From Tritonibacter litoralis (GTDB taxonomy: Bacteria; Pseudomonadota; Alphaproteobacteria; Rhodobacterales; Rhodobacteraceae): a stretch of 64,000 nt of DNA. The position numbers were made by a program, and so were the translations under genes. Position 1 is the first letter of the stretch; the number at the start of each line of letters is the position of its first letter. This document shows positions 1 through 64,000 of the stretch, one piece after another. The stretch lies in contig NZ_WIBF01000005.1 of NCBI RefSeq assembly GCF_009496005.1, forward strand, positions 124,001 through 188,000, read 5' to 3'. The notes beneath the pieces were generated by a model. The model made no database searches and had not been told where the DNA came from. It saw only the letters and a list, made by a program, of their open reading frames with translations.

Positions 1-24
1 ATGACGTCATGAAGGAGCGGGCGC

Positions 25-204
25 ATGGCAAAAGACAAACAAAACAAGTCCTCTGAAGGTGACAAGAAAAACACGTCCCTCCGTCTGGAGCGCAAGACGT
101 TGAAAGCGTTGAAAATTCGCGCAATCGAAGAGGATACCAGTGTTCAAAAGATCATTGAGCAGCTGATCGAAGAGTATCTGGCTGGAACCAAAAAGAAAAA
201 TTGA
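25..204 (+). CDS. Small ribbon-helix-helix (RHH) protein
   Basis: A 59-residue basic protein. A lysine-rich, probably disordered arm (residues 1-17) is followed by a strand-like segment TSLRLERKTLKALKIRA and two helices ending EQLIEEYLAG, the pattern of the MetJ/Arc/CopG RHH fold. An AGGAG ribosome site at 14-18 precedes the ATG. The first 12 bases of the window read ATG ACG TCA TGA and may be the tail of an upstream gene. It starts an apparent operon with CHAD, ParA and CYTH genes. RHH proteins act as DNA-binding partners of ParA ATPases in plasmid partition (the ParG type), so it could be a ParA partner or an autorepressor. The fold call is fairly safe; the role is inferred. Confidence 0.8.
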   Translation: MAKDKQNKSSEGDKKNTSLRLERKTLKALKIRAIEEDTSVQKIIEQLIEEYLAGTKKKN

Positions 205-212
205 GACCAGAA

Positions 213-1727
213 ATGTCGAACCAACTGTTATCATATCCCAAAGCATTGCCACTGTCTGATTGGTCAAACATGGCAAGCGGCCTGTCGGCCCAAGCGGGCG
301 AAGACGTCGAACCCAGCCCGTTTACTGTGCTGGATTGTTTTGATCAGAGCATTCGTCAATCCGGGCGGTTGTTGATTGAAACAGAAGGCGCACTTGTCCT
401 GATGGAGGCGGATGGCCGCTTGTTGCGGCAACCAGCGGCGCGCAAGGGCAATTTTGTTGCGGATCTGGCGGATGGCCCGGTCAAACATCACCTGTCGGAT
501 ATGTCCCCGCTGCGGTGCTTGTTGGATCTGGGACAGGGAGAGCTGGTCAAAGATCAGCTGCGTCTGGTGGATGATGAGGAAAAGACCCATTTGCGCGTGG
601 ATGTCCTGCGGTTTTCCAAAGACAACAAGACCGTAAGCCTGATGGCGCTGACGCCGGTGCGCGGCTATGACAAGGCGCAGAAACAGGTGACCAAAGGTTT
701 GTTGACGGCGGGTGCATCGGTGGCGACACCGGGGCAGATCCAGTCGGTTCTGTTTCCGGATCTTGTGCCATATGTGGCCAAGCCCAAGCTGAGCTTTGCG
801 CCCGAGACCACCGCCGTTGCAGCCGCCAATCAAATCATCGCCGCTTATCTGTCTGTGGCGCGCCAGAACGAGCCGGGCACAATTGCCGATTTTGACACCG
901 AGTTTCTGCATGACTACCGCGTTGCGCTGCGCAAGATCCGATCGGTTCTGAGCCTGTTCAAAGGGGTCTATGGCGATGCGGCAACGGCCGAGTTGAAGCA
1001 GCGCTTCTCGGATCTCATGGCCCCAACCGGGGCGCTGCGGGATCTGGATGTTTATCTGCTGGAGCAGGATTACTATTTCGACATGCTGCCGGAAAACCTC
1101 CACGAGGGGCTGCGACTGATGTTTGAGACCTTTGCCACAGATCGCAAGGATGCGCTGACCACAGTGACCAAGCGGCTGAAAAGCGTCGCCTACAACCGTG
1201 AGATGGCCGAGCTGCAAGTGATGTTTGAGACACCGGGCGAGATTGTGCAGGGCCCACAAGGCGGTCTGACGGTTGGGGATTATGCCAAACGGCTGATCTG
1301 GAAGCGCTATCGCAAAGTCTGCAAAACCGCGGCCAAGATCGACGATCAGACCCCCGATGAAGAGGTGCACGAGCTGCGCATTTCCTGCAAGAAACTGCGG
1401 TATCTGATCGAGTTTTTTGCGCCCCAGTTTGACGGCGCAGAAATCAAGGCGATCCTGAAGCCGTTGAAGAAACTGCAGGATAATCTGGGTCTGTTCAACG
1501 ATTATTCGGTGCAGCAAGAAAGCCTGCAGGCGTTGATTTCCTCCGGGCGGCTCAAAGGGCAGACCGCGCTGAAAGCCGCTCAAAGCATCGGTGCGCTGAT
1601 CTCGATTTTGCACGGGCGGCAGTTGGAAGAACGGGCCCGTGTGGTCCAGAGCTTTGCCGGTTTTGACAGCCAAGGGACCCGCGAGAGGTTCCGCACATTG
1701 TTCCACGAGAAAGGGGCGCAGTCATGA
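213..1727 (+). CDS. CHAD domain protein with degenerate CYTH-like N-terminus
   Basis: A 504-residue protein. From about residue 200 to 500 it is a CHAD domain, a helical bundle with conserved histidines known to bind polyphosphate. The two hallmark helices are visible: HDYRVALRKIRS (H233) and HELRISCKKLRY (H386), followed by LQDNLGLFND. Residues about 35-190 have the spacing of a CYTH/triphosphate-tunnel domain (LRVDVLRF, then a strand and helix) but lack the ExExK signature, so this part is probably non-catalytic. The ATG at 213 is preferred to the TTG at 201 that overlaps the upstream stop. The stop overlaps the parA ATG (ATGA), implying translational coupling. The likely role is binding polyphosphate, possibly as the cargo adaptor of the neighbouring ATPase. 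Confidence 0.85.
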   Translation: MSNQLLSYPKALPLSDWSNMASGLSAQAGEDVEPSPFTVLDCFDQSIRQSGRLLIETEGALVLMEADGRLLRQPAARKGNFVADLADGPVKHHLSDMSPLRCLLDLGQGELVKDQLRLVDDEEKTHLRVDVLRFSKDNKTVSLMALTPVRGYDKAQKQVTKGLLTAGASVATPGQIQSVLFPDLVPYVAKPKLSFAPETTAVAAANQIIAAYLSVARQNEPGTIADFDTEFLHDYRVALRKIRSVLSLFKGVYGDAATAELKQRFSDLMAPTGALRDLDVYLLEQDYYFDMLPENLHEGLRLMFETFATDRKDALTTVTKRLKSVAYNREMAELQVMFETPGEIVQGPQGGLTVGDYAKRLIWKRYRKVCKTAAKIDDQTPDEEVHELRISCKKLRYLIEFFAPQFDGAEIKAILKPLKKLQDNLGLFNDYSVQQESLQALISSGRLKGQTALKAAQSIGALISILHGRQLEERARVVQSFAGFDSQGTRERFRTLFHEKGAQS

Positions 1728-2467
1728 AGATCATAGCCTGTTACAGCAACAAAGGCGGCGTGGGGAAAACCGCCTCGGCCGTGAACCTGGCCTATGCCTA
1801 TGCCCAATCAGGCGCGCGCACCTTGTTGTGTGATCTGGACCCTCAAGGGGCGTCCGGGTTTTACTTCCGGGTGAAACCGTCGAAAAAGCTCAAAGAGGCA
1901 AAGTTCTTTGAGGATGTGGAGCGGTTCACCAAGGCCATTCGCGGTAGCGACTACGAAAACCTCGATATCCTGCCGGCAAACCTGACATTCCGGGATTTCG
2001 ATATCTTCTTGTCGCGGATGAAAAACAGCCGCTCGCGTTTGAAAAAGGCGCTGCAAGGTGTGGATGGCGATTATGACGTGATCCTGCTTGACTGCCCACC
2101 TAACCTGTCGGCGCTTTCTGAGGCGGTGTTTAAGGCGGCCGATCATATTGTGGTGCCGGTGATCCCCTCGACCCTGACGGAACGGACCTTTGCACAGCTG
2201 GTGACCTTCTTTGATGAACAGGGGTTAAAGGCGAAGAAGCTGAAGCCGTTCTTTTCCATGGTGCAGGCGCGCAAGACGCTCCACGGGGATACGATGGCGC
2301 GGATGCGTAAATCCTATAAGGGGCGGTTTATGGACACCCATCTGCCGTTTTCCACCGATGTCGAGAAGATGGGCGTGCACCGGGAGCCTACCATGGCCTT
2401 TGCGGGCAATCGGCCTGCAGGCAAGGCCTATCAGGCCCTGTGGCAGGAACTGGAAAAGCGGACCTGA
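1724..2467 (+). CDS. ParA/MinD-family ATPase
   Basis: A 247-residue ATPase of the ParA/Soj class. The deviant Walker A motif KGGVGKT lies at residues 10-16 with the signature lysine K10. Walker A' is CDLDPQG around residue 40 and the Walker B region is VILLDCPP. There is no N-terminal helix-turn-helix, so it is a small (type Ib-like) ParA that would bind DNA non-specifically as an ATP dimer. It is coupled by a 4-base overlap to the CHAD gene and followed 10 bases later by the CYTH gene. No parB or parS-like element is visible, which argues against chromosome or plasmid partition and for positioning of a cytoplasmic cargo. The enzyme class is certain; the cargo is inferred. Confidence 0.9.
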   Translation: MKIIACYSNKGGVGKTASAVNLAYAYAQSGARTLLCDLDPQGASGFYFRVKPSKKLKEAKFFEDVERFTKAIRGSDYENLDILPANLTFRDFDIFLSRMKNSRSRLKKALQGVDGDYDVILLDCPPNLSALSEAVFKAADHIVVPVIPSTLTERTFAQLVTFFDEQGLKAKKLKPFFSMVQARKTLHGDTMARMRKSYKGRFMDTHLPFSTDVEKMGVHREPTMAFAGNRPAGKAYQALWQELEKRT

Positions 2468-2477
2468 GGAGCGCGTC

Positions 2478-2942
2478 ATGGAAGAGATCGAACGCAAGTT
2501 CCTTGTGCGCGAATTGCCCAATTTGGACGAGGCCAAGCGGACCGAGGTGCGTCAGGGCTATATCACCCATCCAACGGATGCGGTGGAAATGCGACTGCGC
2601 CAGAAAAACGCAACCTTTGTGATGACGTTCAAATCGGGCGAAGGCACGGTGCGCACGGAACGCGAGGCAGAGATTACCCAAGCGCAGTTTGAGACCTTCT
2701 GGCCGGAGACCGAAGGCCGCCGGGTGGAGAAGATCCGCTGGAGCGCCGCGCTGCCGGATGGGCTCATCTTTGAGCTGGACGTGTTTGAAGGGGCCTTGGC
2801 TGGATTGGTCCTGGTCGAGGTGGAGTTTGACACGCTGGCCGCCGCTGAGGCGTTTCAGCCGCCCCATTGGTTTGGGGCCGATGTCACCGATGACAAACGC
2901 TATAAGAACAAGAACATGGCCGTGAACGGCCTGCCGGATTAA
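2478..2942 (+). CDS. CYTH domain protein, probable inorganic triphosphatase
   Basis: A 154-residue single-domain CYTH protein. The ExExK signature is residues 3-7 (EIERK). Later charged strands alternate as expected for the triphosphate-tunnel barrel (EMRLRQK, VMTFKSGEG, REAEIT, LVEVEF, KRYKNKNMA). Characterised bacterial relatives hydrolyse tripolyphosphate or related triphosphates with a divalent metal. A GAGGA ribosome site at 2466-2470 fits the ATG at 2478 rather than upstream in-frame codons. It is the last gene of the RHH-CHAD-ParA operon and converges on cobF, overlapping its stop by 4 bases. Confidence 0.88.
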   Translation: MEEIERKFLVRELPNLDEAKRTEVRQGYITHPTDAVEMRLRQKNATFVMTFKSGEGTVRTEREAEITQAQFETFWPETEGRRVEKIRWSAALPDGLIFELDVFEGALAGLVLVEVEFDTLAAAEAFQPPHWFGADVTDDKRYKNKNMAVNGLPD

Positions 2943-3709
2943 GGCGCGGATCTGCGCAGCATATAGATATCCATCAACCAGCCATGATCCGCCCGTGCAC
3001 GCGCGCGGGTTGTGGTGATCTTCTCCGTGACCTCGGACAAGGGGCCGGAGATTGAAATCTCATTTGTCATGCCAGCATAGGCCGTCCACCAGATCTGGAT
3101 CCCTTGGGGGGGAAGGGTCTGGAAGGAACATTGCCCGTCGAGCATCACCACCACAGTATCGGCCGTGGCAGGCCAGCCGTGGTCGCGCAATTGGCGGCCG
3201 GTGGTAATGGTGACGGCCGCGTTGATCTGGTTCAACGGCTCTGTGTGGGCAGCGGTCAGCGCCTGGATCGACGTGATGCCGGGGATGACATTGACTGCGA
3301 TGTCTCCCCTTTGGTGCAGCCGGTCGGCGATCCGCATCGTGCTGTCATAAAGCGATGGATCCCCCCAGACCAGAAATCCTACGGTGCCGCCTGCAGGCAG
3401 GGCTTGGGTCATGCTGTCCCACCAAATCGCGGCGATGGCATCGTGCCAATCGTCGACCCGGGTGTGGTAATCCCGGGTCGCTTCATCCCGCGTGGGCAGG
3501 TCAAATTCCACAATTTGTGGTCCCGGCGCGCGGATCACCTCGGCGCAGATCGCCTGACGGAGGGCGGCCAGATCATCCTTGCCCGCGCCTTTGTTGGGGA
3601 TCAGGATCAGATCCACGGCATTCAAAGCCTCTACCGCTTCCAACGTCAGATGTTTGGGGTTGCCGGTGCCAATGCCGATCAGCGACAGGTTGTAAGGGAT
3701 CGCGGACAT
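2939..3709 (-). CDS. cobF: Precorrin-6A synthase (deacetylating) CobF
   Basis: A 256-residue SAM-dependent methyltransferase of the tetrapyrrole methylase fold. In the aerobic pathway CobF methylates C-1 and removes the acetyl group to give precorrin-6A. The SAM-binding GIGTGNP is near the N-terminus and VWGDPSLYDS and VIPGITS follow. It is last in the cob run. The ATG at 3709 follows the cobA stop (3711-3713) by one base and has a GAG Shine-Dalgarno inside the end of cobA. An in-frame ATG at 3721 overlapping cobA would add four residues. CobF marks the oxygen-dependent route. Confidence 0.93.
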   Translation of the reverse strand: MSAIPYNLSLIGIGTGNPKHLTLEAVEALNAVDLILIPNKGAGKDDLAALRQAICAEVIRAPGPQIVEFDLPTRDEATRDYHTRVDDWHDAIAAIWWDSMTQALPAGGTVGFLVWGDPSLYDSTMRIADRLHQRGDIAVNVIPGITSIQALTAAHTEPLNQINAAVTITTGRQLRDHGWPATADTVVVMLDGQCSFQTLPPQGIQIWWTAYAGMTNEISISGPLSEVTEKITTTRARARADHGWLMDIYMLRRSAP

Positions 3710-3710
3710 C

Positions 3711-4433
3711 TTAGTTCTCATCCGCCAGTGGACCGTAAAGGATCAGAACCGGTGCGGTGGTTTCTAACTTGGGCAACAGATCCGGCAAAGCGCCCAGGGT
3801 CTCGCGCCGCAATTCCTGATCGGGCGTGGAGACGCCGCTGGCCACTAGCGCGGGTGTGTCAGCCGGTAGACCGTGGTTCAAAAGCTGCGTTGCCAGATCA
3901 GCAAAGGTGCGTTTGCCCATATAGACCACAGTTGTCGCCTCGGGGTCGGCAAGGGCTGCCATATTCATTTCTTCGGGCAGCGCGCCGGTGGCGCTGTGGC
4001 CGGTGATATATTGCAGACGCCGCGCCGTCATCCGACGGGTGAGCGGGATATTGGCAGCTGCAGCAGCGGCAGAGGCGGCGGTGACGCCGGGGATGATCTC
4101 AAACGCGATACCTTCGGCGCGCAGGGCGGTGATTTCCTCTTCGAGGCGGCCATAAACACCCGCGTCGCCGGATTTCAGACGCACGACTTTGGCCCCGGTT
4201 CTGGCATAATCCACCAACAGGCGGCTGACATGATCCTGTTTGGGCGACGGGCGGCCTGCGCGTTTGCCAACACCGATCAGATCCGCGTCATCACGCGCAT
4301 GACTCAGGATCGGGCCTGAGGACAGATCGTCAAACAGAACCGCATCGGCGGTTTCCAGACGTTTGACCGCCTTGACCGTCAAAAGTTCCGGATCGCCGGG
4401 GCCAGAAGAAACAAAGGAGACAAAACCGGTCAT
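3711..4433 (-). CDS. cobA: Uroporphyrinogen-III C-methyltransferase (SUMT)
   Basis: A 240-residue SUMT that adds methyl groups at C-2 and C-7 of uroporphyrinogen III to make precorrin-2, the entry to the corrin branch. Family motifs are SSGPGDPELLTVKA near the N-terminus, VRLKSGDAGVYGR, EIIPGVTAA and the later YMGKR segment. It is the single-domain CobA type, without the CysG dehydrogenase/ferrochelatase half. It overlaps cobB by 4 bases upstream and nearly touches cobF downstream. Confidence 0.93.
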   Translation of the reverse strand: MTGFVSFVSSGPGDPELLTVKAVKRLETADAVLFDDLSSGPILSHARDDADLIGVGKRAGRPSPKQDHVSRLLVDYARTGAKVVRLKSGDAGVYGRLEEEITALRAEGIAFEIIPGVTAASAAAAAANIPLTRRMTARRLQYITGHSATGALPEEMNMAALADPEATTVVYMGKRTFADLATQLLNHGLPADTPALVASGVSTPDQELRRETLGALPDLLPKLETTAPVLILYGPLADEN

Positions 4434-5740
4434 GTGTCCTCTCCGGTGATCAGATGGAAGAAGGTGCCCGTCACATGACCGTTGACGGATCCGGTTTCCG
4501 GCACCGGATTGCCATCGGCGTCAAAAACACTGGCAAGCGGCGCATCGGGTTCATCCAAAATGGTTGAATAATGGAACTCATGCCCGCGCAGGGCTGACCC
4601 CGTCGCAAATCCCGGCATGGCGTTTTGCAACACGGCGCGACGATAGCCCAGGTGGAATTTGCGTTTCTCATAAGAGGTCACAAGCCCCAGGAGGCCTGCC
4701 ATCTGGTGGCGGTTGCCCTGTTTGTCGATCAAGGCCTCTCCGAGCGCCATATAGCCCCCGCATTCGCCGTGGACGGGTTTGGTTTTGGCGTGTTTTTGCA
4801 GACCTCGGCGGAAGGTTTCTGCCGCCGCCAGCGTGCCGCCGTGGAGTTCAGGGTAGCCACCGGGCAGCCAGACCAGATCCGCGTCTGGCGCGGGGGCCTC
4901 ATCCGCGAGGGGCGAAAACGGCAGGATTTCAGCCCCGGCCTGACGCCAGCCCTCTAACAGATGGGGATAGGTAAAGGAAAAGGCCGCATCGCGGGCCAGG
5001 GCAATCCGCTGTGCGGGCGGGGTCGGCAGCGGTGCCGCAGGCGTTTCGGGGCCCGAAAGCGCGGCTGCCTTGATCGCATCAAGGTCGACGTTCTCGCGCA
5101 GGAAACTGGCATAGCCTGCAATCGCGGCCTCCAGATCCGGGTGTTCGACCGCCTGGATCAGACCCAGATGCCGTTCCGGCAGGGCCAGGTCACCGCGTCG
5201 GGGCAGGGAACCGAGCACTTTGACCCCGGCGTGCTCCATCCCCAGCCGGGTGAGCCGTTCGTGACGGGGGCTGGCGACCCGGTTCAGGATGACCCCGGCA
5301 AAGGGCAGATCCGGGTCATAGGCTTTGAAGCCCAAGGCGGTGGCCGCAGCAGATTGCGCCTGCCCCCCCACATCGATCACCAGAATGACCGGCCAGCCCA
5401 TGCGTTTGGCGGTTTCTGCAGAAGAGCCAAACCCAGATTGCCCCCGGGTGGCCACACCGTCAAAAAGTCCCATGGACCCTTCGGCCACGCAGATCTCGGC
5501 CCCTGTGGCCTGGGCGCTGATGGCGTTCAGCAAGGGGTCGTCCATGGCCCATGTGTCAAGGTTAAAGGACGCGCGTTTGGCCGCTGCCAGGTGGAAGGCC
5601 GGATCAATGTAGTCGGGGCCGCTTTTGAAGGGTTGCACGGTCAGGCCGTCCTCCGCCAGGGCGCGCAGAAGGCCAAGCATCACGGTGGTTTTGCCGGTGC
5701 CCGAAGAGGGGGCAGAGATCATCAATCCATGGGGCATCAT
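4430..5740 (-). CDS. cobB: Hydrogenobyrinate a,c-diamide synthase CobB
   Basis: A 436-residue glutamine-dependent amidotransferase that amidates the a and c side chains of hydrogenobyrinate. The N-terminal half is a P-loop amido-ligase domain ([11 protein letters not shown] near residue 10, then [10 protein letters not shown]). The C-terminal half is a class I glutaminase-like domain with the nucleophile region [14 protein letters not shown] and a terminal HVTGTFFH histidine region. The start overlaps the cobM stop as ATGATG/TGA. A second ATG three bases in is equally usable. Confidence 0.94.
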
Positions 5741-6522
5741 TCTGTTCCTTCCGGGAAGCGCGGATCTGTGCCGACCGGGCGGTAGCGACGGTCATAGTCA
5801 CCCGCATAAAGGCAGCTTTCGTCGAACTCTTCCGCTCCGATGGCGCGACCCACAAGGATCAGCGCTGTCCGGCCCCGTTCGCCTTGGGTCGCGTCCTCAA
5901 GTGTTTCGAGCGTGGCCTTGACGATGCGCTGGTCCGGCCAGGTTGCGCGCCAGATCACGGCCACAGGACAATCGGCGCCGTAATGGGGGGTGAGGCGGGC
6001 GATCACGTCCTCCAGCACATGCACGCTGAGGTGGATGGCGAGGGTTGCACCGGTTTTGCCAAAGTTTTCCAGCGTCTCTCCATCCGGCATGGCGGACGCG
6101 CGGCCCGAGGTGCGGGTGAGCACCAGCGATTGTGCGACGCCCGGCAGGGTGAGTTCTGATCCCAAAGCAGCGGCGGCCGCGGCAAAGGAGGGCACGCCGG
6201 GGGTCACGTCATAGGGGATGCCTTCAGCGCGCAGACGGCGCAGCTGTTCGCCCATGGCAGACCAGACCGACAGGTCGCCCGAATGGAGCCGCGCCACATC
6301 CTGACCGGCTGCATGGGCCGACTTGATCTCGGCAATGATTTCATCCAGCGACAAGGGCGCGGTGTTCACAATGCGCGCACCCTCTGGGCAATGGGCCAGC
6401 AGCGCCTCTGGCACCAGAGAGCCCGCATAAAGGCAGACCGGGCAGGCGGCGATCAGGTCGCGTCCGCGCAGGGTGATCAGATCAGCGGCTCCGGGGCCAG
6501 CACCAATAAAGTGAACGGTCAT
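5737..6522 (-). CDS. cobM: Precorrin-4 C11-methyltransferase CobM
   Basis: A 261-residue tetrapyrrole methylase that converts precorrin-4 to precorrin-5 by methylation at C-11. Diagnostic segments are [16 protein letters not shown] at the start, [22 protein letters not shown] and VTPGVPSF. It overlaps cobE upstream and cobB downstream by 4 bases each, consistent with one translationally coupled transcript. Confidence 0.94.
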
Positions 6523-6887
6523 TGGGGGTGCACCTCTGCTAAGGCCACGGTGACGAGGCCATCCGTGGAGATATGTCTGGGGTGGATCAGCCGGGCGGTG
6601 CCGTGGCGGCGGGCCGCAACAAGGGCTGCGGCTTCGGCCAGTGATCCGGTGCCAAATCGCGCAAGGATGCGCGATGAGCGGGTTGGCGTCTCTATGCCTG
6701 CGATCTCATCCTCTTCCAAGAGGCAAGTGGCGAGGTTTTGGCTGCTGGCGAAGGATTGAAACACTTCGGTTTCGCCTTTGGCCCTGAGCGTGGCCAGGAG
6801 CTGGGGGTGGGCGGGTAGCCCTGACAGGGCCTGGGTCAGATCCACAAGGGATGCGGCGGCGCGCATGCCAAAGCCTGCAACAATCAT
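6519..6887 (-). CDS. cobE: Cobalamin biosynthesis protein CobE
   Basis: A 122-residue protein matching CobE, equivalent to the C-terminal part of CbiG, beginning [13 protein letters not shown]. CobE is found in aerobic cob operons; its exact step is not firmly settled. The ATG at 6887 overlaps the cobL stop (ATGA). An in-frame ATG at 6902 would add MERHP but deepen the overlap, so 6887 is preferred. Confidence 0.85.
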
Positions 6888-8083
6888 CGGGTGACGCTCC
6901 ATTGGATTACGGGGCGGGCCCGGTCCCAGCCGCGCATCGTGCCCAAGGGACCTGCTTCGGCGATCTCCACCTTCAAGAGCTGGCCGCCCCATTGGGCCTG
7001 GGCTTGCATCAGCAGGGTTTCGGTTTCCAGGGTGACGCCATTGGCAACGATCCGGGTGCCTGGCGGCAGGATCTGCCAAAGGTGGTCCAGCAAGGTTTGC
7101 GAGCCGCCGCCGCCAATAAACACACAATCCGGCAATGGCTGGTCGGCCAGACAGTCAGGCGCACGGTCCTGATGGGCCTGCATGCGGTGAGACAGGCCAA
7201 AGGCGGCAGCATTGGCGGTGATGTTTGCCATGCGATCTGCACGGGGTTCAAAGGTGAGGGCCCGGGTCCCACGCGCGGCCAGACACCATTCGACCGAGAC
7301 CGAGCCAGAGCCACCGCCGATGTCCCACAGCAGCTCAGCCGGGCGCGGGGCGAGCGCCGAGAGGGTCAGGGCGCGGATGGGGCGTTTGGTGATTTGGCCG
7401 TCGTTTTGAAACAGATCATCCGCAAGCCCGCTGGCCTGGGACAACCCGCGGTGACCTGCAAGGTCAAGCGCCATTGCAACAGGGGCGCAGATCTCGGTGA
7501 GGTCAAACCCTTGGGCGGTGGTCTGACGCAGCCGTTCGCGCGGGCCACCAAGAGCCTCGGCCACCGTGAGGGAGGAGGCACCAAAGCCTTGCTCGGTGAG
7601 ATAGGCGGCCAGTTCCGCTGCCGCGTCCCCGTCGCGTAGGGTGCAGAGGATGCGCGCCTGGTCCGCCAACAGGGGGCGTAGGCGTTGATAGGGTGCAGCG
7701 TGCAGCCCTTGGGTCAGCGTATCCTCCAGCTTCCAGCCCAATCGGTTGGCGAGCAGAGAAAACGTCGAGGGCGCGGGGTATGAGATCCAGTCCCCTGGTG
7801 CAAGCGCGCGCATCAGGGAGCCGCCGGCCCCATGCCAGAAAGGATCGCCCGAAGCCAGAACCACCACCGGGCGGCCACGGGCGGCCAGAACCGGGTCGAT
7901 TGAGAAAGGCACCGGCCAGGGCTGCCCTTTGGGACCTGCGTCCACCAGATCCAGATGGCGCGGGCCGCCAAAAATGATCTCGGCCTGCGCCAGCGCTTTG
8001 CGGCTTGCATCTGTGAGGCCTGCCGGGCCATCTTCGCCAAGCCCGATGAGCGTGAGCCAGGGTGTGGGAAGAGGATCAGACAT
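6884..8083 (-). CDS. cobL: Precorrin-6Y C5,15-methyltransferase (decarboxylating) CobL
   Basis: A 399-residue bifunctional enzyme. The N-terminal tetrapyrrole methylase half (about 1-200, starting WLTLIGLGEDGPAGL) and the C-terminal Rossmann methyltransferase half (WDIGGGSGSVSVEW, FIGGGGSQTLLD) correspond to the CbiE and CbiT activities. Together they methylate C-5 and C-15 and decarboxylate the C-12 side chain. The chosen ATG (8083-8081) overlaps the divergent cobK ATG (8082-8084) in a CATG palindrome. An in-frame ATG at 8113 would lie inside cobK. Confidence 0.92.
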   Translation of the reverse strand: MSDPLPTPWLTLIGLGEDGPAGLTDASRKALAQAEIIFGGPRHLDLVDAGPKGQPWPVPFSIDPVLAARGRPVVVLASGDPFWHGAGGSLMRALAPGDWISYPAPSTFSLLANRLGWKLEDTLTQGLHAAPYQRLRPLLADQARILCTLRDGDAAAELAAYLTEQGFGASSLTVAEALGGPRERLRQTTAQGFDLTEICAPVAMALDLAGHRGLSQASGLADDLFQNDGQITKRPIRALTLSALAPRPAELLWDIGGGSGSVSVEWCLAARGTRALTFEPRADRMANITANAAAFGLSHRMQAHQDRAPDCLADQPLPDCVFIGGGGSQTLLDHLWQILPPGTRIVANGVTLETETLLMQAQAQWGGQLLKVEIAEAGPLGTMRGWDRARPVIQWSVTR

Positions 8084-8834
8084 GGCGCAGATACTCCTGT
8101 TGGGCGGAACCACCGAAGCCTCGCAATTGGCGCGGGCGCTGGCCGATCACTGGACGGGGGCCGGGCGTCGGGCCGTGTTCTCTTATGCGGGCCGTACCGC
8201 ACGCCCGGCGGCGCAACCTTTGCGTGTGCGGCAGGGCGGGTTTGGCGGTGTTGCGGGTCTTGTCGACTATATCCGCCGCGAAGGCGTGAGCCATGTGATT
8301 GACGCCACTCATCCCTTTGCGGCGCAGATGAGCCGCAATGCCGTGGCGGCCTGCGCCGAGACGGGCGTGCCGCTGGCCGCGCTGGAGCGGCCTGCCTGGC
8401 AGGCACAAGAGGGCGATGATTGGCGCCATGTGTGCGATGTCGACGCCGCGGTTGCGGATCTGCCCGACAGGGACGCGCGGGTTTTTCTGGCCATTGGCAA
8501 GCAAACGCTTTTGCCCTTTGCCGCAAAGCCTCAGAACTTCTATTTGCTGCGGCTGGTGGATCCGCCCGCAGGGGCGCTGCCTGTGCCAAAGGCGGATGTT
8601 GTAGTGGCCCGTGGGCCATTTGACCAGGCCGGGGATCAGGCGTTGATGAGGACCCATGGCATCACCCATGTTGTGGCCAAAAATGCAGGTGGCAGCGGTG
8701 CCGTCGCCAAGCTGCTGGCGGCGCGGGCCCTTGGACTGCCGGTGGTCATGATCGACCGGCCCGCTGTGCCTGCACGCCACATCTGTCACAGCGTCCGCGC
8801 GGTGATGTGCTGGCTGGCGGATCATTCGGCGTAG
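8082..8834 (+). CDS. cobK: Precorrin-6A reductase CobK
   Basis: A 250-residue precorrin-6A reductase, NADPH-dependent, forming precorrin-6B. Recognisable parts are the N-terminal ILLLGGTTEASQLARAL, DATHPFAAQMS, ERPAWQ and a C-terminal VVAKNAGG. It lies on the opposite strand between cobJ and cobL. Its start codon shares bases with that of cobL and its 3' end overlaps the 3' end of cobJ by 13 bases. Its promoter must therefore lie inside cobL. A far-upstream extension of the frame is antisense to cobL and was rejected. Confidence 0.92.
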   Translation: MAQILLLGGTTEASQLARALADHWTGAGRRAVFSYAGRTARPAAQPLRVRQGGFGGVAGLVDYIRREGVSHVIDATHPFAAQMSRNAVAACAETGVPLAALERPAWQAQEGDDWRHVCDVDAAVADLPDRDARVFLAIGKQTLLPFAAKPQNFYLLRLVDPPAGALPVPKADVVVARGPFDQAGDQALMRTHGITHVVAKNAGGSGAVAKLLAARALGLPVVMIDRPAVPARHICHSVRAVMCWLADHSA

Positions 8835-9595
8835 CGCGGCGTGAAGACATGGCGACCGATGCGGCGGGTGTCGCGGTTGCCCACAATCACCATGGTGCGC
8901 ATATCGGCCATCTCGGGCGTGGCGTCGGCAAGGCGCACGGTGGTGATGTTCTGCGTGGGCTTGGTCACGTCGCGGGCAAAGCTGATCAACGTCTCGGGCC
9001 CGCAGGCTTCGCGCAGGATCTCAAGCGCGCGGGCAAATTGATGCGGGCGGGATTTGGAGCGCGGGTTGTAAAAGGCCATAGCAAATCCGGCGGCGCCCGC
9101 AGCGCGCAGGCGGGTTTCGATCAGATCCCAGGGTTTCAGGTTGTCGCTGAGGTTGATGGCCGCAAAGTCATGGCCCAGCGGGGCACCCAGCTGGGCGGCA
9201 GCGGCCAGCATGGCGGTGATGCCGGGCAGGACGCGGATATCCAGGTCGAGCCAGTCTTGGGGGCCGTTTTCCAGCGCCTCAAACACTGCTGAGGCCATGG
9301 CAAAGACGCCGGGATCTCCGGAGGAAACAACAACAACCCGTTTGCCTTCAGCGGCCATTTCCAGCGCATGGGTGGCGCGGTCAACCTCGACCCGGTTGTC
9401 GGTCGCATGCAGGGTAAGACCATCGCGCGGTGCGATCCGTTTGACATAGGGAATATAGCCCACCACATCAGTGGCGGCTGCCAGCGCCTGTCGGACCTCA
9501 TCCGTGACCATCGCCTCATCTCCGGGGCCGAGGCCTGCAATGACAAGCGAACCGGTGTCTGCCTTTGTCAGGGGGGGCGTCACGGATTGTGTCAT
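8822..9595 (-). CDS. cobJ: Precorrin-3B C17-methyltransferase CobJ
   Basis: A 257-residue tetrapyrrole methylase that methylates C-17 with ring contraction, giving precorrin-4. Typical stretches are VIAGLGPGDEAMVT, VVGYIPYVKRI, VVVVSSGDPGVFAMA, VLPGITAMLAAAA and AFYNPRSKSRP. It overlaps cobI by 4 bases upstream and converges with cobK downstream. Confidence 0.94.
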   Translation of the reverse strand: MTQSVTPPLTKADTGSLVIAGLGPGDEAMVTDEVRQALAAATDVVGYIPYVKRIAPRDGLTLHATDNRVEVDRATHALEMAAEGKRVVVVSSGDPGVFAMASAVFEALENGPQDWLDLDIRVLPGITAMLAAAAQLGAPLGHDFAAINLSDNLKPWDLIETRLRAAGAAGFAMAFYNPRSKSRPHQFARALEILREACGPETLISFARDVTKPTQNITTVRLADATPEMADMRTMVIVGNRDTRRIGRHVFTPRYAE

Positions 9596-10308
9596 GGGCG
9601 GCGTCCTTGGCCGTGGATCAACACGATCGAGAAATAGGGGACAGGCCCGTCCACATCCGACAGTTTGCGCACCTGCTGCTGGGCCATGGTGCCATGTTCA
9701 ACCAGCCAGGCGTCCTGCGCGCGGCCAGCCCGCTCCAGCGCCCGGCGCAGTTTGGGGAGGTTGCGGCCGATTTTCATGACCACCAGGGCATCGGTGTTTT
9801 GAGCCCGCGCCGCCAGCTCATCCTCCTCCAATGTGGCCATGGCCACCGTCAGCACGTCATCCCCCCAGGTGATCGGCTGGCCCGAGGCAGTCCAGCAGCC
9901 GGACATGCCGGTGATGCCGGGAATGACCTCAACCTCGGCGCGGCCTTGCAGCCGGGTGTAAAGATGCATGAAGGAGCCATAAAGGAATGGATCGCCTTCG
10001 CAGAGTACCACCACATCCTCGTCCTGTGAGATCTCGGTCAGCGTGTCAGCCCATTGATCATAAAAGGCAGAGAGGAGGCGGTTGTATTCCGGATCGCTGA
10101 AATGGATTTCGGTGGTGACCGGATATTCCATCGCATGTTCGACGGCGGTGTCGGGCAAGAGACCATCGACCAGGGTTCGCGCCTGTCCTTTGCGGCCTGC
10201 CTTGCGGAAATAAGCCACATGGCGCGCGCCTTGGATGGCGCGCCAGGAGCGGACGCTCATCAATTCCGGATCGCCCGGGCCAAGGCCTGCGCAGATGACT
10301 TTTCCCAT
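9592..10308 (-). CDS. cobI: Precorrin-2 C20-methyltransferase CobI
   Basis: A 238-residue tetrapyrrole methylase that methylates precorrin-2 at C-20 to precorrin-3A. Diagnostic segments are ICAGLGPGDPELMSV, VVLCEGDPFLYGSFMHLY and VIPGITGMSGCW. It lies 12 bases after cobH and overlaps cobJ by 4 bases. Confidence 0.94.
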   Translation of the reverse strand: MGKVICAGLGPGDPELMSVRSWRAIQGARHVAYFRKAGRKGQARTLVDGLLPDTAVEHAMEYPVTTEIHFSDPEYNRLLSAFYDQWADTLTEISQDEDVVVLCEGDPFLYGSFMHLYTRLQGRAEVEVIPGITGMSGCWTASGQPITWGDDVLTVAMATLEEDELAARAQNTDALVVMKIGRNLPKLRRALERAGRAQDAWLVEHGTMAQQQVRKLSDVDGPVPYFSIVLIHGQGRRP

Positions 10309-10320
10309 AGTGTGTTTCCG

Positions 10321-10950
10321 TTACTCTTTCCAGCTGGCCAATGCGTTGACAGCGGCCACCGTGATTGCGGATCCGCCCAGACGGCCTTTTACTATCATCG
10401 ATGGGACCGGCAAGTCCTGCATCAAAGCGTCCTTGGATTCCATGGCGCCGACAAATCCGACCGGGCAGCCGATAATGGCTGCGGGCCGGGGGCAACTGGG
10501 GTCTTTCAGCATGTTCAGCAGGTGGAACAGGGCGGTGGGTGCATTGCCAATGGCCACCAGCGCGCCCTCCAGTTTCGGGCGCCACAGTTCCAGCGCGGCG
10601 GCTGAGCGGGTGTTGCCCATTTCCTTGGCCAGGTCAGGGACGCTTGGGTCACGCAGGGTACAGATGACTGCGTTGTCTGCTGGCAGGCGCGGGCGGGTGA
10701 TGCCTTCGCTGACCATATAGGCGTCACACAGGATGGGGGCCCCTTGGGCCAAAGCGGCACGGGCGGTTTCGGCCATCTGGGGGGAGAAACGGATGTGTTC
10801 TTCGAGACCCACCATGCCAGCGGCGTGGATCATTCGGACGGCAACGCTTTCCTCATCCTTGGTGAACCGTGCCAGATTGGCCTCGGCGCGGATGGTGGCA
10901 AAGCTTTCGGCATAGATCTTGGCACCATCGGTTTCATAAGTGTGGAGCAT
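10321..10950 (-). CDS. cobH: Precorrin-8X methylmutase CobH
   Basis: A 209-residue methylmutase that moves the C-11 methyl group of precorrin-8X to C-12, yielding hydrogenobyrinate. The catalytic-histidine segment is VRMIHAAGM (H42), and GNAPTALFHLL and the C-terminal IGCPVGFVGAMESK are conserved. Its start lies inside the last 17 bases of cobG. Confidence 0.94.
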   Translation of the reverse strand: MLHTYETDGAKIYAESFATIRAEANLARFTKDEESVAVRMIHAAGMVGLEEHIRFSPQMAETARAALAQGAPILCDAYMVSEGITRPRLPADNAVICTLRDPSVPDLAKEMGNTRSAAALELWRPKLEGALVAIGNAPTALFHLLNMLKDPSCPRPAAIIGCPVGFVGAMESKDALMQDLPVPSMIVKGRLGGSAITVAAVNALASWKE

Positions 10951-12109
10951 TGGTCTGCCCTTTCTGAAAGAGGCTCACAAGGGCGTCTGGCAAGGTCGCG
11001 GCTGATAGGCCGGTGTGGCGTGGCGCGTCCTGAGCTGTGCCCTGAAGGATGAGGTCGAATGTGTCGTTTTCCTGCGCCACGAGGGTGAGGTCACAGGGCG
11101 TGTTCCGGGCGCAGCCTTTGGCGCAGCCCGATATATGGAGTTGCGTGCCTTGGGGAAGCAGCGGGGCAAGATTGCGCGCCAAAGCGCGCGTTTGCGCGCG
11201 CGCCTGCAGGCAACCGGGTGCGCCGGTGCAGGCGATCACCTGCAGGCGGGGATCCGTTGCGTCAAGGATCAGACCGGGCAGGGGTGGGATCGGCTGTTGT
11301 GTCTTTACCAAGAGTTGCCGCCAAGGGGTGAGGCGCAGAGGTGCGATGTCAGCAAGGGCCTGAAAGCTTGTCGCAGGGATCTGGCCGAACTCCAACGCCA
11401 CCAGTTGCCCGGCGGGCGTCAAGCCGGGGCTTGGCAAAGGTGCGCTGGCGCGGCGGGGGGCGGCAAACTCAGGCGGGAGCGCGCGGCGCGCAGTGAGACG
11501 GTGCATCCGGCCCCGACCGTCGGGCGCGCCGCCTTGGTCCAGAAACCAGCGGGCCAGTGCGATGGCGTCTTGCGCCGCCGTGCCCACCGTCATCGGCTTG
11601 CCAACATCGGCGCCATCTGCGACCAGCAACAGCCCAGCGTTGCCCTGTTCGATGCGGATATCCGCGGCGGTTGCGCCTAGAACCGGCTCTGGCCCTGCAT
11701 CCACCGCAAAGCCAAACTTGCCCGGCAGCGAGAGGTCCTTCGCCTGTGTCAGCGCGTGGGTCAAGGACTGCGCAATGTGATGGGTGGCGTCTCCTTCGGA
11801 CCAAAACGGTGTGAGGATCACATTGCGCAGGCTTTCTTGCGCCGCGGTCTCATCCACCAGATCCAATTCGCGCAAGGCGGCAATCACAGTTGGGTGTGCC
11901 TCGGGCGTAATGCCGCGCAGTTGCAGATTGGCACGCGACGACACATCCATACGTCCGTTGCCATAGGTCAGCGAGAGTTCAGCCAGCTTGTGCGCCTGCT
12001 CTTGGCTCAGCTGTCCCAAGGGCGGGCGGATCCGCACCACCAACCCGTCGCCAGACATCATGGGGCGCAGCGCGCCCGGACACCAGCCATAGACGTGGGG
12101 CGCACTCAT
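10934..12109 (-). CDS. cobG: Precorrin-3B synthase CobG
   Basis: A 391-residue enzyme of the sulfite/nitrite reductase-like fold. CobG uses a 4Fe-4S cluster and oxygen to hydroxylate precorrin-3A at C-20 and form the lactone. Visible are VRIRPPLGQLS, the DVSSRANLQLRG half-repeat motif and the cluster cysteines in CTGAPGC and SGCAKGCAR. Its presence defines the aerobic pathway. It overlaps cobN by 4 bases. Confidence 0.92.
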   Translation of the reverse strand: MSAPHVYGWCPGALRPMMSGDGLVVRIRPPLGQLSQEQAHKLAELSLTYGNGRMDVSSRANLQLRGITPEAHPTVIAALRELDLVDETAAQESLRNVILTPFWSEGDATHHIAQSLTHALTQAKDLSLPGKFGFAVDAGPEPVLGATAADIRIEQGNAGLLLVADGADVGKPMTVGTAAQDAIALARWFLDQGGAPDGRGRMHRLTARRALPPEFAAPRRASAPLPSPGLTPAGQLVALEFGQIPATSFQALADIAPLRLTPWRQLLVKTQQPIPPLPGLILDATDPRLQVIACTGAPGCLQARAQTRALARNLAPLLPQGTQLHISGCAKGCARNTPCDLTLVAQENDTFDLILQGTAQDAPRHTGLSAATLPDALVSLFQKGQTNAPHL

Positions 12110-15100
12110 GAGGTCCCCTCAAGCGTGGCCAGAATGGAATTGCGCCGGGTCTGCCATAGGCCTGCGTCTTGCAAGGCCCGGAACCGGTCGCGCATCGCTT
12201 GCAGCGCCGCCGGATTGGCATCCCCCATAAAAGCAACCAGATCGTCGCGTCCCAATGTGGCCTCGAAATACAGATCAAACAGATGTGGGGGCACCACTTG
12301 GGCCAGATGGGCAAAAGCTGCCATGTGGTCTAAGGTCGCTGCAATCTCTGCCGCGCCGCGGAACCCATGTGCCATCATCGAGGTGGCCCAATCTGGATTG
12401 GCGGCGCGGGCGCGGGTGACGCGGGCAATCTCTTCACCCAAGGCGCGCGCGGTGGGGCGGTCCACCCGCGTTGCGTCCATGTGATAAAGCGCAGGCGCCT
12501 CGTGTCCCAGCCGGGCCATGGCAGCGGCAAAGCCGGCTTCATGGGCCGCATAGTCCGAGGCGACCAGAACATCCGTCTCTGGCAAGTCTTGCAAGTGTAC
12601 AAAACTGTCTGCGGTTTTGAGCCGGGTTTCCAAGGCCGCGCGGGCATCGTGGCTGTCCCCTTGCGCGGTGATCGCATGGGAGGAAGCGGCCAGCCAGGCC
12701 TCTCCGGCGGCGGCGCGTGCCTCTGGTGAATAATCATCCAGATGCGTCCCCATAGAGAGGCCATATTGCCCGGGGCGCGGGCCAAAGACGCGTGGGATTT
12801 TAGCCAGATAGGGGTTGTCGCCTGCGTCTTCGTCGCGGCCGGCCAATGCGGCGGCGGCTGTTTCAAACATTTGGGCCAGGCCCGGGAAGACATCGCGGAA
12901 CAGGCCCGAGACGCGCAGGGTCACATCAATGCGGGGACGGCCCAGCAGGGCAAGGGGGATCACCTCAAAGCCGGACACCCGTTGCGAGCCTTCGTCCCAG
13001 CTCGGCGCAAGGCCCGCCAGATGCAGCGCCATGGCGAATTCCTCGCCCGCTGTGCGCATGGTGGCGGAGCCCCAGAGGTCGATCACCAGTCCTTTGGGCC
13101 AGTCGCCATGGTCCTGAAGGTGGCGGCGCAGCAGCTCTTCCGCCAGTTTGACCCCTTGCGCCTGCGCCGCGCGCGACGGCACCGCGCGTGGATCCGTGGT
13201 AAAGAGGTTGCGCCCGGTGGGAAGAACATCGGCCCGCCCACGATACGGCGAGCCGGACGGCCCCGGCGCAACCAGCTGCCCGTTGAGCGCTGCCACCAAC
13301 CCGGCCCGTTCTGCGGGGCCACAATCGCCGGTGCCAAAGATATGCAACCCCTCGCCATATTGGCTTTCTTTGATGTCGCAGACGAAGGCATCAATCCGGG
13401 TGATCGCCTCGGCCGAGGAGGCCTCGGCAGGTATATTCAGATCGGCCTCAACCCCGGTGCCCTGTGCCTCGGCGCGGATGTCTTCAATCAGCCGGTCGCG
13501 GCGGGCGGGATCCAGACCATCGGCTGTGGAATATTCGTCCAGCAGGCTTTCCAGCCGACCCATACCTTCGGGCAGGGTGGTCTGTGCCAGAGGCGGTGGC
13601 AGGTGGCCGATGGTGACACCCGCGATGCGGCGTTTGGCCTGGGCCGCCTCACCAGGGTCGTTCACAATAAAGGGGTAGATCACCGGCAAAGGGCCGATCA
13701 GAGCCTCGGGCCAGCAGGTTTCGGACAGGGCCACCGCCTTGCCCGGCAGCCATTCCAGCGTGCCATGGGCGCCGATATGGACAATCGCATCGACCTGTGA
13801 CTGCAGCCACAGATAAAACGCCACATAGGCGTGGCGTGGCGTGCGGTCGAGGTCGTGATAATCATCAACACGGGTTTTGACCTCACCACGTTCGGGTTGC
13901 AGCGCCAGTAGCGCCTTGCCCGCCCGGAGCGCGCGAAAGCGGAAGACCTGCCCATCACAATCGGGGTCGTCTTTGGGGTCGCCCCAGGCGGCTGCAAGAT
14001 CTGCTTGCAACAGATCCGGTAGCGTCTGGAGCGCGTCCATATAGGTGGCAAGCGGCAGAGTTATCACCTCTTCCATCAGTCGCAGGCCCGCGCGGTCGAG
14101 GTCCGTGACGTCATATCCTTGACGGGAAAGCTCGGCCAGGATCTCATCACACGAGGCCAGCGCATCCAGGCCAACCGCATGGGCCAGATTGTGATCGCGC
14201 CCGGGATAGGTGGACACAACCAGCGCCAGATGTTTGTCGGCGTTTGCCGTGGTGGCCAGCGCCAGCTGCCCGTGAATGCGGTCCACAACCGCCTGCACCC
14301 GGTCCGGATCGGCACGGTGGGCAAAGCGGGAGTATTCCAGATCGGGGTCTTTCTTCCCCGGAGCCTTGAAACTGATGACACCGGCAAAGATGCGCCCGTC
14401 CACCTCAGGCAGGACCACATGCATGGCGAGGTCTGCCGGCGAAAGGCCCCGGTCCGCGTTGGCCCAATCCTTGCGCCGGGCGGTCGAGAGCGAGACTTGG
14501 AACACCGGGCAGCCAGTGGTCGACAGGGGCGAGGCGCTGCCATCACTGCCCTGAGCCGAAAAGGCAGTGGCATTGATGATGGCGGCGGGGTTTTCGGCAG
14601 GCAGCAGGGTGTTGAGCCAGGCCACAGCTGCGGGTGTTTTGAGGCTGGGCGCAAAGAGGCCAAAGGCCGCATAGCCGCGTGCGCGTAGCGCGTGGATCAG
14701 CGCATCCACCGGTGCGGTGTCGGCAGATGTGAGGTAAGAGCGATAAAAGCTCAGCAGAACGAGGGGTTTGCCGTCCGTGGTGATGTTTTCGACCACGCCC
14801 AGATCCGGGTCATAGATCCCTTGGTCGGGCATGGATTTCAACCCAGCCACAGGCCCGGCATAAAGGCCTGCTGCCAGGGCGAGCTGTGCCAATGCGGCCT
14901 GAGCTGCCACGGCCCCGCCGGCGTCGCACAGATGCTGCAACCGCCGTAGGGTTGAAACCGGCAGGGTCGACAGTTCATCCAGACGCGGATCCTCGCGCCC
15001 ATCTGCGGGTAGGATTGCCAGGGCGATTCCCTTTCGGCGGGCCAGATCCTGCAAGGTGGCCAGACCATAGGACCAGTAGCTTTCGCCGCCAATCAAACGC

Positions 15101-15351
15101 ACCAGAATGCCCTTGGCCCCCTCCAGCGTCTGTTCGGCGTAGACATCCACCGACAGCGGATGTTTCAACGCCACCAGATTGGCCAGACGCAGCTTGGGCA
15201 AGGATCCCTCCGCGCGATGCCAGCCCGCCGCAAAGGCCCCGAGGTCACTGTCGGAAAAGGACAGCACAATCAGATCCGCAGGCGTCTGCCCGAGATCCTG
15301 TGGTGTCTCACTTTCCTCTAACCCGTGGCTTTCGCGGAAGACGACATGCAT
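12106..15351 (-). CDS. cobN: Cobaltochelatase subunit CobN
   Basis: A 1081-residue large subunit of the ATP-dependent aerobic cobaltochelatase (CobNST), which inserts cobalt into hydrogenobyrinic acid a,c-diamide. The start MHVVFRESHGLEE and the SFSDSDLGAFAAGW segment match the CobN N-terminus, and the CobN/BchH core includes HIGAHGTLEWLPGKA. It is somewhat shorter than the roughly 1250-1275 residues of characterised CobN, although both termini look intact. CobS and CobT are not in this window. cobW ends 7 bases upstream. Confidence 0.95.
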   Translation of the reverse strand: MHVVFRESHGLEESETPQDLGQTPADLIVLSFSDSDLGAFAAGWHRAEGSLPKLRLANLVALKHPLSVDVYAEQTLEGAKGILVRLIGGESYWSYGLATLQDLARRKGIALAILPADGREDPRLDELSTLPVSTLRRLQHLCDAGGAVAAQAALAQLALAAGLYAGPVAGLKSMPDQGIYDPDLGVVENITTDGKPLVLLSFYRSYLTSADTAPVDALIHALRARGYAAFGLFAPSLKTPAAVAWLNTLLPAENPAAIINATAFSAQGSDGSASPLSTTGCPVFQVSLSTARRKDWANADRGLSPADLAMHVVLPEVDGRIFAGVISFKAPGKKDPDLEYSRFAHRADPDRVQAVVDRIHGQLALATTANADKHLALVVSTYPGRDHNLAHAVGLDALASCDEILAELSRQGYDVTDLDRAGLRLMEEVITLPLATYMDALQTLPDLLQADLAAAWGDPKDDPDCDGQVFRFRALRAGKALLALQPERGEVKTRVDDYHDLDRTPRHAYVAFYLWLQSQVDAIVHIGAHGTLEWLPGKAVALSETCWPEALIGPLPVIYPFIVNDPGEAAQAKRRIAGVTIGHLPPPLAQTTLPEGMGRLESLLDEYSTADGLDPARRDRLIEDIRAEAQGTGVEADLNIPAEASSAEAITRIDAFVCDIKESQYGEGLHIFGTGDCGPAERAGLVAALNGQLVAPGPSGSPYRGRADVLPTGRNLFTTDPRAVPSRAAQAQGVKLAEELLRRHLQDHGDWPKGLVIDLWGSATMRTAGEEFAMALHLAGLAPSWDEGSQRVSGFEVIPLALLGRPRIDVTLRVSGLFRDVFPGLAQMFETAAAALAGRDEDAGDNPYLAKIPRVFGPRPGQYGLSMGTHLDDYSPEARAAAGEAWLAASSHAITAQGDSHDARAALETRLKTADSFVHLQDLPETDVLVASDYAAHEAGFAAAMARLGHEAPALYHMDATRVDRPTARALGEEIARVTRARAANPDWATSMMAHGFRGAAEIAATLDHMAAFAHLAQVVPPHLFDLYFEATLGRDDLVAFMGDANPAALQAMRDRFRALQDAGLWQTRRNSILATLEGTS

Positions 15352-15357
15352 CGTGGT

Positions 15358-16452
15358 TTAGGCTCCGAGATCTGCGTGGATACCAGCGGCATCGATATTG
15401 TGATGCTCTGCAATCACCACCAATTGGGTTTTGCGTGGCGCGCTGCCCCAGGGTTGGTCATATTGCGCGCGCAGGCGGTCGCCGACGGCCTGGATCAGCA
15501 TCCGCATTGGTTTGCCTGCCACAGCGACATAGCCTTTGACACGCAGGATCTTGCGGTTGCGTGCCATTTCAATGATGCGGTTTTGCAGCGCTTCGGGGTC
15601 AGAGACTTCGCCCAATTCGACCACAATGCTTTCAAATTCGTCATGGCTGTGATCGTGATGGTGGTGATGATGCCCGTGATCATGGTCATGCGCGTCATCA
15701 TGATCGTGGTCGTGATGATGATGATCATGGTTTGACGGGCGCGCATCCAGATCATCTTCGGCGGCAGCCTCAACCCCCAGAACCACACGGGGGTCAATCA
15801 CGCCTTCGGTCATTGGCAGGATCGGCAGCTCACGCGGGGATTCTTTTTCGATGATGGCCCGTGCCGTGGCCAGACCGTCCTCACCGGCAAGATCCGCTTT
15901 GGACAAAAGGATGATGTCCGCGCAGGAGATCTGATCCTTGAACAGTTCAGACAATGGCGTTTCATGGTCGATGCCCTCATCGGCCTCGCGCTGGGCCTGC
16001 ACCGCATCCAGGTCGGTGGCAAACTGGCCTTTGGCAACGGCCTCGGCATCGGCCAAAGCGATCACCCCATCCACGGTGATGCGCGACCGGATCGCGGGCC
16101 AGTCAAAGGCTTTGAGCAGCGGTTTTGGCAGCGCCAGGCCTGAGGTTTCGATCACAATATGTTCAGGCGCTTCGGGCAGGGCCATCAGCTGTTCGATGGT
16201 GGGGATGAAATCATCGGCCACGGTGCAGCAGATGCAGCCATTGGCCAGTTCCATAATGTTTTCGGCCGGGCAGTTTTCATCCGCGCAGGACTTTAGGATA
16301 TTGCCGTCCACACCGGCGGTGCCGAACTCATTGACAACAACCGCCAGACGCTTGCCCTGTGGGTTTTGCATCAGGTGGCGGATCAGAGTGGTTTTGCCTG
16401 CGCCCAGAAAACCGGTGATGATGGTGACGGGGATCTTGTTCAGATTGCTCAT
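15358..16452 (-). CDS. cobW: CobW, G3E-family metallochaperone GTPase
   Basis: A 364-residue COG0523 GTPase. The P-loop GFLGAGKTT starts at residue 14, the metal-binding CICC is residues 73-76, and the guanine-specificity region reads SKAD near 184. Between the GTPase and C-terminal domains lies a very histidine- and aspartate-rich loop (about 242-270) suited to metal capture. CobW is proposed to deliver cobalt to the chelatase, and the gene directly precedes cobN. The loop is encoded by a low-complexity CAT/GAT stretch at about 15640-15730. Confidence 0.94.
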   Translation of the reverse strand: MSNLNKIPVTIITGFLGAGKTTLIRHLMQNPQGKRLAVVVNEFGTAGVDGNILKSCADENCPAENIMELANGCICCTVADDFIPTIEQLMALPEAPEHIVIETSGLALPKPLLKAFDWPAIRSRITVDGVIALADAEAVAKGQFATDLDAVQAQREADEGIDHETPLSELFKDQISCADIILLSKADLAGEDGLATARAIIEKESPRELPILPMTEGVIDPRVVLGVEAAAEDDLDARPSNHDHHHHDHDHDDAHDHDHGHHHHHHDHSHDEFESIVVELGEVSDPEALQNRIIEMARNRKILRVKGYVAVAGKPMRMLIQAVGDRLRAQYDQPWGSAPRKTQLVVIAEHHNIDAAGIHADLGA

Positions 16453-16457
16453 TAAAC

Positions 16458-16847
16458 TCAGGCCTCTGGCAGTTTCAACGGCGGGATGCGGGCAACGGTT
16501 TGCTTGCGAAAGCTTTGGGGACGTTCGCGCCAGGGCACCAGACCATCTGTGGTTTGGGCATAGGCCGCGATCCCGTCCAGAATTTCCGCCACATGGGTAT
16601 CAGGATCCATGTCGCCATAGACATAGGTCCAGCGTTCAGATCCGCCGCTCAGCACCATGGAACAACCGCGGGTACAGGCCGACAAACACTCAACGCCGCG
16701 CAGCTGAACCCCCTCGGGCAGGGTGGCCTCTTTGAGAGCCTCAAGCATAACAGCACCTGGGCGCGGGCCTTCGGGGTCAACATCTGCACGTTTGCAGGTG
16801 GTGCAAACGGTCAACATGACCGGCGCGAGATCGTGAGTTTCAGCCAT
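16458..16847 (-). CDS. DUF1636 metal/cluster-binding protein of the cob operon
   Basis: A 129-residue DUF1636 protein with a thioredoxin-like ferredoxin pattern. Cysteines at 15 and 18 (CTTC) and at 54, 58 and 62 (CLSACTRGC) could hold a 2Fe-2S cluster or a metal. The exact role is unknown, but the family recurs next to cobW and cobN. It is the first gene downstream of the cobalamin riboswitch, with an AGGAG ribosome site about ten bases before the ATG. Confidence 0.85.
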   Translation of the reverse strand: MAETHDLAPVMLTVCTTCKRADVDPEGPRPGAVMLEALKEATLPEGVQLRGVECLSACTRGCSMVLSGGSERWTYVYGDMDPDTHVAEILDGIAAYAQTTDGLVPWRERPQSFRKQTVARIPPLKLPEA

Positions 16848-16957
16848 TTTAAACCGCTCCTATTCCATGTCCGTGGGGGAGGGAGCCAGCCAGTGGGGCG
16901 CATGTTTCATCAACGGCCCGCAACCGGTCGCAGAACACCCCGTCCGCCCGTTCTATC

Positions 16958-17133
16958 TGTGTTGGCAGGTCTCCCGGCTTGCGGATGTAGCCTTTGGGGG
17001 GCAGCGGTGTTCTGTCCTTCCCGGGCAAAACCCAGTGGATATCAGAAACCTCATCCGGTCACGGTCGCGGGGGCGGCTGTGCTTGGCGCGCAGGCGCTGG
17101 CACATTCCCTCTTCGCCCAGACCTAAGCCTGGG
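16958..17133 (-). promoter_or_regulatory. Cobalamin riboswitch (minus strand)
   Basis: Read on the minus strand, the spacer between cobO and the DUF1636 gene contains cobalamin riboswitch landmarks in order. These are a GAGGGAA segment near 17112, AGCCGCCCCCGCGACCG (about 17062-17079), CACTGG...CCGGGAAGG (about 17015-17036) and the B12 box AGCCGGGAGACCTGCC (16963-16979). It would repress the DUF1636-cobW-cobN-cobGHIJ transcript when adenosylcobalamin is abundant. The 358-base gap 16848-17205 is filled by this element, its expression platform, and presumably the divergent cobO promoter. Exact boundaries are approximate. Confidence 0.9.
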
Positions 17134-17205
17134 AACCAACATAAAACCCCTTGCGCTATTGGGGGCTTCCTTGTCAAGACATGGCAAAAGCCGAAGGAGC
17201 CTGTG

Positions 17206-17841
17206 ATGAGCGAGAAACCTGATACCGTTATTTCCGAAGAAGAAGCGGCACGCCATGCCTCCAAGATGGCCAAGAAGAAGGCCGCACGTGACAAAATGAT
17301 GAAAACCAAAGATGGCGAAAAGGGGTTGATCATCGTTCATACAGGGCCCGGCAAAGGGAAGTCGAGTTCGGGCTTTGGCATGATCATGCGCTGTATCGCG
17401 CACAAGATGCCCTGTGCGGTGGTGCAGTTTATCAAAGGGGCCTGGGCCACAGGTGAGCGGACGCTGATCGAAGAAAACTTTGGCGATCTGTGCCAATTTT
17501 ACGCGATGGGTGAAGGCTTTACCTGGGAAACCCAAGACAAGGCCCGCGATATTGCGGCGGCGCGCAAAGGTTGGGAAAAGGCCAAGGAAATGATCCTGGA
17601 TGAACGCAATACGATGGTTCTTCTGGATGAGATCAATATTGCATTGCGGTATGAATATCTGGACCTGGATGAGGTCTTGGAATTCCTGGTGGAACAGAAA
17701 CCTGCCATGACGCATGTGGTTTTGACAGGGCGCAATGCCAAGGATGAGCTGATCGAAATTGCGGATCTGGTCACAGAAATGGGGCAGATCAAACACCCGT
17801 TTCGGGCGGGCATCAAAGCACAAAAAGGTGTGGAGTTTTAA
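17206..17841 (+). CDS. cobO: Cob(I)yrinate a,c-diamide adenosyltransferase CobO
   Basis: A 211-residue CobA/CobO-type ATP:corrinoid adenosyltransferase that attaches the 5'-deoxyadenosyl ligand. A lysine-rich N-terminal segment (about 20-40) is followed by the P-loop HTGPGKGKSSS (45-55), VVQFIKGAW, LLDEINIAL and LTGRNA. An AAGGAG site at 17194-17199 fixes the ATG at 17206. It is divergent from the riboswitch-controlled cob genes and probably has its own promoter. Confidence 0.94.
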   Translation: MSEKPDTVISEEEAARHASKMAKKKAARDKMMKTKDGEKGLIIVHTGPGKGKSSSGFGMIMRCIAHKMPCAVVQFIKGAWATGERTLIEENFGDLCQFYAMGEGFTWETQDKARDIAAARKGWEKAKEMILDERNTMVLLDEINIALRYEYLDLDEVLEFLVEQKPAMTHVVLTGRNAKDELIEIADLVTEMGQIKHPFRAGIKAQKGVEF

Positions 17842-17850
17842 TCCTGGGTG

Positions 17851-17942
17851 GCAGGGCTTTGCCCTGCTGGCCTGACCTTTGGTCAGGCCAAGGCCGCGCG
17901 CTGGGGGGCTGGAGACTTTGTCTCCAGCCCCCCAGCGCGCGG
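17851..17942. terminator. Three consecutive hairpins between convergent genes
   Basis: Three perfect inverted repeats in a row, each with a TTT loop on the plus strand: 7-bp arms at 17851-17867, 9-bp arms at 17869-17889 and 23-bp arms at 17894-17942. They fill the space between the convergent cobO and DUF1513 genes and can act as bidirectional terminators, although no strong T-run follows. The third is exceptionally long and GC-rich and could equally be a dispersed repeat. Confidence 0.65.
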
Positions 17943-17952
17943 CGCCCCCGTG

Positions 17953-19026
17953 TCAACCGACGGGGATCAGATGATTGTCCCATGCGGTTGCGCCTGTTGT
18001 AATTGGGCGCGCCTGTTCTGGGGAAAGCGATAGAACCTGGCCCAATCCGGTTGTGGCGACCCAGCCTGCTCCTGCTGTGGCCAGGCCACACACATCTGCG
18101 AGATTGTGTTCCTGCGTCATTTCAGCGCTGTGAACGTCCATGATTTGAACACGATCCCCGCGTGGGGACGACACTGCGACCGTCTCACCATCGGGGGCAA
18201 AGGCGATGGAGCCTCCATACCCGTTGAGATTTCGCAGACGCGGATCATCCTCGGCCAGCAGACGCGGTGCTGTGCCGCGCCGATGCAGCCCGACAATAGG
18301 AACCACGTCGCCCAGGTCTCCCTGCCATTGCATCGCAAACCCAACGGTTCCATCAGGCGCAAGCGCCAGGTGACGTATGGAGTTGAGACGCAGATCCGTA
18401 GGCAGCGCCACATGCTCCAGTAGGGCACCGTCAAAGCTCAGATAAGCAAGACTGGAGCGCATGGTCGGCAGGTTCAAAGGCGTGCGGCCGCTTTCGGGGT
18501 GGGTTTCGATCCCACCGTTTGCGACCACCAGATAGCCGTCCGGGTGGCGCAGGATGTCATGCGGGCCAATATCGCCCGAAGAAAAGCTGCCGATCCGGCG
18601 ATAGGTCGCGCTGTCCCAGATCCCGATCACCCCGCGGGCATTTTCATAGTCGTTTTCGGTTGTGAACAGCCGACTGCCGTCCTCGGAAAAACAGCCGTGG
18701 CCGTAAAAATGCAAGCCCTCGGGCGGGGTGATGCGGGCGATCTGGCGGCCTGTGCGACAGTCCAGAACATCCGCAAACCGGCCGGGGCGGCGGGCAAAGG
18801 CGATGACCTCTGGGCGGAGCGGATGCGCGCTGGCGGCGTGGCCGCGCCCTGGCAACGGATGGCGGAACAGAACCTCGCCGCTGCGCGACAGCCCCGCCAG
18901 AATGTATTGGCCGTTTGGCTCCAAGCCTGCGGTCACAAAATCGGGCAGGCCCACATCCGCCCAACTGGCCCGAGGGGTTAGGCCTGCGGCCATCAGACCG
19001 CCCAAGAAACCGCGTCGTGTGGTCAT
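17953..19026 (-). CDS. DUF1513 periplasmic protein (predicted Tat substrate)
   Basis: A 357-residue DUF1513 protein. The N-terminus TTRRGFLGGLMAAGLTP has twin arginines and a short hydrophobic stretch, as in Tat signal peptides. The rest has WD40/YVTN-like repeating strands (GHGCFSEDGSRLFTTEND, RHLALAPDGTVGFAMQ, GGSIAFAPDGETVAVSS) and is probably a beta-propeller. The enzymatic function is not established. It is the last gene of the hemP-imelysin-DHOR-imelysin set, a context suggesting a periplasmic iron-acquisition role. The ATG at 19026 directly follows the previous stop at 19028. Confidence 0.85.
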   Translation of the reverse strand: MTTRRGFLGGLMAAGLTPRASWADVGLPDFVTAGLEPNGQYILAGLSRSGEVLFRHPLPGRGHAASAHPLRPEVIAFARRPGRFADVLDCRTGRQIARITPPEGLHFYGHGCFSEDGSRLFTTENDYENARGVIGIWDSATYRRIGSFSSGDIGPHDILRHPDGYLVVANGGIETHPESGRTPLNLPTMRSSLAYLSFDGALLEHVALPTDLRLNSIRHLALAPDGTVGFAMQWQGDLGDVVPIVGLHRRGTAPRLLAEDDPRLRNLNGYGGSIAFAPDGETVAVSSPRGDRVQIMDVHSAEMTQEHNLADVCGLATAGAGWVATTGLGQVLSLSPEQARPITTGATAWDNHLIPVG

Positions 19027-19027
19027 A

Positions 19028-20053
19028 TCAGTCTCCGTCCAATGCGTTGAAACCGGCGGCGACGCCCAAACGGGGGCCAAGCTCGGCCGCGACCAACGCG
19101 CGAATATCCGCAACCTCTTGTTTCAGCGCTTCGACCCGGAACCGGCTGGCGGGGTCTGAAACCCCGGCAAACTGTGGATCTTCCAACGCCTTGGCGCGGC
19201 GCAGAGCTTTGTCAAACGCCCGAGTCAACTTGTCCTGAAGGTTTGGGGCACCAACGGCCAAAGACTGGGCGAGCGGCTTTAGGGCCTCCAACGATAGGGT
19301 CAGATGGCGCAGAGAACGGGCAGATCGCCAGGCTTCGGCCCGACGGGGGCGGGGTTTGTCAAAGCTGCCCAGCGGTCGGCCAAGGCGCAGGTCCTCATCC
19401 ACTTGCAAGCCGGTGGTCAGGGTTTTGAACAGCTCTTGGCGCACTTCGTCCTGGCTTTGATAACGGGCCGAGGGCGGGGAAAGCTGTTCTGCAAAACCCG
19501 TGCTCCAATCCGCGTCAATTGCTGTGGCCGTGGCTGCAATATCGGTGGTCATTGCGCCAACCAAAGCGCAGCGATAACTGGCAGAGCCAAGGGTCTGGGC
19601 TTGGGTGTCAAACATCAGATAGTCCAGCGCATAGAAACCTTTGCCAGCGATAGAGAATTGCGCGAACTCATCCGCGGCCAAAATGCCGGTATCCTCGCTG
19701 CGCAACAGCGCCCCAACGGTTTTGCCGATCTTGCCGCGGTTGTCGGGCCAGAAGGACAGCGAGAAGGCACGGGAGTCCGTCTCGGTCGGGCCAAAGCGCC
19801 AGATGCTCGCGGTGATCCAGGCGTCAAAGGCGCGCCCATAGGCTTCGGCCAGAGCCGTGTCAGAGGCGGTGGCGTCATGGCAGCTTGTGGCTGCAACATC
19901 TGCCAGGGCTGCGGTCTCATGGGCCAGCGTATCAAAGGCCGGTTGGATCAGATCGGCGACAATGGGCTGTGTCAGATCATCTGCAGCATGGGCCGACGAC
20001 AGGCCGACAGCAGCCAGTCCAACAGAGATCACACAGGAGTAGGTCAAACGCAT
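19028..20053 (-). CDS. Imelysin-family protein with degenerate GxHxxE motif
   Basis: A 341-residue imelysin (peptidase M75 fold) with a signal peptide ending SSAHA. The central segment aligns with the imelysin GxHxxE site but reads GFYALD, so the candidate iron-binding His and Glu are missing. Proteolysis is not expected. It sits 2-3 bases from its neighbours in the iron-linked operon. It may be a scaffold or haem-protein partner rather than an iron binder. Confidence 0.82.
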   Translation of the reverse strand: MRLTYSCVISVGLAAVGLSSAHAADDLTQPIVADLIQPAFDTLAHETAALADVAATSCHDATASDTALAEAYGRAFDAWITASIWRFGPTETDSRAFSLSFWPDNRGKIGKTVGALLRSEDTGILAADEFAQFSIAGKGFYALDYLMFDTQAQTLGSASYRCALVGAMTTDIAATATAIDADWSTGFAEQLSPPSARYQSQDEVRQELFKTLTTGLQVDEDLRLGRPLGSFDKPRPRRAEAWRSARSLRHLTLSLEALKPLAQSLAVGAPNLQDKLTRAFDKALRRAKALEDPQFAGVSDPASRFRVEALKQEVADIRALVAAELGPRLGVAAGFNALDGD

Positions 20054-20056
20054 GGG

Positions 20057-21601
20057 TTACAGGCTTTCGATAAAGGCGATCAGATCCGCGCGTTCGTCTG
20101 CTGTCATCTCGGTCACTTTGGTTTTGGCAGTCTCTGCCTCGCCGCCGTGCCACAGGATGGCCTCAAGCAGGGTGCGGGCGCGCCCGTCGTGGAGGAAGCC
20201 GGCTTGCGGTGAGACTTGCTGTGTCAATCCGATGCCCCAGAGGGGCGGTGTGCGCCATTCTTCACCGGTGGCGCGGGCTTCGGGGCGGTTGTCGGCCAGA
20301 CCCTCGCCCATGTCATGCAGCAACATATCGCTGTAGGGCCAGATCAGCTGGAAGCTTTGTTCATCGCGATCCTCCAGCCGGTGGGTCACAAACTTAGGCG
20401 TATGGCAGCTGATGCAGCCTGTGTCGTAAAACAGCTCTTTGCCGCGCAGAACGGCGGGGTCGGACATGTTGCGCCGGGCGGGCACCGCCAGGTTGCGGCT
20501 GTAAAAGGTGACCAGATCCATATTCGGCTGATCGATTTCGGTCCCGCGGACCTCATCATTGCCATGGGGCGCGGCGCGGCAATCGGTTTGCGCTTCGGTG
20601 CACTCGCCCCAATGGGCAGGGAACAAAGGTGTTGAAATGCCGATATCACCTGAAAAAGCGCCGGCAGATTGTTCGTGGACCGTGGGGCTGCCGGCTTTGA
20701 GGCCAAAGCGGCCCAGCAGGATGGTTTGATACTCCTGTGACCAGACCATGTTCGCCCGGCCAGAGATCCCATCGCCATCGACGTCCGCGTCATCCGCACC
20801 CGCCAGAATATCTGCCGCCGGGATCGCCTCCAGCAGGCCAAGGCCGATCATCGAAGGGGCGACGCGGGGCGAAAACATGGCGTCCGCCTGCATGGGGCCA
20901 TAACCCAGATCAAGCGCCTGATAGGTGGGGTTGCGCAGGGTCACAACGGTGCCATCGGCGAGCGTGACGGGCAGATCCTCATATGTGGCGGCCAGACGGT
21001 ATTCCGGGTTTATGCCGGGTGGGGAGAAATCCTGTAATTGGCGGCCATAGGTCGGCTCGGGCGCGTCGCCAATATAGTCATGGATGGCTTGCAGGTGTTC
21101 GGGCACCGGACCGGGCACCGAGACGCGCAGGAACATGGACACGGCTGCATCCGCCAGATCCTGTGGCGGGTGTCCGCGCCCATCCTTCAGGTGGCAACGC
21201 TGACAAGAGCGGGCGTTGTGCAAGGGGCCAAGACCGTCAGAGGCTTTGGTCGAGGCGGGTGCAAACACCCAGATCTTTTCAAACAGGGCATTGCCAAGTT
21301 TGAATTCCAGCTCTTCCTCAAACGACAGGTTGGCGCTGTGCTGTGAGAACGCGTCCCGGTCGGTGCGTGCCCGCGTTGTGGCGGCGCCTGCGGGATGGGC
21401 TTCAAACGCTTCGGGTGCATCAAACGTCGTTGCAGGCTGGGTTACCGTGTCGATCTTGGCACGGTCTTCATCGGTGCGGGGGATGAGGTTCAGGTGCGGA
21501 TCTGTGGCCACGCTTGTGGGCCAATCAGAGGCCGCGACGGTGGTCGCCATCAATATGGCAAGGACGGAAAACGCCGAAGCGCGGGTGGTTTGGGTAAACA
21601 T
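20057..21601 (-). CDS. Di-heme oxidoreductase (DHOR/DUF1111 family)
   Basis: A 514-residue secreted c-type cytochrome of the DHOR (formerly thiol oxidoreductase) family. A signal peptide covers about residues 1-24. Two CxxCH haem sites are visible: CQRCH (133-137) and CISCH (396-400). A conserved C-terminal GFLHDGRARTLLEAILWHGGEA follows. The family is related to MauG/cytochrome c peroxidase and is frequently encoded with imelysins. A redox role in periplasmic iron handling is inferred from context. The ATG at 21601 fits the signal peptide better than the upstream ATG at 21640. Confidence 0.88.
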   Translation of the reverse strand: MFTQTTRASAFSVLAILMATTVAASDWPTSVATDPHLNLIPRTDEDRAKIDTVTQPATTFDAPEAFEAHPAGAATTRARTDRDAFSQHSANLSFEEELEFKLGNALFEKIWVFAPASTKASDGLGPLHNARSCQRCHLKDGRGHPPQDLADAAVSMFLRVSVPGPVPEHLQAIHDYIGDAPEPTYGRQLQDFSPPGINPEYRLAATYEDLPVTLADGTVVTLRNPTYQALDLGYGPMQADAMFSPRVAPSMIGLGLLEAIPAADILAGADDADVDGDGISGRANMVWSQEYQTILLGRFGLKAGSPTVHEQSAGAFSGDIGISTPLFPAHWGECTEAQTDCRAAPHGNDEVRGTEIDQPNMDLVTFYSRNLAVPARRNMSDPAVLRGKELFYDTGCISCHTPKFVTHRLEDRDEQSFQLIWPYSDMLLHDMGEGLADNRPEARATGEEWRTPPLWGIGLTQQVSPQAGFLHDGRARTLLEAILWHGGEAETAKTKVTEMTADERADLIAFIESL

Positions 21602-21674
21602 GCCTGAACCAAATCGTGGGAGGAGAAATACGTGGTGCAACCCCGGGCCAGGGAATGGCCCGGGGCGTGTGTTA

Positions 21675-22943
21675 TTATTGGAAGACGGCTGTGGGGTTGT
21701 CCAGCGAGTCAGAGCCTTCGAACGCGATGCTGTCCAGTTTCAGTGCTGTAACAGCCCGTTCAAAAGAGCGGGTCTGGTCGATCAGACCGGTCACACCGCC
21801 CATGATCAGCGCTTCGCCTTTGGCATCGCCGGACGCCAGCATCTGGTCATAGGAATACCCTGCCTCGGCCGCCAGTTTGATCCGACCCAGGGCCATCATG
21901 GTGGTCGACAGTTTGGTCAGGATCTCAGCATCCAGCGCAGCGTCGGTTTCTGCAACCAGTTCTGACAGGGACGGACCGGAGACCAGGGATCCATCAACGC
22001 GCACATATTGACCCAGATAGACGTTCTGCACACCCAGCCCGTCGTAGTAATGGCTGTTGTGCGTGTTGTCCGAGAAGCAGTCATGCTCTTCTTCGGGGTC
22101 GTTCAGCATCACGCCAAGGCGCATCCGTTCGCCTGCTTGCTCACCGTAGGACAGCGACCCCATGCCGGTCAGCATGGTGGAAATGCCTGCGGTTACGTCC
22201 TCAAACAATGCGGTGCGACCGGCACCGGTGTCGGCCCATTGAGCGGTCATCCATTCCAGATCGCTCACCAGCAGATCCGTGGCCGCCTGCAGGTATTCGC
22301 CACGACGGTCACAATTGCCGCCGGTGCACGCGTCGCCCGAGGCAAAATCGGTCCATGGACGGTCGCCCGCGCCATGGTCGGTGCCTTTCAGATCCTGACC
22401 CCAAAGCAGGAATTCGATGGCATGATAGCCGGTGGCAACATTGGCCTCGATCCCGTCAGCCTCATGCAGGGTGCCTTCCAGCAGCGTCGGGGTGATTTTG
22501 GCGGCATCAATGGTTTTGCCGGACAGGTCAAAGCTGGGGTTGGCAACAACGTTCAACGCAGCCAGGCCGTTTTCATCGCTGGGGCCACCATAAGAGGCGT
22601 CGACATAGTCGATCAGACCTTCGTCCAGCGGCCATGCGTTCACTTTGCCTTCCCAATCATCCACAATCGCATTGCCAAAGCGGAACACTTCGGATTGCTG
22701 ATAGGGGACGCGGGCCGCCAGCCATGCCGCGCGCGCAGCCTGCAGGTTTTCGGCTGAGGGGGCGTCCAGCAGGGCGTCAACCGCGCCTTTCAGGGTCTTG
22801 GCGGTGATCAGGCTGTCTTCGTAGGTGGCCAGAGCAATATCGGCGTAATTGGTCAGGACCGCTTCTTTTTCCACGGCAAACGCCGCTGTGGCAGAAAGGG
22901 TCATCGCGGACACGGCCGTGGTGCGCAGAATTTTGGAGATCAT
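21675..22943 (-). CDS. Imelysin-family iron-regulated protein (IrpA-like)
   Basis: A 422-residue periplasmic protein with a clear signal peptide (cleavage near residue 23) and the imelysin GxHxxE motif intact as GYHAIE (172-177), followed by FLLWGQD. Relatives such as IrpA and the EfeO M75 domain are induced by iron starvation and bind iron. A short cysteine pair (ACTGGNC) lies about 45 residues later. It is the first large gene after hemP, and its 73-base gap to the DHOR gene shows no strong terminator. Confidence 0.88.
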   Translation of the reverse strand: MISKILRTTAVSAMTLSATAAFAVEKEAVLTNYADIALATYEDSLITAKTLKGAVDALLDAPSAENLQAARAAWLAARVPYQQSEVFRFGNAIVDDWEGKVNAWPLDEGLIDYVDASYGGPSDENGLAALNVVANPSFDLSGKTIDAAKITPTLLEGTLHEADGIEANVATGYHAIEFLLWGQDLKGTDHGAGDRPWTDFASGDACTGGNCDRRGEYLQAATDLLVSDLEWMTAQWADTGAGRTALFEDVTAGISTMLTGMGSLSYGEQAGERMRLGVMLNDPEEEHDCFSDNTHNSHYYDGLGVQNVYLGQYVRVDGSLVSGPSLSELVAETDAALDAEILTKLSTTMMALGRIKLAAEAGYSYDQMLASGDAKGEALIMGGVTGLIDQTRSFERAVTALKLDSIAFEGSDSLDNPTAVFQ

Positions 22944-22998
22944 GGTGTGCTCATCGCTTGCGTTAAAAGGGCGCCACGGGGGCGCCTTGTAAATCGAA

Positions 22999-23027
22999 AG
23001 CCCGGCCCAGACTAGGACGGCCGGGCT
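22999..23027 (-). terminator. Hairpin downstream of hemP
   Basis: On the minus strand AGCCCGGCC (arm 23027-23019) pairs with GGCCGGGCT (23007-22999), followed by TTCGATTT. It lies between hemP and the imelysin gene and could reduce readthrough from the short hemP transcript. Confidence 0.6.
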
Positions 23028-23031
23028 GGCT

Positions 23032-23226
23032 TTATTTTGTCAGGATCAGTTTTCCAGCGCGGGTGATCCGCAGGCTGTAGACCTGGCCGTTCAAAAGAAT
23101 ACGGGCCTGGTTGCCACCTTTGGTCAAATCCTCGGCATAGAAGGTGGGGAAAACTTCAGTTGCAGTGGTCAATTCATTTGTGTCGATCTGTTTCATCTCA
23201 TCTACCCAACGCTGTTTTGAGGTCAT
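23032..23226 (-). CDS. hemP: Hemin uptake protein HemP
   Basis: A 64-residue protein ending in the HemP signature QARILLNGQVYSLRITRAGKLILTK-type segment (residues 40-64). HemP proteins are small, iron-regulated and often head haem-uptake loci; in some bacteria they activate the haem receptor gene. A GAGGGA site lies 8 bases before the chosen ATG. An internal ATG (23196) would give a more typical length. It leads the imelysin/DHOR operon and has paired operator-like sequences upstream. Confidence 0.88.
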   Translation of the reverse strand: MTSKQRWVDEMKQIDTNELTTATEVFPTFYAEDLTKGGNQARILLNGQVYSLRITRAGKLILTK

Positions 23227-23294
23227 GACTGTCCCTCGTTAATCTCCTGACATCGGGCTGACCTGACTCGGCAGGTTGGCTGGATAGGTGTTTT

Positions 23295-23338
23295 CTGACT
23301 TGTTTAGTCGGATATGTCAATCTGAGTTTTTTAGTCGG
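23295..23338 (-). promoter_or_regulatory. Paired inverted-repeat sites upstream of hemP
   Basis: Two similar sites, GACT-TGTTT-AGTC (23297-23309) and GAGT-TTTTT-AGTC (23324-23336), both followed by GG, lie 27 bp apart. Between them, on the minus strand, is a TTGACA -35-like hexamer (23320-23315). The arrangement suggests a promoter straddled by repressor sites, as expected for iron control by an alphaproteobacterial regulator such as RirA or Irr. The regulator's identity is not shown. Confidence 0.55.
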
Positions 23339-23353
23339 TTATAAAATTGGTCA

Positions 23354-23380
23354 CAAAAAAACGCACCCCGCAGGGTGCGT
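23354..23380 (-). terminator. Rho-independent terminator of metG
   Basis: On the minus strand ACGCACCC-TGCG-GGGTGCGT (23380-23361) is followed by a run of T (23360-23355). It lies 28 bases past the metG stop. Confidence 0.85.
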
Positions 23381-23408
23381 CCTTGATTTGGATCAAAAAA
23401 ATGGCGGT

Positions 23409-25127
23409 TTAGGCGCGGGTGCCCGAAAATTTCTCTTGCCACTCTTCGCGCTGCTCGTCGGCGATTTTGGCAAAGAGCACATCCGGGACCGTAAAGGCGT
23501 GGCCCGCGGGCAGGGCGGCCAGGAAAGCGTCCACATCTGTCGGCCAGTTACGGTCTTCTGTACCCAGGGCCTCCAGCATCTTGTCCGCTGTATCCGGGAT
23601 AAACGGCGCGCTGAGGACCGCATAAAGACGGATCAGGTTCAGGCCCAGTCGCACCTGTGCGGCGGCTTTCTCGGGCTCGGTTTTGAAGGTCGACCAGGGG
23701 GCTGCGGATTGCAGGTATTCATTGCCCGCAACCCAAATTGCGCGCAGCTCTTGGGCAGATTTGCGCACGTCCATGGCTTCCATATGGCCTTCATAAGCGC
23801 GGATGCGCTTGGTCAGATCGGCAATCAATGTCGCTTCTTGGTCGCCGAATTCACCACCGGCGGGGACTTCCTCGCCAAATTTAGAACGGCAGAATTTGGT
23901 GATGCGGCTGACAAAATTGCCCAGAACATCCGCCAGGTCCTTGTTCACGGATTGCTGGAAGTTCTCCCAGGTGAACTCGGAATCGCTGCTTTCGGGCGCA
24001 TGGGACAAGAGCCACCAGCGCCAGTAATCCGAGGGCAACAGTTCGAGCGCTTGGTCCATAAACACGCCGCGCCCTTTGGAGGTAGAGAACTGGCCGCCGT
24101 CATAATTCAGGTAGTTGAAGGATTTGAGGTGGTCGACCATTTTCCACGGCTCGCCAGATCCCAGGATGGTGGCCGGGAAGGAGAGGGTGTGGAAGGGGAC
24201 GTTGTCTTTGCCCATGAACTGGACATAGCGCACGTCATCGGCGCCCTTGTCGGTGCGCCACCAGCGTTCCCATTCGGCGTCGTCTTTGCCGTTGGCCTCG
24301 GCCCATTCTTTGGCGCAGGCGATGTATTCGATCGGCGCGTCAAACCAGACATAAAAGACCTTGCCTTCCATACCTTCCCAAGGCGCGTAACCTTTCTTGA
24401 CCTCAATCCCCCAGTCCAGATCGCGGGTGATGCCCCGGTCCTGCAGACCGTCGCCATCATGCAACCATTTCTTGGCGATCGAGGTGGTCAGAACCGGCCA
24501 GTCCGTCTTGCTGTCGATCCAGGCATCCAGTTGGTCGCGCATCTGGGATTGACGCAGGAACAGGTGCTTGGTCTCGCGCACTTCCAGATCGGTAGAGCCG
24601 GAGATGGCCGAACGCGGATTGATCAGATCGGTGGGGTCCAGCTGTTTGGTGCATTCCTCGCACTGGTCGCCACGCGCATGTTCATAGCCACAGTTGGGGC
24701 AGGTGCCTTCGACATAGCGGTCGGGCAGGAAGCGGCCATCAGCGTGCGAATAGACCTGACGATCCGCAACCTCGGTAATCAAACCAGCCTCGGCCAGTTT
24801 CCCCGCAAAATGCTGTGTCAGCTTGTGGTTGGCCTCGCTGGAGGAGCGGCCAAAGTGGTCAAAGGACAGGCCAAAGCCACGCGCAATTTTGGCCTGAACC
24901 TCATGCATCTCGGCGCAATAGTCCGCAACAGGCTTGCCTGCTTTGGCCGCCGCCAGTTCCGCCGGCGTGCCATGTTCATCCGTGGCGCACAGAAACATAA
25001 CCTCATTGCCGATACCACGTTGGAAACGGGCGAACAGATCAGCGGGCAGCTGGCTGCCAACCAGATTGCCCAGGTGCTTGATCCCATTGATGTAGGGCAG
25101 TGCCGAGGTGATGAGAATACGTGCCAT
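23409..25127 (-). CDS. metG: Methionyl-tRNA synthetase
   Basis: A 572-residue class I aminoacyl-tRNA synthetase charging tRNA-Met. The HIGH-like site is HLGN (18-21) in [15 protein letters not shown] zinc knuckle region [17 protein letters not shown] is present and the KMSKS-like loop reads FSTSKGRGV. The anticodon-binding helical domain completes it. There is no C-terminal EMAP-II-like dimerisation domain, giving the shorter family length. The frame extends upstream, but [15 protein letters not shown] is the expected N-terminus, so the start is placed at 25127. Confidence 0.95.
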
Positions 25128-25287
25128 GCGGTCCATCCAGAATACGAAGTTGGTGCACCGTCTACAGGAAGCGCGCGACAGGGGAAAGCCCGCGCTGAGG
25201 TTTGGGATGAAACAGTGTGTGGTAAAACGGGAAGCGGCCCGGAAAATCCGAGCCGCCGTTTGAAGCTGTTTCAAATGGTGCGCGCGA

Positions 25288-25770
25288 TTACAGCTTTTCG
25301 ACTGCCGTGCTGCGGATCTTGTCCCAGTTTTCGGACGCTTTTTCGATGGTGCCGCTGCGGTCCTTGTTGAAGGCTTCAAAGATCTCGGCATTCAGGAAGA
25401 CATATAGCTTGTCATCAATCACGGCGGCGTATTCCGGGTCGCCGTCGAATTTTTTGCCGACCGAGACGCCAAAGGTGCAAAAGCCCCCGTTCTGCGGCAG
25501 GTAGGCGGCAGGGTTTGCCTCAAACTTTGCCTGGGTTTTGGCGTTTTTGAAGTAATAGGCAACGCCATCATGCACGGTGGTGTGGGCGGCTTTGCCTTCG
25601 GTTGGTTTGCCGGACTGGATAAAGGCCACCGGGTCCACGCCATGCAGGCCCAGCTGCGCCCCGGCAGCGGTCAGGCCGACCGAGGTGTTGTATTCATCCG
25701 CAGCAAACGCAGGTGCAGCCGCCAGCGCGCCAATTACGGTCAATGCGGCGATATTCAGTTTCGTGATCAT
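25288..25770 (-). CDS. Secreted YHS-domain protein
   Basis: A 160-residue protein with a signal peptide ([23 protein letters not shown], cut at about 23) and a YHS-type domain containing [35 protein letters not shown] and [13 protein letters not shown] domains are thought to bind metal. The function is unknown. It has an AAGGAAA ribosome site; the in-frame ATG at 25836 was rejected because it would bury the signal peptide. Confidence 0.85.
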
Positions 25771-25923
25771 GTCGTTTCCTTCCAAATGTTTTGGATCTGA
25801 TTTGGCAGAAGGCTTGTCTGTGCCTTCGGTTGCCATTTGAGCGTGTTCCGAATGATCAGCAATGAATCAGGAATCCTGATGAACTGTTGGTAAAAAAGGC
25901 TGAACGATCTGCAGGTTTTCATG

Positions 25924-25949
25924 AAAAAGGCGACGGTCTCCCGTCGCCT
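25924..25949 (-). terminator. Rho-independent terminator
   Basis: On the minus strand GGCGACGG-GAGA-CCGTCGCC (25948-25929) is followed by TTTTT (25928-25924). It ends the transcript of the small membrane protein at 25976-26344. Confidence 0.88.
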
Positions 25950-25975
25950 CGTTCCGTTTTGTGCGGTGACGGATG

Positions 25976-26344
25976 TCAGACCGTTGCGCCCTCAGGCTCG
26001 GGTTTGTGCAGACCCACAACAATGGCCACCGCCAGACCGTTGACCCAATAGTAGTAGGCATCCAGCCCTTCAAAGCCAAAGACCATGGGGGCCAACAGGA
26101 AGGTTGCGCCAACCGCGCCATCAACAGCCAGATGCACCGAATAGGGCAGGACGCGGAAAATGCCGAGGTGGTGATCCGTCAGGACCGTCAGCACAAAGGC
26201 CGCGGCTCCCGTGATCACCGACAGCCACAGCGCCAGCGGGTTTGCCGCCCCAAGGCCAAGCGCAAAGGGCGCGGCCATCAGGGTCAGGGCAACGGGGTAG
26301 TCAAGGTAAGCGTGAATGCTTTTGGTTACGAATTTCAGGGACAT
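25976..26344 (-). CDS. Small four-helix membrane protein
   Basis: A 122-residue hydrophobic protein with about four predicted transmembrane segments (around 18-35, 38-58, 68-90 and 96-112). It resembles the SPW-type small membrane proteins (MSLKFVTKSIHAYLDYPVAL, LHLAVDGAVGATFLLAPMVFGF). Function unknown. It lies downstream of an AraC-type gene on the same strand and has its own terminator. Confidence 0.75.
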   Translation of the reverse strand: MSLKFVTKSIHAYLDYPVALTLMAAPFALGLGAANPLALWLSVITGAAAFVLTVLTDHHLGIFRVLPYSVHLAVDGAVGATFLLAPMVFGFEGLDAYYYWVNGLAVAIVVGLHKPEPEGATV

Positions 26345-26469
26345 GGAACCTCCTTTGAGATAAGAGCGCCGACCCCAAGTGGTCGGTGTCGATCAAAGGA
26401 TAGGTATTGCCGGGCTTTGCCCCCATGACTGCGCGTTCAGCAGCCTGTACGGATCGTTCAAACGCGGCC

Positions 26470-27420
26470 TCAGGCGCGGGCGCGGTAACTGGCGGGGCTC
26501 AGGCCCATTTCCTTTTTAAAGACGCGGCTAAAGGCGCTTTCGGAGGAATAACCGGTGCGTGCGGCCACTTCGGCGATGCTGGCTTGATGTTTGCCCAGCC
26601 ACTGACAGGCGATCTGCATCCGCCAGCTGGTCAGATATTGCATCGGCGGCATGCCCATCTTGGCATTGAATTGCACGGCAAAGCCGGTGCGTGACAGTCC
26701 CGCCTCACGCGCCAGACCTTCGACGGTCCAGTCATTGGCGGGCGCATTATGAAAGGCGGCCAGGGCGCGGGCCAGTTTGGGATCTGCAAACCCCGCAAGG
26801 CCAATGTGGTTGCTGCCTTGGGTTTCAATAAAACAGCGCAGCGCCTGGGCCAGGATCACCTCGGACAGGCGCAGGGCAATCAGGTCGCCGCCAAACTGCG
26901 ATTTGCCCGCCTCATCCCCGATCATCCTGAGCGAGGCCTCCATCCAGCGCCCGGCGGCTTCGCCATAGTTTTTGATGTGCACATATTGCGGCAGCCGGTC
27001 AAAGATCAGGTGTTGCGCATGGGCGGCAAAAGAGAAATGCCCGCAGATCAGTTGGGTGTCGCGTTGGCTCTCTTCGCTGCCATAAACCAATGTGCCCTGA
27101 CCGGTGTAGCCCGATGTCTCGAGCACGCGGTCCAGCGGCAAGGTTCGGTGGGCCTGATCGGGCCCTGAGATCAGATCATGGGCCGCGCCATGGGGAATGA
27201 TGACCAGATCTCCCTGGGCCAGATGCAATATCTCAGCGCTTTGGGGTAGGCGCACGCTGCAATCCCCGCGGTGGGCAAAATGGAACCGCGCGACATTTTC
27301 AAAGGCGGGCACAGAGACGCCCCATTTGCCGGAAAAGCTGGTGCGGAAATAGAGCGTGCCCTCGACCGAGAGCTTGGTGAAGATATCGCTGAGCGTGTCG
27401 ATCATGGTTTGTTTTTGCAT
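26470..27420 (-). CDS. AraC-family regulator with cupin N-terminus
   Basis: A 316-residue regulator. The N-terminal cupin-like sensor (about 15-180) includes FHFAHRGDCSVRL, GDLVIIPHGAAHDL and YVHIKNYG. The C-terminal AraC double helix-turn-helix (about 215-316) shows WTVEGLAREAGLSRTGFAVQF and a second motif SIAEVAARTGYSSESAFSRVFKKEMG. Such cupin_6-type AraC proteins often control nearby oxidoreductases or transporters. The closest gene on the strand is the small membrane protein 126 bases downstream. The ATG at 27420 lacks a strong ribosome site; 27405 is an alternative. Confidence 0.85.
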   Translation of the reverse strand: MQKQTMIDTLSDIFTKLSVEGTLYFRTSFSGKWGVSVPAFENVARFHFAHRGDCSVRLPQSAEILHLAQGDLVIIPHGAAHDLISGPDQAHRTLPLDRVLETSGYTGQGTLVYGSEESQRDTQLICGHFSFAAHAQHLIFDRLPQYVHIKNYGEAAGRWMEASLRMIGDEAGKSQFGGDLIALRLSEVILAQALRCFIETQGSNHIGLAGFADPKLARALAAFHNAPANDWTVEGLAREAGLSRTGFAVQFNAKMGMPPMQYLTSWRMQIACQWLGKHQASIAEVAARTGYSSESAFSRVFKKEMGLSPASYRARA

Positions 27421-27457
27421 GGGCTCATGCGCGGCGTCCAGAGGCGTGAACGATCGG

Positions 27458-28069
27458 TCATGTATCCTGAACGTTTGGGATCACCTCCAGCGGGGTGGGG
27501 CCGGTTGCGGATTGTAACAACCAGCTTTTGGGCGGCTGGGTGCGGGCGCGCAACCGTTCAAGTCGCCAGCGCGCGGCTGTGGGCGTATGGGCCGGGGCCA
27601 TATGCCAGCGCGTTTCGATGCCCGGCGCCCCGCCCTGATCCGGGGTCAGCAGCAGCGCCATGGGGGCGGGGCCCTGGGTGCTGCCTTCTTCGGCGGCCAG
27701 ATGCAGGCGGCGCACCGGGGTCATGGCTGGGGGGGCGGGCAGTTCACAGACCACAAGGGCGGCGGCACCGCTGCGCAGGCTTTCCTCGACACACCACAAA
27801 AGATCCTCTCCCCGTGTGGGGCGTACAAACAAAAACCGTGCAGGATCCGTGAACCGGCTGACCCCATCAGGGTTCAGCTGATCGCGAAACCAGGCAGGTA
27901 CAATCCACAGAATCGGCCCCGCGATGGCCGAGGCCACCCAAAGCGCAAAGCTCCACCGCGCCGGGCCACAGACCTCATGCGCGCGGGCGCGGGGCAGGAG
28001 AATGTCATCACTGAGGCGCAGGCCATTGGCGGGGCGGTGTGCCTTGCGGCTGAGGAGGTGAGTCGTCAT
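27458..28069 (-). CDS. imuA: ImuA, RecA-like SOS mutagenesis factor
   Basis: A 203-residue RecA-superfamily protein of the ImuA type. Features are the N-terminal LLPRARAHEVCGPARWSFALWVAS, the VPAWFRDQLNPDGV segment and LFVRPTRGEDLLWCVEESLRSGAAALVVCEL. In the ImuA-ImuB-DnaE2 system it supports translesion synthesis. Here no imuB or dnaE2 follows; the next gene on the strand is an AraC regulator. A canonical SOS box lies 17 bases upstream. The family call is good; a working mutasome would need partners elsewhere. Confidence 0.82.
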   Translation of the reverse strand: MTTHLLSRKAHRPANGLRLSDDILLPRARAHEVCGPARWSFALWVASAIAGPILWIVPAWFRDQLNPDGVSRFTDPARFLFVRPTRGEDLLWCVEESLRSGAAALVVCELPAPPAMTPVRRLHLAAEEGSTQGPAPMALLLTPDQGGAPGIETRWHMAPAHTPTAARWRLERLRARTQPPKSWLLQSATGPTPLEVIPNVQDT

Positions 28070-28085
28070 GAGATTACGTTAGCAC

Positions 28086-28100
28086 GTTCTTTGTTTGTTC
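28086..28100 (-). promoter_or_regulatory. LexA (SOS) box upstream of imuA
   Basis: GTTC-TTTGTTT-GTTC matches the alphaproteobacterial LexA consensus GTTC-N7-GTTC exactly. It lies immediately upstream of imuA and also faces the aldo/keto reductase gene at 28262, but imuA is the expected SOS target. Confidence 0.85.
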
Positions 28101-28261
28101 TCAATTTCTCACGGTGCTGCGGATGACATGCTGCGAGATGTAGCAGCAGCGATCGTGGGCGGTCTGACAGGTAAACGGCAGGACCAAGAGGGGTTGCACT
28201 GCCACAAATCCTTCGTAGGGTGCCGGAGAAAGACGCCCACACAGCACAAAGGATGCGCGCG

Positions 28262-29311
28262 ATGAAACAGAACCGGCTTGGCCGCACTGATATTATGGTC
28301 TCGGAATATTGCTTGGGCACCATGACCTTTGGCACTCAGACCGACGAAGCAGATGCCCATGGGCAGCTGGACATGGCGTTGGATGCAGGGATCAATTTCC
28401 TGGATACGGCAGAAATGTATCCGGTGAACCCAATAAGGGCCGAAACGATTGGCGACAGCGAAGCCATCATTGGCCGCTGGATCGAGAAAAGCGGGCGGCG
28501 GGGTGACTATGTGCTGGCCACCAAACATTCCGGCGAAGGGCTGAAAGCCGTGCGCGATGGGGCGCCGATCAGCAAAGACAGCATTGCCGCCACGGTGGAA
28601 GGCTCGCTGAAGCGGTTGAAGACCGACTATATCGACCTCTATCAATTTCACTGGCCCAACCGCGGCAGTTTTATGTTCCGCAAGAACTGGTCGTTTGCGC
28701 CCTGGAACTCCGGCCACACCTTGGACGATATCCGCGCCGATATGGAAAGCTGCCTGGAAGCGTTGCAGGAGCAGGTGGACAAGGGCAATATCCGTGCCTT
28801 TGGTCTCAGCAATGAAGGGGCCTGGGGCACAGCGCAATGGCTGCAGCTGTCAGAAGCCGGCAAAGGCCCGCGGGTGTCGACGATGCAGAATGAATATTCG
28901 ATGCTGTGCCGTCTTTATGACACCGACCTGGCAGAGATGAGCATCTATGAAGAGGTGGGGTTGATTGCCTATTCGCCGCTGGCAACTGGTCTGCTGACAG
29001 GCAAGTATCAGGGTGGTGAAATTCCAGAGGGCTCACGCATGTCGATCAATGACAACTTGGGCGGGCGGGTGTCGCCGCGGGTGTTTGCCGCTGTTGAGGC
29101 CTATCTGGAGATCGCCCGCAAACATGACCTGGATCCAACCCAAATGGCGCTGGCCTGGTGTAAAACGCGGCCCTTTATGGCGTCTGTCATTTTTGGCGCG
29201 ACAAGCCAGACACAGCTGGCGCATATTATTGCGGGCAAGGATCTGGAGCTGAGCGCAGACGTGGTGGCCGAGATTGATGCGGCCCATAAAGCGCATCCAA
29301 TGCCGTATTAA
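28262..29311 (+). CDS. Aldo/keto reductase
   Basis: A 349-residue NADPH-dependent aldo/keto reductase (TIM barrel), Tas-like in length. Motifs include the N-terminal LGRTDIMVSEYCLGTMTFG, GINFLDTAEMYPV with the catalytic Asp and Tyr, the catalytic lysine in LATKHSG, LYQFHWPN and a C-terminal IFGATSQTQL cofactor segment. AAGGA ends eight bases before the ATG at 28262. An upstream ATG (28253) is possible. The substrate is unknown. Confidence 0.9.
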   Translation: MKQNRLGRTDIMVSEYCLGTMTFGTQTDEADAHGQLDMALDAGINFLDTAEMYPVNPIRAETIGDSEAIIGRWIEKSGRRGDYVLATKHSGEGLKAVRDGAPISKDSIAATVEGSLKRLKTDYIDLYQFHWPNRGSFMFRKNWSFAPWNSGHTLDDIRADMESCLEALQEQVDKGNIRAFGLSNEGAWGTAQWLQLSEAGKGPRVSTMQNEYSMLCRLYDTDLAEMSIYEEVGLIAYSPLATGLLTGKYQGGEIPEGSRMSINDNLGGRVSPRVFAAVEAYLEIARKHDLDPTQMALAWCKTRPFMASVIFGATSQTQLAHIIAGKDLELSADVVAEIDAAHKAHPMPY

Positions 29312-29385
29312 ATGTAGTTGAACGGGGGCGAACAGCTCCCGCCCGGGCCTGCACGATTAAAATCGCGCGGGCCCCGTTGGGCCAA

Positions 29386-29408
29386 GCGCCGCGCCATGGG
29401 CGCGGCGC
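29386..29408. terminator. GC-rich hairpin between convergent genes
   Basis: A perfect 10-bp inverted repeat, GCGCCGCGCC with an ATG loop, lies between the aldo/keto reductase (+) and the GlxA-type regulator (-). There is no T-run, so efficient intrinsic termination is uncertain. Confidence 0.5.
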
Positions 29409-29441
29409 GGTTGCGTTCTGAGGTGCCGTTGGCGAAACCTG

Positions 29442-30548
29442 TCAATGACGGGTGGCAGAAGAGCGCGAAGCAAAGCGCGCCAAGCTATGGGGCAGAAGGC
29501 CCCGCCCTGACTGCTGTTGTTCGGTGCCGCTGTTGCGACCTGAAACAGCACCTTGGTCCTGACGGAACTCTTCCTGACGCAAGTCCCGGGCTGAGACCCC
29601 ATGCGCGGTGCGGAAAGCGCGCGAGAAGCTGGATTGCGAGGTGAACCCCGTGGCCTCGGCCACTTCCATCAGCGGAAGGGATGTATCGGTGACCAATCGC
29701 CGTGCCTCTGCCAGGCGCAGTTGCAGATAATGATCCTGCGGCGTGGTGTTCAGGCGCAGGCGGAACTGTTGTTGCAACGTGCGGGTGCTGGTGCCCAGGA
29801 TCTCGGCCATCATCGACAGGGGCATTGGCGTGGCCAGCGTGTCTTCCATCAGCGTATGGGCCTGGTCGGTCAACGCGGTGTCGCGCTCACCGCCAGAAGG
29901 CAGGGTGACAATCGCATCTTGGTCCGAGCCGTCCTGTGGCGATGCAAGAGGCGGCGCAAAGAGGTCGGCCATACGCCCTGCAAAGCCTGCGCCCATGCGT
30001 GCATTGATCACATGGAGCATCAGATCCACGGCTGCGGTGCCGCCACCTGCGGTGATGCACCCCTCGGCAACGGTAAAAGGGTCGTCAGACAGGGACACCT
30101 GCGGGAAGCGGCGGGCAAAGCTTTCGCGGGCATTCCAATGGGTGGTGGCAGGCAACCCGTCCAATAAACCCGCCTCGGCCATCAGCCAGGAGCCGCCGTC
30201 GATCCCGATCAACGTGGCGCCTGAGTCAGAAATCCGGCGTAGGCCTGACAACAAGCTGGGCGTGGCGTGGCGCGCCAGCTGGAAGCCTGCCAGAACAATC
30301 AACGCATCACAGGTTTCAAGCTGGGCCAGCGGAAAGCAGGGCACAGTCAGACCGCTGGAGAGCATCGGCACCTCATCCGTGGCGCTGACATAGTCCCAGT
30401 CAAAGATCGGACGCCCCGCCAGCCGGTTTGCCGCCCGCATCGGATCCACGGTGGCCGCAAAGGCCAGGGTGTTGGTTTCGTCCAGCACAAGCACGGCTGT
30501 GTTCAGCGCTTGGGCCTCGGGCTGGAGGATGTTCAGTGCGGATTTCAT
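29442..30548 (-). CDS. GlxA-type AraC regulator with DJ-1/PfpI domain
   Basis: A 368-residue regulator. The N-terminal half (about 20-190) is a DJ-1/PfpI-like sensor (VLVLDETNTLAFAATVDPMRAANRLAG, IVLAGFQLARH, THWNARESFARRFP). The C-terminal half is an AraC domain (MPLSMMAEILGTSTRTLQQQF and PLMEVAEATGFTSQSSFSRAFRTAHG). Related proteins (GbdR, CdhR types) sense quaternary amines such as glycine betaine or carnitine, but the ligand here is unknown. A serine/arginine-rich tail of about 30 residues follows the DNA-binding domain. The start at 30548 is preferred to the upstream ATG. Confidence 0.87.
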   Translation of the reverse strand: MKSALNILQPEAQALNTAVLVLDETNTLAFAATVDPMRAANRLAGRPIFDWDYVSATDEVPMLSSGLTVPCFPLAQLETCDALIVLAGFQLARHATPSLLSGLRRISDSGATLIGIDGGSWLMAEAGLLDGLPATTHWNARESFARRFPQVSLSDDPFTVAEGCITAGGGTAAVDLMLHVINARMGAGFAGRMADLFAPPLASPQDGSDQDAIVTLPSGGERDTALTDQAHTLMEDTLATPMPLSMMAEILGTSTRTLQQQFRLRLNTTPQDHYLQLRLAEARRLVTDTSLPLMEVAEATGFTSQSSFSRAFRTAHGVSARDLRQEEFRQDQGAVSGRNSGTEQQQSGRGLLPHSLARFASRSSATRH

Positions 30549-30821
30549 CAAGTCGATTCGCTTTGTGATAAGTCTTTCCACAAGGCTGAGCGATGGGCGA
30601 TTTCGGCGCAAATGGGTTTCCGGGGGTAAGGCTGGGGATAACTTGGGGCACAACACGGTACATGGCGAGGAGAAGATTTTTTGCCCAAAAAGTGTTAAAA
30701 TCAGCGGCAAGCGGGCGCTTTTTGTGGGGCAGATCCGCCAACGTGCTGGGGCCGGAAACCGGCGCAGATCAGGGCGACTTGCCCATAGCTCGCACCGCCA
30801 GAAGATGCCATAAGCGGGCCT

Positions 30822-31724
30822 ATGTATTTATGGATCTTCATCGCTCTTGCGGCCGCCAGTTTTCAGACCATCCGCTTTATGCTGCAAAAGGTGCTTGCGT
30901 CCGTCAGTCTGACAGCTGCTGGTGCGACCTTTGCCCGGTTCCTGTATTCGATGCCGTTCATTCTGGGCGCGCTTGCGGTTTACCTCTGGCAAAGCGGCCA
31001 GTCGCTGCCGGACATGGGCGCGCGGTTCTGGATGTTTGCGCTGATTGGCGGGGTGGCGCAGATCCTTGGGACAATTTGCGTTGTGGCCTTGTTCAAACAG
31101 CGCAATTTTGCCGTTGGTATTACCTTTAAGAAGACCGAGGTTATTCAGACCGCCTTGGTTGGGCTGGTGATCCTGGGCGATCAGATCACGATGGGCGGCT
31201 GGGGGGCCATCCTGTTGGGCCTGGTTGCGGTTCTGATCCTGTCAAAACCTGCCCAAAGCAGCGGTCCCTGGTATCAGCATCTGACCAACCGGGCCTCATC
31301 CCTTGGGATTGCGTCGGGGGTGTTCTTTGCCTTCTCGGCAGTGGGCTACCGTGCTGCATCGCTAGAGTTTGCAGAGCTTGCGCCCATTGTGCGTGCGGGC
31401 GTGACGCTGGCGGCAGTGGTGACCTTGCAGACTGTGATCATGGCCGTGTGGCTGGTGCTGCGGGACCGGGGTGAGATCGCGCGGGTCTGGCAAGCCCGCC
31501 GTGTGGCGATCTGGGTGGGGTTGACCAGCATGGGCGGGTCGTTCTGCTGGTTCTGGGCCTTCACCTTGCAAAACGCAGCCTATGTCAAAGCCGTGGGGCA
31601 GGCGGAATTGTTGCTGTCGCTGTTGGCCTCGGTTTTGGTGTTCAAAGAGACGGTGACCCGGCGCGAGATAGTCGGCATGGCCGTCCTTGGCCTGTCGATC
31701 CTGCTGCTGATCCTGACGTTATAG
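30822..31724 (+). CDS. DMT/EamA-family transporter
   Basis: A 300-residue inner-membrane protein with about ten hydrophobic segments in two EamA-like halves, beginning MYLWIFIALAAASFQTIRFML. The conserved second-half region reads GQAELLLSLLASVLVFKETVTRREIVGM. DMT proteins export or import small metabolites; the substrate cannot be predicted. The 273-base gap before it, shared with the divergent GlxA-type gene, shows no further gene. Confidence 0.85.
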   Translation: MYLWIFIALAAASFQTIRFMLQKVLASVSLTAAGATFARFLYSMPFILGALAVYLWQSGQSLPDMGARFWMFALIGGVAQILGTICVVALFKQRNFAVGITFKKTEVIQTALVGLVILGDQITMGGWGAILLGLVAVLILSKPAQSSGPWYQHLTNRASSLGIASGVFFAFSAVGYRAASLEFAELAPIVRAGVTLAAVVTLQTVIMAVWLVLRDRGEIARVWQARRVAIWVGLTSMGGSFCWFWAFTLQNAAYVKAVGQAELLLSLLASVLVFKETVTRREIVGMAVLGLSILLLILTL

Positions 31725-31741
31725 TGTCCAAACACAACAGC

Positions 31742-32434
31742 TTAGCCCAGGGGCGAGGCCCCATTTAGACGCAGGAACAGGCTTTCTTCGTCGGAGTTTC
31801 GGAAAAATGGCACCGCCTCAAGCGGAGTAAGGTCTGGAAGGCGCGCGGTGAGCTCTGCCAGAACCACCTGGGTAATGAACGGCAGGTCAAAGCTGCGGGC
31901 GTTGGCCAAGGGCACCCATTGCAGGTTTGACAGCTCATCCGAGGCGCGTGAAAAGTCATCAAGGTCACTTGCAACCTGGCGCGCGTCCGCAAGGAAAAAC
32001 CGCGCATCAAACCGGCGGGGACGGCCCACGGGGGTGATGGCGCGAAACACAAACTCAAGCGCGGTGGGGTCCGGTTGGTGACCGGTGGCGGCGAAGCTGG
32101 TCCAATCGGCGGGCGCGTCATCCCATCGGCCCGGACGCCCCAGGATCAGGCCGGTTTCCTCCCATAATTCGCGAATGGCGGCCGAAATCAGCGCTGGGCC
32201 AAGTGTGGCGCTGGATTGATCCGCCAGTTGCGCGGCGATCCGCGCCGAAATCTCCGAGGTCAGGGGGATATCTGCATCACCCGGATCCACAGCCCCACCG
32301 GGAAAGACAAATTTGCTGGGCATAAAGGCAGCCTTGGCACCGCGCTGCCCCATCAGAACGCTGGGTGCATCACCGCGCGGGTCGCGGATCAGAATAATAG
32401 TGGCAGCGTCGCGGAGTGCAGATTTGTCGGGCAT
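31742..32434 (-). CDS. NUDIX hydrolase with split Nudix box
   Basis: A 230-residue NUDIX protein. The glycine part of the box is FVFPGGAVDPGD, and the REXXEE helix AAIRELWEETGLIL follows about 40 residues later. The loop between them is therefore expanded, as in the coenzyme-A-type/NUDT19-like subgroup. It would hydrolyse a nucleoside-diphosphate-linked compound. It converges on the DMT transporter, and its start is 15 bases after the DUF983 gene stop. Confidence 0.87.
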   Translation of the reverse strand: MPDKSALRDAATIILIRDPRGDAPSVLMGQRGAKAAFMPSKFVFPGGAVDPGDADIPLTSEISARIAAQLADQSSATLGPALISAAIRELWEETGLILGRPGRWDDAPADWTSFAATGHQPDPTALEFVFRAITPVGRPRRFDARFFLADARQVASDLDDFSRASDELSNLQWVPLANARSFDLPFITQVVLAELTARLPDLTPLEAVPFFRNSDEESLFLRLNGASPLG

Positions 32435-32449
32435 TGAACCTCGGCTGGG

Positions 32450-32869
32450 TTAATCGTCGCGGTCAAACCCATGCATACCACGCGCCCATTGATAGGCAAT
32501 GACTATCCCCTTCATGCGGGGCAGCAGATACAGAGAGGACACAAGGCAACCGATGCTGAACACAGAGAATGTCACCATGGGTGCAGGTTGCCAGGTGAAA
32601 TAGACGATATGCAGCAAGGGGGCCATCAAATGCCCCACGATCAGGATCGTCAGATACGCAGGTCCGTCGTCGGCCTGAGCTTTTGACAGCTCCAAATCAC
32701 AATGGCTGCAGGTGTCATTGACCTTGAGATAGGAATGAAGCGCCTTCCCCTCACCGCAGCGGGGGCACCGGCACCGCCATCCCTTCCACAGGGCCGGGCG
32801 GGTTGCGCGCGGTGCTGGGCTGGTTTCAAGTGGCGTGTCAGTCTGGCTTTGGGCGGCGCTGTTGTTCAT
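32450..32869 (-). CDS. DUF983 zinc-ribbon membrane protein
   Basis: A 139-residue DUF983 protein. Two CxxC pairs (CPRC and CSHC, around residues 36-60) form a zinc-ribbon-like head before two transmembrane helices (about 75-120). Function unknown. Likely co-transcribed with the following NUDIX gene. The longer frame to 33022 has an uncharacteristic N-terminus and was not used. Confidence 0.85.
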   Translation of the reverse strand: MNNSAAQSQTDTPLETSPAPRATRPALWKGWRCRCPRCGEGKALHSYLKVNDTCSHCDLELSKAQADDGPAYLTILIVGHLMAPLLHIVYFTWQPAPMVTFSVFSIGCLVSSLYLLPRMKGIVIAYQWARGMHGFDRDD

Positions 32870-33052
32870 AGCATTTATCCTACATGATCGATGCAGATTT
32901 GGGCGTTGTGAGAACAAAGTAAAGGTGAGTACGCCGCGTTGCGTCGGCGTGTCGCAATTTTTTTCGACGATCTGCGACGGAACTGCGGCCCCCGTCCGTT
33001 TCTCTTGGGCATCGGGCAGCAAGAGGCTGTCTGCGCCATAGGAGAGTTAAAC

Positions 33053-33538
33053 ATGAAACATATCACCTTTATTGCTTTGATTGTTACCGGCGCGAGTGTT
33101 CTGGCCGCAGGCGCAGCATTGGCTAAACCTCATGGCCATCACGGACCACGTGCAAGTTTTGAAGAACTGGACGCCAACGGTGATGGTGAGGTCACCCAGG
33201 CCGAAATGGAAGCATTGCGGACGCGCCACTTCTCGGCAGCGGATACCAATGGCGATGGGGCTTTGTCGCTGGAGGAGTTGACCGCGCGGGCGGCCGAACG
33301 GGCGCAAGACCGGGCTGAACGTATGCTGGAGAAACTGGATGCCAATAACGACGGGGTCCTGAGCACGGATGAGATGCCTCAGCCGCGCAACCCTGGCAAG
33401 CAGTTCGCGCGCTTGGATGCGGACAACAGCGGTGGTATCTCCAAGGAAGAGTTCGATACAGCCCGTGAAAAACACCGCAACGGGCAGGGTGGCAAGTGGA
33501 GAAAACATTGGCAGGGTCAGAACCAGGACCAGAACTGA
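33053..33538 (+). CDS. Secreted EF-hand protein
   Basis: A 161-residue exported protein. The signal peptide covers about residues 1-23 (cleavage near GAALA). Four calcium-loop motifs follow: DANGDGEVTQAE, DTNGDGALSLEE, DANNDGVLSTDE and DADNSGGISKEE. It probably binds Ca2+ in the periplasm. It sits just upstream of an ECF sigma factor and may belong to its regulon. Confidence 0.9.
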   Translation: MKHITFIALIVTGASVLAAGAALAKPHGHHGPRASFEELDANGDGEVTQAEMEALRTRHFSAADTNGDGALSLEELTARAAERAQDRAERMLEKLDANNDGVLSTDEMPQPRNPGKQFARLDADNSGGISKEEFDTAREKHRNGQGGKWRKHWQGQNQDQN

Positions 33539-33602
33539 TCCAAGCTGAGTGTTTGATGCAACACAACACCAGTCACGGCGTGCCCCAAGCGTGGGGCCGC
33601 CG

Positions 33603-34181
33603 ATGACGACTGCAGAAGCGCCGACGGATGATGCTCTGCTGGTCCTGTTTGCCAATGGCGACAGGGCCGCTGCCGCAGATCTGAGCCAAAGACTGGCGCC
33701 GCGCGCGCTGGGCGTGGCGATGCGGATGCTGGGCAATCGTGCTGAGGCGGAGGACATCACCCAAGAGGCGATGATGCGCCTGTGGCGGATGGCGCCCAAT
33801 TGGCAACCGGGGCAGGCGCAGGTTTCGACTTGGCTGTACCGTGTGGTGACCAATCTATGTATCGATCTGAAACGCAGGCAACGCGGCGGGCATCTGGATC
33901 TGGATGCGATCCCAGAGCCTGCGGATGAGGCGCGCGGCGCAGCAGAAAAGTTGCAAGAACAAGCCCGTCGGGATGCGCTGCAGGAGGCATTGATGCAGCT
34001 GCCGGTGCGTCAGCGACAGGCGGTGGTGTTGCGCCACATCGAAGAATTGTCCAACCCCGAGATTGCTGAGATTATGGGTGTTGGGGTCGAAGCCGTCGAA
34101 AGCCTGACGGCGCGGGCAAAACGGGGTCTTGCCAAAGCTTTGGCCGGTCGCAAAGAAGAGTTGGGTTATCACGATGGCTGA
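33603..34181 (+). CDS. ECF-type RNA polymerase sigma factor
   Basis: A 192-residue sigma-70 family factor with region 2 (RAEAEDITQEAMMRLWRMAP) and region 4 (LPVRQRQAVVLRHIEELSNPEIAEIMGVGVEAVESLTARAKRGL). A GTG at 33549 is an alternative start adding 18 residues; no convincing ribosome site decides. It overlaps the next gene by 8 bases, which supports a sigma/anti-sigma pair. Confidence 0.9.
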   Translation: MTTAEAPTDDALLVLFANGDRAAAADLSQRLAPRALGVAMRMLGNRAEAEDITQEAMMRLWRMAPNWQPGQAQVSTWLYRVVTNLCIDLKRRQRGGHLDLDAIPEPADEARGAAEKLQEQARRDALQEALMQLPVRQRQAVVLRHIEELSNPEIAEIMGVGVEAVESLTARAKRGLAKALAGRKEELGYHDG

Positions 34182-34554
34182 TGAACATAAGACAGATTTG
34201 AATCCTTCTCTGACGGAGGTGGATGCGCTGTTGCACACAGCCCGAGCCGCGCCGCCAGTGGTGTCTGACGATTTGATGGCCGCGATCCTGGCGGATGCAA
34301 GTCAGGTGCAAGCCGGTTTTCTGCCGCCAGAGATGCCCGTGCGCAGGCAAAACTTCTTTGCCGCGCTATTGTCGGTTCTGGGCGGGGGCGTCGGCGTCGG
34401 GGGGCTGGTGACGGCTGGACTTGCCGGGGTCTGGATCGGCGTGGCGCCGCCTGCGTTTTTGCCTGATCCAATGGAGCTGACCGGCATCACCACCACAAGT
34501 GAACTCTTTGACGGGTTTGATATGAGCGAATTAATCAGCGAGGATCTGCAATGA
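34174..34554 (+). CDS. Probable anti-sigma factor, single transmembrane helix
   Basis: A 126-residue protein with a soluble N-terminal region (about 1-65), one glycine-rich hydrophobic helix (about 68-95) and a short acidic tail. The overlapping position after an ECF sigma gene, the size and the topology fit a membrane anti-sigma factor. No zinc-binding ZAS motif is present, so the call rests on context. Confidence 0.7.
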   Translation: MADEHKTDLNPSLTEVDALLHTARAAPPVVSDDLMAAILADASQVQAGFLPPEMPVRRQNFFAALLSVLGGGVGVGGLVTAGLAGVWIGVAPPAFLPDPMELTGITTTSELFDGFDMSELISEDLQ

Positions 34555-35051
34555 GCGATGCGCAAACCCCCCAAAAACCATCGAAAGGACCGCGTTGGGT
34601 GCGCATCTTGTTGGTGATCTCTCTTGCGGTGAATGTCGCAGTTGTTGGGGTGATGGCGGGGACCGCATATCGGATCAAGGACCGTCGCGGTGGTCATGAT
34701 GGGCCACCGTCGCTGTCGGTGATGGTGTTTCGCGCGATGGAGCCAGAGATGCGTCGTGATCTGATGCGCCGGGCCGCAGGTCATCACAAAGATCTGCGCG
34801 CGCAGCGTCACGCCGATCGCGACGCATTGTATCAAGCCTTGCGGGCTGAGCCTTTTGATGCGGCGGCAGTGGCTGCCGTGCTAGAGGAACAGGCACAGCG
34901 ACAGTATCAGGTTCGGGAAGGCCTGCGGATGGTCTGGTTGGAAGAGGTCAGCCAGATGAGCGCTGAAGAGCGGGCCCAGTTGATCGAACGGTTGGAAAAC
35001 CCGCCACATCACCGCTTCAAAGAGCACAAACGCTGGGGTGGGCGCGATTAA
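34551..35051 (+). CDS. Spy/CpxP-like periplasmic metal-resistance protein
   Basis: A 166-residue protein anchored by one N-terminal helix (about 17-40). It has a charged helical domain rich in His, Arg and Gln (RRDLMRRAAGHHKDLRAQRHADRDALYQALRAEPFD-type segment, about 68-105) and an EEVSQMSAEERAQLIERL helix, typical of the heavy-metal-resistance/LTXXQ sensor group. It overlaps the anti-sigma gene (ATGA) and may modulate it. The last 4 bases overlap the convergent pleD-like gene. Confidence 0.82.
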   Translation: MSDAQTPQKPSKGPRWVRILLVISLAVNVAVVGVMAGTAYRIKDRRGGHDGPPSLSVMVFRAMEPEMRRDLMRRAAGHHKDLRAQRHADRDALYQALRAEPFDAAAVAAVLEEQAQRQYQVREGLRMVWLEEVSQMSAEERAQLIERLENPPHHRFKEHKRWGGRD

Positions 35052-36472
35052 GCGGCCACCGGGCTTTGCTTGCTGACGCTGACCCGATTGCGTCCGGCGT
35101 TCTTGGCTGCATAAAGCGCCTGATCCGCTTTGGCGATCAGATCAGCGGCTGACAGATCTCTCATCTGGCGCGTGCTGCCAATCACTGCGCCAACGCTGAT
35201 GGTCATCTTGATCGGTTGATCGATGCCTGCGACCCGAAACGGACGTTCATTAATCGCGTCACAGAAATCCGCAGCGGATTTTGCGGCATCGCTGGCGCTT
35301 TGACCGGGGAGCACAAACAGGAACTCTTCACCGCCGATCCGCGCCAGCAGATCCTTGGGCGTGATCATCATTTTGAGCCGGGCGGCGGTTTCAATCAGCA
35401 CCGCATCGCCGACGGGATGGCCATAAAGGTCGTTGACCTGTTTGAAATGGTCCAGATCCGCCACCATCAGCGCAAAGCTTTCGCCCGTGGCGCGGGCGTC
35501 CTGCAGAACCCGGTCCAGAAACGGCATCGCATAACGCCGGTTGTGCAGACCCGTCATCATATCCGAGGAGGCTGCCTTCAATTCGCTGTGGATACTGGCG
35601 CGCAGGCGGTCCTCTTGCAGCTTTTGGGTCAGCTGGGCTCGCAGCCGCATGGCCAGCTCGGCCGGGTTGAAGCCGGATTGAACGACATCATGGGCGCCGC
35701 GATCCAGGGCTTCGGCAGCAATCTCTGGTGTGTCCTGATCGGGCAGAGCTACAATGATCGATTGGCGCGTTGCCGCGCGGGCCCGCAGATCCGCAACCAG
35801 GCGCAGGCCCAGCCCGGCGGTGTCTGGGTTCAGCTCGATCACAATGGCATCCGGCACCGGCGCGCTCATCAAACCGCGAATATCCGTCAGGTCGTGGCAG
35901 CGCAGCCCAAAGGGGGCAAACTCTTCCAAGGCCTTTTTCCAGTTGCGCCCCATCAGCTTAGTCTCGGTGACCAAGGCAACGGTAGCGGCGCGCAGGGGTT
36001 CCATCTGGCCAAATTCAATCGAACTGTGGCGCATGGCACCGGCGGCATCGCGCTGCAGGCGCAGCTCTTCCTTGGCGCTGCGGGCGCGCAGCAGGCTGCG
36101 AATGCGGGCGTGTAGAACCAAATCATCAATCGGGTGACATATCACGTCTTCCACGCCGGCCGCCAATGCGTCCAGCCGCGCCGTTGTGCATCCTTTGGCA
36201 TCAACTGCGATCACGGGAACGTTGCGCAGCCTCTCCTCGCGCTGCGTAGCGGATTTCACATCACAAGCGGTACCGTCCGAAACAGCCAGGGCGGTGATAA
36301 TCAGGTCTGGGGTGCAAATGCGCAGTTTATGATGCATCTCCTTCAGGTCGCCTGCTTGGACCACATCAAAGAAAGCATCAGCCAGTTGCACCTTGAGCGC
36401 AATCCGGTTGGTGGAGACCCCGTCTATAACAAGGATTGTTCCTTGCACCTGATTTCCCTTCGAAGCTTGCAT
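35048..36472 (-). CDS. PleD-like diguanylate cyclase, two degenerate receivers
   Basis: A 474-residue protein with domains REC (about 10-130), REC (about 155-280) and GGDEF (about 305-465) in the PleD order. The active-site loop reads GGEEF, compatible with c-di-GMP synthesis, and TGLHNRRY and DLDHFKQVND precede it. In the first receiver the phospho-acceptor position is Ala (A61, within PDLIITALAVSDG). In the second it is Glu (PDAIVIELNP). Control by phosphorylation therefore looks lost or altered. Confidence 0.9.
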   Translation of the reverse strand: MQASKGNQVQGTILVIDGVSTNRIALKVQLADAFFDVVQAGDLKEMHHKLRICTPDLIITALAVSDGTACDVKSATQREERLRNVPVIAVDAKGCTTARLDALAAGVEDVICHPIDDLVLHARIRSLLRARSAKEELRLQRDAAGAMRHSSIEFGQMEPLRAATVALVTETKLMGRNWKKALEEFAPFGLRCHDLTDIRGLMSAPVPDAIVIELNPDTAGLGLRLVADLRARAATRQSIIVALPDQDTPEIAAEALDRGAHDVVQSGFNPAELAMRLRAQLTQKLQEDRLRASIHSELKAASSDMMTGLHNRRYAMPFLDRVLQDARATGESFALMVADLDHFKQVNDLYGHPVGDAVLIETAARLKMMITPKDLLARIGGEEFLFVLPGQSASDAAKSAADFCDAINERPFRVAGIDQPIKMTISVGAVIGSTRQMRDLSAADLIAKADQALYAAKNAGRNRVSVSKQSPVAA

Positions 36473-36541
36473 TCTGTTTGTTAGGAGTTTTTATGAGACT
36501 GGTTAAGAAACCCTTTCCCATCTAGCTAAAACTGTTCCGAT

Positions 36542-36826
36542 ATGCCGAAATCCGCTCATGCCGCTGAAACTCTGGCCCTGAAAGCACTGGCCTGGCTGGT
36601 CAGCCAAGAAGACCTGTTGCCGGTTTTCCTGGGGTCATCCGGTGCAAGCGAAGCGGATTTAAGGGAACAGGCGCAGGATCCGGTGTTTTTGGCTTCGGTG
36701 CTGGACTTTCTGTTGATGGATGATGCCTGGATTGTCGGGTTCTGCGATGCGGCTCAGGTCGGCTATGAAACGCCGATGCAGGCCCGTGCGCAACTTCCGG
36801 GTGGCGCACAGATCAACTGGACTTGA
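36542..36826 (+). CDS. DUF3572 protein
   Basis: A 94-residue DUF3572 protein (ETLALKALAWLVSQEDLLPVFLGSSG, VLDFLLMDDAWIVGFCDA). Function unknown; the family is typical of alphaproteobacteria and often lies next to pleD. It is divergent from the PleD-like gene with 69 bases between. Confidence 0.83.
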   Translation: MPKSAHAAETLALKALAWLVSQEDLLPVFLGSSGASEADLREQAQDPVFLASVLDFLLMDDAWIVGFCDAAQVGYETPMQARAQLPGGAQINWT

Positions 36827-36886
36827 TAATCCCGCGGAAAATGGCAGAACGCTTGGGCATTTGATACGAGCAGGAGAGGTGAGGCA

Positions 36887-37582
36887 ATGTCAATTGATGC
36901 GATCTTGTTCGACAAAGATGGCACGCTGTTTGAATTTTCAGCGACGTGGGACACCTGGTCGGCGGGGATCATTCACACCCTGGCAGACGGTGCCGAGGAC
37001 TTGGCCCACCGGCTGGCTGCTGCAATCGATTTTGATCTTGTAAATCAACAATTTCACCCCAATAGCATCGCGATTGCTGGCACCACCAGCGAGATCGTGA
37101 CAGCGCTGTTGCCGCATCTGCCCGGACGGCAGCCTGATGAGTTGGAAGCCTTTTTGAGCGATGAGGCTGCAAGCGCGCCTTTGGTGGAGGCGGCGCCTTT
37201 GCAGGGGTTGCTGACTGGGTTGCGTGAAAACGGGTTGAAGCTGGGAGTTATGACAAACGACTCTGAGGCGTCTGCGCTCTCTCAGCTGGACAGGGCTGGG
37301 GTGCGGGATCACTTTACCTTTGTTGCTGGATGCGACAGCGGTTTTGGGGCCAAGCCGGATCCGGATCCGTTATTGGCCTTCTGCAATGCTGCACAGGTTG
37401 AACCTGCGCGGACCGTAATGGTTGGCGACAGTCTGCATGATCTTCATGCGGGCCGCGCCGCTGGCATGCAAAGCATCGGTGTTTTGACCGGAACCGCAAC
37501 GCGGGCTGATCTGAGCCCTCACGCGGACGTCGTTTTAAATCATATTGGGGAGATACCAGCATGGATGACCGAGAATCGTTAA
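36887..37582 (+). CDS. HAD-superfamily phosphatase
   Basis: A 231-residue HAD hydrolase resembling phosphoglycolate phosphatase. Motif I is LFDKDGTLF with the nucleophile and acid aspartates. Motif II is VMTNDS, the lysine is in GAKPDPDPLL, and motif IV is VMVGDSLHDL. The substrate is unproven. It is 60 bases after the DUF3572 gene. Confidence 0.87.
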   Translation: MSIDAILFDKDGTLFEFSATWDTWSAGIIHTLADGAEDLAHRLAAAIDFDLVNQQFHPNSIAIAGTTSEIVTALLPHLPGRQPDELEAFLSDEAASAPLVEAAPLQGLLTGLRENGLKLGVMTNDSEASALSQLDRAGVRDHFTFVAGCDSGFGAKPDPDPLLAFCNAAQVEPARTVMVGDSLHDLHAGRAAGMQSIGVLTGTATRADLSPHADVVLNHIGEIPAWMTENR

Positions 37583-37612
37583 GCTTTCCCCTTGTTTCTA
37601 TCGCCAGAATCT

Positions 37613-37652
37613 CATGTTTTGCGTGTCACATCAGCATGTTTTGCGTGTCGCA
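37613..37652. repeat. Tandem 18-bp direct repeat upstream of the H-NOX gene
   Basis: CATGTTTTGCGTGTC(A/G)CA occurs twice, at 37613-37630 and 37635-37652, with a 22-bp period (about two helical turns). A more degenerate TTTTGCCGTGTTGTCGCC follows near 37681-37700. The 235-base gap 37583-37817 otherwise holds only the promoter region of the H-NOX gene. The repeats look like tandem regulator sites. Confidence 0.6.
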
Positions 37653-37817
37653 CCAGATAGCATCTTAGCTTTGTGATTGTATTTTGCCGTGTTGTCGCCA
37701 CGATTTTGGCTTGAAACATGGTTTTGTTGTACTGAGAGGCTGTGGAATTTGGAGAATTCGGCCTTTGTTAATAAAGCCGGGTCCATATTGGACAAATGAA
37801 CAACAAGGGGCCAAGCG

Positions 37818-38405
37818 ATGCATGGTCTAATCAACAAAGCGATACAAGCGTTTGTCACCGATACATATGGGGCAGACCGCTGGAGATCCGTGATGGATTT
37901 GGCCGGGCTCGGGTTTGTCGAGTTCGAGGCGATGTTGATTTATCCTGACGACCAATCCCACAAAGTGCTTTCAGCGATGGAAACAGTCTTGGAGCGGCCC
38001 TTGGTTGAGATGCTTGAGGATATGGGAACATTCCTTGTGTCCAATCCCCAGGCCGAAGCCCTGCGCCGCCTGTTGCGGTTTGGTGGGGTGGACTATGTGG
38101 AATTTCTTTATTCACTGGATGACCTTCCGGACCGGGCGCGGTTGGCGGTGTCTGATCTGCACCTTCCCGCGCTTGAATTGATCGAGCAGGGACCTGGGCA
38201 ATTTGAACTGATATGCGCGCCGGGCCTGCCCGGATTTTCCAATGTCATGATGGGCATCTTGCGGGCCATGGCGGATGACTATGGCGATCTGGTGATCTTG
38301 GACCACGCAGGCCAGCGCGACGGTGCTGATATTATTGCGGTCACTCATGTCGAATCTCAGTTCGCAGAAGGTCGCTCCTTTAGCTTGGGAGCCCACAGCT
38401 TATGA
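37818..38405 (+). CDS. H-NOX (heme NO-binding) family protein lacking the heme His
   Basis: A 195-residue H-NOX/HNOB family protein beginning MHGLINKAIQAFVTDTYG, with the proximal-helix region VEFLYSLDDLPDRARLAV. Where H-NOX proteins have the haem-ligating histidine in the L-D-x-V-H pattern, this protein has P104. The YxSxR propionate motif aligns with ICAPG (132-136) and is lost. It therefore probably does not bind haem in the canonical way. It overlaps the following HNOBA-GGDEF gene (ATGA). AAGGGG precedes the ATG. Confidence 0.85.
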   Translation: MHGLINKAIQAFVTDTYGADRWRSVMDLAGLGFVEFEAMLIYPDDQSHKVLSAMETVLERPLVEMLEDMGTFLVSNPQAEALRRLLRFGGVDYVEFLYSLDDLPDRARLAVSDLHLPALELIEQGPGQFELICAPGLPGFSNVMMGILRAMADDYGDLVILDHAGQRDGADIIAVTHVESQFAEGRSFSLGAHSL

Positions 38406-39391
38406 TGACGCCGCAGCAACTCTCAGATTTTGCCAGTAAAATCTGCCCTATGCATGTGATTATCGATGCATCTGGAAAGATCACATCAGCGGGGCCGACC
38501 CTGCGCAAACTGCGTCCTGAGCTTGAATGGGACGGGGCGGATTTCTTTGCTGTGTTTACCATGTCACGCCCCCGTTGGGTGCGCACGGTCAAGGATATGC
38601 TGTCCTCGGCCGGGGCCAAGCTGCATATGAATTTCGACAGTGAACCGCAAACCGGCCTGAAGGCAGTGTTGGCACCGTTGCCCGATGGCGGTGGCTTCTT
38701 GAACATGTCCTTTGGCATTTCCGTTCTGGAAGCCGTGCAGGATTATGACCTGACAAGCGCGGATTTTTCACCCACCGATCTCACGATCGAGATGCTGTAT
38801 CTGGTGGAAGCAAAATCAGCGGCGATGGAAGCGTCGCGCCAGCTGAATATGCGCTTGCAAGGGGCAAAGATCGCTGCGGAAGAGCAGGCCTTTACCGATA
38901 CACTGACTGGTTTGAAAAACCGTCGCGCGATGGACCACGTTCTGGCACGCATGATTGCGGCAGGCCGTGAATTTGCGTTGATGCATGTGGATCTGGACTT
39001 CTTCAAACAGGTCAACGACACGATGGGTCATGCGGCTGGGGATGCGGTGTTGCAGCGCGTGGCCCAAGTTCTGGTGGAATGCACGCGCGATGCGGACACC
39101 GCCGTGCGGGTCGGGGGTGATGAATTCATTCTGTTGCTGGACGGTTTGACCGATCCCAGCAAATTGGAAAACATTGCCAACCGCTTGATCCAAAAACTGG
39201 AACAGCCAATTCCGTTTGAGGGTAAGATGTGCCAGATCTCGGCCAGTGCGGGTACGACTCTGGCTAAAGGCGCCCCTCCACGAGATGCAGCAACCCTCAT
39301 CCACGAGGCGGATCTGGCGCTCTATGCGGCCAAGAATGCGGGCCGTGGTCGGCATCTGTTCTACCAACCCCACATGGAAATGGCCGGTTAA
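38402..39391 (+). CDS. HNOBA-GGDEF diguanylate cyclase
   Basis: A 329-residue protein. The N-terminal about 130 residues (CPMHVIIDASGKITSAGPTL, then GGGFLNMSFGISVLEAV, DLTSADFSPTDLTIEML) match the H-NOX-associated PAS-like domain of soluble guanylate cyclases. A short coiled-coil linker (about 140-165) leads to a GGDEF domain with TGLKNRRAM, DLDFFKQVNDTMGH and an intact VGGDEF active site. It should make c-di-GMP under control of the upstream coupled H-NOX protein. Confidence 0.88.
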   Translation: MMTPQQLSDFASKICPMHVIIDASGKITSAGPTLRKLRPELEWDGADFFAVFTMSRPRWVRTVKDMLSSAGAKLHMNFDSEPQTGLKAVLAPLPDGGGFLNMSFGISVLEAVQDYDLTSADFSPTDLTIEMLYLVEAKSAAMEASRQLNMRLQGAKIAAEEQAFTDTLTGLKNRRAMDHVLARMIAAGREFALMHVDLDFFKQVNDTMGHAAGDAVLQRVAQVLVECTRDADTAVRVGGDEFILLLDGLTDPSKLENIANRLIQKLEQPIPFEGKMCQISASAGTTLAKGAPPRDAATLIHEADLALYAAKNAGRGRHLFYQPHMEMAG

Positions 39392-39530
39392 GTCACACTT
39401 TGTGCCGTGCTGAACCGTTAGGTCGCGACGTCATTTGATGTACGGGGCGGGCACGGCCGTTTGTCCACTTGTCAAATCTACTTTGTGTTTTCACCTTGGG
39501 CTCCACAAATCATCGAAGGGGGAGATCAAG

Positions 39531-40295
39531 ATGGATGTGCGTGGGCAGATTGCAGTGGTCACCGGTGCGGGCAGCGGATTGGGAGAAGCCACAGCGCGCC
39601 ACCTGGCGGCACAAGGCGCGCGCGTGGCCGTGTTTGATGCCAACGAGACGGCGGCGCAGGCTGTTGCGCAAGACATCGATGGGCTTTCGGTTTTTGTTGA
39701 TGTGACGGATCAAACAGCGGTTGAGGCGGGATTTGCAAAGACGCTGTCGACATTTGGCGACGCGCCCCGAATTGTTGTGAATTGCGCGGGCGTGGCCTTG
39801 GGCGCGCGGGTTGTTGGGCGCGAGGGCAAGATGTCCTTTGATGTGTTTGAAAAGACGCTGAAAGTGAACCTGTTTGGAACCTACAACGTCATGAGCCACG
39901 GGGTGCGCCATATGCTGGATCTGCCGGTGCAGCAGGATGGTGAACGTGGGGTGGTCATCAATACGGCTTCGATCGCTTACGAGGATGGGCAATTTGGCCA
40001 GACCGCCTATGCGGCGTCCAAAGGGGCGGTCGCGGCGATGTGTCTGCCCGCCGCGCGTGAGCTTGCTGCCTCAGCGGTGCGTGTGGTTGCCATTGCGCCG
40101 GGCCTGTTTGGCACACCAATGATGCAAAGCCTGCCGGATGAGGTGACCGATAAAATCACCGGCGATGTTCCCTTTCCCGCGCGGCTTGGAGATCCCCGGG
40201 AATATGGGTTGATGGTCGAGCATATTGTGACCAACCCCTATTTGAACGGGACAACCATCCGTCTGGACGGTGCACTGCGCCTGCCGCCGCGATAA
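39531..40295 (+). CDS. Short-chain dehydrogenase (type II 3-hydroxyacyl-CoA DH-like)
   Basis: A 254-residue SDR. The cofactor motif is TGAGSGLG near residue 12, NCAGVALG follows, the catalytic serine lies in INTASIAYEDGQ, and the catalytic YxxxK is YAASK. The sequence resembles 3-hydroxy-2-methylbutyryl/3-hydroxyacyl-CoA dehydrogenases of the HSD17B10 type (C-terminal NPYLNGTTIRLDGALRL). The start follows an AGGGGGAGAT ribosome region. Confidence 0.88.
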   Translation: MDVRGQIAVVTGAGSGLGEATARHLAAQGARVAVFDANETAAQAVAQDIDGLSVFVDVTDQTAVEAGFAKTLSTFGDAPRIVVNCAGVALGARVVGREGKMSFDVFEKTLKVNLFGTYNVMSHGVRHMLDLPVQQDGERGVVINTASIAYEDGQFGQTAYAASKGAVAAMCLPAARELAASAVRVVAIAPGLFGTPMMQSLPDEVTDKITGDVPFPARLGDPREYGLMVEHIVTNPYLNGTTIRLDGALRLPPR

Positions 40296-40359
40296 TGTGA
40301 GGTCAATGCTATCGCCCAGACCATAGTCCGTTCGAAGATTTTAATACTCAATCGGGGAA

Positions 40360-40443
40360 AAGTGGCAGCCCGTAGGGGAATCGAACCCCTCTTTCCAGGT
40401 TGAAAACCTGGCGTCCTAACCGATAGACGAACGGGCCACTCTG
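40360..40443. repeat. 84-bp identical repeat (copy 1) containing tRNA-Glu
   Basis: Identical to 57858-57941 over 84 bases, in the same orientation. The next few bases beyond the promoter-side end are still similar. The two copies flank the methylated-amine locus. Confidence 0.85.
40363..40437 (-). tRNA. tRNA-Glu (anticodon TTC), copy 1
   Basis: Minus-strand cloverleaf of 75 bases including encoded CCA. The acceptor GGCCCGT pairs with ACGGGCT (one G-U). The anticodon stem-loop is CCAGG-TTTTCAA-CCTGG giving TTC, and the T arm is GGGG-TTCGATT-CCCC. It is identical to the second copy at 57861-57935. The bases 40438-40735 that follow on the map show no further gene. Confidence 0.97.
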
Positions 40444-40735
40444 TGCGTGAGGGGGTGTTTACTCACTCTGCTTGTTGGGCGCAAGAGGAATTTTGTGGAA
40501 AACTGGAAAAAAGACCAACTTTTGTCGATCAGGTCTAAGGTGTTGTAAAGGTTTAAAGAAAGCTCTGTTTTGGGCAGGGCGCTGCCGGTGGGCGTCGACG
40601 CCGCCTTGGCCATAGGTGCCGGGGCTCGAATGTCATTGGGTGTTGCGCCTGCGCGGTGTTGCCGGGATACTTGGGCCCTAACCCTGGTGGCGCACCGTTG
40701 CGTCAGCGGCCCAAAAACACAAGAGACACTGATTG

Positions 40736-41401
40736 ATGACTGAAGCGCGCACCGCGGTTTCGGCGGTAACGCCTGGACAAACACCCCTGTCACAAGACCC
40801 CCATGCAGTGCGCGAAGTGCGCGAGAAAAACCTGGAGGTCGCCATTGGTCGTCAGGTGCGTGAATTGCGCAAACGGCAACGGCTGACCGGTGCAGAGCTG
40901 GCCTCTCAGGCGGGTGTATCGGTGGGGATGCTGTCCAAGATTGAAAACGGTGTCATCTCTCCCTCGTTGACCACTTTGCAGGTCTTGGCCAATGCGCTGC
41001 GTGTTCCGGTTATGCAGTTGTTTTCGGGATATGAAGAAACCCGCGGCGCAATGCATGTCAAAGCAGGCGAGGGGGTAGAGACCGATCGTGCGGGAACCCG
41101 TGCGGGGCATCAATATCAGCTGCTGGGTCATATCGGCTCTAACAACACAGGTGTTGTGGTCGAGCCCTATTTGATCACCCTTTCAGACACCAGCGACCGC
41201 TTTCCGACCTTTCAACACGAAGGGATGGAGATGCTTTATGTGCTGGAGGGCGTCGTCGACTATCGCCATGGGGATCAGATGTACCGGTTGGAGCCGGGCG
41301 ATACCCTGTTGTTTGACGCGGATGCGCCCCATGGACCTGCGGAAATGATCGAATTGCCGGTGAAGTTCCTGTCGATCATCAGCTATCCGCAACAGAAGTA
41401 A
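40736..41401 (+). CDS. XRE-cupin transcriptional regulator
   Basis: A 221-residue regulator. The helix-turn-helix (about 37-95: QVRELRKRQRLTGAELASQAGVSVGMLSKIENG) is followed by a C-terminal cupin (about 145-215: HEGMEMLYVLEGVVDYRHGDQMYRLEPGDTLLFDADAPHGP). Such proteins often control catabolism of amines or amino acids. It lies 174 bases upstream of the mgs operon, whose promoter carries palindromes, so it is the best candidate regulator. The ATG at 40736 overlaps an in-frame TTG. Confidence 0.87.
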   Translation: MTEARTAVSAVTPGQTPLSQDPHAVREVREKNLEVAIGRQVRELRKRQRLTGAELASQAGVSVGMLSKIENGVISPSLTTLQVLANALRVPVMQLFSGYEETRGAMHVKAGEGVETDRAGTRAGHQYQLLGHIGSNNTGVVVEPYLITLSDTSDRFPTFQHEGMEMLYVLEGVVDYRHGDQMYRLEPGDTLLFDADAPHGPAEMIELPVKFLSIISYPQQK

Positions 41402-41472
41402 TCCACATTTTTCAGATCTGAGCTCACAATTGCCCAAAACTTAAGCAGGTTTCGGGCCCTCTTGCCTTGTGT

Positions 41473-41526
41473 GAAAATAAATTTCCCACAGGGAAATAAA
41501 ATTGATTGAAGGGAAATCAATTTTCC
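41473..41526 (+). promoter_or_regulatory. Palindromic operator region of the mgs operon
   Basis: Contains GAAAATAAATTTCCCA (41473-41488), which recurs inverted upstream of tmm (48031-48046). It also contains a perfect palindrome ATTTCCC-ACA-GGGAAAT (41481-41497) and a second inverted repeat GGAAA-TCAA-TTTTCC (41512-41526). Half-sites of the form GGAAA/TTTCC dominate. Probably bound by a locus-specific regulator. Confidence 0.6.
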
Positions 41527-41575
41527 TGTTAGTCAATTTGTGACGGCGCAAAGCCGAAGCAATACGGAGAGAGAT

Positions 41576-42466
41576 ATGTGTGGCATCGTAGGGCTGTTCC
41601 TGAAAAAGGACGAGCTGCGCCCGCGTTTGGGGGATCTGCTGACGGATATGTTGATCACGATGACAGATCGTGGCCCTGACAGCGCAGGCATTGCAATTTA
41701 TGGCGACGCGGTTGCCGGTCAGACCAAAGTGACAATTCAGTCGGACACGCCGGATGTGGATTTCGATGGGTTGGAAGCCGCGCTGAGCACTGCCATCGAT
41801 GCGCCGGTCGCGGTCAAAGTGATCAGCACCCATGCGGTTGTGACCCTGCCTGAGGGAAAGGAAGCCGCAGGGATTGCCGCGCTTGAAGAAAAAGGCCTGC
41901 GGATTATGGGGTCGGGTCAGGCGATGGAAATCTTCAAAGAGGTTGGCCTGCCCAAGGATGTCGCAGAGCGCTTTGGCCTGCGGGACATGGGGGGCAGCCA
42001 CGGCATTGGTCACACGCGGATGGCCACGGAATCTGCTGTAACAACGCTGGGCGCACACCCTTTCTCTACGGCGGATGATCAGTGTTTGGTCCACAATGGA
42101 TCGCTGTCAAATCACAATCAGATGCGCCGCACCCTGGCCCGCAAAGGGGTGATGACCCGGACTGAGAACGACACAGAAGTGGGCGCGGCCTATATCTCGT
42201 CTCGGATCGCAGAGGGAGCTTCCCTGGGAGAGGCGTTGGAAGGCACGCTGGAAGATCTGGACGGGTTTTTCACTTTTGTGACCGGAACCAAGGACGGCTT
42301 TGGTGTTGTACGCGACCCGATTGCCTGCAAACCGGCGGTTATGGCCGAGACCGAAGACTACGTGGCCTTTGCTTCCGAGTATCGCGCGTTTGCGGATCTG
42401 CCGGGGATCGAGGCTGCCAAGGTTTGGGAGCCGGAACCCGCAACTGTTTATTTCTGGGAGCGCTAA
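41576..42466 (+). CDS. mgsA: N-methylglutamate synthase subunit A (class II glutaminase)
   Basis: A 296-residue class II glutamine amidotransferase domain protein (PurF/GlxB type) starting MCGIVGLF with the N-terminal nucleophile Cys2. MTDRGPDSAGIAIYG, GIGHTRMATES and VHNGSLSNHNQMRR are conserved glutaminase segments. In the indirect methylamine pathway MgsABC turns gamma-glutamylmethylamide into N-methylglutamate. The following mgsB, mgsC and gmaS support this over the paralogous glutamate synthase or GlxBCD identity. The start is set by the required Met-Cys. Confidence 0.9.
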   Translation: MCGIVGLFLKKDELRPRLGDLLTDMLITMTDRGPDSAGIAIYGDAVAGQTKVTIQSDTPDVDFDGLEAALSTAIDAPVAVKVISTHAVVTLPEGKEAAGIAALEEKGLRIMGSGQAMEIFKEVGLPKDVAERFGLRDMGGSHGIGHTRMATESAVTTLGAHPFSTADDQCLVHNGSLSNHNQMRRTLARKGVMTRTENDTEVGAAYISSRIAEGASLGEALEGTLEDLDGFFTFVTGTKDGFGVVRDPIACKPAVMAETEDYVAFASEYRAFADLPGIEAAKVWEPEPATVYFWER

Positions 42467-42469
42467 GCG

Positions 42470-43156
42470 ATGGGAAACACATTGGATATGGCGCAGCTTG
42501 AACTGCGCGCCGTGAACAGCACCCTGCAAGAGGCCGCAAGCACCAAGGCAAACGACGCCTATGTCATTGATAATCCGCGTGGCAGCCATGCGCTGGCCTG
42601 TGGCCTGAACGGCCCCGTGGATGTGACCATCAATGGTTCAACTGGCTATTACTGCGCGGGCATGAACCAGGATGCCTCGGTCACCGTCAAAGGGTCTGCG
42701 GGTCCGGGTGTGGCCGAAAACATGATGTCCGGAACCGTCACCATCGAAGGGGATGCCAGCCAATATGCAGGCGCGACCGGGCATGGTGGACTGCTGAATA
42801 TCAAAGGCAATGCGTCGTCACGCTGCGGGATCTCGATGAAGGGGATCGACATCGTGGTGCATGGCTCCATCGGACATATGTCCGCTTTTATGGGCCAAAA
42901 GGGCAATCTTGTTGTGCTGGGCGACGCGGGCGATGCACTGGGTGACAGCCTGTACGAAGCGCGCCTGTTTGTGCGTGGGACCGTGAAGTCTCTGGGAGCG
43001 GATTGTGTCGAGAAGGAGATGCGACCCGAGCATCTGGAATTCCTGGCCGACATTCTTGCCAAGGCCGGAGCGGAAGCCAAACCGGAAGAGTTCAAACGTT
43101 ATGGCTCGGCCCGGACGCTTTACAATTTCGACATCGACAATGCTGACGCCTACTGA
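42470..43156 (+). CDS. mgsB: N-methylglutamate synthase subunit B (GXGXG domain)
   Basis: A 228-residue protein homologous to the C-terminal GXGXG beta-helix domain of glutamate synthase. It shows repeating glycine-rich turns (GSTGYYCAGMNQDASVTVKG, SGTVTIEGDASQYAG, GGLLNIKGNASSRCG). It is a structural subunit linking the glutaminase and synthase parts. It starts 3 bases after mgsA. Confidence 0.9.
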   Translation: MGNTLDMAQLELRAVNSTLQEAASTKANDAYVIDNPRGSHALACGLNGPVDVTINGSTGYYCAGMNQDASVTVKGSAGPGVAENMMSGTVTIEGDASQYAGATGHGGLLNIKGNASSRCGISMKGIDIVVHGSIGHMSAFMGQKGNLVVLGDAGDALGDSLYEARLFVRGTVKSLGADCVEKEMRPEHLEFLADILAKAGAEAKPEEFKRYGSARTLYNFDIDNADAY

Positions 43157-43166
43157 GGAGTGACAG

Positions 43167-44492
43167 ATGGATAAGACACCTAACACAACACCGCGTCAGT
43201 CCTGGACGTTCTCCAATGATGTGAATTCAGACATCCGTCGCGCTGCAGCCACCGGGATCTATGATATCCGGGGTGGTGGCGCAAAACGCCGGGTTCCGCA
43301 TTTCGACGATCTGCTGTTTCTGGGCGCATCCATGTCGCGCTATCCGCTCGAAGGCTATCGCGAAAAATGCGATACCTCGGTCACGTTGGGCACACGCTTT
43401 GCCAAAAAGCCGATCGAGCTGAAGATCCCGGTGACCATTGCGGGCATGTCCTTTGGCGCGCTGTCGGGTCAGGCCAAGGAGGCACTGGGCCGCGGTGCGA
43501 CGCTGGCGGGAACCTCGACCACCACGGGTGACGGCGGCATGACCCCTGAAGAGCGCGGCCATTCGGAAAAGCTGATCTATCAATATCTTCCCAGCCGATA
43601 CGGTATGAACCCGGACGATCTGCGCCGTGCCGATGCGATTGAGATTGTGGTCGGGCAGGGTGCAAAACCCGGCGGCGGTGGCATGCTGTTGGGGCAGAAA
43701 ATCACCGAACGTGTGGCAGGCATGCGTGACCTGCCAGAAGGGATCGACCAGCGGTCCGCCTGCCGGCACCCGGATTGGACCGGACCGGATGATCTGGAGA
43801 TCAAGATCCTGGAGCTGCGGGAAATCACCAATTGGGAAAAGCCGATCTATATCAAGGTTGGCGGCGCGCGTCCTTATTATGACACCGCATTGGCCGTGAA
43901 AGCTGGCGCGGATGTGGTTGTTCTGGACGGCATGCAAGGTGGCACGGCTGCAACGCAGGATGTGTTTATTGAACACGTCGGCCAGCCCACGTTGGCCTGT
44001 ATCCGCCCCGCCGTTCAGGCCCTGCAGGATCTGGGCATGCACCGCGAGGTTCAGCTGGTGGTCTCAGGCGGGATCCGCAATGGTGCGGATGTGGCCAAAG
44101 CTTTGGCGCTGGGCGCAGATGCGGTGGCTATCGGCACCGCTGCCTTGATCGCGCTGGGGGATAATGATCCCAAATGGGAAGACGAGTATCAAAAGCTCGG
44201 CACCACAGCGGGCGCCTATGACGACTGGCACGAAGGGCGCGATCCGGCTGGGATCACCACGCAGGACCCCGAACTTTCCGCCCGTCTGGATCCCATCGCC
44301 GCAGGTCGTCGTTTGCGCAATTACCTGAACGTGATGACGCTGGAATGCCAGACAATTGCCCGCGCATGCGGCAAAAGCCACGTTCACAACCTCGAACCTG
44401 AGGATCTGTGCGCCTTGACCATGGAAGCCGCCGCAATGGCGCGTGTACCCTTGGCGGGCACCGATTGGTATCCCGGTAAACCCGGTTTCTAA
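43167..44492 (+). CDS. mgsC: N-methylglutamate synthase subunit C (FMN synthase domain)
   Basis: A 441-residue protein matching the FMN-binding synthase domain of glutamate synthase. Landmarks are PVTIAGMSFGALSGQAKEAL, TTTGDGGMTPEER, GQGAKPGGGGMLLG, IKVGGARPYYDTALAVKAGADVVVLDG-type barrel strands and SGGIRNGADVAKALALGADAVAIG. It completes MgsABC. A GAGGAG site precedes the ATG. Confidence 0.92.
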   Translation: MDKTPNTTPRQSWTFSNDVNSDIRRAAATGIYDIRGGGAKRRVPHFDDLLFLGASMSRYPLEGYREKCDTSVTLGTRFAKKPIELKIPVTIAGMSFGALSGQAKEALGRGATLAGTSTTTGDGGMTPEERGHSEKLIYQYLPSRYGMNPDDLRRADAIEIVVGQGAKPGGGGMLLGQKITERVAGMRDLPEGIDQRSACRHPDWTGPDDLEIKILELREITNWEKPIYIKVGGARPYYDTALAVKAGADVVVLDGMQGGTAATQDVFIEHVGQPTLACIRPAVQALQDLGMHREVQLVVSGGIRNGADVAKALALGADAVAIGTAALIALGDNDPKWEDEYQKLGTTAGAYDDWHEGRDPAGITTQDPELSARLDPIAAGRRLRNYLNVMTLECQTIARACGKSHVHNLEPEDLCALTMEAAAMARVPLAGTDWYPGKPGF

Positions 44493-44499
44493 AACAACA

Positions 44500-44519
44500 G
44501 AGGGGCGCAAAAGCCCCTC
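44500..44519 (+). terminator. Intercistronic hairpin between mgsC and gmaS
   Basis: GAGGGGC-GCAAAA-GCCCCTC. No T-run follows, so it is more likely a processing or attenuation hairpin than a full terminator. Confidence 0.5.
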
Positions 44520-44552
44520 GCTTCCTCCAACAGGGAACAAAGGACAAGACGA

Positions 44553-45872
44553 ATGAGCGTTCTTGCAGAATTCGCCGCCAAGACCGGCGTGAAATATTTC
44601 ATGATCTCCTTCACCGATCTGTTTGGCGGCCAACGCGCCAAACTGGTCCCCGCGCAAGCCATCGCTGATATGGAAGAAGACGGCGCAGGCTTTGCAGGCT
44701 TTGCCACCTGGCTTGATATGACGCCGGCGCATCCGGATATGCTGGCGGTTCCGGACCCGTCCACAGTGATTCAACTTCCGTGGAAGCCCGAGGTCGCCTG
44801 GGTGGCGGCCAACCCGATCATGGAAGGTCAGGACGTCGAACAGGCCCCGCGCAATGTGCTGCGCAAACTGGTGGCAGAGGCCGCTGAAAAAGGTATCCGG
44901 GTTAAAACGGGGATTGAGGCGGAGTTCTTCCTGCTGACACCCGAGGGCGACAAGATCTCGGACCCTGCTGATACGGCTGAAAAACCCTGCTATGACCAAC
45001 AGGCGGTGATGCGCCGCTATGATGTGATCGCTGAGGTCTGCGACTACATGCTGGAGTTGGGCTGGGGGCCGTATCAGAACGACCACGAAGACGCGAACGG
45101 CCAGTTTGAAATGAACTGGGAATTTGCCGATGCGCTGGTCACCGCTGATCGCCACTCCTTCTTCAAGTTCATGGTGAAATCCGTGGCTGAAAAACACGGG
45201 CTGCGCGCGACCTTTATGCCCAAACCTGTCGAAGGGCTGACGGGCAATGGCTGCCACGCGCATATCTCGGTCTGGGATCTGGACGGGGTGAACAACGTCT
45301 TTGCCGCCGACAAAGGCGAAGGCCAGACCGGCGAGTTGGGCCTGTCACAGGACGGCGCGCATTTTCTGGGTGGCATCATGAAACACGCCGAAGCGCTGGC
45401 GGCCATCACCAATCCAACGGTCAACAGCTACAAGCGGATCAATGCGCCGCGCACCATGTCGGGTGCCACCTGGGCGCCCAATACCGTGACGTGGACCGGC
45501 AACAACCGCACCCATATGGTCCGCGTGCCCGGACCGGGGCGGTTCGAACTGCGCCTGCCGGATGGGGCCACCAACCCCTATCTGTTGCAAGCGGTGATCA
45601 TTGCAGCCGGCCTCTCCGGCATGGCCAGCGAGGCGGACCCTGGCCCGCGCTATGACATTGATATGTATGCCGAAGGTCACACAATCACCGACGCGCCCAA
45701 GCTGCCGTTGAACCTCTTGGATGCGATCCGTTGGTTTGACAAGGACAAAGAGCTGAAAGCCAAGCTGGGCGGAGATTTCTCGGCCTCTTACATGAAAATG
45801 AAGATGCAGGAGTGGAACGCTTTTGTCTCTCACTTCTCCAGCTGGGAGCGGGACAATACCCTGGATATCTGA
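44553..45872 (+). CDS. gmaS: Gamma-glutamylmethylamide synthetase GmaS
   Basis: A 439-residue glutamine-synthetase-like (GS type III/GlnT) ligase. It joins glutamate and methylamine with ATP to give gamma-glutamylmethylamide, the substrate of MgsABC. Features are the N-terminal YFMISFTDLFGGQRAKLVP, the metal-site region KTGIEAEFFLL, NGCHAHISVWD and the ATP/glutamate region GNNRTHMVRVPGPGRFELRLPDG. Length and neighbours match marine roseobacter GmaS. AAAGGA precedes the ATG. Confidence 0.93.
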   Translation: MSVLAEFAAKTGVKYFMISFTDLFGGQRAKLVPAQAIADMEEDGAGFAGFATWLDMTPAHPDMLAVPDPSTVIQLPWKPEVAWVAANPIMEGQDVEQAPRNVLRKLVAEAAEKGIRVKTGIEAEFFLLTPEGDKISDPADTAEKPCYDQQAVMRRYDVIAEVCDYMLELGWGPYQNDHEDANGQFEMNWEFADALVTADRHSFFKFMVKSVAEKHGLRATFMPKPVEGLTGNGCHAHISVWDLDGVNNVFAADKGEGQTGELGLSQDGAHFLGGIMKHAEALAAITNPTVNSYKRINAPRTMSGATWAPNTVTWTGNNRTHMVRVPGPGRFELRLPDGATNPYLLQAVIIAAGLSGMASEADPGPRYDIDMYAEGHTITDAPKLPLNLLDAIRWFDKDKELKAKLGGDFSASYMKMKMQEWNAFVSHFSSWERDNTLDI

Positions 45873-45999
45873 CCGGATCGGAATTGTTCCACAGACGGGT
45901 CAGACCGATTGAGACTCATGTGGTGGCTGGAAGTTTCCGGCCACTGCAATTATGGTCCGGAGGCCGATACATATCGCAACAACTCCAAGGACCATTTTT

Positions 46000-46725
46000 G
46001 TGACTTCCAGCACGCGCCGACCCGCCACACCCGAGCCCGCCGGGCAAGCGATTGGGGTGACTGTGCAATATGTGCTGGACACGCTGACCACCCGCATTTT
46101 GTCCCTGGAATATGCCACCGACGAGCGTCTGCCGTCTGAACGGCAAATGGCCCAGGACCTGGGCGTTGCCCGCAACACGGTGCGCGAGGCGCTGGATATC
46201 CTGGAAGAACGCGACATGATCCGTCGCCGTGCGGGGTCAGGCTCATTTGTTACCTATGATCCCAGCGCCGCCTCGGATCCCCATACCCCGGTTGCGGCTG
46301 AAACCGGTCCACTGCATCTGCAAGTGGTGCGCGGGATGTTTGAACCCGAAATGGTGCGCCTGGCCATTATCCATATGTCACCGCGCCAAATTGATGCCTT
46401 GGGGGAAACCCTGTCCAAGATGGAGGCGGTGCAGACAGATGCGCTGCAATTCGTCCGGTTGGAAGAAGAGTTCCACCGCCAGATCGCTGAAGGTACGGAT
46501 AATCCGTTGCTGGTGGCCTGTTACAATCTGGTGATCGACACACGGCGGCAGTCTTTTCGCTCAGCCATGTATCGCCGCCACCTGACCCCCAGCCGGATCG
46601 CCGCCTATCAACGCGGATATAATGCGCTGTTCAACGCCATCGCTGCGCGGGACATTGAGGAAGCCAGCGAGTTTATGAAGCTCACCCTGCTTGAGGATCA
46701 AAAGCTTCTGATGCAGGAAGATTAA
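46000..46725 (+). CDS. GntR/FadR-family regulator
   Basis: A 241-residue regulator. The winged helix (about 15-85) contains LPSERQMAQDLGVARNTVREALDILEERDMIRRRAGSGSFV. The helical FCD-type effector domain (about 100-230) contains VRLEEEFHRQIAEGTDNPLL. A GTG start is chosen at 46000 because AAGGA lies 8 bases upstream; an in-frame ATG at 45952 lacks this. It overlaps the convergent substrate-binding gene by 44 bases. It probably regulates the surrounding methylated-amine genes. Confidence 0.85.
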   Translation: MTSSTRRPATPEPAGQAIGVTVQYVLDTLTTRILSLEYATDERLPSERQMAQDLGVARNTVREALDILEERDMIRRRAGSGSFVTYDPSAASDPHTPVAAETGPLHLQVVRGMFEPEMVRLAIIHMSPRQIDALGETLSKMEAVQTDALQFVRLEEEFHRQIAEGTDNPLLVACYNLVIDTRRQSFRSAMYRRHLTPSRIAAYQRGYNALFNAIAARDIEEASEFMKLTLLEDQKLLMQED

Positions 46726-47995
46726 GCCCCTCGGGCGCGGCGGCTAGGCGTTGTTGCCAGGTTTGCCCCAGGTCGCTCAGGTGTTTGCGCAGAAGATCCT
46801 CATGCTGGTCCAGCCAGTCCGGCACCGAGCCAAATTCCACAATCCGCGCATGGCCGTCGCGGATCTTGACTACGGGCCAATCCCCAACCAGCGCATTGTC
46901 GATGCCAAACAGATTGGTACCATACCAGCGTGCGGGTCCAAAGGCGTGGGGCATTTCCTGGCGTCTTTTCATGGCCGCCAGCACCGTTACGGGATGGGTG
47001 GTATCGGCAAGTTCTACCGCATTGTGCCACAGATCCAGAACCGAGGCATATTCCCAGCTCACCGCGTTCCATTTGCCCGGAAACATTTGATTATACGTGT
47101 CAAAAAACGCCTTGGGCCTGCGAAAGAAAAACGCGGTGTCGGCCAGTTTCGGGTCGTCGAAATCAGGAAACTGAAAGGTATATTTGCGCATAAAATCAGC
47201 TGAGGTGCGGGCGATCATTTTGGGGTAGTCATCCGCCGTGCAGGCCAGGATTTCGCCGTTGAACCCTTGGGCAAAGGCTGCCTCGGTCAGGGCCTGCATC
47301 ATGGGCGGCGATGAGGAACACCAGCACAGGATATCGGGATCTTCGGCAATCATGGCGCGCACGATCCCGGCAGCATCCTGCGTGTCCGGCGCATATTGCA
47401 CTTCTTTTACGGTTTGGTGCCCGGTGGCCTCAAAGGCGGCGCGATACACCGCCAGTGACGGCAGTCCCAACCGGTCGCTTTGGCTGCACAGCGCCACTTT
47501 GCGGGCTGCGGGTGCAACCCGTGCCAGCCATTCCACACCGGTGACATTGAACAACGGGTGCACCTCGGCCGGTGCGATCATGAAGGGGGTGTCGGGGGTT
47601 AAATCAGTCGGCAGCAAGGTTGCCACCAACATGCGTCGTTGCATCAGATAGGGGAGGACCGGCGCAAAACTGTCGCCGCCCAAGGTCAGGATCAAGCGCA
47701 CTCTTTGGCGCTCCACCATACCGCGGGTTGCGTCCAGGGTGGCGGCGGCCCCTTGGGCACTGTCGTGGATCACAATCTCCACCCGATGCCTGCGGCCAGC
47801 CACCATCAATCCACCCGATGCGTTGATCCCATCGGCCCAGATCCGGCAGCCATCAATCCCTTGTTGACCCCATTCCGCTTCGGGGCCGGTTAGGGGCGTG
47901 ACAAATCCGATCCGAACAGGAGCCCGATTCTGCGCGCCAAGCGGGCGCAGGGTTCCGGTGACTGCAAGGCGCTGAGAGAGAGAAGGAGTGCTCAT
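46682..47995 (-). CDS. Periplasmic-binding-protein-like sensor without signal peptide
   Basis: A 437-residue protein of the type I (Leu/Ile/Val, urea, AmiC) binding fold (RIGFVTPLTGPEAEWGQQGIDGCRIWADGINASGG, GGDSFAPVLPYLMQRRMLVATLLPT). Neither the chosen start nor the upstream ATG (48049) gives a hydrophobic signal segment, and no permease or ATPase genes adjoin. This resembles cytoplasmic ligand sensors such as AmiC more than a transporter component. It is divergent from tmm across 176 bases. Confidence 0.78.
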   Translation of the reverse strand: MSTPSLSQRLAVTGTLRPLGAQNRAPVRIGFVTPLTGPEAEWGQQGIDGCRIWADGINASGGLMVAGRRHRVEIVIHDSAQGAAATLDATRGMVERQRVRLILTLGGDSFAPVLPYLMQRRMLVATLLPTDLTPDTPFMIAPAEVHPLFNVTGVEWLARVAPAARKVALCSQSDRLGLPSLAVYRAAFEATGHQTVKEVQYAPDTQDAAGIVRAMIAEDPDILCWCSSSPPMMQALTEAAFAQGFNGEILACTADDYPKMIARTSADFMRKYTFQFPDFDDPKLADTAFFFRRPKAFFDTYNQMFPGKWNAVSWEYASVLDLWHNAVELADTTHPVTVLAAMKRRQEMPHAFGPARWYGTNLFGIDNALVGDWPVVKIRDGHARIVEFGSVPDWLDQHEDLLRKHLSDLGQTWQQRLAAAPEGLNLPASEAFDPQAG

Positions 47996-48030
47996 AAAAT
48001 CACCTATAGCCAAAATTGTTGTTTGAGAAA

Positions 48031-48078
48031 TGGGAAATTTATTTTCCACACAGGAAAAAACCTTTGCCAGGGGGAAAT
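48031..48078 (+). promoter_or_regulatory. Operator-like region 1 upstream of tmm
   Basis: TGGGAAATTTATTTTC (48031-48046) is the exact inverse of a 16-bp element at the mgs promoter. It sits in GGAAA-TTTA-TTTTCC and TTTTCC-ACACA-GGAAAA inverted repeats, followed by GGGGAAATTT (48071-48080). It lies between tmm and the divergent binding-protein gene. Confidence 0.6.
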
Positions 48079-48090
48079 TTTTGGCGCAGC

Positions 48091-48132
48091 TTTGGTTCAG
48101 ATAAAAGGAACCAGTTGGAAAATTTGGTTCAG
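48091..48132 (+). promoter_or_regulatory. Operator-like region 2 upstream of tmm
   Basis: TTTGGTTCAG occurs at 48091-48100 and 48123-48132 (32-bp spacing). The first is part of an inverted repeat TGGTTC-N9-GAACCA (48093-48113). It lies 40-80 bases before the tmm start, in a plausible promoter-proximal position. Confidence 0.45.
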
Positions 48133-48171
48133 CCCAATTGGGCGCAACGGAAAACGGTAAGGGAGTTCACC

Positions 48172-49515
48172 ATGGGAAAACGAGTCGCAGTCATCGGCGC
48201 AGGTCCGTCTGGTCTGGCACAGCTACGCGCGTTTCAGTCTGCTGCACAGAAGGGTGCGGAGATTCCAGAGGTTGTCTGCTTTGAAAAACAAAGCAACTGG
48301 GGCGGCCTGTGGAATTACACCTGGCGCACGGGGCTGGATGAGAATGGTGAACCGGTTCATTGTTCAATGTACCGGTATCTGTGGACCAATGGACCAAAAG
48401 AGGGATTGGAGTTTGCCGACTACTCGTTCGAAGAACACTTTGGCAAACAGATCGCCTCGTACCCTCCACGTGCGGTCATGTTTGACTACATCGAAGGGCG
48501 CGTGAACAAAGCGGGCGTTCGGGACTGGATCCGTTTTTCAACCGTGGTGCGGAATGTGGAGTTTGACGCAGGCGCGGAGGACTTCACGGTCACCGTGCAT
48601 GATCTGGCTGAGGATCGCGTTTACAAAGAGCGGTTTGATCATGTGATCATCGCGTCCGGTCACTTCTCCACCCCGAATGTGCCGGAATACGAAGGGTTTT
48701 CGACCTTTAACGGTCGTATCGTGCACGCCCATGACTTCCGCGATGCGCGTGAATTTGCTGGCAAGGATGTGCTGATCCTCGGCTCCTCTTATTCGGCGGA
48801 GGACATCGGTTCCCAATGCTGGAAATACGGGGCCAAGACCGTCACCACCAGCTATCGGTCCGCGCCGATGGGGTTTGACTGGCCCGAAAACTGGGAAGAA
48901 AAACCAGCGCTGGAGAAGGTCGAGGACAAGACCGCGATCTTCTCGGATGGGACCACCAAAGATGTGGACGCGATCATCCTGTGCACTGGCTACAAGCATT
49001 ACTTCAACTTCCTGCCGGACGATCTTCGCCTGAAAACAGCAAACCGGCTGGCGACGGCTGACCTTTATAAAGGCGTGGTCTATGCCCATAACCCCAAGCT
49101 GTTCTACCTGGGCATGCAGGACCAGTGGTTCACCTTCAATATGTTTGACGCACAGGCCTGGTACGTGCGCGACATCATCATGGACCGGATCGATGTCCCC
49201 GCTGACAAGGACGCGCTGCTGGCAGATGTCGCGGAACGGGAGCGACTGGAAGATGCCTCAAGCGATGTGAAATACGCGATCAAGTACCAGGGCGATTATG
49301 TCAAAGAGCTGATCGCCGAGACGGATTACCCCAGCTTTGATGTGGATGGTGCCTGTGCGGCCTTCTTTGAGTGGAAAGCGCATAAGGCAGATGACATTAT
49401 GGCCTTCCGCAATCACAGCTATAAATCCGTGATCACCGGCACCATGGCACCGGCGCACCACACCCCGTGGAAAGATGCGCTGGATGATTCCATGGAAGCC
49501 TACCTCAAGAACTAA
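48172..49515 (+). CDS. tmm: Trimethylamine monooxygenase Tmm
   Basis: A 447-residue bacterial flavin-containing monooxygenase. The FAD Rossmann motif is GAGPSG (9-14). The FMO signature [11 protein letters not shown] is at 179-189, directly before the NADPH-binding [11 protein letters not shown]. It oxidises trimethylamine to trimethylamine N-oxide with NADPH and O2. The neighbouring tdm and dmm genes strengthen the substrate call. An AAGGGAG site precedes the ATG. It is the first gene of the tmm-tdm-amt-dmm run. Confidence 0.93.
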
Positions 49516-49529
49516 GTTGGGGCGGTTTC

Positions 49530-51902
49530 ATGCTAGATTTCAACGCTTTGCAGGCGGCCCGTCGGGGGCCGCCCAAGCCGACGCGTGCGCGCCGACCGGT
49601 GGGGTTTGCCCGCTCCAGCGGGTCTGAACGCCATGTGGTGCCTGGGCGTGGTGCGGTCTTGGTTGAGATCGCGCCGGGCGACCGGCTGACCATCACAAAT
49701 GACGAAGGTGGCCAGATCGCTGAACTGTTGGCGGCCCATCCGGATGGGCGGCTGGATGCGGGGCTTTTGGACGTGGGCGCGACGCATAGTGCTGATGGCC
49801 TGCGCACCTTGCTTGGGTCAGGTGAACCTAGTCTGCAGCGCCTGCATCAGGGCCTTGTTCAACGTGGCATAGACCTGTTTGACGCGCAGGCGGTTGTGCT
49901 GTTCGAAAGCAATACGCCCGCTGGAACACAGGCTGAATTTGTTGCCCAAGGCGCAGGCTTTGTCATTCTTGCCGCGCCCGCAGATGCGATGGATGTGGCG
50001 GGGCAGGGCACTGCGACACCGCTGTCCCTGGTGATTGAACGCGCAAATCCGGCCACGCGCCCGCTGTTTGATCTGCCGGATCCCTTGGCCGATCCGGTGC
50101 TGGATCTGCGGGTGACCTCGGCAACGGCCCAATCGTATCGCATTGCTGCCGGGCAGTATTTCCAGATTATTGATGTGGATGGCCGCCAATGCACCGATTT
50201 CCAGTGTTTTGATGCGCGCAAACTGGATCGCGGCATTGTTCGCCCGCTGGATGTGACCACAACGCGAACCCTGCAGCACCACGCCTATCCAATGCCGGGG
50301 CTGCATGGGAAATACTTTGATCAGGACATGACCCCGCTGGTTGAGGTCATCCAAGACACCTGTGGTCGCCATGACGCCTTTGCCATGGCCTGTGCCGCGA
50401 AATACTATGACGACATTGGCTACCCCGGCCACGCCAATTGCTCTGACAATTTCAACGCGGCCCTTGCTGCATATGACGTGCCCGCGCGGGCGGGTTGGAT
50501 GGCGGCCAATTTCTTTTTCAACACATCAGTGGATGATCATGGTCAACTGCTGGCGGATGAGCCCTGGTCGCGTCCGGGCGATTACGTTTTGCTGCGCGCG
50601 CTGACGGATATTGTTTGCGTCTCCTCCGCCTGTCCCGATGACACCTCAGCCGCCAATGGCTGGAACCTCACCGACATCCATATTCGCGCCTATGACGGGA
50701 AGGAGCGTTTCCAGCGCGCCGCCGCCTGGCGTTCCAGCCCCGAGGCAGAACCGATCATGACCCGTGAAACCGCCTTTCATCAAAACTTTGCAGAAATGAC
50801 CCGTGATTTCATCGATTACAAAGGGTTCTGGTTGCCAAACAGCTTCCCGCAGGTCGACGCGACCGAGGCCTATTGGGCCTGCCGCGAGGGCGTCGTGGCA
50901 ATGGATCTGTCCGCGCTGCGCAAGTTTGAGGTCACAGGCCCCGATGCCGAGGCGCTGATGAACTGGGTATTGACCCGCAATGTGGAAAAGCTGGGCGTAG
51001 GGCAGGTGGTCTATTCCGCCATGTGTTACGAACATGGCGGCATGATCGACGATGGCACGCTGTTTCGCTTGGGCCCGCAGAATTTCCGCTGGATTGGCGG
51101 CTCGGACGAAGGCGGTGAATGGATGCGCCAACAGGCCCGCGAGCTGGGTCTGAATGTGATGATCCGCAGCTCGACCGATCAGATGCACAATCTGGCAGTG
51201 CAGGGGCCAAAGTCACGCAGCCTGATGAGTGAGATCATCTGGACCCCGCCGCATCAGACCGCCATGGCGGATCTGGAGTGGTTCCGCTTTACGGTTGGGC
51301 GCATTGGTGGGCCCATGGGTGCGCCGGTTGTGGTCTCGCGCACCGGATATACTGGCGAGCTGGGGTATGAGATCTTCTGCCACCCCAAGGATGGCGCGAC
51401 TGTGTTTGACGCAGTCTGGACCGCCGGAGAGCCACTGGGCATCAAACCCATGGGATTGGATGGGTTGGATCTGGTCCGGATCGAGGCGGGGCTGGTCTTT
51501 GCGGATTATGAATTCTGCAGCCAGACCGACCCGTTTGAGGCTGGAATCGGCTTTACCGTGCCGCTGAAGTCCAAGACCGGCGATTTTATCGGACGCGACG
51601 CGCTACAGCGGCGCAAGGATACGCCCGCGCGCAAACTGGTTGGGCTGGATCTTGCAGGGCAAGAACCGGTCGCCCATGGCGATCCGGTCTGCAAGGGCCG
51701 CGCACAAGTGGGAGAGGTGACCTCCGCCATGTTTTCCCCACGCCTGGGACGGTGGATCGCGCTGGCGCGGTTGGATGTGACCCAGACCGAGCCCGGCACG
51801 GAATTGCATGTGGGCCAGCTGGAACCGGGGCTGAAACGCATCCCGGCCGCAGTTGTGCCTTTCCCCCATTACGACCCCAAGAAAACACGACCGCGCAGCT
51901 GA
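49530..51902 (+). CDS. tdm: Trimethylamine N-oxide demethylase Tdm
   Basis: A 790-residue two-part protein. The N-terminal about 370 residues form a DUF1989-type metal-binding domain (YFQIIDVDGRQCTDFQCFDARKLDRG, HAYPMPGLHGKYFDQDM, PGHANCSDNFNAAL). The C-terminal about 390 residues are a GcvT/aminomethyltransferase domain (VVSRTGYTGELGYEIFCHPKDG, GLDGLDLVRIEAGL). It splits TMAO into dimethylamine and formaldehyde, and the GcvT half can pass the formaldehyde to tetrahydrofolate. It starts 14 bases after tmm. Confidence 0.92.
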   Translation: MLDFNALQAARRGPPKPTRARRPVGFARSSGSERHVVPGRGAVLVEIAPGDRLTITNDEGGQIAELLAAHPDGRLDAGLLDVGATHSADGLRTLLGSGEPSLQRLHQGLVQRGIDLFDAQAVVLFESNTPAGTQAEFVAQGAGFVILAAPADAMDVAGQGTATPLSLVIERANPATRPLFDLPDPLADPVLDLRVTSATAQSYRIAAGQYFQIIDVDGRQCTDFQCFDARKLDRGIVRPLDVTTTRTLQHHAYPMPGLHGKYFDQDMTPLVEVIQDTCGRHDAFAMACAAKYYDDIGYPGHANCSDNFNAALAAYDVPARAGWMAANFFFNTSVDDHGQLLADEPWSRPGDYVLLRALTDIVCVSSACPDDTSAANGWNLTDIHIRAYDGKERFQRAAAWRSSPEAEPIMTRETAFHQNFAEMTRDFIDYKGFWLPNSFPQVDATEAYWACREGVVAMDLSALRKFEVTGPDAEALMNWVLTRNVEKLGVGQVVYSAMCYEHGGMIDDGTLFRLGPQNFRWIGGSDEGGEWMRQQARELGLNVMIRSSTDQMHNLAVQGPKSRSLMSEIIWTPPHQTAMADLEWFRFTVGRIGGPMGAPVVVSRTGYTGELGYEIFCHPKDGATVFDAVWTAGEPLGIKPMGLDGLDLVRIEAGLVFADYEFCSQTDPFEAGIGFTVPLKSKTGDFIGRDALQRRKDTPARKLVGLDLAGQEPVAHGDPVCKGRAQVGEVTSAMFSPRLGRWIALARLDVTQTEPGTELHVGQLEPGLKRIPAAVVPFPHYDPKKTRPRS

Positions 51903-51971
51903 ATGCGCGGCGATGAACCCCAAGAAGCGGACAAAACCGCCATCACCTAAACCCAACAAGGAGACAAGCTC

Positions 51972-53354
51972 GTGGAACAGGAGTTGCTAAATCTGACCGC
52001 CACGGTCGCCGAGTTAAAGGCAAAGGCGGATGCCACTGGCACCATCTTTTCTGAGACTTTCTATTATCTCACCATCCCATTGATGGTTCTTATTCACGTG
52101 GGCTTTTTGGCCTATGAAATGGGGGCGTCCCGATCCAAAAACGCGCTGGCCTCGGGGATCAAGAACATCCTGGCCTTTGCCATGATCGTGCCCTTCTTTT
52201 ATTATGTCGGCTGGTGGATTTACTGGGCCTTCCCAACAGGTCTGACCCTGTCAGAAGGGGCTATGGGCATTTCTGGTCTGGCCTATGCCAACGAAGTTGC
52301 AAGCCCGCTGAGCCAATATATGGGCCCCAATCTGGATGACCGCGCATCGGGCGTGTTCTGGGGCGCATTTGTGCTCTTTGCGGCGACCACCGCATCAATC
52401 CTGTCTGGCGGCGTGATCGAACGTATCCAACTGACAGGCTTTATCGTTCTCGCTGTGGTTCTGGGCGCCTTTGTCTGGATTTTGGCTGCGGCTTGGGGCT
52501 GGCACGCAGATGGCTGGCTGGTCAGCCAGTTTGGCTATCATGACTTTGGTGCAGCAGGCGTTGTCCACATGATCGCAGGCTTCTTTGCGCTTGGTGTTCT
52601 GATCAACCTTGGACCGCGGATCGGTAAGTTCAATCCCGACGGCTCTGCCAATGCAATCTCTGGCCACTCCATGCCCATGACCCTGATTGGCCTGATGCTG
52701 ATTATTGCGGGCTTCTGGGGCTTCTTGATGGGCTGTGTGATTGTGCCGGGTGAAGCCTGGTCCTGGTCTGGTGGTATTGAAACCTCGATCTATGGCACGC
52801 CGATGACCATGTCGGGCATGACCTTCAACATCCTGATGGGCTTTGCCGGTGGTATCATTGGTGCCTGGATGGTGACCCGCGATCCGTTCTGGATGATGTC
52901 CGGCGCGCTGGGTGGGATTATCTCCTGTGCGGCAGGCATTGATCTGTGGTGGCCGCCACTGGCCTTTGTCATCGCCTTTGTTGGCGCGGCCATGATGCCC
53001 TATGTCGCCAGCCTGGTGGAGAAATTTGGCATCGATGATGCGGTTGGCGCCTTTGCCGTCCACGGCTTCCTGGGCTTCTGGGGTGTCATCGTTGTTGGCA
53101 TCGCAGCCACTGGCTATCCGGCCATCTTTGGCGAAGCGGATGTGATCGAGATCTCCTTTATGGGGCAGTTGATCGGCGCGGTTGTTATGGCACTTTTGGG
53201 CTTTGCTCCCGGCTATCTCATCTCCTTCGCTCTCAAAGTGATGGGCCTCTTGCGGGTGCCAGAAGCGGCTGAGCTGGTGGGCCTTGATGAAACCAAAGTG
53301 CCAGCTTCGGCCTATCCCGAAGCGCTGCACCCATCGGTCTCTCCGGCCGAATAA
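51972..53354 (+). CDS. Divergent Amt-family ammonium/methylamine transporter
   Basis: A 460-residue membrane protein with about 11 helices of the Amt fold. Both pore histidines can be placed (DFGAAGVVHMIAG and DDAVGAFAVHGFLGFWG), and the ligand-site aspartate precedes the first. The N-terminus (residues 1-25) is an unusual charged helix, and several segments differ from AmtB. Position between tdm and dmm suggests transport of ammonium or methylated amines released by this pathway; the substrate is not proven. The start is GTG with AAGGAG upstream. Confidence 0.85.
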   Translation: MEQELLNLTATVAELKAKADATGTIFSETFYYLTIPLMVLIHVGFLAYEMGASRSKNALASGIKNILAFAMIVPFFYYVGWWIYWAFPTGLTLSEGAMGISGLAYANEVASPLSQYMGPNLDDRASGVFWGAFVLFAATTASILSGGVIERIQLTGFIVLAVVLGAFVWILAAAWGWHADGWLVSQFGYHDFGAAGVVHMIAGFFALGVLINLGPRIGKFNPDGSANAISGHSMPMTLIGLMLIIAGFWGFLMGCVIVPGEAWSWSGGIETSIYGTPMTMSGMTFNILMGFAGGIIGAWMVTRDPFWMMSGALGGIISCAAGIDLWWPPLAFVIAFVGAAMMPYVASLVEKFGIDDAVGAFAVHGFLGFWGVIVVGIAATGYPAIFGEADVIEISFMGQLIGAVVMALLGFAPGYLISFALKVMGLLRVPEAAELVGLDETKVPASAYPEALHPSVSPAE

Positions 53355-53377
53355 TCCCAGACAGAAAGGTTGAAACA

Positions 53378-53551
53378 ATGAATTCACCAGTCACTTCCGG
53401 CACTTGGGACGGCTTCACCGGAGCCTATTACACCGGCCTCGGATCGGGCGAGCTTCTGTGGCTCTTGGCGACCATGGCCTTGTTGGTGATCGCCATCGCA
53501 TTGGGCGCGCGCCACGAAAAGGAAGCCTATGACGCGGTTGAAAAGAAGTAA
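53378..53551 (+). CDS. 57-residue single-helix membrane protein beside Amt
   Basis: A short reading frame with a GAAAGG ribosome site. An aromatic N-terminal segment (WDGFTGAYYTGLGSGE) is followed by one transmembrane helix (about 25-43, LLWLLATMALLVIAIALGA) and a charged tail (RHEKEAYDAVEKK). It begins 23 bases after the transporter and before dmmD. Not a family recognised here; it may be a small regulatory or stabilising subunit of the transporter. Confidence 0.75.
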   Translation: MNSPVTSGTWDGFTGAYYTGLGSGELLWLLATMALLVIAIALGARHEKEAYDAVEKK

Positions 53552-53565
53552 TCGCGCATCGGCAG

Positions 53566-53585
53566 GGGGCGGTTTGGGCCGCCCC
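53566..53585 (+). terminator. Intercistronic hairpin before dmmD
   Basis: GGGGCGG-TTTGGG-CCGCCCC, a 7-bp stem with no T-run. Possibly an mRNA processing or partial termination site between the transporter pair and the dmm genes. Confidence 0.5.
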
Positions 53586-53627
53586 TCCATCCCCCAACTC
53601 CTAAACCAATGAACGAAGGATAAGAAA

Positions 53628-54761
53628 ATGACCGCATCATGGAGGTTTTCAGCCCTGGCAGAGCGTCACCGGGCGATGGGCTCTGACCTGGAGGACTGGA
53701 GCGGCATGGGCACCGCCTGGACCTATGACAAGGACCAGATGGAAGAATATATGGCGATCCGCACCAAGGCGGGGGTTATGGATGTCTCGGGCCTGAAAAA
53801 AGTCCATGTGATCGGCCCCCACGCCAGCCATGTGATTGACCGCGCCACCACCCGCAACGTTGAGAAACTGAAACCGGGCCGCTCCACCTATGCCTGCATG
53901 CTGAATGATCAGGGCAAATTTGTGGATGACTGCGTGATCTACCGCATGGGCCCGCACAGCTTTATGGTGGTGCATGGTTCTGGCGCGGGTCACGAGCAGC
54001 TGACCATGGCCGCAATGGGCCGCAATGTGACCGTTCAGTTTGACGACGACCTGCACGATATCTCGTTGCAGGGTCCTGTGGCCGTTGATTTTCTGGAAAA
54101 ACATGTGCCCGGCATTCGCGACGTTGTCTATTTCAGCCATATCCACACGATGCTGTTTGACAAGCCGGTCACCATCTCGCGCACCGGGTACACGGGTGAG
54201 CGCGGCTATGAGATCTTTTGCCGCCGCCAGGATGCGGTCGAAATCTGGGATCGTATCGTGGCCGAAGGGGCCGACATGGGGATTATCCCCACCCGCTTTA
54301 CCACGCTGGATATGTTGCGGGCCGAAAGCTATTTGCTGTTTTTCCCCTACGACAACTCGGAAATGTACCCGTTTGAGGATGAAGCCTGCGGCGACACCCT
54401 GTGGGAGCTTGGCCTCGACTTCACAGTGTCCAAGGGCAAAACGGGTTTTCGCGGTGCCGAAGAGCATTATCGCTTGAAGGGCAAGGAACGGTTCAAGATC
54501 TACGGCGTCAAGCTGGAAGGTACGGAGCCCGCGGCCGAAGGCGCGCCGATCCTGCGCGATGGTAAACAGGTGGGTGTGGTCACCATTGGCTTTTACAGCC
54601 CGCTCAATGACCACAACGTCGGCATTGCACGCATGCCGGTTGATTGCGCAGAGCCAGGTGTGCCGCTGACAATTCAAAACCCAGATGGTGAGATCGCAGC
54701 GGTGGCCAGCCCGATGCCATTTTACGATCCTGAGAAAAAGCGGCGCACCGCCAAAGGCTGA
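53628..54761 (+). CDS. dmmD: GcvT-family aminomethyltransferase, DmmD
   Basis: A 377-residue single-domain GcvT-like protein (AIRTKAGVMDVSGLKKVHVIGPHA, TISRTGYTGERGYEIFCRRQDAVEIWD, C-terminal GVVTIGFYSPLNDHNVGIA). Being directly upstream of dmmABC, it fits the dmmDABC arrangement of roseobacters. It probably accepts formaldehyde released in dimethylamine demethylation onto tetrahydrofolate. The family is certain; the subunit name rests on gene order. Confidence 0.85.
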   Translation: MTASWRFSALAERHRAMGSDLEDWSGMGTAWTYDKDQMEEYMAIRTKAGVMDVSGLKKVHVIGPHASHVIDRATTRNVEKLKPGRSTYACMLNDQGKFVDDCVIYRMGPHSFMVVHGSGAGHEQLTMAAMGRNVTVQFDDDLHDISLQGPVAVDFLEKHVPGIRDVVYFSHIHTMLFDKPVTISRTGYTGERGYEIFCRRQDAVEIWDRIVAEGADMGIIPTRFTTLDMLRAESYLLFFPYDNSEMYPFEDEACGDTLWELGLDFTVSKGKTGFRGAEEHYRLKGKERFKIYGVKLEGTEPAAEGAPILRDGKQVGVVTIGFYSPLNDHNVGIARMPVDCAEPGVPLTIQNPDGEIAAVASPMPFYDPEKKRRTAKG

Positions 54762-54769
54762 CGCCCCTC

Positions 54770-54798
54770 CACCGGCGCGCGATCTGCGTGCGCCGGTG
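54770..54798 (+). terminator. Intercistronic hairpin between dmmD and dmmA
   Basis: CACCGGCGC (54770-54778) pairs with GCGCCGGTG (54790-54798). No T-run follows. Likely an intercistronic stabilising or processing structure. Confidence 0.5.
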
Positions 54799-54832
54799 TC
54801 TTCCGCGCAAGGCAAAAGGAGAGAGAGACCCC

Positions 54833-55435
54833 ATGACCCAAACGCCATTTACCCCATCCATTATCAGCCGCCCCACCTATGCTCAGTTGCAATCGAACGG
54901 CGGCAGCCCTTCTGTGTTGTTGGCCGAAGGCGCCGGCGCTGCAGCCTTGCTGGATCTTTTTGCGCGCGATGCGTCGGTGCTGGATCGCGGGCAGATCTTC
55001 TTTGTTACTGCGGGCTCCGATCTGGGGCCGAAACTGCGCGGCGCTGGTGCGCGGGCCTTTCATCAGGGCGACAGCTACAGCGATATCCAGGTCCAATTTC
55101 AAACCGCATTGAACGCGGCCCCCATGGGCACCTCGGTCTATCTTGCTGGGGGGGAAGGGGTCATTGGCCAGGCCACATCCGATGCGCTGGCGGCGGGTAT
55201 CGAGCATGATGCCATTCAGGCCGAACATCGCGGATCGATCGCGCGCCGCATGCAATGTGTGCATTGCAAAGGCATCACCGAAAACGTCACCACCGACCCG
55301 TTTACCTGTTCCAACTGTGGTTTGACCCTGTTTGTGCGGGATCATTACTCCCGCCGCCTGGGCGCGTTCCAAGGTGTCTGCGTGGATGCTGAAACACCCG
55401 GCGTCATTCCGGAGCAACAGGAGATCCAGCTATGA
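54833..55435 (+). CDS. dmmA: Dimethylamine monooxygenase subunit DmmA
   Basis: A 200-residue protein. The N-terminal part (about 15-135) has alternating strands and helices. The C-terminal knuckle has cysteines at 142, 145, 159 and 162 (CVHC and CSNC), matching the DmmA-like C-terminal domain and suggesting a zinc or rubredoxin-like site. It is part of the DmmABC enzyme that demethylates dimethylamine to methylamine and formaldehyde. The ATG at 54833 follows a GGAGAGAGA site. It overlaps dmmB by 4 bases. Confidence 0.88.
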   Translation: MTQTPFTPSIISRPTYAQLQSNGGSPSVLLAEGAGAAALLDLFARDASVLDRGQIFFVTAGSDLGPKLRGAGARAFHQGDSYSDIQVQFQTALNAAPMGTSVYLAGGEGVIGQATSDALAAGIEHDAIQAEHRGSIARRMQCVHCKGITENVTTDPFTCSNCGLTLFVRDHYSRRLGAFQGVCVDAETPGVIPEQQEIQL

Positions 55436-56379
55436 ACAGCCAAGCTTTGCGTGTGTCCGCAGTTGAGCCTTTGACCCCGCGGATCACTCGGTTCCGCTTT
55501 GAGCATCCCGAAGGTCAGCCTTTGCCGCTGTTTTCCGGCGGGGCACATGTGGTGGTGGAAATGCCCGACGGCGACACGCTGCGCCGAAATGCCTATTCGC
55601 TGATCTCTGATCCGATGGATGGCTCGGGCTATGAAATCGCCGTCCAACGTGAAGAGGAGGGCCGCGGCGGATCGCGGTTTATGCACACCCAAGTGAAGCC
55701 CGGCGATATGCTCAACATTGGCACGCCGCTGAACCTTCTGTCATTGGACCTGCGCGCGCGCAAACATGTGCTGATCGCAGGCGGCATTGGCATCACGCCG
55801 TTCCTCGCCCAGATCAAACAATTGATCCAGATGGGCCTGACCTACGAGCTGCACTATGCCGCGCGGTCCCGTGACGAGGCGGCGGGGCTGGCGTTGCTGC
55901 CCGAAGGCACGAACCTGCATCTCTATTTTGATGCGGAGGGTGAGGTTGTCCCGATCCAAGAGCTGTTGGCGCGCCAACCCACCGGAACGCATGTCTATAC
56001 CTGCGGTCCCAAGGGTATGATTGCCGCCGTCAAGGAACAGGCGACCGCCTTGGGCTGGCCTGCCTCCGCCGTTCATTCCGAAGCTTTCACCGCGCCGCCG
56101 CCGGGTCAGGCCTTCACTGTGACGCTGGCTAAATCGGGCAAGACGCTGACAGTGGGTCCACACCAAAGCCTGCTGGAAGCGCTGGAAGCGGCAGAGGTCG
56201 ATGTGTCCTGGAGCTGCCGGGGCGGCGCCTGCGGGCAATGTGAAACATCGGTTTCCACCTGCGCTGGCGAACTGCAGCACAATGATCACTGGCTGAGCGA
56301 GGAAGACCGCGCAGCCAACACCAAAATCATGCCCTGCGTTTCACGCTTTGTGGGGCAGGATCTGACGCTTGACCTTTAA
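55432..56379 (+). CDS. dmmB: Dimethylamine monooxygenase reductase subunit DmmB
   Basis: A 315-residue PDR/VanB-type reductase with FMN-binding (RNAYSLISDP), NAD-binding (LIAGGIGITPFLAQI) and C-terminal plant-type 2Fe-2S domains. Cluster cysteines are C262, C267, C270 and C302. It passes electrons from NAD(P)H to the haem oxygenase component DmmC. Coupled to dmmA by an ATGA overlap. Confidence 0.92.
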   Translation: MNSQALRVSAVEPLTPRITRFRFEHPEGQPLPLFSGGAHVVVEMPDGDTLRRNAYSLISDPMDGSGYEIAVQREEEGRGGSRFMHTQVKPGDMLNIGTPLNLLSLDLRARKHVLIAGGIGITPFLAQIKQLIQMGLTYELHYAARSRDEAAGLALLPEGTNLHLYFDAEGEVVPIQELLARQPTGTHVYTCGPKGMIAAVKEQATALGWPASAVHSEAFTAPPPGQAFTVTLAKSGKTLTVGPHQSLLEALEAAEVDVSWSCRGGACGQCETSVSTCAGELQHNDHWLSEEDRAANTKIMPCVSRFVGQDLTLDL

Positions 56380-56390
56380 AGGAGGGACCG

Positions 56391-57443
56391 ATGACCATCC
56401 GTTTTAACGACGAAACCTTCCGCGACGATTACACGTTCTACAACTCTCCCGAGGCCATCCAGCGGTTCCCTTTTCCGTTTGACCGGGATGACTACATGTA
56501 TTCCGTCAATATCGAGCCGCATAAAACGGGCCCCAAAGGCACGCCCTTTGACGTGGCCTTTGATGTGGACGAACATTACGTCAGCGAGATGCGCGACCGG
56601 GCCATCACGCTGGAGCAAGATCCCAAACGCTGCCAGTCGCTGCCTCATATGGAGCTGGCGGGCTGGGATCTGCTGGAGTTGATTATGACCTCCAAGGTTG
56701 CTGACTACCCGGATCTGTTTGAACTCCATCGTGACGGCAACAGCTGGCGCTGGATCAACAAGCCAATGGGGATCGACGACAGTTTCACTTTTCTGGATGC
56801 TTCAACGCTGCCTTACGGTCCGATGGAATATATCACCCGTCAGGCCCAGGGGGATTTTGCGCTGCTGGATCAACGCGATGATAACCTTTGGATGGATGCT
56901 GGCATGATCACCAGCCAGGCCGATTGGTCGCTGGATTTCGACATCGGCATGAACTTTTTTGAATGGCACGCGCCGGTGCCCAAAGCGCATGAGATGAAGA
57001 TCTTCCAACGCGCGCTCAAATTCCTGATGAACGTTCAGCAAGGTGCCCAGTCGCGGCGGTTGAACTGGACGATGACGGTCAACCCGCGTCTGGACACCAG
57101 CCCGGAAAACTATCACCTGTGGGGTCCGGAAAAACGCACCGTGACGCCCGAAAATGTGGGCCAAAAACAATATCTGCGGGTTGAATTGCAGACCTTCTGG
57201 CGTCTGCCACGTTCCAATGCGCTGGCCTTTCCGATCCGTTGTTACCTGGCAAATTTGCAGGATCTGTCATCGGTTCCCAAATGGGGGCGTCGCCTGCATC
57301 GGGTGATCCGTGATCTGCCGGATGAGCTGGCAGATTACAAAGGGTTTGCGGTGAACCGCGCGATGATCATCGACTATCTGGCGCAATTCGATGACGGGGG
57401 CGAGACCTCACCGGGCATCTACCCAAACGAAGACAAGACGTGA
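56391..57443 (+). CDS. dmmC: Dimethylamine monooxygenase oxygenase subunit DmmC (DUF3445)
   Basis: A 350-residue DUF3445 protein, the haem-dependent oxidative N-demethylase family (LEQDPKRCQSLPHMELAGWDLLELIM, HLWGPEKRTVTPENVGQKQYLRVELQTFWRLPRSNA-type C-terminal core). It is the probable catalytic subunit converting dimethylamine to methylamine and formaldehyde. A strong AAAGGAGGGA ribosome site precedes the ATG, 11 bases after dmmB. Confidence 0.9.
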   Translation: MTIRFNDETFRDDYTFYNSPEAIQRFPFPFDRDDYMYSVNIEPHKTGPKGTPFDVAFDVDEHYVSEMRDRAITLEQDPKRCQSLPHMELAGWDLLELIMTSKVADYPDLFELHRDGNSWRWINKPMGIDDSFTFLDASTLPYGPMEYITRQAQGDFALLDQRDDNLWMDAGMITSQADWSLDFDIGMNFFEWHAPVPKAHEMKIFQRALKFLMNVQQGAQSRRLNWTMTVNPRLDTSPENYHLWGPEKRTVTPENVGQKQYLRVELQTFWRLPRSNALAFPIRCYLANLQDLSSVPKWGRRLHRVIRDLPDELADYKGFAVNRAMIIDYLAQFDDGGETSPGIYPNEDKT

Positions 57444-57502
57444 ACCGCGTCCCTGGCGTGCGGAGGATCCGCGCGCCTTTGCCATCAAAGGGGAGGGGGG
57501 CC

Positions 57503-57823
57503 ATGGCCTGGTTGATCCTATTTGCTGCAGGTCTATTGGAAACGGCCTGGGCAATCTGTTTGAAATACACTGACGGGCTGACCCGCCTCGTTCCCTCCAC
57601 GATCACGTTGGTTCTGGTGCTGGTCAGCCTATATATGCTGAGCCTTTCTTTGCGCCACATTCCAGTGGGGACGGCTTATGCGGTCTGGTCCGGTATAGGC
57701 GCGGCAGGAACCGTGGTGATTGGCATCCTGATCTACGCCGAACCTCTGTCGTGGCCACGTATGATCTGTGTCGGGCTGATCTTGATTGGTATCATCGGGC
57801 TGAAGATGGTGGATTCCGCATGA
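57503..57823 (+). CDS. sugE: SMR-family exporter SugE/Gdx type
   Basis: A 106-residue, four-helix small multidrug resistance protein. It has the essential membrane glutamate in AGLLETAWAICLKYTDG (near residue 13) and the family segment PVGTAYAVWSGIGAAGTV. The sequence is closer to guanidinium exporters (Gdx/SugE) than to EmrE. It lies 59 bases after dmmC and could remove excess methylated amines or guanidinium. A GGGAGGGGG site precedes the ATG. Confidence 0.9.
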   Translation: MAWLILFAAGLLETAWAICLKYTDGLTRLVPSTITLVLVLVSLYMLSLSLRHIPVGTAYAVWSGIGAAGTVVIGILIYAEPLSWPRMICVGLILIGIIGLKMVDSA

Positions 57824-57857
57824 TCTGCGGATCTGTCTTCTGTCTGATTTTGGGGAG

Positions 57858-57941
57858 AAGTGGCAGCCCGTAGGGGAATCGAACCCCTCTTTCCAGGTTG
57901 AAAACCTGGCGTCCTAACCGATAGACGAACGGGCCACTCTG
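57858..57941. repeat. 84-bp identical repeat (copy 2) containing tRNA-Glu
   Basis: Identical to 40360-40443 and in the same orientation, 17,498 bp away. The tRNA-upstream flank (to about 57960) remains similar, as for a duplicated tRNA promoter region. Confidence 0.85.
57861..57935 (-). tRNA. tRNA-Glu (anticodon TTC), copy 2
   Basis: Identical 75-base minus-strand cloverleaf with encoded CCA, anticodon TTC. It lies between the convergent sugE and the recJ region. A frame of 77 codons across it is spurious. Confidence 0.97.
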
Positions 57942-58047
57942 AGTGTGAGCGGGTGTTTAGTTCCAAGAGCGAAGGGTCGCAAGCGGAAAAATACGTTTTT
58001 GTGAAATTTCTCAGACGCCAGCGCCCTGTGCGGTTTTAGGCAAGGAT

Positions 58048-59787
58048 TTAAGCAGGCGCTGCGTCCTCCAGGCGCAGCTGGGGCATCTGACGGCCACCCC
58101 ATGTGTTGATCTCAAGCCGCCCCGCGCAATGGAACCGTGCGCCGCCATGTTCCAACAGCCGCTGCCCCATAGGGGTGTCAAATGCGCCAAAACAGATCGC
58201 ATCCAGCTTGGCCCCCATCCCATCCGTCAGGCTCAGCTTCAGATGGCTTTCGCCGACCCGCTTGGCAAATTTGATCGCCACATCCGGAAACCCATACCGC
58301 GGCGCAGGCGCGCCAGCGCCAAAAGGGCCTGCCAGTTCGATCTGTTCGATCAGATCGACCTTGGCGGCACCCGGCATCAGCATGCCATCCAGTTTCAGAT
58401 CCTGTGGCCCCAATGCGCCCGCACCCTGTTTGTCCAACAGCTCAGCCAGTCGGGCCATCGCAGGCTCCAGCTGGTCCCGGGCCACGGTCAGACCCGCCGC
58501 CATCTTGTGCCCGCCGCCCTTTAACAGAAGGCCTTCTGCGGCGACCTTTTGGATCGACGCACCCAGATCGATGCCAGACACCGACCGGCCGGACCCTTTG
58601 CCCTCATCTCCGTCCAGACCAATCACCACCGCCGGACGACCGGTTGCTTCCTTGAGGCGCGAGGCGACGATCCCCACCACCCCCGGATGCCAGCCTTCGC
58701 CCGCCGCCCAGACCAATGGCGCATCCAAACCGCGCTCTTCAGCCTGTTCCAGTGCAGCAGCGCGCACGGCGCTTTCAATATCCCGCCGTTCGGTGTTCAA
58801 CTGATCCAGCCGTTCAGCCATAGCGGCGGCCTCATGAGGATCCTGTGTTGCGAGCAGCCGCGCGCCCAGATCGGCCTTGCCAATGCGACCTCCCGCATTG
58901 ACACGCGGCCCCAACAAAAAGCCAAGGTGATAGGTCGAAGGCGCGGCGTCCATCCGGCTTACATCGGCCAGGGCCACCAGGCCAGGGCGCTGTCGCCCCC
59001 CCATCACCTTCAATCCCTGACGCACCAGCGCCCGGTTTGCACCGATCAAGGGGGCGACATCCGCCACAGTGGCCAGTGCCACCAGATCCAACAGGCTCAT
59101 CAAGTCCGGGCCTTTCTGCCCCGCCGCACGCATCTGTCGCCCGGTTTCGACCAGCATCAGGAACACAACGCCCGCAGCACAGAAATACCCCAGATCACCG
59201 CTTTCATCCTGCCGGTTTGGGTTCACTACCGCGACACACTCCGGCAGGGTTTCCCCACCCAGGTGGTGATCCAGCACGATCACATCCGCGCCTTTGGCGG
59301 CGGCAATAGGCTCATGGCTCAAGGTGCCGCAATCGACACAGATGATCAGATCGTGGGCCTCTGCCAATTGCTGCATAGCGGGCACATTGGGCCCATAACC
59401 CTCGTCAATCCGGTCTGGGATATAAAGCGTAGCATCCAACCCCATGGCCCGCAGCCAGACCAGCAACAGAGCAGAAGAAGAACCGCCGTCGACGTCATAA
59501 TCAGCGAATACCGCGATCCGCTCGCGCCTGTTGACCGCCGCCAGAAACCGTGCAGCAGCGGCTTCCATATCTTTCATTTCACGCGGGTCAGGCAGCAGCT
59601 CTTTCAGCTTGGGCTGCAAGAACCCTTGCGCTTCCATCGGGGGGACCCCGCGGCGGGCCAGGACCTGACACACCGCAGCCGGCAGGGAGGTCTGCTGCGC
59701 CATCATCTCTGCCGCGCGCTCCACCTCCAACGCAGGCCCCACCCAACGGCGCCCGGTCAAAGAGGTCTCAACTCCCAGAAAACTCAT
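58048..59787 (-). CDS. recJ: Single-stranded-DNA-specific exonuclease RecJ
   Basis: A 579-residue DHH-superfamily 5'-3' exonuclease acting in recombination and repair. DYDVDG (96-101) and VLDHHLGG (DHH at 173-175) are the metal-binding motifs. The C-terminal DHHA1 domain contains the GGGHKMAAGLT motif. Length is normal. Begins MSFLGVETSLTGRRW. Confidence 0.95.
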   Translation of the reverse strand: MSFLGVETSLTGRRWVGPALEVERAAEMMAQQTSLPAAVCQVLARRGVPPMEAQGFLQPKLKELLPDPREMKDMEAAAARFLAAVNRRERIAVFADYDVDGGSSSALLLVWLRAMGLDATLYIPDRIDEGYGPNVPAMQQLAEAHDLIICVDCGTLSHEPIAAAKGADVIVLDHHLGGETLPECVAVVNPNRQDESGDLGYFCAAGVVFLMLVETGRQMRAAGQKGPDLMSLLDLVALATVADVAPLIGANRALVRQGLKVMGGRQRPGLVALADVSRMDAAPSTYHLGFLLGPRVNAGGRIGKADLGARLLATQDPHEAAAMAERLDQLNTERRDIESAVRAAALEQAEERGLDAPLVWAAGEGWHPGVVGIVASRLKEATGRPAVVIGLDGDEGKGSGRSVSGIDLGASIQKVAAEGLLLKGGGHKMAAGLTVARDQLEPAMARLAELLDKQGAGALGPQDLKLDGMLMPGAAKVDLIEQIELAGPFGAGAPAPRYGFPDVAIKFAKRVGESHLKLSLTDGMGAKLDAICFGAFDTPMGQRLLEHGGARFHCAGRLEINTWGGRQMPQLRLEDAAPA

Positions 59788-59808
59788 GCTCTGCCCTTCG
59801 TTTCATGC

Positions 59809-59845
59809 CAAAAGGCCGGATCCAAATCGGAACCCGGCCCTTTCA
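59809..59845 (-). terminator. Probable glpX terminator
   Basis: On the minus strand AAAGGGCCGGG (59843-59833) pairs with CCGGCCTTT (59819-59811), followed by TGG. It is a 9-bp GC-rich stem 56 bases after the glpX stop. Confidence 0.6.
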
Positions 59846-59900
59846 TCTTTTTATAAATACTCAAAATCCCAAGGTCTGCCCAACCCGGAAGCGCCTGCGA

Positions 59901-60875
59901 TTACTGATGCGAGGCCAGCGGGGTGCGGTAGCTCATGCGGCGCACAGAACCGGTTTTCGAGCGCATCAGCAAGGTTGTGGTCTCAACCCAACCCGGCGAG
60001 CGCTTCAGAGCGGGCAGCAGCGACCCGCCGGTCACACCTGTCGCGGCAAAGATCACATCCTGGGTGACCATCTCGTCACGGCTGTAGATGCGGTCCAGAT
60101 CAGTGATACCTGCTTTGGCTGCGCGGCCTTTTTCGTCATCATTGCGGAACAACAGGCGGCCAAAGATCTGACCACCCATACATTTCAGCGCAGCCGCTGC
60201 CAGAACACCCTCTGGCGCGCCGCCCGAACCCATATACATGTCGATGCCAGTGATCTCGGATTCGGCGCAATGCATCACGCCGGCCACGTCACCATCTGTG
60301 ATCAGGCGGATCGACGCACCGGTTTCACGCACCTCTGCGATCATCGCTTCGTGGCGCGGACGTTCCAGGATGCAGACGGTGATGTCGGACGGGGCACAGC
60401 CCTTGGCTTTGGCCAGCGCCTCAACGCGTTCACGCGGGGACATGTCCAGCGTCACAACACCTTCTTCATAGCCCGGACCAATGGCCAGCTTGTCCATATA
60501 GGTGTCCGGCGCGTGCAGCATCGAGCCGCGCGGGCCCATGGCGATCACCGTCAGCGCATTGGGCATGTCTTTTGCGGTCAGCGTGGTGCCTTCCAGCGGG
60601 TCCAGTGCGATGTCCACACCCGGACCTTTGCCGGTGCCAACTTCTTCGCCAATATAAAGCATCGGCGCTTCATCGCGCTCACCTTCGCCGATCACCACAA
60701 CACCGGCGATGTCCAACAGGTTCAGCTGCTCGCGCATGGCGTTTACGGCGGCCTGGTCTGCGGCTTTCTCGTCGCCGCGTCCAATCAACGACGCAGATGC
60801 CAAAGCCGCCTGTTCTGCAACGCGGGCCAGGCCCAGAGATAACATGCGATCGTGAAATTCAGGGGTGGACGACAT
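59901..60875 (-). CDS. glpX: Class II fructose-1,6-bisphosphatase GlpX
   Basis: A 324-residue GlpX-type phosphatase of gluconeogenesis or the Calvin cycle. It has the metal-binding segments VIGEGERDEAPM (62-72) and ALDPLEGTTL (90-99), and MGSGGAPEGVLAAAAL. Directly downstream of hom on the same strand after a terminator-like hairpin. Confidence 0.95.
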   Translation of the reverse strand: MSSTPEFHDRMLSLGLARVAEQAALASASLIGRGDEKAADQAAVNAMREQLNLLDIAGVVVIGEGERDEAPMLYIGEEVGTGKGPGVDIALDPLEGTTLTAKDMPNALTVIAMGPRGSMLHAPDTYMDKLAIGPGYEEGVVTLDMSPRERVEALAKAKGCAPSDITVCILERPRHEAMIAEVRETGASIRLITDGDVAGVMHCAESEITGIDMYMGSGGAPEGVLAAAALKCMGGQIFGRLLFRNDDEKGRAAKAGITDLDRIYSRDEMVTQDVIFAATGVTGGSLLPALKRSPGWVETTTLLMRSKTGSVRRMSYRTPLASHQ

Positions 60876-61030
60876 TGCGATATCCTTGCTTTAAAACTCT
60901 TCTGATCGTCTAGCGCAGCATAAGGCCGCCGGACAAGCGCCTTGTCCTCGGATTTACGGGGTTTGCGCAACCAATTCGCTGCTATGTTTGGTTTTATAGC
61001 CGATCTGCAAATTCTGGTTGACGCTTCTGG

Positions 61031-61053
61031 CAAAAGAAGCGGTTTTTCGCTTC
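61031..61053 (-). terminator. Terminator of hom
   Basis: On the minus strand GAAGCG-AAAAAC-CGCTTC (61053-61036) is followed by TTTT. It lies 29 bases past the hom stop. Confidence 0.75.
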
Positions 61054-61081
61054 CTTTGCACGGTTTGATGCTGAATTGGGC

Positions 61082-62368
61082 TCAGACCGTTTCAATCCGC
61101 AGCGCAACAGGCGCGACTGAGACAACATCGATCTTTTCCAGCTCCTCCAGAGCTTGATCAATGCTGGCGCGACTGGATTTATGGGTCACAAACAACACCG
61201 GTGCCGAGGTTTCGGAATGGCCATATTGGCGCATTCGATCAATCGAAATGCCGCATTCGCCCAGAACCGCTGTCACTTTGGCCAATGCGCCTGGTTTATC
61301 CTGCAATGCCATGCGCAGATAAAACGGTGCAGGCAACTCGGCTTGCGCTGCAGGCGCGTCCTGCAGCATTTCGGCGGGTTGTCCAAAGGTCGGCAGGCGG
61401 AACCCACGGGCAATATCGCAGATATCGCCCAGAACCGCGCTGGCGGTGGGGCCTTCGCCGGCACCGGGGCCGCGCAACACGATCTGCTCCACCGCATCGC
61501 CTTCGATCACCACCATATTGGTGCCACCTTCCAGCTGACCCAAAGGCGAATTCGCAGGGACCAAACAAGGGGTCATGCGCTGTTCAAGCCCACGGCCCGT
61601 ACGCTGCGCAACGCCCAGCAATTTGATGCGGAACCCCATGTCGGCTGCTGCGCTGATATCCTCAAGCGAGATCCGCTGGATGCCTTCCAGCTGCACATCA
61701 TCAAACGCCGGTTTGGTGCCAAAGGCAATCGACGCCAAAATGGCCAGCTTGTGTCCCGCATCGATGCCGCCAACGTCCAGATTGGGATCCGCTTCCAGAT
61801 ATCCCAGGCGACCGCACTCCTCGAACAGGGCGTTATAGCCCTGACCGGTGGCTTCCATCTGAGTCAGGATATAATTGCAGGTGCCATTCATCACACCCAT
61901 CACGCGGGTGATTTCATTGCCTGCCAACCCTTCGGTGAGGGATTTGATCACCGGGATGCCCCCGGCAACACCCGCCTCAAACCGGATCACACGCCCATTG
62001 GCCTCGGCGCATTCCGCCAATTCCTGACCGTGGATCGCCAGCAAAGCCTTGTTGGCGGTGACTACATCTTTGCCGGAGGTCAGTGCCGCCTCAACAGCGT
62101 CTTTGGCGGCTCCTTCGTGGCCCCCCATCAGCTCCACCAGAACGTCCACATCGTCACGTTTGGCCAGCGCCACGGGATCGGTTTCCCAGGCATAGTCAGA
62201 CAAGGGAACACCGCGATCCTTGCTGGCGTCCCGTGCAGATACGGCGGTGATCACAATCGGACGTCCGGTGCGCGCTTCCAACATGGCGGCCTGGCGGCGA
62301 ATGATTTTTACAACGCCGATGCCGACGGTTCCCAAACCTGCAATTCCAAGGCGAAGCGGCTTAGTCAT
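61082..62368 (-). CDS. hom: Homoserine dehydrogenase
   Basis: A 428-residue enzyme reducing aspartate semialdehyde to homoserine. The NAD(P) site is GIAGLGTVGIGV near residue 8. Catalytic-domain segments include TANKALLA, GVMNGTCNYILT, GYLEADPNLDVGGIDAGHKL and a C-terminal ACT domain (about 350-428) for feedback by threonine. The ATG at 62368 is preferred to 62431. The 117 bases to the upstream lipoprotein gene show nothing notable. Confidence 0.95.
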   Translation of the reverse strand: MTKPLRLGIAGLGTVGIGVVKIIRRQAAMLEARTGRPIVITAVSARDASKDRGVPLSDYAWETDPVALAKRDDVDVLVELMGGHEGAAKDAVEAALTSGKDVVTANKALLAIHGQELAECAEANGRVIRFEAGVAGGIPVIKSLTEGLAGNEITRVMGVMNGTCNYILTQMEATGQGYNALFEECGRLGYLEADPNLDVGGIDAGHKLAILASIAFGTKPAFDDVQLEGIQRISLEDISAAADMGFRIKLLGVAQRTGRGLEQRMTPCLVPANSPLGQLEGGTNMVVIEGDAVEQIVLRGPGAGEGPTASAVLGDICDIARGFRLPTFGQPAEMLQDAPAAQAELPAPFYLRMALQDKPGALAKVTAVLGECGISIDRMRQYGHSETSAPVLFVTHKSSRASIDQALEELEKIDVVSVAPVALRIETV

Positions 62369-62485
62369 TATCGGAAGTCCCTTTTGGTCATCTTTCGGTC
62401 CCCGCATATCGGGTTCAGTCCAAGGGTGCAATGTGGCGTGGCTGTAATGACATCGGATTTCCCGCCGATGTGAGCGACCAACGGG

Positions 62486-62779
62486 TCAGATCTCTCGGTT
62501 TTTCAGCGCCGCTGCGCGGGATTTCAGCCGTTGGGCGCGCGCTTTGAGTTCGGCGTCCAGCTCTTGGCCTTGGACCGTTGGGGCAACTTGGGTCGGGACC
62601 GCGTCGTCCAGTGGCAGCAAAGTCGGGTAGGCGGCTCCGCGCAAGTCTGGGGTCAGCTTGCTTTCGATCTCGGGCACCCGTGTGCATGCCGTGACGGCTG
62701 CTGCCAGGAACAGGCTCAGCACCATCCGTTTGGGGGCTGGCAGTTTTAAGGCTGGCAAAGAAGAAGCAGGGCGCAGCAT
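62486..62779 (-). CDS. Small predicted lipoprotein
   Basis: A 97-residue protein with an N-terminal basic and hydrophobic segment ending in a lipobox-like AAVTAC (Cys32), then a polar, helix-forming tail. Probably outer-membrane or periplasm anchored. No family recognised. Divergent from the tetR gene. Confidence 0.7.
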   Translation of the reverse strand: MLRPASSLPALKLPAPKRMVLSLFLAAAVTACTRVPEIESKLTPDLRGAAYPTLLPLDDAVPTQVAPTVQGQELDAELKARAQRLKSRAAALKNREI

Positions 62780-62850
62780 CTGGGGGTCCTTTGTCGCAAG
62801 TTGCCCCTGTCAACCATATTTGCAGCAAAGCTGGCAAGAGTGGGTTTTTA

Positions 62851-62884
62851 TTGAACGTTCGTTCATTAACCCTATACTGCAAGG
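62851..62884 (+). promoter_or_regulatory. Promoter and TetR operator, probably leaderless
   Basis: TTGAAC (62851-62856) and TATACT (62873-62878) are -35 and -10 hexamers with a 16-bp spacer. A perfect palindrome TGAACG-TT-CGTTCA (62852-62865) covers the -35 and spacer. The ATG at 62885 is 7 bases after the -10, about where transcription should begin. Confidence 0.7.
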
Positions 62885-63481
62885 ATGGCACGCACCCAAG
62901 GATCCCATTCCGATATCACCGGACCCAAAATTCGCGCAGTGGCTTTGCGGCTGTTTGCGCAGCATGGTTATGCTGCGGTGTCCATGCGCCAGATTGCCAA
63001 AGAGGTGGGCGTTCAGGCCGGGGCTTTGTACAACTATATACCTGACAAGCAAAGCCTGCTGGTCACTTTGATGGAAACCCATATGACCGATGTTCTGGCG
63101 GCCTGGACGGCGCGGCTGGAGACTTTGGATGACGCAGATGTCCTCCACCGGCTGGAGGCTTTTACCCGGTTCCACATAAGGTTTCACATGGAACGCCCGG
63201 ATGCGGTGTTTATTGCCTATATGGAGCTGCGAAACCTCACGCCCGCGCATTTCACCCATATTGAGGCGCTGCGCAGCCGGTATGAAAACGGGCTGCGCGA
63301 CATTCTGGAAGAGGGTGTTTCCGCCAAGGCCTTCCAGATCACCGACCCCAAGATCACCACTTTGGCCGTGATTGGCATGCTGAACGGGGTCATGACTTGG
63401 TATCGGAGCGGCGGCCGTCTGTCCCTTGAGGAGGTGGAGACCATCTATTGGGATATGGTGCGCAAGGCCGTGGGGGCCTGA
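62885..63481 (+). CDS. TetR-family regulator
   Basis: A 198-residue repressor. The N-terminal helix-turn-helix (about 14-60) reads IRAVALRLFAQHGYAAVSMRQIAKEVGVQAGALYNYIPDKQSLL. The C-terminal ligand domain (HIRFHMERPDAVFIAYMELRNLTP) resembles regulators of acyl-CoA and branched-chain catabolism. Probably autoregulated through the palindrome at its own promoter. Confidence 0.9.
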   Translation: MARTQGSHSDITGPKIRAVALRLFAQHGYAAVSMRQIAKEVGVQAGALYNYIPDKQSLLVTLMETHMTDVLAAWTARLETLDDADVLHRLEAFTRFHIRFHMERPDAVFIAYMELRNLTPAHFTHIEALRSRYENGLRDILEEGVSAKAFQITDPKITTLAVIGMLNGVMTWYRSGGRLSLEEVETIYWDMVRKAVGA

Positions 63482-63495
63482 CGCACCGCCACATG

Positions 63496-64000
63496 TCACT
63501 TTTGCCGCTGATCCGGATGCAGGGCGGTGCCCAGAATATGCTCTGACCGGTGGATCACGTGATGCGCCTGGCCGACGATCAAAGGATCCGGGCTGCCGAT
63601 GAATTCATGATCCTTGTCGGGGTAGTCAATGGTCGACAAAAAGTGACGCATACAGTTCAGGCGTGCCCGTTTCTTGTCGTTGGACTTGATAATGGTCCAG
63701 GGCGCATCAGCGGTGTCAGTGTAGAAGAACATCGCCTCCTTGGCCTCGGTGTAATCATCCCATTTCGCCAGACTTGCTTTGTCGATCGGGCTCAGCTTCC
63801 ATTGTTTCAGCGGATCTGTTTCGCGGGACTTGAACCGGCGGCGTTGCTCGTCTTGGGTGACTGAGAACCAGTATTTGTAGAACCGGATACCAGAGCGCAC
63901 GAGCATCCGTTCCAGATCCGGTGTCTGACGCATGAATTCCAGGTATTCATTGGGCGAACAAAAGCCCATGACCCGCTCCACCCCGGCGCGGTTGTACCAA
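63496..64000 (-). CDS. ppk2: Polyphosphate kinase 2, 5' end outside window (partial)
   Basis: The C-terminal 167 residues of a PPK2 enzyme. WYNRAGVERVMGFC runs off the window edge and is followed by RFYKYWFSVTQDEQRRRFKSRETDPLKQWKLSP and TDTADAPWTIIKSNDKKRARLN, all typical of PPK2. The enzyme moves phosphate between polyphosphate and nucleotides. The P-loop part lies beyond the window. It is convergent with tetR, 14 bases apart. Confidence 0.93.
   Translation of the reverse strand, partial: WYNRAGVERVMGFCSPNEYLEFMRQTPDLERMLVRSGIRFYKYWFSVTQDEQRRRFKSRETDPLKQWKLSPIDKASLAKWDDYTEAKEAMFFYTDTADAPWTIIKSNDKKRARLNCMRHFLSTIDYPDKDHEFIGSPDPLIVGQAHHVIHRSEHILGTALHPDQRQK

Follow-up and report, generated by a model that had tools for sequence, protein, structure and literature searches.

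The spacing and inheritance of polyphosphate granules in bacteria are an open question. With regard to polymer binding, mutation of H253, R256, R260, R296, R418 or Y419 in CtCHAD lowers polyphosphate binding, and ExExK is known as the motif of CYTH/TTM enzymes. Among the ParA-based partition systems, ParF/ParG has a ribbon-helix-helix (RHH) partner. According to excerpts of PMC12204374, known ParA partners have a basic N-terminal stretch. In Pseudomonas aeruginosa, polyphosphate granules require AlgP to be spaced evenly along the nucleoid, as stated in part of PMC9239181, and a cluster of folD, ppk, parA and a CHAD gene, in that order, is described for Acidithiobacillus in excerpts of PMC6416229 and PMC10892726. 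A gene-neighborhood statement by Iyer and Aravind (2002) is quoted in PMC6537752.

Here, we analyzed an RHH-CHAD-ParA-CYTH locus in a stretch of 64,000 nucleotides of Tritonibacter litoralis DNA (referred to as the window, at its full length) and its relatives in other genomes. The occurrence, as neighbors in several phyla, of genes for CHAD proteins, which are probable polyphosphate binders, and for ParA ATPases of a type that distributes cargo along the chromosome suggests a dedicated, hitherto undescribed machine for the distribution of polyphosphate granules.

Organization of the operon

The four genes form a real and tight operon on the plus strand at positions 25 to 2942 of the window. 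The first gene (25..204) encodes an RHH DNA-binding protein of 59 amino acids with a short Lys-rich N-terminal tail (PF01402, RHH_1) and is followed, after 8 bp, by the gene for a CHAD protein of 504 amino acids (213..1727, with an ATG at 213; PF05235, E value of 6.3e-62). The start codon of the third gene (1724..2467), encoding a Soj-like ParA/MinD ATPase of 247 amino acids, overlaps the CHAD stop codon (4-bp stop/start overlap), and a CYTH (triphosphate tunnel) enzyme of 154 amino acids (2478..2942; PF01928) is encoded 10 bp further downstream. The sequence-only reading had reported four coupled same-strand genes, and all four were recovered at these positions with scores above the Pfam gathering cutoffs (23.6 versus 20.5 bits for RHH_1, 210 versus 25.6 for CHAD, 131.1 versus 27 for AAA_31, and 27.2 versus 23.2 for CYTH). 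The unit looks self-contained; the same-strand gene run upstream of it, presumably pqq genes, ends at a distance of 122 bp, and the genes downstream lie on the opposite strand.

The ATPase starts with MKIIACYSNKGGVGKT, a deviant Walker A motif (NKGGVGKT) with the signature lysine, in which K10 and K15 are invariant in 19 sequences. It has the ParA fold, with Soj proteins as close structural relatives. ParB is not among the four gene products, as had been noted. The accompanying statement that parS is likewise missing has to be qualified, since a perfect palindrome, TGACGTCA, is located at 2 to 9 (no strand) and is kept near intact RHH genes. At another locus (L058), parA is 33% identical and the gene following it is presumably a parB.

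The conserved core is the CHAD-ParA pair

The core of the system is the CHAD-ParA pair and not the quartet. CHAD is located directly upstream of ParA in 19 of 19 orthologues from 295 genomes of the family (a contig end truncates one of the 19) and in all 80 loci from named genomes that represent the best 80 of 377 ParA relatives, including beta-, gamma- and deltaproteobacterial as well as Kiritimatiellota contigs. The gene order is thus far beyond chance and is not unique to this genome; uniqueness would have spoken against the initial proposal. In 78 of these 80 loci, the CHAD/ParA start/stop spacing is between -7 and +10 bp, based on HMM-derived starts. ParA is the most conserved member, with a mean column identity of 76% compared to 57% for CHAD.

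In a ParA tree calculated without both outgroup rows, all 81 rows of the main clade are CHAD-linked (support 100/97). Four further CHAD-ParA pairs (L167, L168, L174 and L177) fall outside this clade, so that one origin with losses and several origins are both possible. Furthermore, the ParA and CHAD distance matrices, compared for 42 loci with one locus per genus label, correlate with r = 0.58 (0 of 2,000 permutations as high); other gene pairs correlate likewise, and the correlation therefore shows only that the genes travel jointly.

The pair can also decay or be missing. A family genome (L155) has kept CHAD and CYTH with only a remnant of ParA, and in a plasmid copy (L065) ParA is split over two frames. 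CHAD is present in 77 family genomes and this ParA in 19, i.e., three quarters of the CHAD bearers are without such a ParA. In a wider sample (29 loci), no CHAD was found within the examined flank of 23 ParAs, and none was found beside three distant plasmid ParAs.

Evidence for a link of the pair to polyphosphate

The CHAD protein of the operon is the sole CHAD protein of the host genome, and its structure was modeled with a pLDDT of 89.6. Its CHAD domain (residues 207 to 439 by Pfam limits; 831..1529, plus strand) harbors the polyphosphate-binding residues H233, R236, R240, R276, R396, Y397 and K419. Mapping by hand showed that the first six are identical to H253, R256, R260, R296, R418 and Y419 of CtCHAD. 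Of these six, all except H233 are invariant in 18 of 18 sequences, and H233 is conserved at 90% or more. The N-terminal half (residues 1 to 188; 213..776, plus strand) matches the CYTH/TTM fold in a fold search, and no ExExK motif was found in it upon inspection of the alignment by eye. The CYTH fold of this half is degenerate and probably catalytically dead.

In the separate CYTH protein, ExExK and other charged residues are conserved, with E3, E5, K7, R39, R41, K52, R59, E61, K85, R87, E99, D101, E114 and E116 being invariant in 12 sequences, and the protein is a probable tri-/polyphosphatase. It is dispensable, with a CYTH gene at 66 of the best 80 of 377 loci. In the same set, NUDIX genes are found at 14 loci at least and PPK1 at 5 (examples confirmed by Pfam), and phoU-phoB adjoins one Paracoccus plasmid copy of the pair. 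Taken together, the tie of the CHAD-ParA pair to polyphosphate, which had been proposed from the window, is strong: CHAD adjoins ParA throughout the best 80 of 377 loci, the binding residues are kept, and CYTH, NUDIX and PPK1 genes recur nearby.

A ppk2 gene at the other end of the window had also been pointed out. The gene is real (G000:C45:187607-188287, running past the window end) but was rejected as evidence of linkage, since it is located about 61 kb from the operon and the host genome, which has no PPK1 hit, encodes two further PPK2 proteins, three in total.

The RHH protein resembles an autorepressor

RHH genes were called by HMM cutoffs, with "degenerate" and "none" set at 1e-10 and 1e-3. 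Among the best 80 of 377 loci, RHH is intact in 43 and degenerate in 7; it was not found at the remaining 30, 2 of which are truncated by the end of the contig. At least one locus scored as "none", L112, has a visible RHH remnant. A search of 18 of the 19 ParA-holding genomes, leaving out the fragmentary G220, revealed no RHH copy anywhere in 11 and only a degenerate copy in one more.

Of the 43 loci that have an intact RHH, 40 contain the exact palindrome TGACGTCA ahead of the gene, in 39 cases no more than 120 bp from its start; the palindrome is also present at 3 of 7 loci where RHH is degenerate and at 1 of 28 where it is missing. For 95 other palindromes with this base composition, the highest count was 3 of the 43 loci. 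In the operon studied here, it overlaps the likely -10 region, and weaker copies lie just upstream of it, outside the window. Since the palindrome tracks the presence of RHH, the protein looks like an autorepressor acting at TGACGTCA as its predicted operator. It is probably not an obligatory partner of the ATPase. The sequence-only reading had proposed it as the ATPase partner, a role that is weakened by its absence or breakage at many loci and by the promoter palindrome that accompanies it. Overall, that reading is supported for the link between ParA, CHAD and polyphosphate and unsupported for RHH as the ATPase partner.

We also considered an RHH regulon beyond the operon. ATGACGTCAT is present at 9 genomic places, one of them just before a gene for a helix-hairpin-helix, Lys/Ala-rich (AlgP-like) protein. 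The exact box was not found before the candidate homologues listed in the 8 other genomes with a hit, two of which have an intact RHH; this negative is weak for several of the genomes searched. One-mismatch matches occur solely in L210 and L211 (both with intact RHH), over the first codons of the candidates. The regulon is kept as a lead only.

Proposed mechanism and alternatives

We consider it fairly probable that the operon encodes a dedicated polyphosphate positioning system of the ParA/MinD type, in which ParA spreads CHAD-coated polyphosphate over the nucleoid and CHAD is the adaptor; the positioning function of ParA is what we infer. The conserved binding residues argue strongly that the CHAD protein would coat polyphosphate via its CHAD domain. 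The ParA-ATP dimer would bind the nucleoid nonspecifically, as Soj relatives do. The CHAD protein, through its degenerate CYTH half or a surface of the CHAD domain, would be the ParA partner that triggers ATP hydrolysis, and CHAD-coated granules may thus ride a ParA gradient, leading to even spread or inheritance. Judging from their families, CYTH and, in some genomes, NUDIX may trim or remodel the polymer or related phosphate compounds. Where present, RHH would repress the operon from the TGACGTCA operator over the promoter, a step that the sequence favors well. The broader proposal of a widespread, horizontally spread, ATP-driven granule segregation machine, with a CHAD protein that carries a dead CYTH domain as both ParA partner and cargo adaptor, appears to us evenly balanced between right and wrong. 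If true, such a machine would give each daughter cell its phosphate and energy store. The close link of a ParA to a polyphosphate binder provides named genes in culturable marine Ruegeria, Paracoccus and Salipiger for a direct test.

Some observations count against this positioning system. A basic N-terminal stretch is not evident in the CHAD protein and is present in RHH, which is often missing; no PPK1 was found in the host genome, only three PPK2 genes, so that granule formation in this host is putative; and ParA-family ATPases can also be switches without cargo transport. The decay of the pair and the CHAD and ParA genes that occur without each other, described above, count against it as well. 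BcsQ and FleN are ATPases that act in this way on other machines. By analogy, a nontransporting ParA could control assembly or activity of the CHAD, CYTH and PPK enzymes, an explanation that we regard as unlikely though worth keeping in mind.

It is improbable that the locus is a type Ib plasmid partition cassette, consisting of ParA, an RHH centromere-binding protein and a site, that merely acquired polyphosphate genes. ParA, RHH and upstream repeats resemble such a layout, this ParA is carried on six Paracoccus plasmid records, and the palindrome is at times in tandem. However, the number of TGACGTCA-like boxes over the promoter, counted by eye, is just one to three or so, which fits an operator better than a centromere array. 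ParA and CHAD also persist where RHH and box are lost, the invariant ParA partner is CHAD, and the window lies on a 257-kb contig beside what we take to be pqq- and cobalamin-type genes.

About equally improbable is a selfish or mobile phosphate island that ParA maintains rather than serving polyphosphate. Patchy spread over phyla at 65 to 92% identity implies horizontal transfer, the flanks vary among genomes, and one copy adjoins an IS256 transposase; against this, no integrase or transfer gene was identified among the recurring neighbors, of which one protein and several mixed clusters are unnamed, and no defense-family match was obtained except for a 37-residue Walker A hit. A defense system was rejected, with no convincing PADLOC match.

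Comparison with known systems

The positioning system proposed here differs from AlgP, which excerpts of PMC9239181 describe as a histone H1-like tether without an ATPase. The Acidithiobacillus cluster is similar in that parA and a CYTH-CHAD gene are conserved neighbors, together with ppk1. In the excerpts of PMC6416229 and PMC10892726 (open-license PMC literature), the cluster is read as related to cAMP signaling or copper resistance, parA is merely named, and the positioning idea was not found. The ParA fold is common to the operon and to Soj/Spo0J and ParF/ParG partition, whereas here there is no ParB, RHH is dispensable, and a DNA cargo is not evident. YgiF-type proteins share the CYTH-like N terminus and the CHAD domain, and the CHAD domain of CtCHAD was solved with polyphosphate bound; in contrast to both, the N-terminal CYTH fold here lacks ExExK, and the CYTH enzyme has a gene of its own beside that for ParA. 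McdB was not among the matches listed by the fold searches, an observation that carries no weight either way. In McdAB carboxysome positioning, which belongs to the ParA/MinD family, a ParA-type ATPase is likewise encoded together with the binder of a cytosolic organelle. The constant ParA neighbor in our loci is a folded CHAD protein and not a small disordered adaptor of the McdAB type. Thus, compared to McdAB with its small, disordered McdB, the cargo here would be polyphosphate and the adaptor a folded CHAD protein of 504 amino acids.

CHAD and ParA form a conserved pair

The window opens with a compact operon on the forward strand, consisting of genes for an RHH protein (25-204), a CHAD protein (213-1727), a ParA ATPase (1724-2467) and a CYTH protein (2478-2942), as described in the sequence-only reading, and all four family assignments reached Pfam gathering scores. 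None of the NCBIfam models listed for these products reached its cut-off, the best one for ParA ("ParA family partition ATPase") scoring 92.4 bits where 180 would be needed. The RHH start is separated by 122 bp from a same-strand upstream gene run, which we take to be pqqBCDE and whose first gene matches a metallo-beta-lactamase fold; the genes beyond CYTH, presumably cobalamin-type, lie on the opposite strand.

Orthologues of this ParA were found in 19 of 295 family genomes, including its own (58 to 100% identity), the next match in this set showing only 33% identity. In all 19, CHAD is the gene immediately upstream, with one of them cut by the end of its contig; CYTH follows ParA in 12, and 6 loci have an intact RHH and 1 a degenerate one. 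Named genome contigs yielded 377 ParA relatives, of which the best 80 were fetched as loci, some from the same genomes as the family set. These loci are mostly from Rhodobacterales, with further labels (Neiella, Colwellia, Motiliproteus, Nitrosomonas, an Alcaligenaceae, Pontiella), including deltaproteobacterial types (Desulforhopalus, Desulfopila, a Desulfobulbaceae MAG, a Deltaproteobacteria MAG), although such labels may be wrong and several loci are MAGs. CHAD is directly upstream of ParA in all of these best 80 (broken into two frames in locus L139); with HMM-based starts, the CHAD stop and ParA start are -7 to +10 bp apart in 78, most commonly as a 4-bp overlap (27/80). Of the four-gene order proposed earlier, the CHAD-ParA pair thus held throughout, but CYTH was found downstream in 66 loci (broken in L102) and an intact RHH in only 43. 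The genes flanking the cluster vary between loci, and CHAD-ParA is a real, conserved module spanning phyla.

Nameable neighbor clusters common to at least four genus labels were CYTH, NUDIX, PPK1, RHH and an APH/PhoU-like protein; the remainder comprised one unnamed recurring protein, antisense readings or a broad mixture. Searches with one query sequence for each family, giving lower bounds, placed NUDIX directly after the cluster in at least 14 of the 80 loci and PPK1 within 6 kb in at least 5. Three of six Paracoccus plasmid records were read, and each carries RHH-CHAD-ParA-CYTH-NUDIX, with ParA in two annotated frames in one record and phoU-phoB adjoining one cluster. Some Paracoccus clusters harbor a second, diverged CYTH gene past NUDIX (locus L066, 5752-6249; also L141 and L142). 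An APH-kinase protein with weak PhoU similarity, as judged by a Pfam check on the L098 copy, is encoded no more than 6 kb away from the cluster in L098 (1235-3016), L125, L079 and L101.

RHH and its palindromic box

Besides the 43 intact copies, RHH is degenerate in 7 loci and was not found in 30, two of them truncated. A palindromic box precedes RHH in the window (2-9), and we searched a 390-bp stretch around the start at each locus for it. TGACGTCA was present in 40 of the 43 intact-RHH loci, covering 25/25 genus labels, in 3/7 degenerate-RHH loci and in 1/28 RHH-less loci having upstream sequence; these counts include related, non-independent genomes, so that the Fisher value overstates significance. 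In 39 of the 43 it is at most 120 bp from the start, and with one mismatch allowed all 43 were matched. Of 95 further palindromes with identical composition, the most frequent was present in only 3/43. One-mismatch matches in 10/28 RHH-less loci, versus about 4 calculated for uniform base composition, suggest that some of these may keep a decayed box. By eye, the box often directly follows TGACATCA and lies about a promoter length downstream of TTGAC-like hexamers; in three Desulfobulbales loci it sits between RHH and a divergent ppk1.

Among 18 ParA genomes searched throughout for RHH, 11 gave no match, 1 a degenerate and 6 an intact gene, and where the locus lacked RHH no copy was detected elsewhere. 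Since the box tracks intact RHH and no RHH turned up elsewhere in those of the 18 genomes whose locus lacks it, we regard RHH as a likely autorepressor that is separable from the cluster; judging from gene content, many hosts must have a ParA that functions in its absence. The earlier assignment of RHH as the ATPase partner is therefore probably wrong.

A second ATGACGTCAT box, followed by a half-copy, was noticed just before a helix-hairpin-helix protein gene in the same genome (locus L194, 1501-2149; G000:C1:40506-41154), whose product has a Lys/Ala-rich, histone-H1-like tail resembling AlgP/PhaF. Candidate homologues in 8 other genomes are not preceded by the exact ATGACGTCAT box; its place is often taken there by a GTATATAC-like palindrome, as judged by eye.

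CHAD and ParA apart from each other

CHAD occurs in 77 of the 295 family genomes, 58 of them without this ParA, and 12 of the 58 were read, selected for long, high-scoring CHADs. Eleven belong to a more distant subfamily, and the stretches fetched around them showed no ParA, RHH or separate CYTH; the twelfth (L155) is of the ParA-type subfamily, with CYTH intact and ParA only as a remnant. Within the loci read, the ParA-type CHAD subfamily is therefore tied to ParA and other CHADs are not.

In a phylum-wide sample, 68/398 genomes gave a ParA match at 1e-45. CHAD adjoins ParA in 6 of the 29 loci read (L165 to L193, L165 repeating the locus of genome G242), and 23 showed no CHAD within a flank of about 1.5 kb; three distant plasmid ParAs (Halomonas, Pontibacter, Marinobacter) likewise had none nearby. 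In an unrooted ParA tree with no outgroups and some long branches, 81 CHAD-linked rows formed one clade (support 100/97) and 4 fell outside it.

Several of these more distant loci have other neighbors. A histidine phosphatase (PF00300) replaces CYTH as the next gene in one distant CHAD-ParA pair (L168, 2271-2783). A neighboring-group ParA without CHAD directly follows a gene whose product is also a Lys-rich helix-hairpin-helix protein (L186, 939-2226), perhaps a different ParA-cargo pair. On Marinobacter nauticus VT8 plasmid pMAQU02 (L061, 1-4747), a related ParA (38% identity) lies close to phbB and other metabolic genes and is perhaps PHB-linked. A further CHAD-less ParA group in other Pseudomonadota (L183, L184, L187, L188, L190, L193) neighbors genes that we assume to be truA/RnfH-like.

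A putative role in polyphosphate positioning

CHAD proteins have been described as polyphosphate binders that localize to granules (PMC6537752, PMC9239181). The polyphosphate-binding residues, like the CHAD-ParA pairing and the operator pattern, can be read from the sequences, and modeling supports the ParA fold. Because RHH and CYTH are dispensable, CHAD is left as the one candidate partner of ParA that is always present, and it is predicted to hold polyphosphate itself. The polyphosphate-linked cargo suggested earlier is probably right. The main rival to positioning is that ParA acts as a regulatory ATPase without transport. In the simplest model, CHAD-coated polyphosphate granules would be positioned by a ParA gradient, with CHAD as adaptor; such a positioning function is probable from sequence, and it would entail CHAD-ParA contact, nucleoid binding by ParA and granule transport, all of which we infer.

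Energy-driven polyphosphate positioning was left open in a 2025 review, and in searches of an open-licence library we found no paper proposing it, which does not prove absence. Many cargos are positioned by ParA/MinD ATPases (PMC10241942); the term "polyphosphate" was not found when we searched the main text of that 2023 multi-cargo study. In Acidithiobacillus, a conserved folD-ppk-parA-CHAD arrangement was reported in 2019 and 2024 and, in the portions of these papers available, interpreted as cAMP or copper related, with ParA merely named (PMC6416229, PMC10892726); the 2019 paper also ties this operon to "cell division functions."
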